A stretch of 31,085 nt of DNA. Origin: a virus. Both the position numbers and the translations under genes were made by a program. This document shows positions 1 to 31,085 of this stretch, one piece after another. Numbering within the stretch: the first letter of the stretch is position 1; every line of letters starts with the position of its first letter. The notes below the pieces were generated by a model that worked only from the letters and a program-made list of their open reading frames with translations, ran no database searches and was not told the DNA's origin. Where the stretch lies: positions 1 to 31,085 of the IMG/VR virus record IMGVR_UViG_3300030104_001762. One strand, written 5' to 3'.

Positions 1-448
1 CGTATGACCCAACTAAAGTATATCCAGTAGAAGCAGTCATTGTTTTTGTTTCTACTGCAAATAATGTAGGAAATAAATTATTAATCTGGTCTTTGATTGC
101 ATTAAAAACAGCTAGACGTGTAAATGCAGGAGAAATTTTAACTATAGCTCCTGAGTCATGGGAGTCAGCAGTTGTACCTCTAACCCCTCTAACAATTGTA
201 ACTGTATTATTTACTGTGTCTAAACCAGTACAATACATAAGCTCTTGGTCACATTCTAAAATTGTTCCTGCGTCCATTACATCTTCTTCTTCTTGTGTTA
301 AAAGAGAAGCGTCAAAAGATAAAGTAGTTCCACTAGATGTAAGACTAGAAGATAATGCTGTATATGAATTTAATTCATCTGCAGGTTCTGAATCAATGTC
401 GATTCGAAATTCGTTTTTACCTTCTTTGAGCATTAAGAGCATACCCAT
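1..448 (-). CDS. Partial virion protein, C-terminus cut by the left edge
   Basis: This frame is open from the ATG at 448 to the window edge, giving about 149 residues with no stop. The start has a clear AGGAG five bases upstream that overlaps the stop of the preceding gene at 457. The N-terminal part reads MGMLLMLKEGKNEFRIDID. The middle contains a segment of the type ELMYCTG...TIVRGVRGTTADSHDSG, a beta-rich motif that recurs in phage head, neck and tail structural proteins. It lies just downstream of the major capsid gene in the late operon, so a connector, head-completion or tail role is likely, but the exact role cannot be read from this fragment. The opposite-strand frame across 93-470 is a shadow. 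Confidence 0.75.
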   Translation of the reverse strand, partial: MGMLLMLKEGKNEFRIDIDSEPADELNSYTALSSSLTSSGTTLSFDASLLTQEEEDVMDAGTILECDQELMYCTGLDTVNNTVTIVRGVRGTTADSHDSGAIVKISPAFTRLAVFNAIKDQINNLFPTLFAVETKTMTASTGYTLVGSY

Positions 449-456
449 GTTTGCTC

Positions 457-786
457 CTAACTGTGTCTAAAGTGTAATGTTAAACTTCTGTCTGCTGCTT
501 CATTGCCGTTAGAAGTTACTCTTATGTAACCATTGCTAGCAAATGCCCATCCTGAAGGGTCAACTCTTACCATATCTCCTGCTGATATTGTGTAAGTTAC
601 ATCTGTTCCGTCTGTTTCTTTTACATCAACAAATGTACTGTTGTCCATTGAAAAATCAAATGTAACACTTGAACCGGTCATAGCTGCAGGGAATTGAATA
701 CCACAAAGTAGCATTCCATCTGTGGCAACTCCTAATGAGTTACTGTTGTCTGCTGAAATATCTATTAAAGCTGTTTTACTTTTCAT
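457..786 (-). CDS. Small beta-rich virion-associated protein, possible head decoration
   Basis: This 109-residue protein starts MKSKTALIDIS and ends LHFRHS. I chose the ATG at 786 over the one at 810 because AAGGAAAG lies directly before it. The product is rich in Ser, Thr, Asp and Val with alternating hydrophobic residues (GSSVTFDFSMDNSTFVDV, RVTSNGNEAADRSLTLHF), and has no membrane segment. It looks like a small beta-sandwich. It follows the major capsid gene with a short gap and overlaps the ribosome-binding site of the next gene. Small proteins here are often decoration, head-fibre or stabilisation proteins; that assignment is inference from position. Confidence 0.7.
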   Translation of the reverse strand: MKSKTALIDISADNSNSLGVATDGMLLCGIQFPAAMTGSSVTFDFSMDNSTFVDVKETDGTDVTYTISAGDMVRVDPSGWAFASNGYIRVTSNGNEAADRSLTLHFRHS

Positions 787-850
787 ACTTTCCTTACTAT
801 AGCAGAACAATGGGAGCAGGTGGAGCTACTCCCAAAGTTCTTTAACTTAA

Positions 851-1969
851 TTATGCTACTGCTTGAATTTTGCAGTGATATGAAGGAGGTCCGAACTCGA
901 ATCCCATCTCCATATAAATTGCTTTTCCAATTCTAGCGTTTGCATCTTGGTCTAAGTCACGTACAAACACAGTACCAAATCCTGGGATATTGGTAAATAC
1001 TGGTTGTATGTAAGCTAGGTCTAAGATGAAAGCAGTTCCTGTTGGCATGATTTCAGGGTCAATAACCATTAGTCCTATTGAACCGAATGGTGTAATGATT
1101 GTATCAATGTCAATACCTGCAACATTTCTATCTCTAGGAATGATTGCTCCTGCTATATCAACTGTACCTTTAACAAGTTCATTGTTAAGGTCTAGTAATT
1201 GTTTTGGACTAACGCACAATACAGGTTGTGTCATTGGTGCATGATTGTCGTACATTCTCTTTAGCGCACCTGATATGGTTGCGAAAGAGATGACTTGTGC
1301 TGAACCAGTTCCGTCACCTGAAGCGTCATTGTAGAAACAGTTACCACCTAATGGGTTAACTGCTGCAGAGTTGTTAGCGTTCTTGTTTGTGTTAATCCAC
1401 ACATCAAGACCGTACATTTCTCTAGTTCCTGACCCAGGTGTTACGTTAGCACCATCTGAGAAAGAACCATTGAATGCAAACCACTCAACTTCTCTTGCTA
1501 CTTTTTCCATTGCTTTTTCCATTTGGAAAGCAAATTCATCAGCCACTGGGCTACCACCAAAAAGCGCTAATTTATCTGCTGCTGTTGTTGTTCCATCTCC
1601 ATCAGATGTGTTAACAATGTTTGCAGATAAGTCAAACGGATTTTGATTTTGTGTAGATGCTAAAGCTGTGTATGTCATTTGTACACCCTTGTGAAAAATC
1701 TGAGTTACATAAGTATATGCAGCTCTGTCTCTTCCAAGATATTCTGTAGGTGTAGAACCCTCTTGTCCTTTAGTTGGTTCTGAAGAAATGGTAGCATTAT
1801 CTTCTACTTGGACTTGCCAAAATGTAGAGTTTAATACTTTACCACCATTCAAACCACCAACTGCAGAAAGTAAAGGTGTTCTCTGACCACCAACTTTAAA
1901 CAATTCACCAGTGAAGTTATTAATGTTTTGTGCATAAATCGTACTATTAGTTAACGATATGTCTGCCAT
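851..1969 (-). CDS. Major capsid protein (SU10/DUF5309-like)
   Basis: This 372-residue protein forms the icosahedral shell. Its N-terminal third has the pattern FTGELFKVGGQRTPLLSAVG followed by FWQVQVEDN and a YTYVTQIFHKGVQMTYTALA stretch, as I remember for the SU10/DUF5309 branch of HK97-fold capsid proteins. The C-terminal half carries PMTQPVLCVSPKQLLDLN, TIITPFGSIGLMVIDPEIMP and a closing MEMGFEFGPPSYHCKIQAVA, in line with that family. The length is normal for it. It sits directly after a scaffold-like gene, the standard scaffold-then-capsid order, with AGGAGA upstream of the ATG. Mature shells of this family need scaffold removal; no separate prohead protease is visible in the window. Confidence 0.88.
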   Translation of the reverse strand: MADISLTNSTIYAQNINNFTGELFKVGGQRTPLLSAVGGLNGGKVLNSTFWQVQVEDNATISSEPTKGQEGSTPTEYLGRDRAAYTYVTQIFHKGVQMTYTALASTQNQNPFDLSANIVNTSDGDGTTTAADKLALFGGSPVADEFAFQMEKAMEKVAREVEWFAFNGSFSDGANVTPGSGTREMYGLDVWINTNKNANNSAAVNPLGGNCFYNDASGDGTGSAQVISFATISGALKRMYDNHAPMTQPVLCVSPKQLLDLNNELVKGTVDIAGAIIPRDRNVAGIDIDTIITPFGSIGLMVIDPEIMPTGTAFILDLAYIQPVFTNIPGFGTVFVRDLDQDANARIGKAIYMEMGFEFGPPSYHCKIQAVA

Positions 1970-1995
1970 TTTTATCTTCTCCTATTAAATTATTT

Positions 1996-2469
1996 TTACT
2001 TGTCTTGTTTGTCTAAAGTATCTATCATACGCAATTTTGCATTAATAGAATCCTTAGGACTTGTTTTGGAATCTCTTACGAAGTTTAGAAACTCTTGACT
2101 TACGTCAACAGGTTCTGCGTTTACACCAATCTTATTTAGTTGCTCTACTCGAGATTGAGCTTCAACTACATTGTTGTTTACTTCGGGAGTTGCACTAGGT
2201 TGTTCAGAACTACTAACTTCTCCAAACTCTTGAGTAACAAACTCCTTAATTGCATCTACAGTAACATCACCATCGTAGAGTTTTGTAACAGCTTTACCAA
2301 TACCTTTGTCTGCACTAAGTCCTAATGAACCTAAAGCAGTACTCATAGCATCAGTTTTATACTGTTTATTTTCAGCTTTTAGCTTTTTATATTCTTCTCT
2401 AAGTTGTTTGATACCATCTGTAGATTCGTCTACAGCTTCTGTAGCATCAATTTGTGTATTTTCTTCCAT
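1996..2469 (-). CDS. Capsid assembly scaffold-like protein
   Basis: This 157-residue acidic protein begins MEENTQIDATEA. I chose the ATG at 2469 because GGAG sits seven bases upstream; longer in-frame extensions to 2541 have weaker signals. Residues about 20-45 (IKQLREEYKKLKAENKQYKT) are predicted coiled coil. A low-complexity Ser/Pro/Asn linker follows, and the C-terminus (FLNFVRDSKTSPKDSINAKL, then LDKQDK) is charged and helical. Acidic N-terminus, coiled coil and basic C-terminal helix, together with placement immediately before the capsid gene, are the usual signs of a phage scaffold. There is no detectable sequence-level family motif, so the call rests on composition and synteny. Confidence 0.72.
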   Translation of the reverse strand: MEENTQIDATEAVDESTDGIKQLREEYKKLKAENKQYKTDAMSTALGSLGLSADKGIGKAVTKLYDGDVTVDAIKEFVTQEFGEVSSSEQPSATPEVNNNVVEAQSRVEQLNKIGVNAEPVDVSQEFLNFVRDSKTSPKDSINAKLRMIDTLDKQDK

Positions 2470-2638
2470 AATTTTCTCCATCTTCTCTAGCATATAAAAT
2501 CCCATAACAATAATCGCTAGGTAATTAAAGGGATTGTACACAAGGGTTTACGAATGACAGACAACACACCTTGGTAGTGTTGCCGAATACGACCCTATAT
2601 TTAGTGTGCCGAACTCGTCAGGCACTACATCTAGTATA
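2470..2638. other. Longest gap inside the late operon, with two hairpins
   Basis: These 169 bases separate the 377-residue virion gene from the scaffold gene, in an operon where other neighbours touch or overlap. CAACAC at 2562-2567 pairs with GTGTTG at 2577-2582, and GTGCC at 2606-2610 pairs with GGCAC at 2621-2625. Neither hairpin is followed by a T-run on the minus strand, so they are not good terminators. TGCCGAATACG (2581) and TGCCGAACTCG (2607) form an imperfect repeat. A promoter or RNA-processing site that boosts scaffold and capsid expression is possible, but no convincing minus 10 / minus 35 pair is visible. A 25-codon frame at 2548-2625 is discussed under findings. Confidence 0.4.
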
Positions 2639-3772
2639 CTATGCTTCTTCTAAACCTGCAACTGCTCCACCCTGAGTTTGTACTGCACCAGTTGCTAGTG
2701 AACTCATAGATGCTTGTTGATTTAATATTCTTTGTTGTTCTAGTTGAGCTTGTGGGTCTTGCTGTACTTCTGATTGTATAATATCTTGAAGTTCTATTTC
2801 GTTAGTTCTACCTTGACCAACTCTTAATCTATTAAGTCTTTGTATATATTCTGAAGCTCTACTAAACAATCTCTGACCACCTGCTTGTGTTATACCTGCT
2901 TGTATAAGTCTTTGTGCTTGTTCTGTAGATAAATCTAAGTTTCTAAGTGCAGCTTCTGCTCCTAACTGTGATTGTTGTATCTGACCTTGTAATATACCTA
3001 TGGACACATCAGGGTCTAATGCTGCAGCAAACACAGCATTGTCTGACAAATCTATATCAAAGTTTGCTGAATAATATTGTTTTATTTCTTCTGCTATAGG
3101 ATTGTCTCTAAATGCCTGTCTTGAAGATTCAATACGTCCTTTAAATTCTGATACGCTCACATCACCTGCAATCAATGCAGCTACTTTACCTGCTGATTCA
3201 AATATAATAGGATTCAAATCATTCTCTAATAATATCCTGTAGTATCCTTCTCTTACTTGTTCATACTGTGATTCATTCATTCTCAAAGAACCATCACCTC
3301 TTTTGATACCAGGATAAAATTCTGCATACTCTTCTGTGTTTCTAACTGCAGCTAATGCAAATTCTGCACTACCTGTTTCTATGTACTGATTTGTATACTC
3401 TTGTAGTAAATTACCTTTACCTGATAACCAAGGTAGTAAATCTTCTATTTGCTGTGGTGTGGCTACAAAGTCAGGAGCGTCTGCTGAAGATGCTCCAATA
3501 CCTTCTATAGCCGACTTTAGATTATCAAACAAAGAACTAAAATCTGATGTTATATCGTCATCATTCTCATCTACATCAGTATCATTATTTATAACTGATG
3601 CTATTGTACCTGATGTGGTCAAGCCAGGATTAACTACACCATCTCCACCTTCTTCAATAGATAAAAAACCACCAGGTCCTTTATCATATTTATATTCTCC
3701 TGCTTCAGGTGCATCAGGGTTTATTTCTCCTTCAGGTCCTGGTTGTCCTAGTAAGTTAAACTTGTCAGCCAT
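2639..3772 (-). CDS. Probable virion protein, Gln-rich C-terminus
   Basis: I do not recognise a family in this 377-residue product. Its first 110 residues are acidic, Gly/Pro-rich and probably disordered (GQPGPEGEINPDAPEAGEY). Residues about 115-260 are helical, and the last 110 residues are Gln/Ala-rich helix (QSEVQQDPQAQLEQQRILNQ) ending in GGAVAGLEEA. There is no signal peptide or membrane span. The start codon shares one base with the stop of the upstream gene (TAATG at 3770-3774), implying translational coupling. Position between the wall-active proteins and the scaffold/capsid genes suggests an internal head or ejected protein; this is inference. Confidence 0.68.
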   Translation of the reverse strand: MADKFNLLGQPGPEGEINPDAPEAGEYKYDKGPGGFLSIEEGGDGVVNPGLTTSGTIASVINNDTDVDENDDDITSDFSSLFDNLKSAIEGIGASSADAPDFVATPQQIEDLLPWLSGKGNLLQEYTNQYIETGSAEFALAAVRNTEEYAEFYPGIKRGDGSLRMNESQYEQVREGYYRILLENDLNPIIFESAGKVAALIAGDVSVSEFKGRIESSRQAFRDNPIAEEIKQYYSANFDIDLSDNAVFAAALDPDVSIGILQGQIQQSQLGAEAALRNLDLSTEQAQRLIQAGITQAGGQRLFSRASEYIQRLNRLRVGQGRTNEIELQDIIQSEVQQDPQAQLEQQRILNQQASMSSLATGAVQTQGGAVAGLEEA

Positions 3773-5016
3773 TATCCTTGTCCTGTTATTGTAGGACTTA
3801 AATAGACTGGACTAAATCCTAATCCTTTTAAATCATTTGACATTTTTTGTAATGCTCCTTCATCTCCTACGTTTAAGAAATGTGCAGTCATTTGTTTTCT
3901 TTGTTCTGCAGGGTCATCTGTTGTAAATAAATTGTAGACCATATCTCTATCTCTACCTAGTTCATCTAATCTTCCGTATCTATTTGCCATTGTTCTAATT
4001 CCAATAATAGAAGTATTATAATCTTTACCTTTGTATTTATCTGATACGTTTTCATTCCATACAGTTTGAAATTGTGAATCTAATAACTGTGAGCCATTAG
4101 GTTCTGCCAGTACATTACTAAATGTTCTGTAGTCGTCATCTGTAAACAATCCTGATAGATATGGACCTAACTTTGCATTAGCTTGGTCTTTTGCTTTATC
4201 TATATATGATAAGTTGTCAGGTATAGATAATTCTCTATCAGACATAAACTCTTGTATATCATCGTTTCTAAATCCTGGAAGTTCAGGAAATACTAATAAC
4301 TTAAACTGTTCTGCTAATGAATCTTTAGTTAATATACCTTTAACTCTTTGGCTGTACAGATAATCTAATACATCTTGTGGTATTTCGTATTGTCCATACT
4401 TACCAACTAAACCTGCTAATTCTAATTTAGCTTTGTCTTGTAATCCTCTTAATGATGCGTTGGCTGCAGGGTCTTCTCCTAAAGCCATAGCTTGAAAATA
4501 TGTTAACTGGTCTCCTGATAAAGCATTTATATATGGACTTACTACTGCGTAATCTGCATAAGCTGCTGGCTTACCTTCAAACAATGATTCTAAAAATACA
4601 CCAACTGCATTAAAATTACCATCTGATTCTGCAGCTTTTAATAAATAATCATTTAGTTTTAATTCATCTTGCAAATCATCTAATAACAAATGTATAGGGT
4701 TTCTACCTTTAAGTCTTGAATCTACTTCTGCTAAACTACCAAAAGATATTCCTGATGCTGTAAGTTCTTCTACACTTCCAGTAGTATAACTTTGCTTGTA
4801 GTTACTTGTGTCAGTGTAATACACAGTTACGTCAGAGTTTAAACCATCTATGTCTTGAGCTTCTAATGTATAAACAAAATAAAACAAACCATCAGGTCCT
4901 TGTATTATTTGGTCTGATACAGGCATATCATCTATAGGTGGAGCGCTACCTAGTGCATCATCAATTATTTTCTGTAATTCTTCATCACTTAAAACAAAAC
5001 TATCTCCGTTTGACAT
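3772..5016 (-). CDS. Probable virion/ejection protein of unknown family
   Basis: This 414-residue acidic protein begins MSNGDSFVLSDEELQKIIDD. It is mostly predicted helix with a short beta-like segment near residues 45-75 (GLFYFVYTLEAQDIDGL...). I see no enzymatic motif, signal peptide or membrane segment. Its start overlaps the stop of the transglycosylase-like gene by one base at 5016, and its stop overlaps the next start at 3772, so it is embedded in the coupled late operon. Being co-translated with wall-penetrating and giant virion proteins, it is most likely another internal or ejected component. No family can be named. Confidence 0.68.
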   Translation of the reverse strand: MSNGDSFVLSDEELQKIIDDALGSAPPIDDMPVSDQIIQGPDGLFYFVYTLEAQDIDGLNSDVTVYYTDTSNYKQSYTTGSVEELTASGISFGSLAEVDSRLKGRNPIHLLLDDLQDELKLNDYLLKAAESDGNFNAVGVFLESLFEGKPAAYADYAVVSPYINALSGDQLTYFQAMALGEDPAANASLRGLQDKAKLELAGLVGKYGQYEIPQDVLDYLYSQRVKGILTKDSLAEQFKLLVFPELPGFRNDDIQEFMSDRELSIPDNLSYIDKAKDQANAKLGPYLSGLFTDDDYRTFSNVLAEPNGSQLLDSQFQTVWNENVSDKYKGKDYNTSIIGIRTMANRYGRLDELGRDRDMVYNLFTTDDPAEQRKQMTAHFLNVGDEGALQKMSNDLKGLGFSPVYLSPTITGQG

Positions 5017-5846
5017 TAACCCTCTGCTTTCTTCTTAGCTACTTCTCCTAAAAAGTTTAGTATAACTTTATCAAGTTGTGAGTATTCAGAACGAACATCT
5101 ATTGGAATCTGTGTAGTATCTAAGCCTTTCATATTAGCTAACATCAAAGATGATTGTCTAATAGTTTCAGGGTTAGTAGGTTCTGCAGGGTTAATAGCTT
5201 TAGCTATTTTGTCTCTTGAACTTTCAAACTGTGCTATCTCTCTCTGTGTAAAACCTTTTACTCTTCGTTCCATTCCAAGTACGCCTTTTGGTTCTCCAGT
5301 TTCTTGATTTGAACTTCCAATATTTATTTCAGGAATATCTATTTTATATAATTCTTCTGCTGCTGCTCCAAATCCTGTTTTCCAATATTTAGAATCAAAA
5401 CTTTGTTCTTCAATTCCATAGGCTTCACTTGTATATACACTCCAGTTTTCATAACCTTTATTACTATTAGCTACGATTATTGCAGCTAATGCAGAGTTCA
5501 TAGGGTCTTTAAGTAACGCAGGCATATCTCCAGGTTTTACATCATCAAATATATCTGTGTATTTATTATTTACGACTGTTGTGTCTCCTGATGCTGACCT
5601 GTCTGTATACCAAAATTTATTAATTTGAAATGGTCCAAATGATATTTCTCTATTTCCTTCCTCATCTGTTAATGTAGATTGACCAGTACCTATTGTTTCT
5701 CCTTGTTCATTTTCTCCATATGCTATAGCTACAAGAGTTGCTAAATCTGAAAAGTTTTTAGAAGGGTCTTTTTCTAATGGCATACCTGCTTCTTTCAAAG
5801 TAGTTGCTGCAACTATTAACATTGCAGCTAATTCTAAAGGTGTCAT
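5016..5846 (-). CDS. Virion-associated lytic transglycosylase-like (lysozyme-fold) protein
   Basis: This 276-residue protein carries the hallmarks of an SLT/lysozyme-like fold. A helix LATLVAIAYGEN (about residues 35-46) places Glu45 as the candidate catalytic acid, SFGPFQIN (69-76) corresponds to the G-L-F-Q-I-N motif of lytic transglycosylases, and GYENWSVYTS (131-140) matches the W-x-Y segment near the end of the domain. The expected activity is cleavage of the MurNAc-GlcNAc bond in peptidoglycan. Residues about 150-276 are helical and of unknown role. There is no signal peptide and the gene is in the structural operon, one-base overlapped on both sides, so it is more likely carried in the virion for DNA entry than used as the lysis endolysin. 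Confidence 0.78.
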   Translation of the reverse strand: MTPLELAAMLIVAATTLKEAGMPLEKDPSKNFSDLATLVAIAYGENEQGETIGTGQSTLTDEEGNREISFGPFQINKFWYTDRSASGDTTVVNNKYTDIFDDVKPGDMPALLKDPMNSALAAIIVANSNKGYENWSVYTSEAYGIEEQSFDSKYWKTGFGAAAEELYKIDIPEINIGSSNQETGEPKGVLGMERRVKGFTQREIAQFESSRDKIAKAINPAEPTNPETIRQSSLMLANMKGLDTTQIPIDVRSEYSQLDKVILNFLGEVAKKKAEG

Positions 5847-7453
5847 TATCCTCTCCTTCCTAGGTTTCTAAGATTACGTGATGCCTGTGCAAAGTTTGCT
5901 GTAGCAGAATCAAATGCAGATTGTCTTGATTGAAAATCTTTTTCTTCTCCATATATTTGGTCAACAGCTCTTGCTAATCGACCACCAAACAAAGAACTAA
6001 ATCTTTCATTAGTACCACTTAAAGCAAACGGGTCACCAGGTGTTGCTGATGGACCAAGCTCTTGACTTGTCTCAACTTGAAAACTTTTAATTTTATTTCT
6101 TACTAACGAATCTAACATCGTATCATCAGCAAATGGATACTGTTGTTTTAGTTCTTTTTTGTATCCATCAACACTTCCATACTTGTCAAGCCAACCATCA
6201 TATCCAAGTTGTTTTACTTGTGCATCAATATCTTCTCTAATGTTTTGAACAATCATTCCATCTAAATCACGTTTAGTAACTTCTAATAATGAATTAACTA
6301 CTCCTGCTAAAGATTGTGCTTGTGTAAAGCTAATCTTGTCTGAACCACCAAAATAATTTCTAACTGCATTCATAGCTATGTATCCTGCAGATTCTGTATC
6401 ATATTTTGGAATATCAATACTGTAGTTATTAAGTAATCTATTTTCTAAGTCTGTTACATCGTTGTCTAACTCACCAAAAAAGAAATCTCTTATCTCTTTT
6501 TTCTTATCATCTGTAAATGCATACTGGCTTTTATACTGTTTGACACTATCTCCTTGATATATAACTTCACCACTTTGAGGGTTTATAATTACTTCAACTA
6601 TTTCTTCTTCACCAGTCTTTTGGTTCTCTACTACACGAGTAGCAGTTGATAGTGTAAGCAATGCACCTTCTATAGCAAATCCATCATCAAAGTATGGAAC
6701 TCTACCTTCTAAGTTATGTGTAGACATTGCTGCTGTTATAGCTGTACTTGTTGGTATATCCATACTCCCTGATTCAAAACCACCCACTAAGTACCCTGCT
6801 TGGACTAACTTGCTCTGTAAGTTTCTTATATAATCCTCACTTAACATGTCGTCCATAAACAGGGTTGTAATTAGTGGTGTAATATATACAGGATTATCAC
6901 CATATCCCTCACCTGCACCTTTATAACCTAAAGGTGTTCCCAAAGTTCCTTCAAATCCTAAAAACTGTGTTACACCTTGTGTGCCTAATCTTAGTTGTAT
7001 AGCATCATCAGGTGTTAATGGAGGAGGTGGGTCGTTAGGACCTGCACCAGGAAAGATATATTCTCCATCTTCATCTTTATCATGTTCTTCTAATAACCCA
7101 TCATCATTAATAAAATACCCATAAGGTTGTATAAAATTAGGGTCTGTATAATAATTTTTTAAAGCCTCGTCTATTTCAACGGGAGTTAATGCTCTAGGAA
7201 TAACAGTTCCTCCTTGTAGTGCAGGACCTGGTTGGTCTATTGTTCCACCACCTACAACATCACCTTCTTCTGTTCTTTGTTCAAATAATGTATAATCTGT
7301 AATTGGTGTACCACTGGAGTCTATAGCATTTCGTGTTTCACCTGTCTCTGTGTTGTACCATAATGCTTTTGAATAATCAGCAGAAGTAGATGCGTTAAAT
7401 TCTGATACTGCACCTGAATTTGTAAATAAAATTTTTGAAATTAATTTCCACAT
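5846..7453 (-). CDS. Virion protein with peptidoglycan-binding-like segment
   Basis: This 535-residue protein has a low-complexity N-terminal third (residues 60-150, Gly/Pro/Asp-rich with PPPPLTPDD). Residues about 205-250, including YIRNLQSKLVQAGYLVGG and TSTAITAAMSTHNLEG, follow the pattern of a PG_binding_1 repeat (LQ.KL...GY..G....T..AI). The rest is helical. One reading is a wall-binding partner for the adjacent lytic-transglycosylase-like protein. It is translationally coupled to the giant protein upstream (one-base overlap at 7453) and to the transglycosylase downstream (5846). The peptidoglycan-binding assignment is a motif-level reading and could fail against a profile; the virion role is inferred from context. 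Confidence 0.66.
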   Translation of the reverse strand: MWKLISKILFTNSGAVSEFNASTSADYSKALWYNTETGETRNAIDSSGTPITDYTLFEQRTEEGDVVGGGTIDQPGPALQGGTVIPRALTPVEIDEALKNYYTDPNFIQPYGYFINDDGLLEEHDKDEDGEYIFPGAGPNDPPPPLTPDDAIQLRLGTQGVTQFLGFEGTLGTPLGYKGAGEGYGDNPVYITPLITTLFMDDMLSEDYIRNLQSKLVQAGYLVGGFESGSMDIPTSTAITAAMSTHNLEGRVPYFDDGFAIEGALLTLSTATRVVENQKTGEEEIVEVIINPQSGEVIYQGDSVKQYKSQYAFTDDKKKEIRDFFFGELDNDVTDLENRLLNNYSIDIPKYDTESAGYIAMNAVRNYFGGSDKISFTQAQSLAGVVNSLLEVTKRDLDGMIVQNIREDIDAQVKQLGYDGWLDKYGSVDGYKKELKQQYPFADDTMLDSLVRNKIKSFQVETSQELGPSATPGDPFALSGTNERFSSLFGGRLARAVDQIYGEEKDFQSRQSAFDSATANFAQASRNLRNLGRRG

Positions 7454-10400
7454 TATTGTTCTGCCTTAAATATTTGTTGGTTATAAGTATAGCCGTATCT
7501 TATCAATTCATCCTCGTTCTCTCTGAGTATTCTCTCTAATACTGATTCATTAACAAATGTAAACAGTGGATAGTATTTTGCTAACTCTTGTCCTTTTTGT
7601 CTTAATTGGTCTCTAGCTAAAAACCAATTAGCATTAGTTGGGTCTGAACCTACTGCGCCTGTTTCTGTTGACCTTACCTGTAATATATTGTCATAGCTTT
7701 CTAACCAAATGTTCAATGCTTTGATTACAGGCTCGTCTTGTAAATCAGGGTCTGCTGCCATTTGATATGTTTGTTTTAGTAGTGTACCTAAATCAGTAGG
7801 ACTTTCTGTTCTAGGTTTTTCACCATATCCTGGAAAGTAATCAGCTACAGTATTTTTATAAGTAGTAATTAATATTTTACGAATATCTTCATCTGCAACA
7901 TACATAGGACTATTAGGGTCTGTAATGCCTCTTCTATATCTTTCTACAGCCATTCTTCCTGCAGCTTGATTTTGTAATTGTGCAAACTCACCTAAATCTA
8001 AATCTGTTCTAGCTGCATATTGTCCTAAGTAATCATCGTCAAAGGAGTTAACCCAGGATGCCATAATAAATTCATCAGTGCCGATATCAGGTCTGACATA
8101 ATAAAACATATCAGGATATAATTGATACTTATCTTCATTCTCCATTGCATAATCTAATGCTTCATCTGTATAAGGAACTCTCCTTAATTCTTTTGATTTA
8201 GATATTATTAATGCTGTTGGGTCTGCACCAAACAACTGTGTAAATACTTGTGTAGCTACTTGTTCGTCTTCATACTCACCTAGTAATCTTCCATATACAC
8301 TTTGTAATGTATTGAATCCAAATATTCTACCTTCAGGGTCTATACCTCTATCTCTTAAATCTTTAGGATTGACATATAAATCTCCACCTGGTTCTGTTTC
8401 TAGCTCCCATCTAAATGAAGGAGATACAAATGTAAACTGTGCTGCTGATTTAATTAAGTGCATAATTAAAGCATCTTGTTTTACACGTTGTAAAATTTTA
8501 TTCATTTCATCTTGTGACCTAGGTTCTTGACCTTGGGGAATAGCACCACTAATAAGTTTTGCTCTTAATACTTCTTTTTCTGTATTTACAAATGCACGTG
8601 ACCACGATTCAGGACTTGTACTTATAGCAGAACCTAGCTTCTGTATCCATTCAGGTAACAAATAATCGACTGCTTGTTCTACAGTATTGCCTGCAGGTTC
8701 ACCGAATGGAAATATAAACTCATATAAAGCTGATGTTTCTTTCATATTTGGCATCAATGCTTTAGCTGCTACCTGTGCTACTGGACCTACTCCTGGTATT
8801 AATCCACCTGCAACTATGTTTGCAGATGATGTAAATCCAACAGCTCTAAGATTTACTTCACTTCTTGGTGATGCTCCACCTAAGTCTCTTTCTTCTACAT
8901 TGTCAAAAAAGTTTCTAAGTATTGGGTCTATAAGTGGAAATACAAAAACTTCTTCATTAGTAAGTTCATCTGTATATACCATTGGTCTATCATCTGCAGC
9001 ATCTCCACCTAACATATCAAAGTTAAATGGATTACCTTCTTTTAATGTCTCAGTAGATATTTGTAATTTACGTAGTTTTCTAGGATTTTCAGTTAACAAT
9101 CTTGTCCAAGTCTTAGCTATTTCTAAATGAACTTCTGCGAAAGGAAACAACAAAGAATTAGCTTGTGTAAACTGTGACCTATTATTTAAACTATATAACA
9201 ACTCTTCTGTCTCTGTAAGAGCTGTTGACTTTAATAAATCATCAATACTTTCTAATTGGTCTACAGCTATACCTTGACCTTTTGCTTTAGGAACTATAGT
9301 ATCTAAATATTTCCTAGTAGACTCAGGCATAGCTTCCATAATTTGTTTGTTCTTATATAGTGCAGCTAATGTATCAGCTTCAAACTTATCAGCCATACGC
9401 TCTAAATTACGATAGTAAAATTGTTTAAAGGCAGGCGCTCTTGATAGTTTGTTCGTTGGTGTAGACATAAATATATCAAATAGTTTTTCTATAATGCCGT
9501 TGTATGACTTTCTATCAGTATCTTGAATTAGTTTTTTTGATACTTTAACAACATCAGGTCCATTTTCTGCATAATTGGCAAGTATCTTTACTGCTGTATC
9601 AAATTGTGATTCACTGTTAAAACCATTTAGTGGCATAGAAAAACTTCTAGTTTTAGTATTAATTTCTAATTTTTTATCTGCTATCCATTTTATGTAATCT
9701 AATGTTTTGTCACCATCAATTAATTCATACACCATACGTACAGGTAAGTCACCGTCTTTTGCTCCTGCGTTCTTATATACAATACCTTTGTTAATCTCAA
9801 CTATGTATCCTTTTTCTAATGCTTCTTCAAAAGATATAGTCGACAGATTAGGAATAGAGTTTCTATCTAATTTAGGATTTTCTACATACTTTTTAAATCC
9901 TCCACCACCACCAACTTTGTCATATAATCTAGCTGCGTAAGATTGTAAAAATTCTAATGTTCTATCTTTGTCTCCTCTAATTAGATTTCTTCCATTGTTA
10001 GTTACTGCGTCTCCACTACTACTCCAATCTAAATAAGTTCTTTTAGCAATTTGTGCATCTTCTTTTCTACTTAATACAGCAAGTCTTTCTGCAGGTAAAT
10101 TGTCAGTTAAGTAATCAGCTAATTCATCTAATGTAGCAAATGAAGAACGTTGTCTTTGACCATTACCTATTAATGTATTAGCAACTACTACCATCAAATC
10201 ATCATCAGCCATTTGTGCCAACTCAGTTAACCAACCTTTAGAATATTGCCTTCTGCTTTTAGTTCTATTGGTGACAGAATCTCTTTTAATAGTTTTAAAA
10301 AATCTATCTACAGAAGATGCTTCACGCATCATAATACCATTTGAACCACGAGACATTGCTTGTTTAAATAACAACTCTTCATTCATTTGTCTACCTACAA

Positions 10401-13400
10401 TATCAATATCACCTCTTCTAAGTTTGGACATAAACCTACCACCAAGGTTTGTGTTTAATGGAATGTCTAATGCTGTTAATGATTTACTTATAGCTTTACC
10501 TAATCCTTTGTCAGGTTTTAAAACATATGCCATATGAGATACAGGATGTGACCACATGTTTGTCATATCTGCTGCAAACATTCTAAGTTGTTCTTCCATA
10601 ATAACTCTTGTAGTCCAAGCAATTCTTAAAAGAGTAAATGGTTTCCAGGCTTGTTGCATTACATTATTTGCCCATCTAATGTATGCTTTGTTAACTAACT
10701 GTAAACCTTCGTCTGTTGCTCTTGTAGAATAAAACATCTTAGCAAGACTTTTAGTCATAGCATTATTAGTTATATTACCTACGTTCAATGCTGTATCTAT
10801 TTGTTGTGGTGTTGTAAGTCTACTAATTATTTCAAATGATTCATCGTCAATTAATTCTGCAATAGTATCAGACGTAGTAGCATTTAGTGATTTACCTGCT
10901 AACTTTTCATATTCAGTAATTAATTCTTTTTTAGCATTTAATTGCAATTCTTTTATATAAGATGGTTTTACTTTTTTACCTGATGGAGCTTTTACTGGAA
11001 ACTCCCATTTAGATAAAAAGTTTTTAAATTGATTGTTAGTCTTTGCAAAAGAAAGTATAGGATTTCTATCTAAAGATTTTCCAAGCAACTGTGGCAAGTC
11101 TATTCTTTTTAGTCCTGTCAATGTGCTTAAACCTGTTAATTGTAGCAAAGAGTTTCTATATGTTCCTAATACTCTAAAGACTTCATTAGTATCAAACAAT
11201 GGAATGTTACCTACTAACATTTCTGACATTAACATTGCAGTTGGCTGTGCTAACTCTTGATTACCTAAGCTAACCATAAACTCTGCTATTTCATCAGCCT
11301 TGCCTGCTCTAGCTAATCCTTCTAGTTCCTGTAAATTTAGTTCTGTTTTGACCATATCAAATGCTGTATCTGCAGCTCTACTAGATGTTTTAGATGTAGA
11401 AAAACCTACATCAACAATATGGTCTCCAACAAGTGATGTCCAATACTTTCTTGCATCGTTTATTTCACCAACAAATTTTGTAATACCACCTCCTTGCATT
11501 CCTGGATATGCCTTTGATGCCATAAGTTTTTCTACTTCTCCAAATACACCTGGATTTTTTGGTGTACCATCTCCTACAAGTAATTTAAAAAATTCTTCGG
11601 TTTGTCTTAATCTAGAATATGTACCTTGTTCAGCAAACTGATTTAAAATAGCAGCATCAGTTGTTGCAAGTTTTTTATACAAATCTGCTTTAATTTGTTT
11701 TTCAAATGGAAGTGACTTAACAAGTTTCTCCATTTCTTTTAATCCTTGACTATGTGAAGCTGATGTTATAAATGTAGGACTTACTTGACCAAATATTCTT
11801 GATATGGCTGTATCTTTAAATGTACGTTTTGCTACTGCAGCAACTCCTAAGAAGTTACCCATGTCTGATAAATCTACTTTTTTACCATCTCCTGCAATCT
11901 TGCCTACACTACCAACAATCCTACCTGCATTCCTCGATACACTTCCTTTGAATGCATAGCTGTAAGGGTCTAGTCTTTTAGTAATACCACCAGTTCTAAC
12001 TTCCCTAGCAATAGCCTCTGACACATTTCCTACAGTTGGATTATCTAATATAGTACCTAATGTTGAAGGACTAGCTTCTGGCATTATCTGTCTTAAGTTT
12101 TCATAATCTAACCTACCATTAGTAACACCTTCAGATATAAACTCGTATATACCTTTACCTGCTGTTTGATGCCAGGCTTCAAAATCTGTTTTGTTTAAGG
12201 ATGGTTTTATAAATTTTTGTAATCCTGCAAATCTTTTAGCTTCATCAACTTCGTTAGCAAATGCTGCTTTAAAATTAGTAACCATTTCTTCTACATCTTT
12301 TTCTAGTTGCCAAGTTGTTTTAACACCCATAACAGAATCTTCACCTGATTTCTTAACCCATAAAGCTCTACGCTTATCTCTTCTTGCTCTACGTGCTGCT
12401 TTACCTAAAGGTGTCATCCAAGATTTATTAAAAGCTATTTGTTTTGGAGACTTGCCTTTAGCAATCCAAGTATGAACTAATTCGTGCAATATAGTGTTAT
12501 CTACTAAGTCATCCATGTTGTCATATATTTTCTGTGACCAAGCTTTTATATCTGATGATAAGTAGTTAATAAAATCTACAACTCTATCGTCTGAGCTTTT
12601 TATATACTTCGTCATTGCTACACCCATGTCTTCATCAAAGACAACATTCTTTCCAAATTTATTAAAAAATGCATTAAAATCTTTTCCTAAATATTCTCTT
12701 AAGTCTGCAACTTGTCCACCTATCATTCTTTGTACTGCTCTATCAACAAATGCACCACCCATTCCTGGTCTAATACCTTCAACAAATCTACCATCAGGAA
12801 GCATTTCAGCACCTTCATATATCTTTACGTTATTTACATACTTGTTATCAATACCTGTAGTAGCACCTTCACCTATTGCATCTCTTCTTAAAAATCTTTG
12901 AGCTTCAGCACTATTGTTTACTTGAGCGCCTTGTCTACCATTTGCTTTAGCTATATTGTTTAAGTCATCCATTGTATAAATTTCATCACCTTTTAAGATT
13001 GTTTCACCTACATCAACTACAGCTAACTCGTCATACTTACCACTGTCTTTTATAAACTCTTGTAAGCCATCTGATAAGTTAACTCTAGGTACATCGTCTG
13101 AAACTTTTACAACTTGAAATAATCTATTGCCTTGTCCTATAAGTGTTCTAGCACCTGCGTTACTACCTGCAGCAGCAGTTTCACCAACTTTAAAGACTTT
13201 ACCTGCTTTACCTAATTTACCAACCCATGCACCTACTAAGTTTGCAGGGTCTAATCCAAGTGTTACAACACCGTCAATAAGTCCTGATATAAATTTATAT
13301 CTATCTGTTCCTGGCTCTGACATTTGTACAGCAGCAACACGACCAGGACTAATTGTTACTCCTTTATATTTATTAGCTTCTAACTTTTCTCTTTGAGTTC

Positions 13401-14136
13401 CAGTAATATCAAAACCTAATTGACCTTGTATTGTTTTTTCTATAGCAGCTAATTGTCTAGGGTCTTTAATTGTTTGAGATAATTCTCTATATATATCAGT
13501 TTCTCTAGCTAGTGTTGAATTACCAAAGTATCCTCTACCAAGGTTTACTCTGTTACCTTTAGCCATTTCTCTGATAGCATACCCTGCTGTTGTAGGACCT
13601 AAGTCTTTTTTAGCTGTTTCATAATCTTGTCTAAAGTTTGCATATTTTTCTCCACCTAAAGCTAATTCCATAACTGGTTTATCAAAGCCAATCATATTAG
13701 ATAGTGTATGTAAATATGCTAAGTTAACATTCATACCATTGTCTATTAATGACCTAGCAGATGCTTGAAATGGTCTTTTAACTGTAGCTTCTGCTAAAGA
13801 ATCTAAACCAACAAACAAGTTTCTAACTAATCCTCGTCCTGCGCCTTTAGTCTGTTCCCAAAAATTTCTGTTCTTTTCTTTTTCTAATTCTACTTGTCTT
13901 TCTAATAATAAAGATATTTCAGGTGATATAGAGGAAAACCCCATAAGAGCGCTTCCAACCATAATATCCCGACCTAATACATTACCCCACTTGTTTACAA
14001 TGTCTTCTAAATTATTACCTACTTGAGGTTTTTGTCTTATAGTCTGTTTAATAGCATTGTATTTTTGCTCGCGTTCATCAGACTTACCTATAAAATTTTC
14101 TTCTAGGTCAGGGGGTTCATATGCATAAAAAGCCAT
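7453..14136 (-). CDS. Giant 2227-residue internal virion/ejection protein with HELVH zincin motif
   Basis: This is the largest gene in the window. Residues 551-555 are HELVH within NTILHELVHTWIAKGKSP, a zinc-metallopeptidase HExxH signature; a glutamate near 665-669 (IYEFISEG) could be the third ligand. The surrounding 450-700 region may be a protease-like domain. The rest is mainly long amphipathic helix, with a Gly/Ala-rich hydrophobic stretch at about 1767-1790 (ANIVAGGLIPGVGPVAQVAA) that could insert into or cross a membrane. There is no signal peptide. Size and company (wall-active proteins directly downstream, portal upstream) resemble the giant ejected proteins of T7 gp16 or N4 type, but I found no RNA-polymerase motifs. 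No Shine-Dalgarno is obvious; the start lies four bases after the previous stop. Confidence 0.8.
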   Translation of the reverse strand: MAFYAYEPPDLEENFIGKSDEREQKYNAIKQTIRQKPQVGNNLEDIVNKWGNVLGRDIMVGSALMGFSSISPEISLLLERQVELEKEKNRNFWEQTKGAGRGLVRNLFVGLDSLAEATVKRPFQASARSLIDNGMNVNLAYLHTLSNMIGFDKPVMELALGGEKYANFRQDYETAKKDLGPTTAGYAIREMAKGNRVNLGRGYFGNSTLARETDIYRELSQTIKDPRQLAAIEKTIQGQLGFDITGTQREKLEANKYKGVTISPGRVAAVQMSEPGTDRYKFISGLIDGVVTLGLDPANLVGAWVGKLGKAGKVFKVGETAAAGSNAGARTLIGQGNRLFQVVKVSDDVPRVNLSDGLQEFIKDSGKYDELAVVDVGETILKGDEIYTMDDLNNIAKANGRQGAQVNNSAEAQRFLRRDAIGEGATTGIDNKYVNNVKIYEGAEMLPDGRFVEGIRPGMGGAFVDRAVQRMIGGQVADLREYLGKDFNAFFNKFGKNVVFDEDMGVAMTKYIKSSDDRVVDFINYLSSDIKAWSQKIYDNMDDLVDNTILHELVHTWIAKGKSPKQIAFNKSWMTPLGKAARRARRDKRRALWVKKSGEDSVMGVKTTWQLEKDVEEMVTNFKAAFANEVDEAKRFAGLQKFIKPSLNKTDFEAWHQTAGKGIYEFISEGVTNGRLDYENLRQIMPEASPSTLGTILDNPTVGNVSEAIAREVRTGGITKRLDPYSYAFKGSVSRNAGRIVGSVGKIAGDGKKVDLSDMGNFLGVAAVAKRTFKDTAISRIFGQVSPTFITSASHSQGLKEMEKLVKSLPFEKQIKADLYKKLATTDAAILNQFAEQGTYSRLRQTEEFFKLLVGDGTPKNPGVFGEVEKLMASKAYPGMQGGGITKFVGEINDARKYWTSLVGDHIVDVGFSTSKTSSRAADTAFDMVKTELNLQELEGLARAGKADEIAEFMVSLGNQELAQPTAMLMSEMLVGNIPLFDTNEVFRVLGTYRNSLLQLTGLSTLTGLKRIDLPQLLGKSLDRNPILSFAKTNNQFKNFLSKWEFPVKAPSGKKVKPSYIKELQLNAKKELITEYEKLAGKSLNATTSDTIAELIDDESFEIISRLTTPQQIDTALNVGNITNNAMTKSLAKMFYSTRATDEGLQLVNKAYIRWANNVMQQAWKPFTLLRIAWTTRVIMEEQLRMFAADMTNMWSHPVSHMAYVLKPDKGLGKAISKSLTALDIPLNTNLGGRFMSKLRRGDIDIVGRQMNEELLFKQAMSRGSNGIMMREASSVDRFFKTIKRDSVTNRTKSRRQYSKGWLTELAQMADDDLMVVVANTLIGNGQRQRSSFATLDELADYLTDNLPAERLAVLSRKEDAQIAKRTYLDWSSSGDAVTNNGRNLIRGDKDRTLEFLQSYAARLYDKVGGGGGFKKYVENPKLDRNSIPNLSTISFEEALEKGYIVEINKGIVYKNAGAKDGDLPVRMVYELIDGDKTLDYIKWIADKKLEINTKTRSFSMPLNGFNSESQFDTAVKILANYAENGPDVVKVSKKLIQDTDRKSYNGIIEKLFDIFMSTPTNKLSRAPAFKQFYYRNLERMADKFEADTLAALYKNKQIMEAMPESTRKYLDTIVPKAKGQGIAVDQLESIDDLLKSTALTETEELLYSLNNRSQFTQANSLLFPFAEVHLEIAKTWTRLLTENPRKLRKLQISTETLKEGNPFNFDMLGGDAADDRPMVYTDELTNEEVFVFPLIDPILRNFFDNVEERDLGGASPRSEVNLRAVGFTSSANIVAGGLIPGVGPVAQVAAKALMPNMKETSALYEFIFPFGEPAGNTVEQAVDYLLPEWIQKLGSAISTSPESWSRAFVNTEKEVLRAKLISGAIPQGQEPRSQDEMNKILQRVKQDALIMHLIKSAAQFTFVSPSFRWELETEPGGDLYVNPKDLRDRGIDPEGRIFGFNTLQSVYGRLLGEYEDEQVATQVFTQLFGADPTALIISKSKELRRVPYTDEALDYAMENEDKYQLYPDMFYYVRPDIGTDEFIMASWVNSFDDDYLGQYAARTDLDLGEFAQLQNQAAGRMAVERYRRGITDPNSPMYVADEDIRKILITTYKNTVADYFPGYGEKPRTESPTDLGTLLKQTYQMAADPDLQDEPVIKALNIWLESYDNILQVRSTETGAVGSDPTNANWFLARDQLRQKGQELAKYYPLFTFVNESVLERILRENEDELIRYGYTYNQQIFKAEQ

Positions 14137-14140
14137 AGTG

Positions 14141-14491
14141 CTATGTTATCATAGAACTTGCTTCTTCACTGCCTCCCAGTAAGTCATTTATAGCTGCAAG
14201 AATCATATTAGTATTAGACGATTGTCCAGGGTCAACTACTTCAAATTCATCAAACACAGGATTTTGTTGCATCATAGGTGTTGCATCATTAGATGGTGCA
14301 AATACATTACCTAATTGTGGTGCTTGTGCCTGTATGTTTGTTTGTGGTGCATCAACAGGTGTTTCCATATTAACCTGTACTTCATCCTCAGGTAATAATG
14401 GTGCGCCTCTTAAAGCAGCTTCTCTAGCTGCTGAACCTTCACCTCTTTGTGCATCTATAGCAAATGCACCTTTTTTAACTCCTCGTGTCAT
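14141..14491 (-). CDS. Small Gln/Ala/Pro-rich hypothetical protein between portal and giant protein
   Basis: The 116-residue product begins MTRGVKKGAFAIDAQRGEGS. I chose the ATG at 14491 because GAGG (14498-14501) lies six bases upstream; MKM and MYQD starts further out lack this spacing. A short basic N-terminus is followed by a likely disordered segment rich in Gln, Pro, Ala and Asn (NMETPVDAPQTNIQAQAPQ) and an acidic, helical C-terminus (MILAAINDLLGGSEEASSM). Low complexity with a terminal helix is seen in scaffold-like and internal head proteins, but no family is recognised. It overlaps the preceding small gene by 17 bases. Confidence 0.62.
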   Translation of the reverse strand: MTRGVKKGAFAIDAQRGEGSAAREAALRGAPLLPEDEVQVNMETPVDAPQTNIQAQAPQLGNVFAPSNDATPMMQQNPVFDEFEVVDPGQSSNTNMILAAINDLLGGSEEASSMIT

Positions 14492-14699
14492 TTTCATCCT
14501 CAATCCATACCATTTGTAACCTTCCGTATCCTGGTACATAAACTATTGTAAGTCCGTCCATATCTAACCATTCGTTAGGATTTCTTTCTTCTTCTAACTG
14601 GTCATTAAGATATAGCTCTGCTACAGCTAATTTATCTATGTTCCATTCTTCACCCATAATTATTTGATGAAAACTACTGTTAGTTCTATCAAAATCCAT
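14475..14699 (-). CDS. Small hypothetical protein downstream of portal
   Basis: This 74-residue protein (MDFDRTNSSFHQIIMGEEWN... ending IEDENDTRS) is acidic, with a probable beta-rich C-terminal half (LTIVYVPGYGRLQMVWIED). Its ATG shares one base with the portal stop codon (TAATG at 14697-14701), so it is probably translationally coupled to the portal. Its end overlaps the next gene in another frame. No known motif, membrane span or cysteine pair is present. A head-to-tail or portal-associated role would fit the position but is not shown by the sequence. Confidence 0.62.
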   Translation of the reverse strand: MDFDRTNSSFHQIIMGEEWNIDKLAVAELYLNDQLEEERNPNEWLDMDGLTIVYVPGYGRLQMVWIEDENDTRS

Positions 14700-16447
14700 T
14701 ATGCACCACCTTGTAATAAACTTAATACATCTTGAGGTCCAGGAGGAGGTCCACCTTGTTGTGGTGCAGCTCCTGCCATTTGTGCCAACATAGCTTCCTG
14801 TTGACTTGGTTGAGGGTCTTCTGCAGTAAAATACTTCTTTAATATGCTTCCAATGTTATTTGGATTTGCATATATCTCTACTAATGCCATAGACGCTTTA
14901 GCGTCACCATTACTAGCTTGTGCTAATAATGAATCAAACATAACTTTTTCTGCACGTTCTTTAGTAATACTTTCATTTATAGACTGTAAGTTATCTAAAC
15001 CATCCATTTCACGTTGCATAGTTTCTTTATCTATAATTCCTGCTTGATATAGCTGTAATCCTGTAATTACTTTACCTGCTTCATCAAATGTAGCCATAGC
15101 ACCATACTTACGTCTTGTTAAGAAATTACCATCAATATCTGCAGATGGTGTATAGTTTTCAGAAAATGATGAACCACGTAATGTACCTACTAAAGGTTTA
15201 CGTTTATTCAAAGATAATGCATCTAACTCTAATCTTTTGTAATCTATTTCTTCTATAGCGTTTTGTAAAACTTTATGATATTCATTAACCATTGCACCAA
15301 TACCTGCTTGTAGTTCTTCTAATCCTCTACCAGTAACAAAACTATTTGGGGATATAGAATCGTCCTGTACTGGATATCCTGCAACAGTTCTTAAATGTCT
15401 TTCTATTCTTCCTACTGATTCAAATAATTGATATGGTAAGTTATTAACAGGTTTTACTACTTGTGAACCTGGAGATAGATAATTAATAGCATTTCTACCT
15501 TTTCTGTATTGACCTGATTCAATTTCACCAACAACGTTGGTTTCTGTAAATACTGCATCTTCCATAGCAATAACTGACATAACGTTTATTTTTGCCATAG
15601 CTGCCATCAAACCTATAACTTGGTCAAACTGTCCTTGTATTTGGTCAAAAGAAAATCTTTTAGCAACTACAAAAGATGGTCCTGATTGTAGTGGATTAGG
15701 TACAAAATCTACTATTTTGTTAGAAGCAACGTGTACTATGTATGTTCCTTCAGTATTTATATATTCTACAACAACTTCACCATTGTCATTAGAATTTTCC
15801 CACGAACCTTCTTGACCATAGTTTGTATATATACCTGTAGTAAAACCATAAGGTTCTTGTACTTCGTCACCTTTTTCTGCAAAATAACTTTTAAGTTCAG
15901 GATACATCCTGACTAATTTGTCTGCAGGTATGCTTCTTATAGTTACAAGCTCTTCTGCTTTTTGATTAGCACCTTGATATCCAGGAAATGTTGTATAGGG
16001 GTCACGTAATTCTGCTATTGGATATACATTGCCTTGAGGGTCTGTCTTACTTGTAATAACCCATACAGCAAAACCATACCCAGGTAGCCATCTTGCAACT
16101 TGTGGTAACTGTAAATCTAGTCCTTGAAACTGGTCGTATGATGTAACAATACGTTCTAGCTTATCTTTCTTCTTTTTATTTCTTTCACTATCTCTAGGGT
16201 TTGTGACGTGTACATCTAATGCAGGCGCTCTACCAATTTTTTGAGCAAGCCTGTCTAGTGCTGATAGTAATAAGTTTGGAGCAGGTAACATATCAGCATC
16301 CATACTTGATATAGATTGACCAAGTAATGCTTTTATACCATTTTCCCCACCATTAATAATTGCACGAAACCTTGCTCTATCAGGCAATGCCTCATCGTGC
16401 ATTTCTTTTAAGAATCTAGTTCTATCTAATATATCTTTAACTAACAT
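14699..16447 (-). CDS. Portal protein
   Basis: This 582-residue protein lies directly after the terminase large subunit (TAA then ATG at 16447-16450). Typical portal features are visible: an N-terminal helical region (residues 1-70), a beta-rich wing with VARWLPGYGFAVWVITSK and a proline-aromatic PYTTFPGYQG segment, a long stem/crown helix region (FDQVIGLMAAMAKINVMSVI), and a loop near GYPVQDDSISPNSFVTGRGL followed by LEELQAGIGAMVNEYHKVLQ, as in portals of podovirus-like and uncultured marine phages. The C-terminus is Gln/Pro/Gly-rich (PQQGGPPPGPQDVLSLLQGG). As a dodecameric ring it would be the DNA conduit and docking site for the packaging motor. The length is within the usual range. Confidence 0.86.
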   Translation of the reverse strand: MLVKDILDRTRFLKEMHDEALPDRARFRAIINGGENGIKALLGQSISSMDADMLPAPNLLLSALDRLAQKIGRAPALDVHVTNPRDSERNKKKKDKLERIVTSYDQFQGLDLQLPQVARWLPGYGFAVWVITSKTDPQGNVYPIAELRDPYTTFPGYQGANQKAEELVTIRSIPADKLVRMYPELKSYFAEKGDEVQEPYGFTTGIYTNYGQEGSWENSNDNGEVVVEYINTEGTYIVHVASNKIVDFVPNPLQSGPSFVVAKRFSFDQIQGQFDQVIGLMAAMAKINVMSVIAMEDAVFTETNVVGEIESGQYRKGRNAINYLSPGSQVVKPVNNLPYQLFESVGRIERHLRTVAGYPVQDDSISPNSFVTGRGLEELQAGIGAMVNEYHKVLQNAIEEIDYKRLELDALSLNKRKPLVGTLRGSSFSENYTPSADIDGNFLTRRKYGAMATFDEAGKVITGLQLYQAGIIDKETMQREMDGLDNLQSINESITKERAEKVMFDSLLAQASNGDAKASMALVEIYANPNNIGSILKKYFTAEDPQPSQQEAMLAQMAGAAPQQGGPPPGPQDVLSLLQGGA

Positions 16448-18388
16448 TTAACTCCATGGCGCGTTATTCCATTCTACTATATCAAAACCATCATAGCTAG
16501 GTATGTAATCAATTCCTATATCAGAATAGTGTGCTTTTTGCAACTTACGTAAAACTTTAATTGGAAACCAACTTGCCATTACTATATCAGATTTGTATGT
16601 ATTTTTTCTTTTTGCTGAAAAATATGATAGTTGTTTTCTATACATTTCTGATTTAACTTGTGATTCTGTATTTCCATACGGTAATATTATTAATTTATCT
16701 TGAAACATAGGTGCTAGTGATGTAACACCAAAATGACTATCCCATTTGTTTTTATAAGTTTCGTGACCTTCTAATATAATTCCATTTTTATTTGCATATT
16801 CTTTTATTCTAGGGTCTTGACGTATAGCTTTTTGAAAGTTGTTTTCTTCAATAACCCAATGATATAAATTATATTGTTGATGCCAATCCTTAATAACTTG
16901 TAATGCTTCTTCAATACCACCACCTTTGTTATTTTGTATATCAACCATTTGCAATAATTCATCCTCTCCGTCATCAAGTATTGCCCATAAAAAAGCTGCT
17001 TGATATCCTGAAGCAGCAGGGTCAAGACCTGCGACAAGATAAGAGTGTTGTGGAATTTGACCTACAGAAACATCTTTATTCATACATTGAGTTATAGCTT
17101 CTACATTAAATATGCTTGCACTACTTTCTCCTGGTCTATTTTGATAAACCATCTCAAATCTTTGTAAACCTCCTGTAGTCATAGAATCACGTTTTCTTGA
17201 CATTAACCATCTATATGTTCTAAAGCCTGACCACAACATACAATCTATATGTTCTTCTTCTTCTAGTTCAGGTAGTTCACAACTAGAGTCATGTGCTTCT
17301 TCAATTATTGTTTCCCATGCTTCTGAATCTAACAATGAACTGTATAAGTCATCAGGGTGTTGCCTAGAACCAATAACAATAATTGCAGTATGTTCTTCTT
17401 TACGTGATGCTAGTGTTGTTGTCCACCAATTTTTTGTATTGAGTCTTGCACGTGGTTGTGCAGTAGATGCATGGTCTTCGATGTCATCTGCAATAATTAA
17501 GTCACAGTCACGAGAAAGTATCTTGCCACCTTTACCAATACCAATCATAGTTGGTGACTTTATACCATGTACTGTTCTTGTAGATACAGTAAAACCGTTT
17601 TGTGACCAAGACTTACCTGTTCTTGTTTTTGGTTTAAATGAACCACCAGGTCCACAAAAATCTTCTTTAAGTCCTTCGTTAGATTCTAATGTATCTATTA
17701 CAGATGACACTGAGTTTTTTGCTATATCTTCGTTACCACCTACCCACATAATTCTTATGTTAGGATTTTTCATAATACGCCATATAGCAAAATGTATAAG
17801 CAATTCTGTTTTACCGTGACGAGGTGGTGACAGTATCATTTGTTGTCCACCTTCTTCTATAGCTTTGTTTAATGAATTAATCCATTTTTCGTGAAATGGT
17901 GCAGTTTCAAATCGTATACCTTTTTCTGTTAAAAAATATCTATTTCTAAAATCTTTAAATGATTCTAGTGATTCTATAGCTTCTGTTGGTACATCCCAAT
18001 CAGCTTGCGCTTTTTCTAGTTCTACGTCTTCTTGATACGCTGCAAGAAATCTTGATACTTGTGCTTTAGAAACTTTAAGAATTTTAGCTGCGTCATCTCT
18101 TGTAATGTCATCTTCCAATACTTCTTTAACAAGACCATCTTGTACGAACTTGTCATAAACATCACCACGTCTAGCTGATACTCGTCCATCTTTTGCCGTA
18201 GTTTTTTTCTTAGGAGCTTTAGCTTTGATGTTAGTTTTTTTATCTTCCAAGATATATACTTCACCATTTTTTTTAGCTCTCCATTTACGTTTATCAATTA
18301 ACTGTCTGCATTTATCTGAACAAAATTTTCTTTGACCTTTTGGGAGTAAATTACTGCACTCAGGAACAGCGCAGACAACGTTTACCAT
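16448..18388 (-). CDS. terL: Terminase large subunit with N-terminal zinc finger and helix-turn-helix
   Basis: This 646-residue packaging motor has the ATPase Walker A LSPPRHGKTE (186-195), Walker B with catalytic acid DLIIADDIED (296-305), and an RNase H-like nuclease domain with acidic residues in VAGLDPAASG (Asp456), VIEENNFQ (Glu514) and DIVMASW (Asp601). Before the motor there is a Cys4 finger (Cys6, Cys11, Cys23, Cys27), a Lys-rich linker (40-75) and a helix-turn-helix (about 86-118, ITRDDAAKILKVSKAQVSRF). These N-terminal parts are not normal for a large subunit. They could take over DNA recognition that a small subunit normally provides; no separate small subunit is evident here. The start overlaps the upstream stop by seven bases. 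Confidence 0.92.
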   Translation of the reverse strand: MVNVVCAVPECSNLLPKGQRKFCSDKCRQLIDKRKWRAKKNGEVYILEDKKTNIKAKAPKKKTTAKDGRVSARRGDVYDKFVQDGLVKEVLEDDITRDDAAKILKVSKAQVSRFLAAYQEDVELEKAQADWDVPTEAIESLESFKDFRNRYFLTEKGIRFETAPFHEKWINSLNKAIEEGGQQMILSPPRHGKTELLIHFAIWRIMKNPNIRIMWVGGNEDIAKNSVSSVIDTLESNEGLKEDFCGPGGSFKPKTRTGKSWSQNGFTVSTRTVHGIKSPTMIGIGKGGKILSRDCDLIIADDIEDHASTAQPRARLNTKNWWTTTLASRKEEHTAIIVIGSRQHPDDLYSSLLDSEAWETIIEEAHDSSCELPELEEEEHIDCMLWSGFRTYRWLMSRKRDSMTTGGLQRFEMVYQNRPGESSASIFNVEAITQCMNKDVSVGQIPQHSYLVAGLDPAASGYQAAFLWAILDDGEDELLQMVDIQNNKGGGIEEALQVIKDWHQQYNLYHWVIEENNFQKAIRQDPRIKEYANKNGIILEGHETYKNKWDSHFGVTSLAPMFQDKLIILPYGNTESQVKSEMYRKQLSYFSAKRKNTYKSDIVMASWFPIKVLRKLQKAHYSDIGIDYIPSYDGFDIVEWNNAPWS

Positions 18389-18672
18389 TTTGTTTTATTA
18401 GCCCAGTAGGCTGCTGACATTTTTCCCTTCTTAATATTTTTAGCGTGCCTAGCTTTAAAAGATTTACGTCTAGCTTTGTTCTTAGCAGATTTAGGATTTT
18501 TGCCTGCACCTGATACACCTTGTTGACCAAATCTAATAAGTTTTAATTGATGTCCTTGTTGTGCTAATACAACATGTGATTTTTTAGGATGTTTAGGTGT
18601 ACGCTTAGGTTTGTTAACACCTTTAAGTCCATGTTTTTTTAATAAAGATTTTTTACGATTAGCATGTGCCAT
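18382..18672 (-). CDS. Small Lys/Arg-rich phage protein next to terminase
   Basis: This 96-residue, strongly basic protein starts MAHANRKKSLLKKHGLKG. It contains the block IRFGQQGVSGAGKNPKSAKN and ends RKSFKARHAKNIKKGKMSAA then YWANKTKW, a motif that I recognise as recurring in small phage proteins encoded near terminase (possibly the DUF6321 group, not certain). There are no cysteines or membrane spans. Its ATG shares a base with the stop of the preceding basic gene (18672), and its end overlaps the terminase start. Extreme basicity suggests DNA or RNA contact, for instance with packaged DNA; no function is established. Confidence 0.75.
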   Translation of the reverse strand: MAHANRKKSLLKKHGLKGVNKPKRTPKHPKKSHVVLAQQGHQLKLIRFGQQGVSGAGKNPKSAKNKARRKSFKARHAKNIKKGKMSAAYWANKTKW

Positions 18673-18866
18673 TATCTTTTGCTCCTAGTAGCCCGTGACT
18701 TTTGTACTTTTTTTAAATCTATTCTTTTACCTTCTTTATAAGCCTTAGCTGTAGCTCGAATCTCACGTGCCACAGACGCTTTAGAACGTTTTTTATTCTG
18801 TAAATACTTAGCAGGTACACCCTTCTCATATTTAACTTTACGCCTACTTCTTTTTTTTGGAGGCAC
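18672..18866 (-). CDS. Very basic 64-residue phage protein
   Basis: The product starts MPPKKRSRRKVKYEKGVPAK and ends VQKSRATRSKR; about half of its residues are Lys, Arg or small. The segment YLQNKKRSKASVAREIRATA followed by KAYKEGKRIDL resembles a recurring phage family with a Y-K-x-G-K/R motif, usually found beside DUF5824-like genes as here. The start is GTG at 18866, with AAGGG about eight bases upstream; there is no in-frame ATG near. It overlaps the upstream gene by 23 bases and touches the next one by a TAATG junction. Function unknown. Confidence 0.68.
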   Translation of the reverse strand: MPPKKRSRRKVKYEKGVPAKYLQNKKRSKASVAREIRATAKAYKEGKRIDLKKVQKSRATRSKR

Positions 18867-19125
18867 GTTTTTTACCCTTCTTCTTTAAATCATTATCTTG
18901 TGAATGACCACCTTTTATAAAACTATTTACTCTACCCATAGCCCATGCAGCCATACTTGCTGATTTGCTACCACTAGATAAATAAGCACCTTGACCTCTT
19001 CTATATACTTGAGCTAACTGTCCGTATGTATATTTTGATTTTGACGCTTTAGCTTGCAAAGTTTTTTTAGTCTTTGCATTAATAGGTTTTCTTTTAGGTT
19101 TTTTCTTAGGAGCGATAAGCACCAC
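18844..19125 (-). CDS. DUF5824-like small basic phage protein
   Basis: The central part reads YGQLAQVYRRGQGAYLSSGS followed by KSASMAAWAMGRVNSFIKGG and HSQDNDLKK. This R-G-x-G-A-Y-x-S-S-G-S ... W-A-x-x-R-V-N-S pattern is what I know from the DUF5824 group of phage proteins, whose function is not established. N- and C-termini are Lys-rich. No ATG is available before the conserved part: GTG at 19125 (used here) or 19122 follows GGAAAG closely, while TTG at 19149 would add eight residues but has no Shine-Dalgarno. The gene overlaps the preceding HiPIP-like gene by about 20 bases in another frame. Confidence 0.72.
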   Translation of the reverse strand: MVLIAPKKKPKRKPINAKTKKTLQAKASKSKYTYGQLAQVYRRGQGAYLSSGSKSASMAAWAMGRVNSFIKGGHSQDNDLKKKGKKRASKKKK

Positions 19126-19291
19126 CTTTCCACTTTTTACACCAAGCAAAGGACTGTACTGATGCTTTAAAAAGATTACAGTACCCTTCTACAAAATGCA
19201 TGCAGTTAGCACACTTCTGATTACCTTTAGGATATAGTTGATATGCCTTAGGTAAATTACTAGAAAGTTGTCCTTGGCTATTAATAGTCAT
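19106..19291 (-). CDS. HiPIP-like four-cysteine small protein
   Basis: This 61-residue protein has four cysteines in the order C27-x2-C30-x7-C38-x12-C51 (QKCANCMHFVEGYCNLFKAS, then VQSFAWCKKW). That spacing, with an aromatic before the last Cys, resembles high-potential iron-sulfur proteins and related phage C-x2-C small proteins; zinc binding is the alternative. There is no signal peptide. The start ATG at 19291 is ten bases after the stop of the microgene upstream and has no Shine-Dalgarno, so coupling or a leaderless start is likely. A redox role cannot be claimed from sequence alone. Confidence 0.68.
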   Translation of the reverse strand: MTINSQGQLSSNLPKAYQLYPKGNQKCANCMHFVEGYCNLFKASVQSFAWCKKWKGGAYRS

Positions 19292-19300
19292 GTACTTATA

Positions 19301-19372
19301 TTAGTACATTTTTTTGGACTTGCGAGATTTACTACTCTTCTTCGCTTTTGGCTTTTTCATCTTGCCGTACAC
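19301..19372 (-). CDS. 23-25-residue Lys/Ser-rich microprotein
   Basis: A perfect AAGGAGGT (19379-19386) stands before a short frame. The GTG at 19372 is correctly spaced and gives MYGKMKKPKAKKSSKSRKSK plus KMY and a stop; an ATG at 19378 abuts the Shine-Dalgarno and would give two more residues. The frame lies partly inside the 3' end of the zinc-finger gene at 19332-19484, in a different frame. The product is almost entirely Lys/Ser/Arg bounded by tyrosines, similar in style to the other basic proteins of this cluster. The strength of the ribosome-binding site is the main support. Confidence 0.6.
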   Translation of the reverse strand: MYGKMKKPKAKKSSKSRKSKKMY

Positions 19373-19484
19373 GGTCATACCTCCTTAATTTTTTATTATA
19401 TTCAACACATGCAAGATTAGAACACAACTTCCATTTGCGTTTAAATGTCAAAGATTTATTACAAACCTTGCAAGTTTTTATCAT
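19332..19484 (-). CDS. 50-residue zinc-finger microprotein
   Basis: The frame begins at ATG 19484 and encodes MIKTCKVCNKSLTFKRKWKL, then CSNLACVEYNKKLRRYDR and an acidic tail KAKSEEE. Cysteines at 5, 8, 21 and 26 form a Cys4 site. The spacing and the C-S-x-x-x-C, Lys/Arg helix that follows resemble the N-terminal finger of the terminase large subunit in the same operon (K-F-C-S-D-K-C-R), so the two could share ancestry or a DNA target. There is no clear Shine-Dalgarno; the start lies 20 bases from the divergent gene at 19505, so transcript 5' ends may be close. Too short for default gene callers. Confidence 0.7.
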   Translation of the reverse strand: MIKTCKVCNKSLTFKRKWKLCSNLACVEYNKKLRRYDRVRQDEKAKSEEE

Positions 19485-19504
19485 TATGCTAATCTATTTT
19501 ACTC

Positions 19505-19729
19505 ATGCGTAAGATAACAGACAAAGAAATTCAGGACAAAGGTAGAGAAGTTGCTATAAGGCTAGATTACCTTATGGCGCAAGTTGACAAGTCATACAAT
19601 AGACATCAAAGATGTTTAGTATGTAATGAAAAATACAGACATCATTTTGATGGTCTTCCTTGTTTAGAAGATAACAATCCAAAACAAATAATTAGAACTG
19701 ACCGTTGGGGTAACGTTACTAAAAGATAA
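19505..19729 (+). CDS. Lone plus-strand small protein with Cys/His site
   Basis: This 74-residue protein (MRKITDKEIQDKGREVAIRL...) has a helical N-terminus and a candidate metal site at Cys37, Cys40, His46, His47 and Cys53 (RCLVCNEKYRHHFDGLPC), then a basic tail. It is flanked by minus-strand genes on both sides: divergent by 20 bases from the zinc-finger microgene and convergent with an 11-base overlap with the nuclease gene. No Shine-Dalgarno is visible before the ATG, which could mean leaderless translation. Codon use looks like that of neighbouring genes. The function is unknown; I consider it a real gene with moderate certainty. Confidence 0.6.
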   Translation: MRKITDKEIQDKGREVAIRLDYLMAQVDKSYNRHQRCLVCNEKYRHHFDGLPCLEDNNPKQIIRTDRWGNVTKR

Positions 19730-20270
19730 CTTGCTCTATAAGTTCTTGGCTAACTTCTAGTTTCCGTACGTCCCCAGTTGCTTTTAATTCGCTAATCGGG
19801 ACTAACAAAGAACGTGAAAAAAAATTTTTATTTTCTGTCTCTACTATCTTGTGTCCGTCAGCTATCCAGTCAATAATCCAGGGATTTAATTTCTGTGGAT
19901 TCCAATACAGTATTTCTTGTGTTGGATATATCCAGTAGAAAAGAAAGTCAGGAAATGTTTTCATTGCACAACCAATAGACTTAAATCCATCGTTATCTAC
20001 TATCTGTATTTCTAGTGCTACATTACCTGTATCTTTAGCTTGTGTGTCAGTTTTAACTTCAAAATATTTTGTACCTAACTCATTGTTAACTACAAAGAAG
20101 TCTGCTCCTTGTTGTTGCTCCCACTTTGCTGCAGGTCTGACGATATAGACTGACTTGCCTTCTGTTCTACGATTCTCATAGAATTTTTTAATAAGTTGTT
20201 CACCTTGGTCACCGACCTGAAGTTGTTCTTGGAAATCATAAATATTATCCTCCTTTGTTTCCATAAACAT
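19719..20270 (-). CDS. PD-(D/E)xK superfamily endonuclease-like protein
   Basis: The 183-residue product has the layout of a small PD-(D/E)xK nuclease. An N-terminal helix with a glutamate (VGDQGEQLIKKFYE) is followed by QQGADFFVV (candidate Asp), then KYFEVKTD with the E-x-K pair about 15 residues later, and a further beta-alpha region. Such enzymes cut or resolve DNA; Holliday-junction resolvase, restriction-like or recombination nuclease are all possible. Two close ATGs, 20270 and 20264 (METKEDN), lack a good Shine-Dalgarno, and the better AAAGGAGG at 20249-20256 lies just inside the gene. It is the leftward gene at the edge of the 1.2-kb divergent region, apart from the late operon. Confidence 0.74.
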   Translation of the reverse strand: MFMETKEDNIYDFQEQLQVGDQGEQLIKKFYENRRTEGKSVYIVRPAAKWEQQQGADFFVVNNELGTKYFEVKTDTQAKDTGNVALEIQIVDNDGFKSIGCAMKTFPDFLFYWIYPTQEILYWNPQKLNPWIIDWIADGHKIVETENKNFFSRSLLVPISELKATGDVRKLEVSQELIEQVIF

Positions 20271-20520
20271 TTTACTATGGTATAGTTCTTATACAAACAT
20301 TTACGAAGCAAACGTGTTACAGGTAAAGAGAGTATCAGGCGCACGAAAGCTAGCTACTAGAATGTTTCTAGGACTGGGATTACCACAAGGCTAGTACCCG
20401 AGGACACGCAAGGTTTGTAAATTAAATTTTTTTCGATAGCTTACGCTATATGCCTGCTATCGCCCGAAACACCATCCCCCCCAAGCGTACAGTAAGAAAG
20501 AGAATAATATCTCTTTTTAC

Positions 20521-20547
20521 TGGACAAGTAAGAGAGTGTGCTATAAT
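20521..20547 (+). promoter_or_regulatory. Candidate extended minus-10 promoter
   Basis: TGCTATAAT at 20539-20547 is a perfect extended minus-10 element (TG-n-TATAAT). TGGACA at 20521-20526 matches five of six bases of the minus-35 consensus with a rather short 15-bp spacer. Transcription would start near 20553-20555, right at a closed stem (next entry). This is the best sigma-70-like promoter I can see in the divergent region. Confidence 0.5.
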
Positions 20548-20552
20548 AAACT

Positions 20553-20625
20553 AGACACTTATCTACACAGGACACTTTATCCTCCTGTAACTGTTATCCC
20601 AGTCAACTGTTCAGGTAAGTGTCAC
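20553..20625 (+). ncRNA. Candidate small structured RNA after the promoter
   Basis: GACACTTA at 20554-20561 pairs with TAAGTGTC at 20616-20623, closing a domain of about 70 bases. Inside, ACAGGA (20567-20572) pairs with TCCTGT (20583-20588), and ACTG (20590-20593) can pair with CAGT (20600-20603). The outer stem begins at the predicted transcription start, as for small RNAs or a capped mRNA leader. It is not a tRNA: there is no D-arm GG, no T-arm and the loop sizes are wrong. No T-run terminator follows, so it may be the 5' end of a longer leader. Confidence 0.35.
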
Positions 20626-20748
20626 GTCTACATTAAATAGTTACCAGTAATATTTTTGAGACTCACATATAACAACCCCCCCACGCCACATTAAATACCC
20701 CCGTAACAAGGCAACCACCTGTTATAGTTATTTATATATAGTCTGTTG

Positions 20749-20766
20749 CCTACCCACCCCACCCCC
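20749..20766 (-). other. G-quadruplex-prone tract on the minus strand
   Basis: On the minus strand the tract reads G5-T-G4-T-G3-TA-GG. Three runs of at least three G plus a final GG, with loops of one or two bases, can form a two- or three-layer quadruplex. It is the densest of several C-runs on the plus strand in this non-coding region. Confidence 0.45.
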
Positions 20767-21037
20767 TATTTCCTCACTACCGTTCGTAAATACCTACATA
20801 ACACTATATACACTTTTATACTACACATACACCCCCCTATGTTTACATTTGTCTAGTATATACATACATATTGTAACCCAATGTATCAAACCTCAGACAT
20901 CCCACCATCATATGTACATTTCCATATACCTACTATATATAGTATATATTTTCTTTCTCTCTTTATATTTCTAGTTATGTCCAGTCTTCTTTCGTTCATT
21001 CCTACCTCGCTTCTTAACTACCTCAGTCTCGTTAACT

Positions 21038-21053
21038 CTCGCCTTCGGGCGAG
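21038..21053. repeat. Perfect hairpin with TTCG tetraloop
   Basis: CTCGCC pairs with GGCGAG across a TTCG loop, an exceptionally stable small hairpin. No T-run follows on either strand, so it is not a classic intrinsic terminator; it could stabilise a leader RNA or mark a processing or protein-binding site. Confidence 0.6.
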
Positions 21054-21336
21054 GTATGTCATTCACTAACTATTCCTATCATATAAATCCCTCCCACGTG
21101 TATGCCATTGTTGTAATCTTTTTCATTGTGTACTCATTAGCTGACGATAATTCGTACATCTACTCCAGTCATACGCTCGCCTAGCTCGCTAGCTCCTTAC
21201 GTACCATTCAAAAGAACAACAATATAAAAATTATTCCTCTCCATTCGTTTCGCCTATATCTACTCGCATCGCTAGCGCTCTAAGTAATAGCTCGTAGATA
21301 TTAACTGCGTAGGCTCAATCTCATTCTACTCACTCC

Positions 21337-21357
21337 CGACTAGGACCAGCCTAGTCG
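21337..21357. repeat. Perfect 8-bp inverted repeat
   Basis: CGACTAGG at 21337-21344 pairs with CCTAGTCG at 21350-21357 around a five-base spacer. It lies about 140 bases upstream of the first early gene, so it could be an operator or a leader hairpin. Function not established. Confidence 0.45.
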
Positions 21358-21412
21358 CTCTTGCCTTCAGCCGAGTGAAGTCGTTCGCTCCAGTTAATAA
21401 TTTATTATGCAT

Positions 21413-21454
21413 ACACTCTCTACACCCAACCTCTCCACAAGAGTGTGAGAGGTT
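21413..21454 (+). promoter_or_regulatory. Possible RNA switch in the leader of the first early gene
   Basis: Two helices compete in the leader. ACACTCT (21413-21419) can pair with AGAGTGT (21440-21446), and AACCTCTC (21428-21435) can pair with GAGAGGTT (21447-21454). The strands interleave with no linker between the two 3' strands, so both cannot form fully together. The second hairpin ends 24 bases before the Shine-Dalgarno of the gene at 21493. A two-state leader acting on translation or transcription is plausible inference. Confidence 0.4.
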
Positions 21455-21492
21455 GCACACAAAGTACAACCCATACAGAAAGGTATAAGATA

Positions 21493-21951
21493 ATGGCTAC
21501 GCCAAAACTTAATACTAAGATAAACGACTATATGAAAGCTACTACTCCTTTCACTATAGATAAAAAAGCATACAGAGTAGGTGCTGGTAGAGTTGATAAT
21601 GCAGTTATCAATCCAGATACTAAGAAAGCAGTAGCGCGCTATAAGCTAGTTATCAACGGTAAAGAGAGCAAGTATCTCTTGCGAAGTTGGCAATCAGTGT
21701 ACCAAGTACATCAGATTGTATTAGCTGGAGACGCCTCTAAACTGTTCACCAAAACTGGTGACCTTAAGTCTGGTATGGATGACTTACTAGGTACAGATAA
21801 AATCAGAGAAACATTTGATTACGTTTGTCCTATAGGATTATACAACAACAATTCAGACTGTAAGAAAGCTATTAACATCGCAGTAAAAAACGGTGTTAAT
21901 GTAAAGAAAGATAACGTTTGGGAACAGTTCCTAACGTTCACAGAAGAATAA
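21493..21951 (+). CDS. First early gene, hypothetical protein
   Basis: The 152-residue product begins MATPKLNTKINDYMKATTPF. I chose this ATG rather than 21445 because AGAAAGG lies nine bases upstream (21477-21483); the longer version would run through the leader helices. The protein is basic, with a mixed beta/alpha N-terminal half (AVARYKLVINGKESKYLLRS) and a helical C-terminus ending FLTFTEE. Two cysteines (YVCPIGLYNNNSDCKKA) are not spaced like a zinc site. No family is recognised. As the first gene after the divergent region, with its own leader and terminator, it is likely expressed early and at a high level. Confidence 0.74.
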   Translation: MATPKLNTKINDYMKATTPFTIDKKAYRVGAGRVDNAVINPDTKKAVARYKLVINGKESKYLLRSWQSVYQVHQIVLAGDASKLFTKTGDLKSGMDDLLGTDKIRETFDYVCPIGLYNNNSDCKKAINIAVKNGVNVKKDNVWEQFLTFTEE

Positions 21952-22025
21952 TGGATTGTGAACACGAGTATTTCAAATGTACTTGTCTAGATGATTGGTA
22001 TACAGAGAATACATATAATATATAA
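21951..22025 (+). CDS. 24-residue Cys/His microprotein
   Basis: The frame MDCEHEYFKCTCLDDWYTEN followed by TYNI starts at an ATG that shares a base with the stop of the preceding gene (TAATG), the same coupling used throughout this phage. Cys3, His5, Cys10 and Cys12 could bind one metal ion. The frame ends seven bases before the intrinsic terminator stem, so it fits exactly between the upstream gene and the terminator. Support is positional and compositional; the peptide is short enough to be chance. Confidence 0.5.
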   Translation: MDCEHEYFKCTCLDDWYTENTYNI

Positions 22026-22031
22026 ATAATT

Positions 22032-22062
22032 AAGGTGGGGAGTTCGCTCCTCACCTTTTTTT
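22032..22062 (+). terminator. Strong intrinsic terminator
   Basis: An 11-bp stem with one G.U pair (22032-22042 against 22047-22057) closes a TTCG tetraloop and runs straight into seven T residues. It ends the first early transcription unit (21493-22025). Confidence 0.92.
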
Positions 22063-22372
22063 ATGCTCACTATGTCGCTCCCGATATAAGGAAACCTCAG
22101 AACTAATCCACACCACACACACAACACATCATTTCAATTCAAATAAATATATATAAATAATAAATTAATAGAAAGAGAGAGAGAAACCAACTGGTTTTTT
22201 TCTACACATGGGCAGGCATTATACTAATAGTATATACATTTCGCTCATGAGTTATAACACACGGACGCGCGTCAACAAATCCTAGTCATATGATATACAG
22301 TTATAAGGCAGTGTGGTAGCTTGGAAACCAAAGCCGAAGCTGGCTGTTTCATTCTATACAGAAAGGATACTA
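22063..22372. other. Non-coding spacer before the second early block
   Basis: About 310 bases hold no credible gene. AAACC at 22184-22188 and GGTTT at 22193-22197 form a weak hairpin followed by Ts, possibly a secondary terminator. TATACT near 22219 is a possible minus-10 without a clear minus-35. GACGCGCGTC at 22264-22273 is a perfect palindrome. The leader at 22309-22346 can fold AGCTT with AAGCT, or alternatively AGCC with GGCT, just before the Shine-Dalgarno of the next gene. Confidence 0.45.
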
Positions 22373-22768
22373 ATGAGTAAAGCAGATAAGTTCGCCGACT
22401 TGGAACAAGAAGTACAAGTCAGACGGTCAATCAAGACTACATCTTGGGATACGTTTCATATACCTGATGAGGCTATGCCAAAGAATATAAAGAATAAATA
22501 CAGATGCAATATCTGTGATAAGAAAATACCACGTGATAACTTGTATTGTTATCAGTGTCGAAAAGAATATTCTATCTCTCGTGAAGGAGTGTTCAAATAT
22601 AATATACCATCTCACGAGAAAGCAAGAAGGATAGATAATGCAGCTATTCACTACGAAGATAAGTCGTATCCGAACAGATGCAATCTATGTAGAAAGAATA
22701 GAGTCAAGAGAAATGATGGCATTTGCGTACGATGTCTAAAATTTATTGGCGTGTTGGAGGAAGAATAA
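22373..22768 (+). CDS. Double zinc-ribbon protein
   Basis: This 131-residue protein starts MSKADKFADLEQEVQVRRS; the ATG at 22373 has AGAAAGGA upstream (22360-22367), which the longer 22313 start lacks. It contains two similar Cys4 knuckles, C45-x2-C48-x10-C59-x2-C62 (YRCNICDKKIPRDNLYCYQC) and C103-x2-C106-x11-C118-x2-C121 (NRCNLCRKNRVKRNDGICVR), separated by a basic, helical linker. Such duplicated zinc ribbons usually bind nucleic acid or recruit proteins. There is no nuclease motif: HNH histidines are absent. It is likely a transcription-related or DNA-binding early protein, but the target is unknown. Confidence 0.76.
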   Translation: MSKADKFADLEQEVQVRRSIKTTSWDTFHIPDEAMPKNIKNKYRCNICDKKIPRDNLYCYQCRKEYSISREGVFKYNIPSHEKARRIDNAAIHYEDKSYPNRCNLCRKNRVKRNDGICVRCLKFIGVLEEE

Positions 22769-22974
22769 TGATAAAGATTAAAGAGTTCAATAAAGACATA
22801 TCAGTATATGTTCCATTTGAAACTAATAGAATATCATTCGGTGGTGACGAGCTTGTATATCACGGAATTAAACAACATAATTCTAAGGATATGCAACTGC
22901 ACCGAATAATTTATCAGCTTAAGAGAAATCATAAGCAACTAGAAATAGCTATAAAGTATTTAGAAAATGAATAG
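22768..22974 (+). CDS. Small early hypothetical protein
   Basis: The 68-residue product begins MIKIKEFNKDISVYVPFETN and ends AIKYLENE. The ATG at 22768 overlaps the previous stop (TAATG) and is preceded by GGAGG seven bases upstream, better than the 22723 alternative. The N-terminal half is beta-like; the C-terminal 35 residues form a basic amphipathic helix (MQLHRIIYQLKRNHKQLEIA). No family is recognised. Confidence 0.7.
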   Translation: MIKIKEFNKDISVYVPFETNRISFGGDELVYHGIKQHNSKDMQLHRIIYQLKRNHKQLEIAIKYLENE

Positions 22975-23149
22975 AGCGCAACGCAGAGCTGCCAAATCAA
23001 AGCGTGGTGGCAAACAATATATGGAGAGTAGTAAGCAAGTTAGTAATAAAAATACTAAAGCGTTTGCTAAAAAATCTCTACGTAAAATGATGAGGAACTC
23101 AGGTGCTACGTTTCAAGCGTATCATCAGGGTGGAAAGGATAAAGAATAA
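22967..23149 (+). CDS. Small basic phage protein, MNRAQRR type
   Basis: This 60-residue Lys/Arg/Ser-rich protein begins MNRAQRRAAKSKRGGKQ, an N-terminus that recurs in small proteins of many unrelated phages and has no assigned function. It overlaps the preceding gene by eight bases and joins the next by a TAATG overlap at 23149. A nucleic-acid-binding role is suggested only by charge. Confidence 0.7.
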   Translation: MNRAQRRAAKSKRGGKQYMESSKQVSNKNTKAFAKKSLRKMMRNSGATFQAYHQGGKDKE

Positions 23150-23367
23150 TGGATATAAATAATCCTACAACATTTACTCCTGAGGAATTTATCGAAGGTA
23201 AAATCCTTGAGATGAACGAGGCATGTAAAGTATACAGAGCTATGGCTAAAACCATTGGAGCTGATACAGAGATAGCAGATAACCTTATGGGTAGAGGCTC
23301 AGAGAACAGAGCATTACTCAGAGCTATATACGAAAGGTTAAACGAAGTCATTGGCGAAGAAGAATGA
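23149..23367 (+). CDS. Small acidic helical protein
   Basis: The 72-residue product (MDINNPTTFTPEEFIEGKIL... ending NEVIGEEE) is acidic and mostly helical (EMNEACKVYRAMAKTIGADT). It starts at a TAATG overlap and overlaps the next microgene by ATGA at 23364-23367. A small all-helical acidic early protein could be an inhibitor or adaptor of a host enzyme, as is common in phage early regions; no family is recognised. Confidence 0.68.
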   Translation: MDINNPTTFTPEEFIEGKILEMNEACKVYRAMAKTIGADTEIADNLMGRGSENRALLRAIYERLNEVIGEEE

Positions 23368-23435
23368 TTAAGAAATTAATCAGACGCATAATGAAACCTC
23401 AGCACAGGCGAGGTAAAGATATACCTAAGAGATAG
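23364..23435 (+). CDS. 23-residue Arg/Lys-rich microprotein
   Basis: The frame reads MIKKLIRRIMKPQHRRGKDI plus PKR, starting at an ATGA junction with the previous stop and ending nine bases before the next ATG. It is amphipathic and very basic. The exact fit between coupled neighbours supports it; the length makes chance a real alternative. Confidence 0.45.
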   Translation: MIKKLIRRIMKPQHRRGKDIPKR

Positions 23436-23443
23436 GAGAAGTT

Positions 23444-23608
23444 ATGGTATGTGATAACTGCAGGTTAGATGAATACAAAAGATTAGCTATACATTCTAAC
23501 GTGAAGTCATCAGTCCATTACATTGTTAAGTGTTGGACTTGTGGCTATGAGACGGTAAAGAAACTTAATACAAAAATGAAAGGAGAAAGTTATGCCAGTC
23601 AATTTTGA
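23444..23608 (+). CDS. 54-residue zinc-ribbon protein
   Basis: TAGGAG five bases upstream supports the ATG at 23444. The protein MVCDNCRLDEYKRLAIHSN... contains C3-x2-C6 and C30-x2-C33 (KCWTCGYETVKK), a compact zinc-ribbon layout with a beta-hairpin-like middle (SSVHYIVKCWTCGYE). The tail carries the Shine-Dalgarno of the next gene and overlaps it by 17 bases. Such ribbons resemble short phage regulators or transcription-factor-like domains; function not assigned. Confidence 0.7.
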   Translation: MVCDNCRLDEYKRLAIHSNVKSSVHYIVKCWTCGYETVKKLNTKMKGESYASQF

Positions 23609-24203
23609 CGCATTCAGAGAAGAAGACACGGTCAATAAGAAGTTTGATAAAAGAACATACTTCGCACGGTCGTGGAGAGAGATGGGTGGTAACTCTGGGG
23701 AAAGCAGTGCAGATAATTTAGACGTACACAATTTTAAGTACGATGCTACATCTTTTCCTGATGCATTAGGTCAATGGATTGCACACGAAATACAAGTTGC
23801 TGTTGGAAATCAAGCTGTAAAATTTGCACAATTTCTTACAGAGGCTTTAGAAGACATGACAATCAAAGACACAAATGCATATGAAGCACACATTAGTTAC
23901 ATTGGCGAAGGGAATAGAGAATTAATAGATAAGGCTTGCAACCAAATTAAGAATGGTAAAGAGCCTAATATGTTTCCTGTTCCACTTGGCTTTATAATTG
24001 AGATTATTGATATGATATTAGAACAAATGATTGAACATAATAATTTTTGGTTTTGGCAAGAGCCTCAGCTAGTAATGATGGGTAATCCTGATATCATCGA
24101 GAATATGTATGTTCAAGCTAAGAATGAAGATGAAGTTGTATCAGATGGTATTGATAGTCTTGAGAATTATCTCAAGAACAAAATTAAAGGAGAAGAGGAA
24201 TGA
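23592..24203 (+). CDS. Early hypothetical protein, 203 residues
   Basis: The gene has AAAGGAG six bases before the ATG. The product begins MPVNFDAFREEDTVNKKFDK, has a mixed middle (HNFKYDATSFPDALGQWIAH) and a long helical C-terminal half with the hydrophobic segment GFIIEIIDMILEQMIEHNNF near residues 132-152, probably a buried helix rather than a membrane span because it holds several Glu and Asp. It ends in KNKIKGEEE. No recognised family or catalytic motif. It is co-transcribed with the small zinc proteins. Confidence 0.72.
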   Translation: MPVNFDAFREEDTVNKKFDKRTYFARSWREMGGNSGESSADNLDVHNFKYDATSFPDALGQWIAHEIQVAVGNQAVKFAQFLTEALEDMTIKDTNAYEAHISYIGEGNRELIDKACNQIKNGKEPNMFPVPLGFIIEIIDMILEQMIEHNNFWFWQEPQLVMMGNPDIIENMYVQAKNEDEVVSDGIDSLENYLKNKIKGEEE

Positions 24204-24427
24204 GTGACGTATACGAATACGTTGATGAAAACAGTAAGATATATGAAGAAGTATTGACTGTGGATTTTACATTCCCAAATGGTACATCACTGAGTGATGC
24301 AGTAAGTCAAATAGATATGTTGGTTAGTCTTGCAGATAATGAGACAAAGATAGAGTTCTATGAACACCAACCAAAGATATATACTAAATCACCTTTGTAT
24401 GAACCTGAAGGAGATTTGTATATGTAA
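24200..24427 (+). CDS. Small acidic hypothetical protein
   Basis: The 75-residue protein begins MSDVYEYVDENSKIYEEVLT at an ATGA overlap with the previous stop; AGGAGAAGAGGA precedes the start. It is acidic, beta-rich in the first 30 residues (EEVLTVDFTFPNG) and helical after. It is the last gene before the structured RNA region. No family recognised. Confidence 0.68.
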   Translation: MSDVYEYVDENSKIYEEVLTVDFTFPNGTSLSDAVSQIDMLVSLADNETKIEFYEHQPKIYTKSPLYEPEGDLYM

Positions 24428-24474
24428 ATATACAAGAGTTACTTACGAGATTAGTACGACCTGGGCTAATCAAT

Positions 24475-24565
24475 GTGGGTAGCTCGTGCCTGTACCGTCT
24501 TACCTTTCTGTGGATTAGTACGTAGCTAATTAAAAAACCAAGAAGGACAGGCACGAGGTACTCAC
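24475..24565 (+). repeat. Unit 0: long imperfect hairpin of the structured RNA
   Basis: An 11-bp perfect helix (24483-24493 with 24547-24557) continues past one G-G mismatch into seven more pairs (24475-24481 with 24559-24565). On the inner side CCTT-CT (24503-24509) pairs with AGAAGG (24541-24546), TGG with CCA, and ATTAG (24514-24518) with CTAAT (24526-24530). The tip repeats the GATTAGTACG of the small hairpin at 24449. Confidence 0.75.
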
Positions 24566-24654
24566 AGCTATAGTACCAACACGCAACAAGCTATTTACGG
24601 AAACTTAATGCCCGATTTAACCTCATTTATTTGAGTAGGGAAGTAGGACAGAAG

Positions 24655-24739
24655 TAGGTAGCTTGTAGCACATAGAGTAAGAGAGTTCCAGCCCATAAGC
24701 TAGCAGGGAACAGGACGACTGTGTGTTACAAGCTATCTA
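24655..24739 (+). repeat. Unit 1: 21-bp tandem hairpin
   Basis: The left arm 24655-24675 (core TAGCTTGTAGCACATA) pairs with the right arm 24719-24739 (core TGTGTTACAAGCTATC) over 21 positions with three G.U wobbles. The 43-base loop contains GTTCC (24685-24689) pairing with GGAAC (24707-24711). Confidence 0.8.
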
Positions 24740-24784
24740 TTAGTAGGAGCTACATTTACAGCCCTGTTTAGTAGTAACCGAAAG

Positions 24785-24910
24785 TAGATAGCTTGTAGCA
24801 CATACCAATGTTGAAAGAAAGGTTGGAACTCGTGTACAAAGCGAGGAAAGGCGATATAAACATACAAAACTTCCAGTTTCGCCCACTATGTGTGTGTTAC
24901 AAGCTATCTA
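24785..24910 (+). repeat. Unit 2: 21-bp tandem hairpin
   Basis: The left arm 24785-24805 pairs with the right arm 24890-24910 over 21 positions with two G.U wobbles. Relative to unit 1 the innermost pair is C-G instead of G-C and position 4 is A-U instead of G.U. The 84-base loop can form GGCGA/TCGCC (outer) and AAACT-TCC-AGTTT (24867-24879). Confidence 0.8.
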
Positions 24911-24933
24911 TCGATAGCAGAAAGAGAGGACTT

Positions 24934-25245
24934 ATGAAATATAACATAGGCGAAACAGTAGAAAACCTACCTGCAAAAGGAGGAGTATTTGGCACAGGTA
25001 TGTCAACACTTCTTATGAGACGTGGGTGGGATGTTCTAATGGAAAACAATCCTAACAGATGGGTTGTGTTAGACCAACAAACTAATACTAAAGCTAAAAA
25101 AGGTGGAGCTTTTTGGACAAGAGCGAAGCAATACAATACAAGGTATTACACTGATGGCTACCAATTTGCTGTTAGAAATGTAGAAGGTATTGTAACATTC
25201 TTCGGAAGATACACACCTGAACTAAAAATAAAGAAAGAGAGTTAA
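24934..25245 (+). CDS. Hypothetical protein following the structured RNA
   Basis: The 103-residue protein begins MKYNIGETVENLPAKGGVFG. I chose the ATG at 24934 because GAGAGGA stands five bases upstream; an upstream ATG at 24808 would add 42 codons that lie inside the unit-2 hairpin and are better explained as RNA. The product is basic with Gly-rich turns and aromatic beta strands (GYQFAVRNVEGIVTFFGRY), and RRGWDVLMENNPNRWVVLDQ in the middle. No family recognised. A palindrome 20 bases upstream (24906-24917) may influence ribosome access. Confidence 0.7.
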   Translation: MKYNIGETVENLPAKGGVFGTGMSTLLMRRGWDVLMENNPNRWVVLDQQTNTKAKKGGAFWTRAKQYNTRYYTDGYQFAVRNVEGIVTFFGRYTPELKIKKES

Positions 25246-25247
25246 GA

Positions 25248-25835
25248 ATGCAAATTAACTATCGTGTGCAAACACACGAGTACAACTACCTTGTTCTCAC
25301 TTCACAAGTGCTGAACAAGTTGAACGAAAACGCTATTGAGAAAGGATACAATCGCTCGTTGTTGAGAGGTTTATTCCTGGAGAACCTTGAAAAAGGTGTA
25401 GAAGATAGCGAGAAAACAGATAGAGTGATACTTGATGGGATACCTATACAGTGTACACTAGCAATGCCACACTATCACAAAGCAGGAAAACTAACTATGC
25501 CACACGTTCGTGCTTGTTTTCAGATACCAACAATTACTGTTGCAGAAATATCTGAAATGCAATCTAAGAACGTAGCATTTGAAGGATATAAATCTCTTGA
25601 ATGGATGACAGTTACTGTTGACATTGATGGAGAAGAATGGGAGAACATTCCTACTATTCGACCATATGCGTGGTTAGATATCCCTGAGGCAAGTACGTAT
25701 GAAAAAGCTATATACGAAACTGCTAACAATAAATTTGCAGATGATGCAGAAGCTACCATAGAACAGGTAGAAGAGTATCTTGCAGATGCAGAAAAAGATT
25801 TCTTTAGAAGTCTATCCGAGACTGAAGAAGAATAG
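25248..25835 (+). CDS. Hypothetical protein before the AAA+/VWA pair
   Basis: This 195-residue acidic protein starts MQINYRVQTHEYNYLVLTSQ two bases after the previous stop, with a weak GAGAG upstream. It has a helical N-terminal third (VLNKLNENAIEKGYNRSLLR), a beta-rich centre (WMTVTVDIDGEEWENIPTIR) and a very acidic C-terminus (ATIEQVEEYLADAEKDFFRS, then LSETEEE). No motif is recognised. It directly precedes the ATPase gene with a nine-base gap, so a partner or substrate of the AAA+/VWA module is a reasonable guess. Confidence 0.7.
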   Translation: MQINYRVQTHEYNYLVLTSQVLNKLNENAIEKGYNRSLLRGLFLENLEKGVEDSEKTDRVILDGIPIQCTLAMPHYHKAGKLTMPHVRACFQIPTITVAEISEMQSKNVAFEGYKSLEWMTVTVDIDGEEWENIPTIRPYAWLDIPEASTYEKAIYETANNKFADDAEATIEQVEEYLADAEKDFFRSLSETEEE

Positions 25836-25855
25836 TTAAGGAAATGGAGAATAAA

Positions 25856-26542
25856 ATGGATAATTGTTGGACACTATTCAACGAAATAATTGGCAACTCA
25901 GAGAGGGTTTTACTCTATGGGATGCCAGGCACAGGTAAAACATACCAAGCTGTAAAGACTAACGTGCCTAATAAGAAAGAAGTTTACAGCACAACCTTGA
26001 CAGTGGATAGCTCTGCGTCAGAGATTATCGGTCATTATATACCTAATGAAAAAGGTACATTTGATTGGAATGATGGCGTTGGTATCAGAGCTTGGAGAGA
26101 AGGTACACGTCTTGTACTCAACGAGATAGACCACGCAGGACCTGATGTTACATCAGTATTGCACGCTATCTTAGATGACAGTGACATTGCACGTTTCACT
26201 CTACCTAATCAAGATAAAGAGTTGGTACAACCTGCAAGTGGTTTCAATGTTGTAGCCACTATGAATGGTAAGCCTGAAGATTTGCCTGAGGCATTGGCTG
26301 ATAGGTTTACTGTAAAGATTGATATCAACGAAGTACATCCCGAAGCTATTGAAACTCTTCCTAAAGAGTACAAGGGTGCTTATGCAAAGGAACAAGACGG
26401 TGGACTACCTATGTCTATCAGAGCTTGGAAAGAATTTGCTAAGTTAGTTCAAATGGGTATACAACAGGAGACTGCAGCACGTGTGTGTTTTGGTTACTAT
26501 GCTAGTGACGTTATTAGCAGTTTAGAGATGCAAGATGTTTAG
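25856..26542 (+). CDS. MoxR/CobS-like AAA+ ATPase
   Basis: The 228-residue ATPase has Walker A GMPGTGKT (residues 22-29), Walker B VLNEID (87-92), sensor 1 VVATMN (132-137) and the arginine-finger segment ALADRF (146-151). The stretch EIIGHYIPNEKGTFDWNDGV before Walker B matches the G-x-Y-x-P ... F-x-W-x-D-G pattern of the MoxR/CobS (AAA_5) group. GGAG six bases upstream favours the ATG at 25856 over 25844. The family forms hexameric remodelling or metal-insertion motors that work with a VWA-domain partner; the next gene, overlapping by eight bases, is such a partner. The phage substrate is unknown. Confidence 0.9.
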   Translation: MDNCWTLFNEIIGNSERVLLYGMPGTGKTYQAVKTNVPNKKEVYSTTLTVDSSASEIIGHYIPNEKGTFDWNDGVGIRAWREGTRLVLNEIDHAGPDVTSVLHAILDDSDIARFTLPNQDKELVQPASGFNVVATMNGKPEDLPEALADRFTVKIDINEVHPEAIETLPKEYKGAYAKEQDGGLPMSIRAWKEFAKLVQMGIQQETAARVCFGYYASDVISSLEMQDV

Positions 26543-28043
26543 GTTAAGAAAACCTAAGGAGCGTAAGCAACTTCTTGGATTAGCACTGAACGATAGTGAT
26601 TGGGTGGTAGAGAAATCTACCACTCTCGCTATTGACCACGAGAACAAAACAATAGGCACACCTATGTACGAAGTAGATGGAGAGCTAACTAAAAATTTAC
26701 ACAAGCTAATGGCTGTTGTGCAAACCAAGTATGGTAAGCCACGTAAGTTAGTTGGTGTCAAGCATATGACTAAGTACGTAGACATTGCAATGAATATGTC
26801 TATCTATTGGTACATTGTGAAGAAAGCTGATAAGTTTCTTCCTGCACGATGGACTGCTAGAGGTAGAAATACTATTCATCACAATGTTCTTTGGTACTAT
26901 AGAAACACACTTGGCAGAACAAATGATGAGACACTAAGGAAATTTATTGTCGACACGTTGTCTAGCTCTGCAAAGATGGGAAGAATAGAGTGGGGAAACC
27001 TTGCACATTACTTATCTAATATGCCTGGAACTATAGAAGAAGTGTTATCTCTTAGCAGATATACTCTTATGTCACGGCTCGAAGAGACAATGGAGACTAC
27101 CGATGCAGTTGTAGTAGTTAAAGAATGGAATACGTTTCTTGATGTACTAGCTACTGCATACAAAATGGTGTGGTCGACACGTAAGGATGCAAAGATTGTT
27201 CCTAACAAAAAGATAAAACAAGTCGCAGAGTATTTATACAATGAGCTTGAGGATATGTCTAACAAAGATATTATCTTGCCAACGTCTTTTCTTGAAGAAT
27301 ATGATATGGAACAAGATGGACTTGGTGTGCTTACTGATGAAGATATGAGTGATGTAAATAATACAGTCATGGGCAATATGGCACGTAGAACAGGTGAAGA
27401 AGCTAAGTGGGGTGTTATGAAAATTGACAATCCTGAACTTACGCAAAGGTTGCCTGTCAAAGTACAAGCTGTAGCAAAGAAGAAATCTGATACAGGTATT
27501 AATCCAAGAGCAATGCACAGATTTACTACAGATAGAAAGGTATTCACGAACAAGACTAAAAGAAATGGTGGCACTTTACTGATTGATGGCAGTGGCTCTA
27601 TGCATTTTGATTCTGAAGATATCGAAAACCTTGTACATATATTACCTGCATCTACAGTTGCTATGTATCAAGGTTTAGTTGATGATGATTTAGCAGATAT
27701 TGAATGGAAAGAGACTGACATTGTACCTACTGGTACGCTCGGTATTCTAGCTAGCAAAGGTAAGTGGGTAGAAGAAATACCAAAATATGGCTACAACAAT
27801 ATTATTGATGGACCTGCTATGGACTGGTTGGGTAAACAACAAGAGCCACGTATCATTATTACTGATATGCAAGTATCAGGTATTTGCAAGGATGATAACT
27901 ATGGTACTCCTGTACCAGTACCTGACTTTAATCCTGAACTAACTATTGATGCCTTGAAAAAAGTTAAAGAGTATAATATTATTGTTATACCTACAGTAGA
28001 AAAAGCAGTAGAGTGGGCTAAAGCCTACGTAAAACAAGCGTAG
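26535..28043 (+). CDS. VWA-domain partner of the MoxR-like ATPase (CobT-like)
   Basis: This 502-residue protein has a C-terminal von Willebrand A domain. GGTLLIDGSGSMHF carries the MIDAS D-x-S-x-S (Asp351, Ser353, Ser355), and PRIIITDMQVSG (about 438-449) is the second acidic MIDAS loop. Residues 1-330 are helical with no known motif; residues 255-300 are acidic, comparable to the acidic region before the VWA domain in CobT and BchD. Its ATG lies inside the last codons of the ATPase gene, which implies coupled synthesis. MoxR/VWA pairs mature or remodel protein complexes or insert metals; which process this one serves is not evident. Confidence 0.88.
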   Translation: MFRLRKPKERKQLLGLALNDSDWVVEKSTTLAIDHENKTIGTPMYEVDGELTKNLHKLMAVVQTKYGKPRKLVGVKHMTKYVDIAMNMSIYWYIVKKADKFLPARWTARGRNTIHHNVLWYYRNTLGRTNDETLRKFIVDTLSSSAKMGRIEWGNLAHYLSNMPGTIEEVLSLSRYTLMSRLEETMETTDAVVVVKEWNTFLDVLATAYKMVWSTRKDAKIVPNKKIKQVAEYLYNELEDMSNKDIILPTSFLEEYDMEQDGLGVLTDEDMSDVNNTVMGNMARRTGEEAKWGVMKIDNPELTQRLPVKVQAVAKKKSDTGINPRAMHRFTTDRKVFTNKTKRNGGTLLIDGSGSMHFDSEDIENLVHILPASTVAMYQGLVDDDLADIEWKETDIVPTGTLGILASKGKWVEEIPKYGYNNIIDGPAMDWLGKQQEPRIIITDMQVSGICKDDNYGTPVPVPDFNPELTIDALKKVKEYNIIVIPTVEKAVEWAKAYVKQA

Positions 28044-28070
28044 GTCTTTTATTCATTTAACCTACGTTTA

Positions 28071-28110
28071 AGCCACACGGACGCGCAAGCGCTCGTGTGG
28101 CTTTTTTTTT
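28071..28110 (+). terminator. Strong intrinsic terminator after the AAA+/VWA genes
   Basis: AGCCACACG (28071-28079) pairs perfectly with CGTGTGGCT (28094-28102). The inner part can add GCG/CGC around a CAAG loop, and nine Ts follow. Confidence 0.93.
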
Positions 28111-28154
28111 GGTTTCAATACGCGTGCGAGGTCAAAGAAAAAAATTTTATCTCT

Positions 28155-28174
28155 ATACGCGTGCGTTATATAAT
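28155..28174 (+). promoter_or_regulatory. Candidate promoter with repeated operator-like site
   Basis: TATAAT at 28169-28174 is a consensus minus-10, about 18 bases before the GTG start at 28192. The minus-35 is poor. A copy of ATACGCGTGCG lies just upstream and another 37 bases further, suggesting control by a DNA-binding protein. Transcription would begin near 28181, giving an almost leaderless mRNA. Confidence 0.45.
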
Positions 28175-28191
28175 TTTATTTATATAGAAAA

Positions 28192-28452
28192 GTGTCACAA
28201 AGTTATGGTAACATTAGCAAAGTGAATAAAGATATAGACAAACTATTAGAAAGTATAATATCTACGACTGGGAAATGGTATGAGAATGTTGATAAAGATA
28301 CCTCAGACTTCCTTGACGCAGTTGAAAATCTAGTAAAACAGGGTAAGGAAGTAAACTCAGTAACGATTGCAGATATTCTCGAAGATGAATACAACGTAAA
28401 AATTACTGCAGTATCGGTGAGAACATGGCTAAAAGAAGTAAGAAAGAAATAA
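28192..28452 (+). CDS. Small helix-turn-helix-like protein
   Basis: The 86-residue product starts with GTG at 28192 (MSQSYGNISKVNKDIDKLLE); a second GTG at 28222 is possible, and neither has a clear Shine-Dalgarno. The C-terminal half, VTIADILEDEYNVKITAVSV followed by RTWLKEVRKK, has the length and hydrophobic pattern of a helix-turn-helix with a basic end. It could bind the repeated sites in its own promoter region or be a small DNA-binding accessory. It overlaps the next gene by 28 bases. Family not recognised. Confidence 0.66.
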   Translation: MSQSYGNISKVNKDIDKLLESIISTTGKWYENVDKDTSDFLDAVENLVKQGKEVNSVTIADILEDEYNVKITAVSVRTWLKEVRKK

Positions 28453-29489
28453 CTGAACTACTTGCTGAGGTAACAGACGGCAAGTACGCAGAACTCAAAT
28501 CTACCAATGAACGTTTACTTAAACGTATTGACAAACTTAATGATAAAAATTCTGATTTAATTGATGCAGTCTATCGTGCCGTGAAAGACGGTATAAATTC
28601 TTTAGACTTGCCACCAGTTAAACCTCCTCCCAAATCACGTAAGACTGCAGGAGAAGAAATATGCGTACCATTATTATCAGACATACAGTTAGCAAAGACT
28701 ACACCTACGTACAGTACTAATACTGCTGAAGAAAGAGTTGTAAGATACGCGCAAAAAATCTCTGAACTGGCGAGGCTGCAACGTCATTCTCATCCAGTAA
28801 AGAAAGCTGCAGTGCTATGTTTAGGAGATATTGTAGAAGGAGAATTAATTTTTCCTGGACAATCACACCTAATAGACGCGTCATTGTACCGTCAAGTAAC
28901 AGTAGATGGTCCAAGGATACTGCATAAATTTTTCTCAATACTGTTATCAGAGTTTGAAGAAGTAGATGTTTACTGGGTCATAGGTAACCACGGTGCATTA
29001 GGTGGTCGTAGTCGTAGAGATTACAATCCTGAAACTAACGCTGACCGTATGCTAGGTAAAATCTTAGAGACAATGTTTGCCAATGAGCCACGTATAAAAT
29101 TTATTGTACCTGACGGAGGTAATGAACGTAACTGGTATTTAGTTGCAGACATAGGTAGGAAAGCTAAGTTTATGTGCTTTCACGGTGACCAAATAAGAGG
29201 TCACGCAGGCATACCTTGGTATGGATATAATAAAAAAATATTAGGTTGGAAATCATTAGCAGCAAATGGCTTGATGGAAAACTTTACACATGCAGTATGT
29301 GGACACTATCACACACCAACGACTATGTATATTAATGATACGCGCGTATGGGTTAATGGTAGCACTGAAAGTTATAACACTTTCGCCCAAGAACAACTAG
29401 CTAGCATGGGTAGACCATCACAGTTTTGTTTGTTTGTGAAACCTAATAAGGGAGTTACAGCCGAGTATTTGGTTAATCTTGAGGAGTAG
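28425..29489 (+). CDS. Calcineurin-like metallophosphoesterase with N-terminal coiled coil
   Basis: The 354-residue protein shows the metallophosphoesterase motifs in order: LSDIQ (85-89; the usual D-x-H has Gln in place of His), LGDIVEGE (133-140), GNHG (187-190), FHGDQIRGH (252-260) and GHYH (293-296). Two metal ions would be held by these residues to cleave phosphoester bonds of nucleic acids, nucleotides or proteins. Residues 1-65 (AKRSKKEITELLAEVTDGKY and following) form a charged coiled coil, and 63-73 a Pro/Lys linker, which suggests oligomerisation or a partner. Related enzymes are common in phage DNA-metabolism blocks. The Gln at the first site is worth noting but occurs in phage members. 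Confidence 0.85.
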   Translation: MAKRSKKEITELLAEVTDGKYAELKSTNERLLKRIDKLNDKNSDLIDAVYRAVKDGINSLDLPPVKPPPKSRKTAGEEICVPLLSDIQLAKTTPTYSTNTAEERVVRYAQKISELARLQRHSHPVKKAAVLCLGDIVEGELIFPGQSHLIDASLYRQVTVDGPRILHKFFSILLSEFEEVDVYWVIGNHGALGGRSRRDYNPETNADRMLGKILETMFANEPRIKFIVPDGGNERNWYLVADIGRKAKFMCFHGDQIRGHAGIPWYGYNKKILGWKSLAANGLMENFTHAVCGHYHTPTTMYINDTRVWVNGSTESYNTFAQEQLASMGRPSQFCLFVKPNKGVTAEYLVNLEE

Positions 29490-29491
29490 CT

Positions 29492-29626
29492 ATGTGTTAT
29501 TACTGTGGTAAACACTTACGAATAGAAGATGCAGTGTTAGTTTGTGTAAATGTTTTGTGTGTACTGTTTGGTGTTGCACAGAATAAAAAAGAAATAGATG
29601 TAGTTATAAAACAGGAAGATATATAA
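29492..29626 (+). CDS. 44-residue CxxC microprotein with membrane-like segment
   Basis: GAGGAG five bases before the ATG is a strong ribosome-binding site. The product MCYYCGKHLRIEDAVLVCVN... has C2-x2-C5 with His8, then a hydrophobic run AVLVCVNVLCVLFGVA (about residues 14-29) long enough for one membrane span, and a charged tail (KKEIDVVIKQEDI). It could be a small inner-membrane protein or a buried helix. Too short for standard callers. No family recognised. Confidence 0.62.
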   Translation: MCYYCGKHLRIEDAVLVCVNVLCVLFGVAQNKKEIDVVIKQEDI

Positions 29627-29654
29627 TAATAGTATTAGGAGACAGGAGGAACAA

Positions 29655-30401
29655 ATGCCTAATTTTAATTTAGACGAATATGAATTAGTCGAAGATAGAC
29701 TTAAAGCATATTGGAAAGATAATCCAAAAGGTAAAATCACAACAGACGTAGTACACATAACTGAAGATGGTTCGTGTGTAACTATAAAAGCATATGTATA
29801 TAGAGACGGAGAAGTTGTCTCTACTGGTATAGCTCAAGAAACTAAAGGCGATGGCTTTGCAAATAAAACATCTTGGATGGAAAATTGTGAAACATCTGCT
29901 ATAGGTAGAGCTTTAGCTAACTGGATGTATCAGGGTAGTAATAAGAAACGTCCAAGCCAACAAGAGATGCGCAAAGTCGAAACCTCATCACAGGTGGCAA
30001 AAAAATCAGAGGGAAAGTCAGAGGGTGTTAAGCCCCCTGTCTCTACATCTTCTGACAATCCCGTAAAGGTAGTTAAAGAAGCAGGGTTTGGTGATGCTAA
30101 ACAAGCTAAACATCCTGATGGTAAACCTGCTATAAATGATTCAGGTCTTTTATGTCCTTGTGGTTCAGGAGTTAAATACTATACAGCTCAAGAAAAAAAC
30201 AAACCTAACAGTCCTGACTTTAGATGTCAAGCAATGGGCAACTGTACTGCAGGAGATACTGTAGATGGTAAAGTATTCGCTAAGTCTTGGTGGATGGACA
30301 ATAAAGCTACACCTGAAGAGTGGAAAGACTATGCTGCTGCAAAGAATGGTATTAAGTTACCTGACCCTAAGACACTTGATGATGGGGATTTACCTTTCTA
30401 A
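29655..30401 (+). CDS. Putative ssDNA-annealing/binding recombination protein
   Basis: AGGAGG five bases upstream supports the ATG at 29655. The N-terminal domain (residues 1-95) has GKITTDVVHITEDGSCVTIK, VVSTGIAQETKGDG and ENCETSAIGRALANW, a pattern I associate with phage single-strand annealing proteins of the Erf/Rad52-like and DUF1071 type. A linker (95-160) leads to a possible zinc site (Cys167, Cys169, Cys191, Cys197), and the protein ends LDDGDLPF, close to the acidic SSB tip that recruits replication proteins. Together these suggest a protein that binds or anneals ssDNA during replication or recombination. The family call is moderate. Confidence 0.7.
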   Translation: MPNFNLDEYELVEDRLKAYWKDNPKGKITTDVVHITEDGSCVTIKAYVYRDGEVVSTGIAQETKGDGFANKTSWMENCETSAIGRALANWMYQGSNKKRPSQQEMRKVETSSQVAKKSEGKSEGVKPPVSTSSDNPVKVVKEAGFGDAKQAKHPDGKPAINDSGLLCPCGSGVKYYTAQEKNKPNSPDFRCQAMGNCTAGDTVDGKVFAKSWWMDNKATPEEWKDYAAAKNGIKLPDPKTLDDGDLPF

Positions 30402-30598
30402 TGGATAAGATAAACATATTTATTGAACCTAAACAACTTAAGAATTGGGCTATACAAGTGGCTAACTCTTGTGGTGGACAAGAAGTAAGTAAAAGTCCAA
30501 TACTAAAACCAATTAATATGCGTAAGTTAGATTCGCTTATTGAAAAATTTGTAAGTGATTACAACGATTCAATGATTTCTTCACAAGAAGAAGAGTAA
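30401..30598 (+). CDS. Small hypothetical protein, last of the rightward block
   Basis: The 65-residue protein (MDKINIFIEPKQLKNWAIQV... ending SMISSQEEE) starts at a TAATG overlap with the annealing-protein stop, so it is translationally coupled to it. It is mainly helical with an acidic end. No known motif. It ends just before the bidirectional terminator. Confidence 0.68.
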   Translation: MDKINIFIEPKQLKNWAIQVANSCGGQEVSKSPILKPINMRKLDSLIEKFVSDYNDSMISSQEEE

Positions 30599-30601
30599 GC
30601 A

Positions 30602-30636
30602 GAAGCCGAGGTAGAAAGGATAACACCCTCGGCTTT
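30602..30636. terminator. Bidirectional hairpin between convergent genes
   Basis: AAGCCGAGG (30603-30611) pairs with CCTCGGCTT (30627-30635), nine bp around a 15-base loop. A short T-run follows on the plus strand and mixed T/C on the minus strand. Its place between two converging genes fits a shared terminator. Confidence 0.75.
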
Positions 30637-30644
30637 GCTATAAA

Positions 30645-30935
30645 CTACTTAGTTATTTGTTTTTTAGCGTATGTCTTGATAACTGCTAGTGCAGCACCAC
30701 CACCTGCTAATGCAGCTAACTGAATAGTTTCAGCTTCTACACCAACAAGAGGAGCAACTGTTAACGCACCAATGAACGCTTCAATGAAGGTCCAGGCAGT
30801 TCTTTCAAGCATATCTTTGAGGTCTTCACTCATTTTATAACTCCATGCTTCGTTCCAAGGAGTCCACCCCACATCCTTCTTGAATGTGCCGTCTTGGTTT
30901 CTGTTCCTATTATTCTTTTCGAATAAATCTGACAT
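30645..30935 (-). CDS. Putative holin (r1t-like, two membrane segments)
   Basis: The 96-residue protein has a charged N-terminus (MSDLFEKNNRNRNQDG), then two hydrophobic segments at about 47-65 (AWTFIEAFIGALTVAPLVG) and 71-90 (IQLAALAGGGAALAVIKTYA), and a short basic end (KKQITK). The layout L-E-R-T-x-W-T-F-x-x-A ... A-A-L-x-x-x-K resembles r1t-type phage holins, which form lesions in the cytoplasmic membrane to time lysis. That family is mainly known from phages of Gram-positive bacteria including Actinobacteria. No endolysin is in view; it may lie beyond the right edge. Start shared with the upstream stop (TAATG). Confidence 0.74.
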   Translation of the reverse strand: MSDLFEKNNRNRNQDGTFKKDVGWTPWNEAWSYKMSEDLKDMLERTAWTFIEAFIGALTVAPLVGVEAETIQLAALAGGGAALAVIKTYAKKQITK

Positions 30936-31085
30936 TATGTTATTACCTTTCCACTAAGTTTAGATTTAACAGTAAGTATATTACCGTTAATCTCTTGTAG
31001 TTTTTCATAAACTGTTGCAGCTAATACTGTATGGTCTTTAGCTTTGTTGTCTACTGGCTTGTCTAATAACTTGTTTATAGTTATA
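30935..31085 (-). CDS. Partial gene upstream of holin, N-terminus outside the window
   Basis: The frame is open from the right edge to a TAA at 30935-30937 that overlaps the holin start. The visible 49 residues read ...INKLLDKPVDNKAKDHTVLA followed by ATVYEKLQEINGNILTVKSK and LSGKVIT. They are basic and look like a C-terminal helix plus strand. Coupling to the holin suggests a lysis or late function; nothing more can be said from the fragment. Confidence 0.65.
   Translation of the reverse strand, partial: ITINKLLDKPVDNKAKDHTVLAATVYEKLQEINGNILTVKSKLSGKVIT

Follow-up and report, generated by a model that had tools for sequence, protein, structure and literature searches.

Positions 24428-24933 of the IMG/VR virus record IMGVR_UViG_3300030104_001762 (31,085 nt; this whole stretch of DNA is called the window here) look like part of a system of exchangeable RNA cassettes in phages that has yet to be named. 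In each cassette, some 20-23 bp of helix, or about two turns of A-form RNA, surround an interior of roughly 20-150 nt. Comparison of related sequences establishes that the helix is maintained by selection at the RNA level and that interiors have been swapped between sites and between phages. Our preferred reading, in which we place about even confidence, is that three intercistronic RNA hairpin cassettes stand in a row here, members of a large family in one phage clade, and that they would be processed or stabilized in the manner of RNase III stalks and swapped through homologous recombination.

Three hairpins in a gene-free stretch

An earlier note had reported two tandem hairpins at this locus. 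Both are real: their arms (24655-24675/24719-24739 and 24785-24805/24890-24910) pair at all of their 21 positions when G.U is counted and enclose loops of differing length (43 and 84 nt), but the locus comprises three hairpins (20-22 bp) plus a covarying linker (Table 1). Reading the two copies against each other, we found that the innermost pair reads G-C in one copy but C-G in its counterpart, and that position 4 is G.U in one and A-U in the other, as had been claimed. That pairing is kept while bases change is borne out by the relatives described below, whereas HP2 and HP3 alone provide one true two-sided change. The stem variant of HP1 is GTAGCTCGTGCC/GGCACGAGGTAC, and homologues of this hairpin occur in L003 and, with altered arms, in L131. 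The interior of HP2 is also found in L011 and L053 (93% identical), with a related interior in L044, and an exact search with the HP3 interior retrieved only four contigs (L062, L075, L079 and L085), in other contexts and too few for covariation there. The short stem of the linker is formed by 24749-24753/24771-24775, and about 13 nt separate the end of HP3 from the Shine-Dalgarno-like site.

Table 1 Features of the hairpin locus and of a possible agent of exchange, in window coordinates
Feature	Position	Strand	Remarks
Upstream gene	24200-24427	+	75 aa, family F6; in about 33 related loci, often adjoining hairpin cassettes
Hairpin 1 (HP1)	24474-24566	+	Arms 24474-24493 / 24547-24566; interior 53 nt
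3'-arm remnant	24586-24598	+	ACAAGCTATTTAC; 5' partner absent
Hairpin 2 (HP2)	24654-24740	+	Full cassette 87 nt, GTAGGTAGCTTGTAGCACAT...TGTGTTACAAGCTATCTAT
Structured linker	24742-24782	+	AGTAGGA-[GCTAC]-..CCCTGT..-[GTAGT]-AACCGAA
Hairpin 3 (HP3)	24784-24911	+	Full cassette 128 nt
Shine-Dalgarno-like GAGAGG	24924-24929	+	Precedes ATG at 24934; from sequence
Downstream gene	24934-25245	+	103 aa; no Pfam or PHROG match
Candidate single-strand annealing protein	29655-30401	+	Rad52/Erf/Mgm101-like by family; possible agent of exchange

The description of the stretch as gene-free holds, the only overlapping open reading frames being a mechanical upstream extension of the gene at 24934 (to 24808) and a 56-aa frame on the minus strand. 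The extension is not conserved: in L003 the sequence beneath it is replaced, and the gene itself is 88% identical. On the plus strand, a 518-nt stretch folds to -170.4 kcal/mol, compared with -122.7 +/- 6.2 kcal/mol for dinucleotide shuffles (z -7.7, none of 100 shuffles being as low), and for the minus strand z was only -4.5. We find support for the first proposal in its main points: a structured RNA not described before, on the plus strand, placed in a non-structural gene block and conserved in its stems rather than its loops. Rfam searches detected no family in the window at the gathering threshold, and at E<=10 the region 24200-25000 gave chance-level matches only, none of them to GOLLD, ROOL, OLE or IMES, the models that the note had singled out. 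ARAGORN made no tRNA or tmRNA call in the window or in 25 loci, no sigma-70-like site was present on the plus strand inside 24428-24933, and among 50,697 INPHARED records of named phages only chance DNA matches to 24428-24945 were found.

Elsewhere in the window, 1.1 kb with few convincing open reading frames lie between divergent gene blocks (20344-21445), a possible control or origin region. A single 2227-aa protein (7453-14136) takes up a fifth of the record and has counterparts at the corresponding place in L205 (2269 aa) and L202 (1765 aa).

Conservation of stem, linker and interiors

Cassettes for the covariation analysis were gathered by their lower arms alone, pairing being no criterion. 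The 47 non-redundant arm pairs so obtained had 94.3% of their cells paired, and two-sided changes appeared at 15 of the 22 stem pairs. The covariation score of this alignment, which was made gapless by replacing the interiors with GAAA, was 0.447, compared with 0.188 for shuffles (0/500), whose statistics ignore relatedness, and with 0.05-0.14 when the partner arm was slid by 1-3 columns. Upper stems are replaced wholesale among relatives with pairing intact; among mutually divergent upper arms, 8/8 positions were paired in 10 of 14, against 5% with shuffled partners. In 100 non-redundant modules, selected by a filter that included positions 11-18 and left positions 19-24 outside, pairing was 98-100% at positions 1-20, followed by 0.90, 0.82, 0.64 and 0.45 and then background, so that it ends sharply at about 22 bp and is near background by position 24. 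Distant members keep the stem length (20-25 bp) with unrelated sequence.

The same 100 modules carry G.U at positions 1, 5, 15 and 20 in 75-91% of cases. A conserved G.U would be a G.T mismatch in DNA, and therefore the stems are explained neither by a cruciform nor by gene conversion between the arms; because homogenization of the arms at the DNA level would erase such mismatches, the fixed wobbles argue for selection on RNA.

The HP2-HP3 linker is a recurrent element of the form AGTARGA-[stem]-CCCTGT-[stem']-RACYGAA, the 5-bp stem of which covaries over 30 distinct copies (score 0.801 versus 0.335, 0/500, in an alignment made gapless by cutting out loops). The interiors are hypervariable, with about 100 unrelated ones. 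One interior family (14 members) has 12 pairs, of which 98.2% of cells are paired and 7 of 12 show two-sided change. Pairs kept by compensatory change, the mark of a structured non-coding RNA, were accordingly found for the stem, the linker and one interior family, by a test that ignores phylogeny. Overall, interiors fold no better than windows drawn at random from their own genomes (mean z -0.66 versus -0.55, p 0.16), and in view of this lack of excess stability most interiors could be passengers; comparative evidence establishes structure for some of them only.

Several interiors contain hairpins resembling a tRNA T-arm, with GGTTCAAATCC or GGTTGGAATCC. One such hairpin (GTAGGTTCAAATCCTACC and variants) was seen in the interiors of L024 (3224-3367), L004 (9251-9354), L036, L121, L046 and L032. 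We dropped a tRNA-like reading of these motifs, as ARAGORN was negative in the 25 loci. A second recurrent inner motif, TAGGn5-6GGAAACGC, is closed by differing complementary stems in L082, L091, L097, L110 and L142 (1934, plus strand). The sub-motif TAGG...GGAAACGC was set aside as evidence, its 9 distinct matches versus 2 in a reversed control being too few.

Distribution among phages and exchange of cassettes

Exact copies of the 5' arm GTAGNTAGCTTGTAGCACA were found in at least 119 stretches of viral contigs in IMG/VR, nearly always with the 3' arm TGTGTTACAAGCTATCTAT 48-200 nt downstream, and in bacterial and archaeal genomes (257 Gb) the 5' arm had one exact match (L123), which we take as chance. 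Homologues of window genes were present in 106 of the 119 stem-arm loci listed, indicating that the arm belongs to one broad phage clade. Members of this clade are uncultured, have genomes of about 41 kb and encode an SU10-type capsid protein, a MoxR-like ATPase, a metallophosphoesterase and an Erf/Rad52-like annealing protein. For the phosphoesterase, the closest relatives in named phages are those of Streptomyces phage Dagobah (44%) and Actinomycetia phage DSL-LC01 (35%), and with a G+C content of 36% one may reasonably guess at a low-GC actinobacterial host. In a set of 80 loci anchored on MoxR, and hence chosen without the stem, 37 had at least one cassette within 6 kb, compared with 0 in the reversed-sequence control. 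The cassette family is present across many metagenomes and is apparently restricted to this one clade. In 18 long records the cassettes are gathered at one place, within about 1.2 kb. The MoxR-like AAA ATPase is followed by a 502-aa protein without a Pfam match, assumed to be a VWA-type partner, and the two form a conserved pair (family F2) in the window (25844-28043) and in about 54 related loci; in many members this pair lies downstream of the hairpins.

One view of the turnover of cassettes is provided by L003, where the locus has the same neighbors as in the window (76% and 88% amino-acid identity) and consists of HP1 and one hairpin of the HP2/3 type. The HP2 unit is wholly absent, the junction lying at ACAAGCTAT, a sequence common to 3' arms, and corresponding to the remnant at 24586-24598; the interior of the remaining hairpin is unrelated to that of either HP2 or HP3. 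On a larger scale, 20 cassette pairs have the same flanks around unrelated interiors, and 67 pairs have a common interior with neither flank shared. Concordance of the outermost 3' arm alleles was 1.0 and 1.0 for cassettes at the same site and 0.86 and 0.70, equal to background, for those sharing an interior (modest numbers of non-independent pairs, 20 by site and 70 by interior), and alleles of the inner arms go with the interior. As outer-arm alleles track the site and inner-arm alleles the interior, the exchange points most likely fall in the conserved lower stem, judging from these allele patterns.

Annealing proteins of the Rad52/Erf/Mgm101 type are known agents of recombination at short homologies, and the phage's own such protein may drive the exchange during co-infection. 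Its family comprises 68 proteins, and 8 of 16 members match the PHROG 'single strand annealing protein' (best 3.8e-10); the window's own copy also has a weak SEC-C motif.

Proposed function and relation to known systems

Cassettes lie mostly between co-directional genes: in mechanical ORF calls, the next gene was on the same strand as the cassette in 111 cases and on the opposite strand in 28. They occur in 74 flanking-gene contexts, and a terminator follows within 350 nt in only 3 of 171. This co-orientation, the diversity of contexts and the rarity of terminators together suggest that cassettes are probably untranslated parts of polycistronic messages. Strong intrinsic terminators were seen after two minus-strand arrays, one in L091 and one in L093 (reverse-complement positions near 8750 and near 1741, respectively); between ACGCCCCC..GGGGGCGTTTTTTTT and ACACCCCC..GGGGGTGTTTTTTTT there is a compensated change from G-C to A-U.

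A two-turn helix between cistrons is a textbook RNase III substrate, and the cassettes have the corresponding form, an uninterrupted helix of 20-23 bp with a sharp end, among co-oriented genes with few terminators. We propose that the cassettes are transcribed within a polycistronic early mRNA, where the helix would be a substrate of host RNase III or of another reader of double-stranded RNA, and that cutting or stabilizing the message may free the interior, as happens at T7 RNase III sites and in the processing stalks of rRNA. The two grounds for this putative cleavage are helix length and intercistronic position. Processing or stabilization of the message with release of the interior is the best single mechanism by our analysis, and we give it about an even chance. 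Speaking against it, 19 phage records, some of them perhaps fragments, yielded no phage RNase III, and a plain processing site would need neither a conserved lower-stem sequence nor about 100 interiors.

The chief rival, which we consider possible with perhaps half the confidence given to processing, is that the cassettes carry trans-acting small RNAs, the constant stem being a scaffold and the swappable interior the part that confers specificity for varied host targets, for example defense systems or tRNA-directed nucleases. An arms race would then keep the diversity, as for exchangeable tail-fiber parts. This would accommodate the many unrelated interiors on one constant stem, their movement as units between phages, the helices preserved by compensatory change in the linker and in at least one family of interiors, and the T-arm-like hairpins; against it, interiors overall are no more stable than background, the 25 loci gave no tRNA call, and the cassettes lie in operons rather than as stand-alone RNA genes. 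An equally tentative extension is a combinatorial repertoire, in which a rack of constant-stem cassettes at one locus would draw structured interiors from a shared pool through lower-stem recombination, every interior, once freed, having a different host target.

Cis-acting leaders, which would tune how the immediately following gene is translated or how stable its message is, as proposed for the extended start-associated sequences (ESAS), appear rather unlikely to us. The earlier note had suggested a complex leader for the gene at 24934, and the position of HP3 just before its Shine-Dalgarno-like site fits this, as does the finding that about a quarter of cassettes are located within 40 nt of the next ORF. 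A gene-specific regulator, however, is hard to reconcile with distances to the next gene that range from 0 to more than 500 nt, with the same cassettes in 74 gene contexts and with unrelated cassettes in one gene context in different phages. The occurrence of the same interior within unrelated flanks could also point to non-autonomous mobile DNA of the MITE or REP type, with a transposase or recombinase reading the inverted repeats and RNA pairing as a by-product; GTAG, reminiscent of REP elements, stands at the foot of the 5' arm. We judge this improbable. G.T mismatches are conserved at four fixed stem positions, orientation relative to genes is preferred, and upper stem and interior vary freely, whereas in a transposon the terminal repeats would be the conserved part. 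The exchange points, moreover, lie inside the arms, and outer-arm alleles stay with the site. In 19 phage records, some of them perhaps fragments, we found no cognate enzyme of MITE or REP-RAYT elements, that is, no Y1 transposase (PF01797) and no tyrosine (PF00589) or serine (PF00239) recombinase, nor a reverse transcriptase, although a host enzyme could act in trans. Least credible, to the point of being nearly negligible, is a single giant ornate RNA of divergent sequence in the GOLLD/ROOL class, which the earlier note had named as a possibility; phage origin, a length of about 500 nt and strong folding would fit it. Against it stand the lack of a match to the Rfam models of those RNAs at E<=10, the absence of a tRNA island (0 tRNA genes in the window) and an architecture of independent hairpins, the number, order and interiors of which vary by phage, unlike a fixed global fold.

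Structured non-coding RNAs of phages from uncultured hosts are little mapped, and here the exchange points can be read from sequence and the helix is statistically strong. If the interiors act on the host, the cassettes would be a new route of phage diversification, and under the repertoire reading an RNA counterpart of exchangeable tail fibers or of protein cassettes for defense evasion; if they are only processing hairpins, they would still show modules being exchanged within operons in an unusual way. In either case, the cassettes provide a ready test system, with a constant stem and a variable interior, and candidate families for Rfam.

Among known systems, the RNase III sites in early mRNAs of T7-like phages and the rRNA stalks are intercistronic double-stranded RNA, and the stalks enclose RNA that is freed by cutting. 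The cassettes resemble both in their roughly two helical turns, co-directional genes and lack of terminators. To our knowledge, T7 RNase III sites are not exchangeable cassettes and have small loops, whereas the units described here are exchangeable, have larger interiors, and their cleavage by RNase III is putative. The promoter early stem-loops (PeSLs) of T4-like phages are, as summarized in PMC4503421 (citing Arbiol 2010 and Comeau 2014), promoter-terminator composites between which genes are exchanged. Going by that summary, PeSLs share with our cassettes the repetition of stem-loops in phage early regions and the provision of homology for modular shuffling; here, a terminator is nearly always lacking, the plus strand of 24428-24933 has no sigma-70-like site, and it is the RNA inside the hairpin that is exchanged, so we do not class the cassettes with them. 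We set aside TIGR guide arrays, the subject of PMC12045711, since our cassettes are long hairpins without short interspaced guides. GOLLD and ROOL, likewise large, structured and non-coding phage RNAs, have a fixed global fold, assemble into nanocages and are often, not always, near tRNA islands (PMC12286853), features from which the independent hairpins of the window depart. In the open-access literature searched, we found no account of hairpin stems whose RNA interiors are exchanged as cassettes. Among repeats described in actinophages, the nearest are the ESAS of cluster K mycobacteriophages, which have inverted repeats of 17 bp with a spacer of 4-13 bp and are tied to gene families and to the 13-bp SAS at the start codon (PMC3203893). 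Both are multi-copy, intergenic families of inverted repeats with a variable spacer, found near translation starts in one phage lineage, but the cassettes, compared by spacer and position rather than by SAS sequence, fall outside ESAS: their distance to the start codon varies, their interiors of 20-150 nt swap between sites, and their stems covary.
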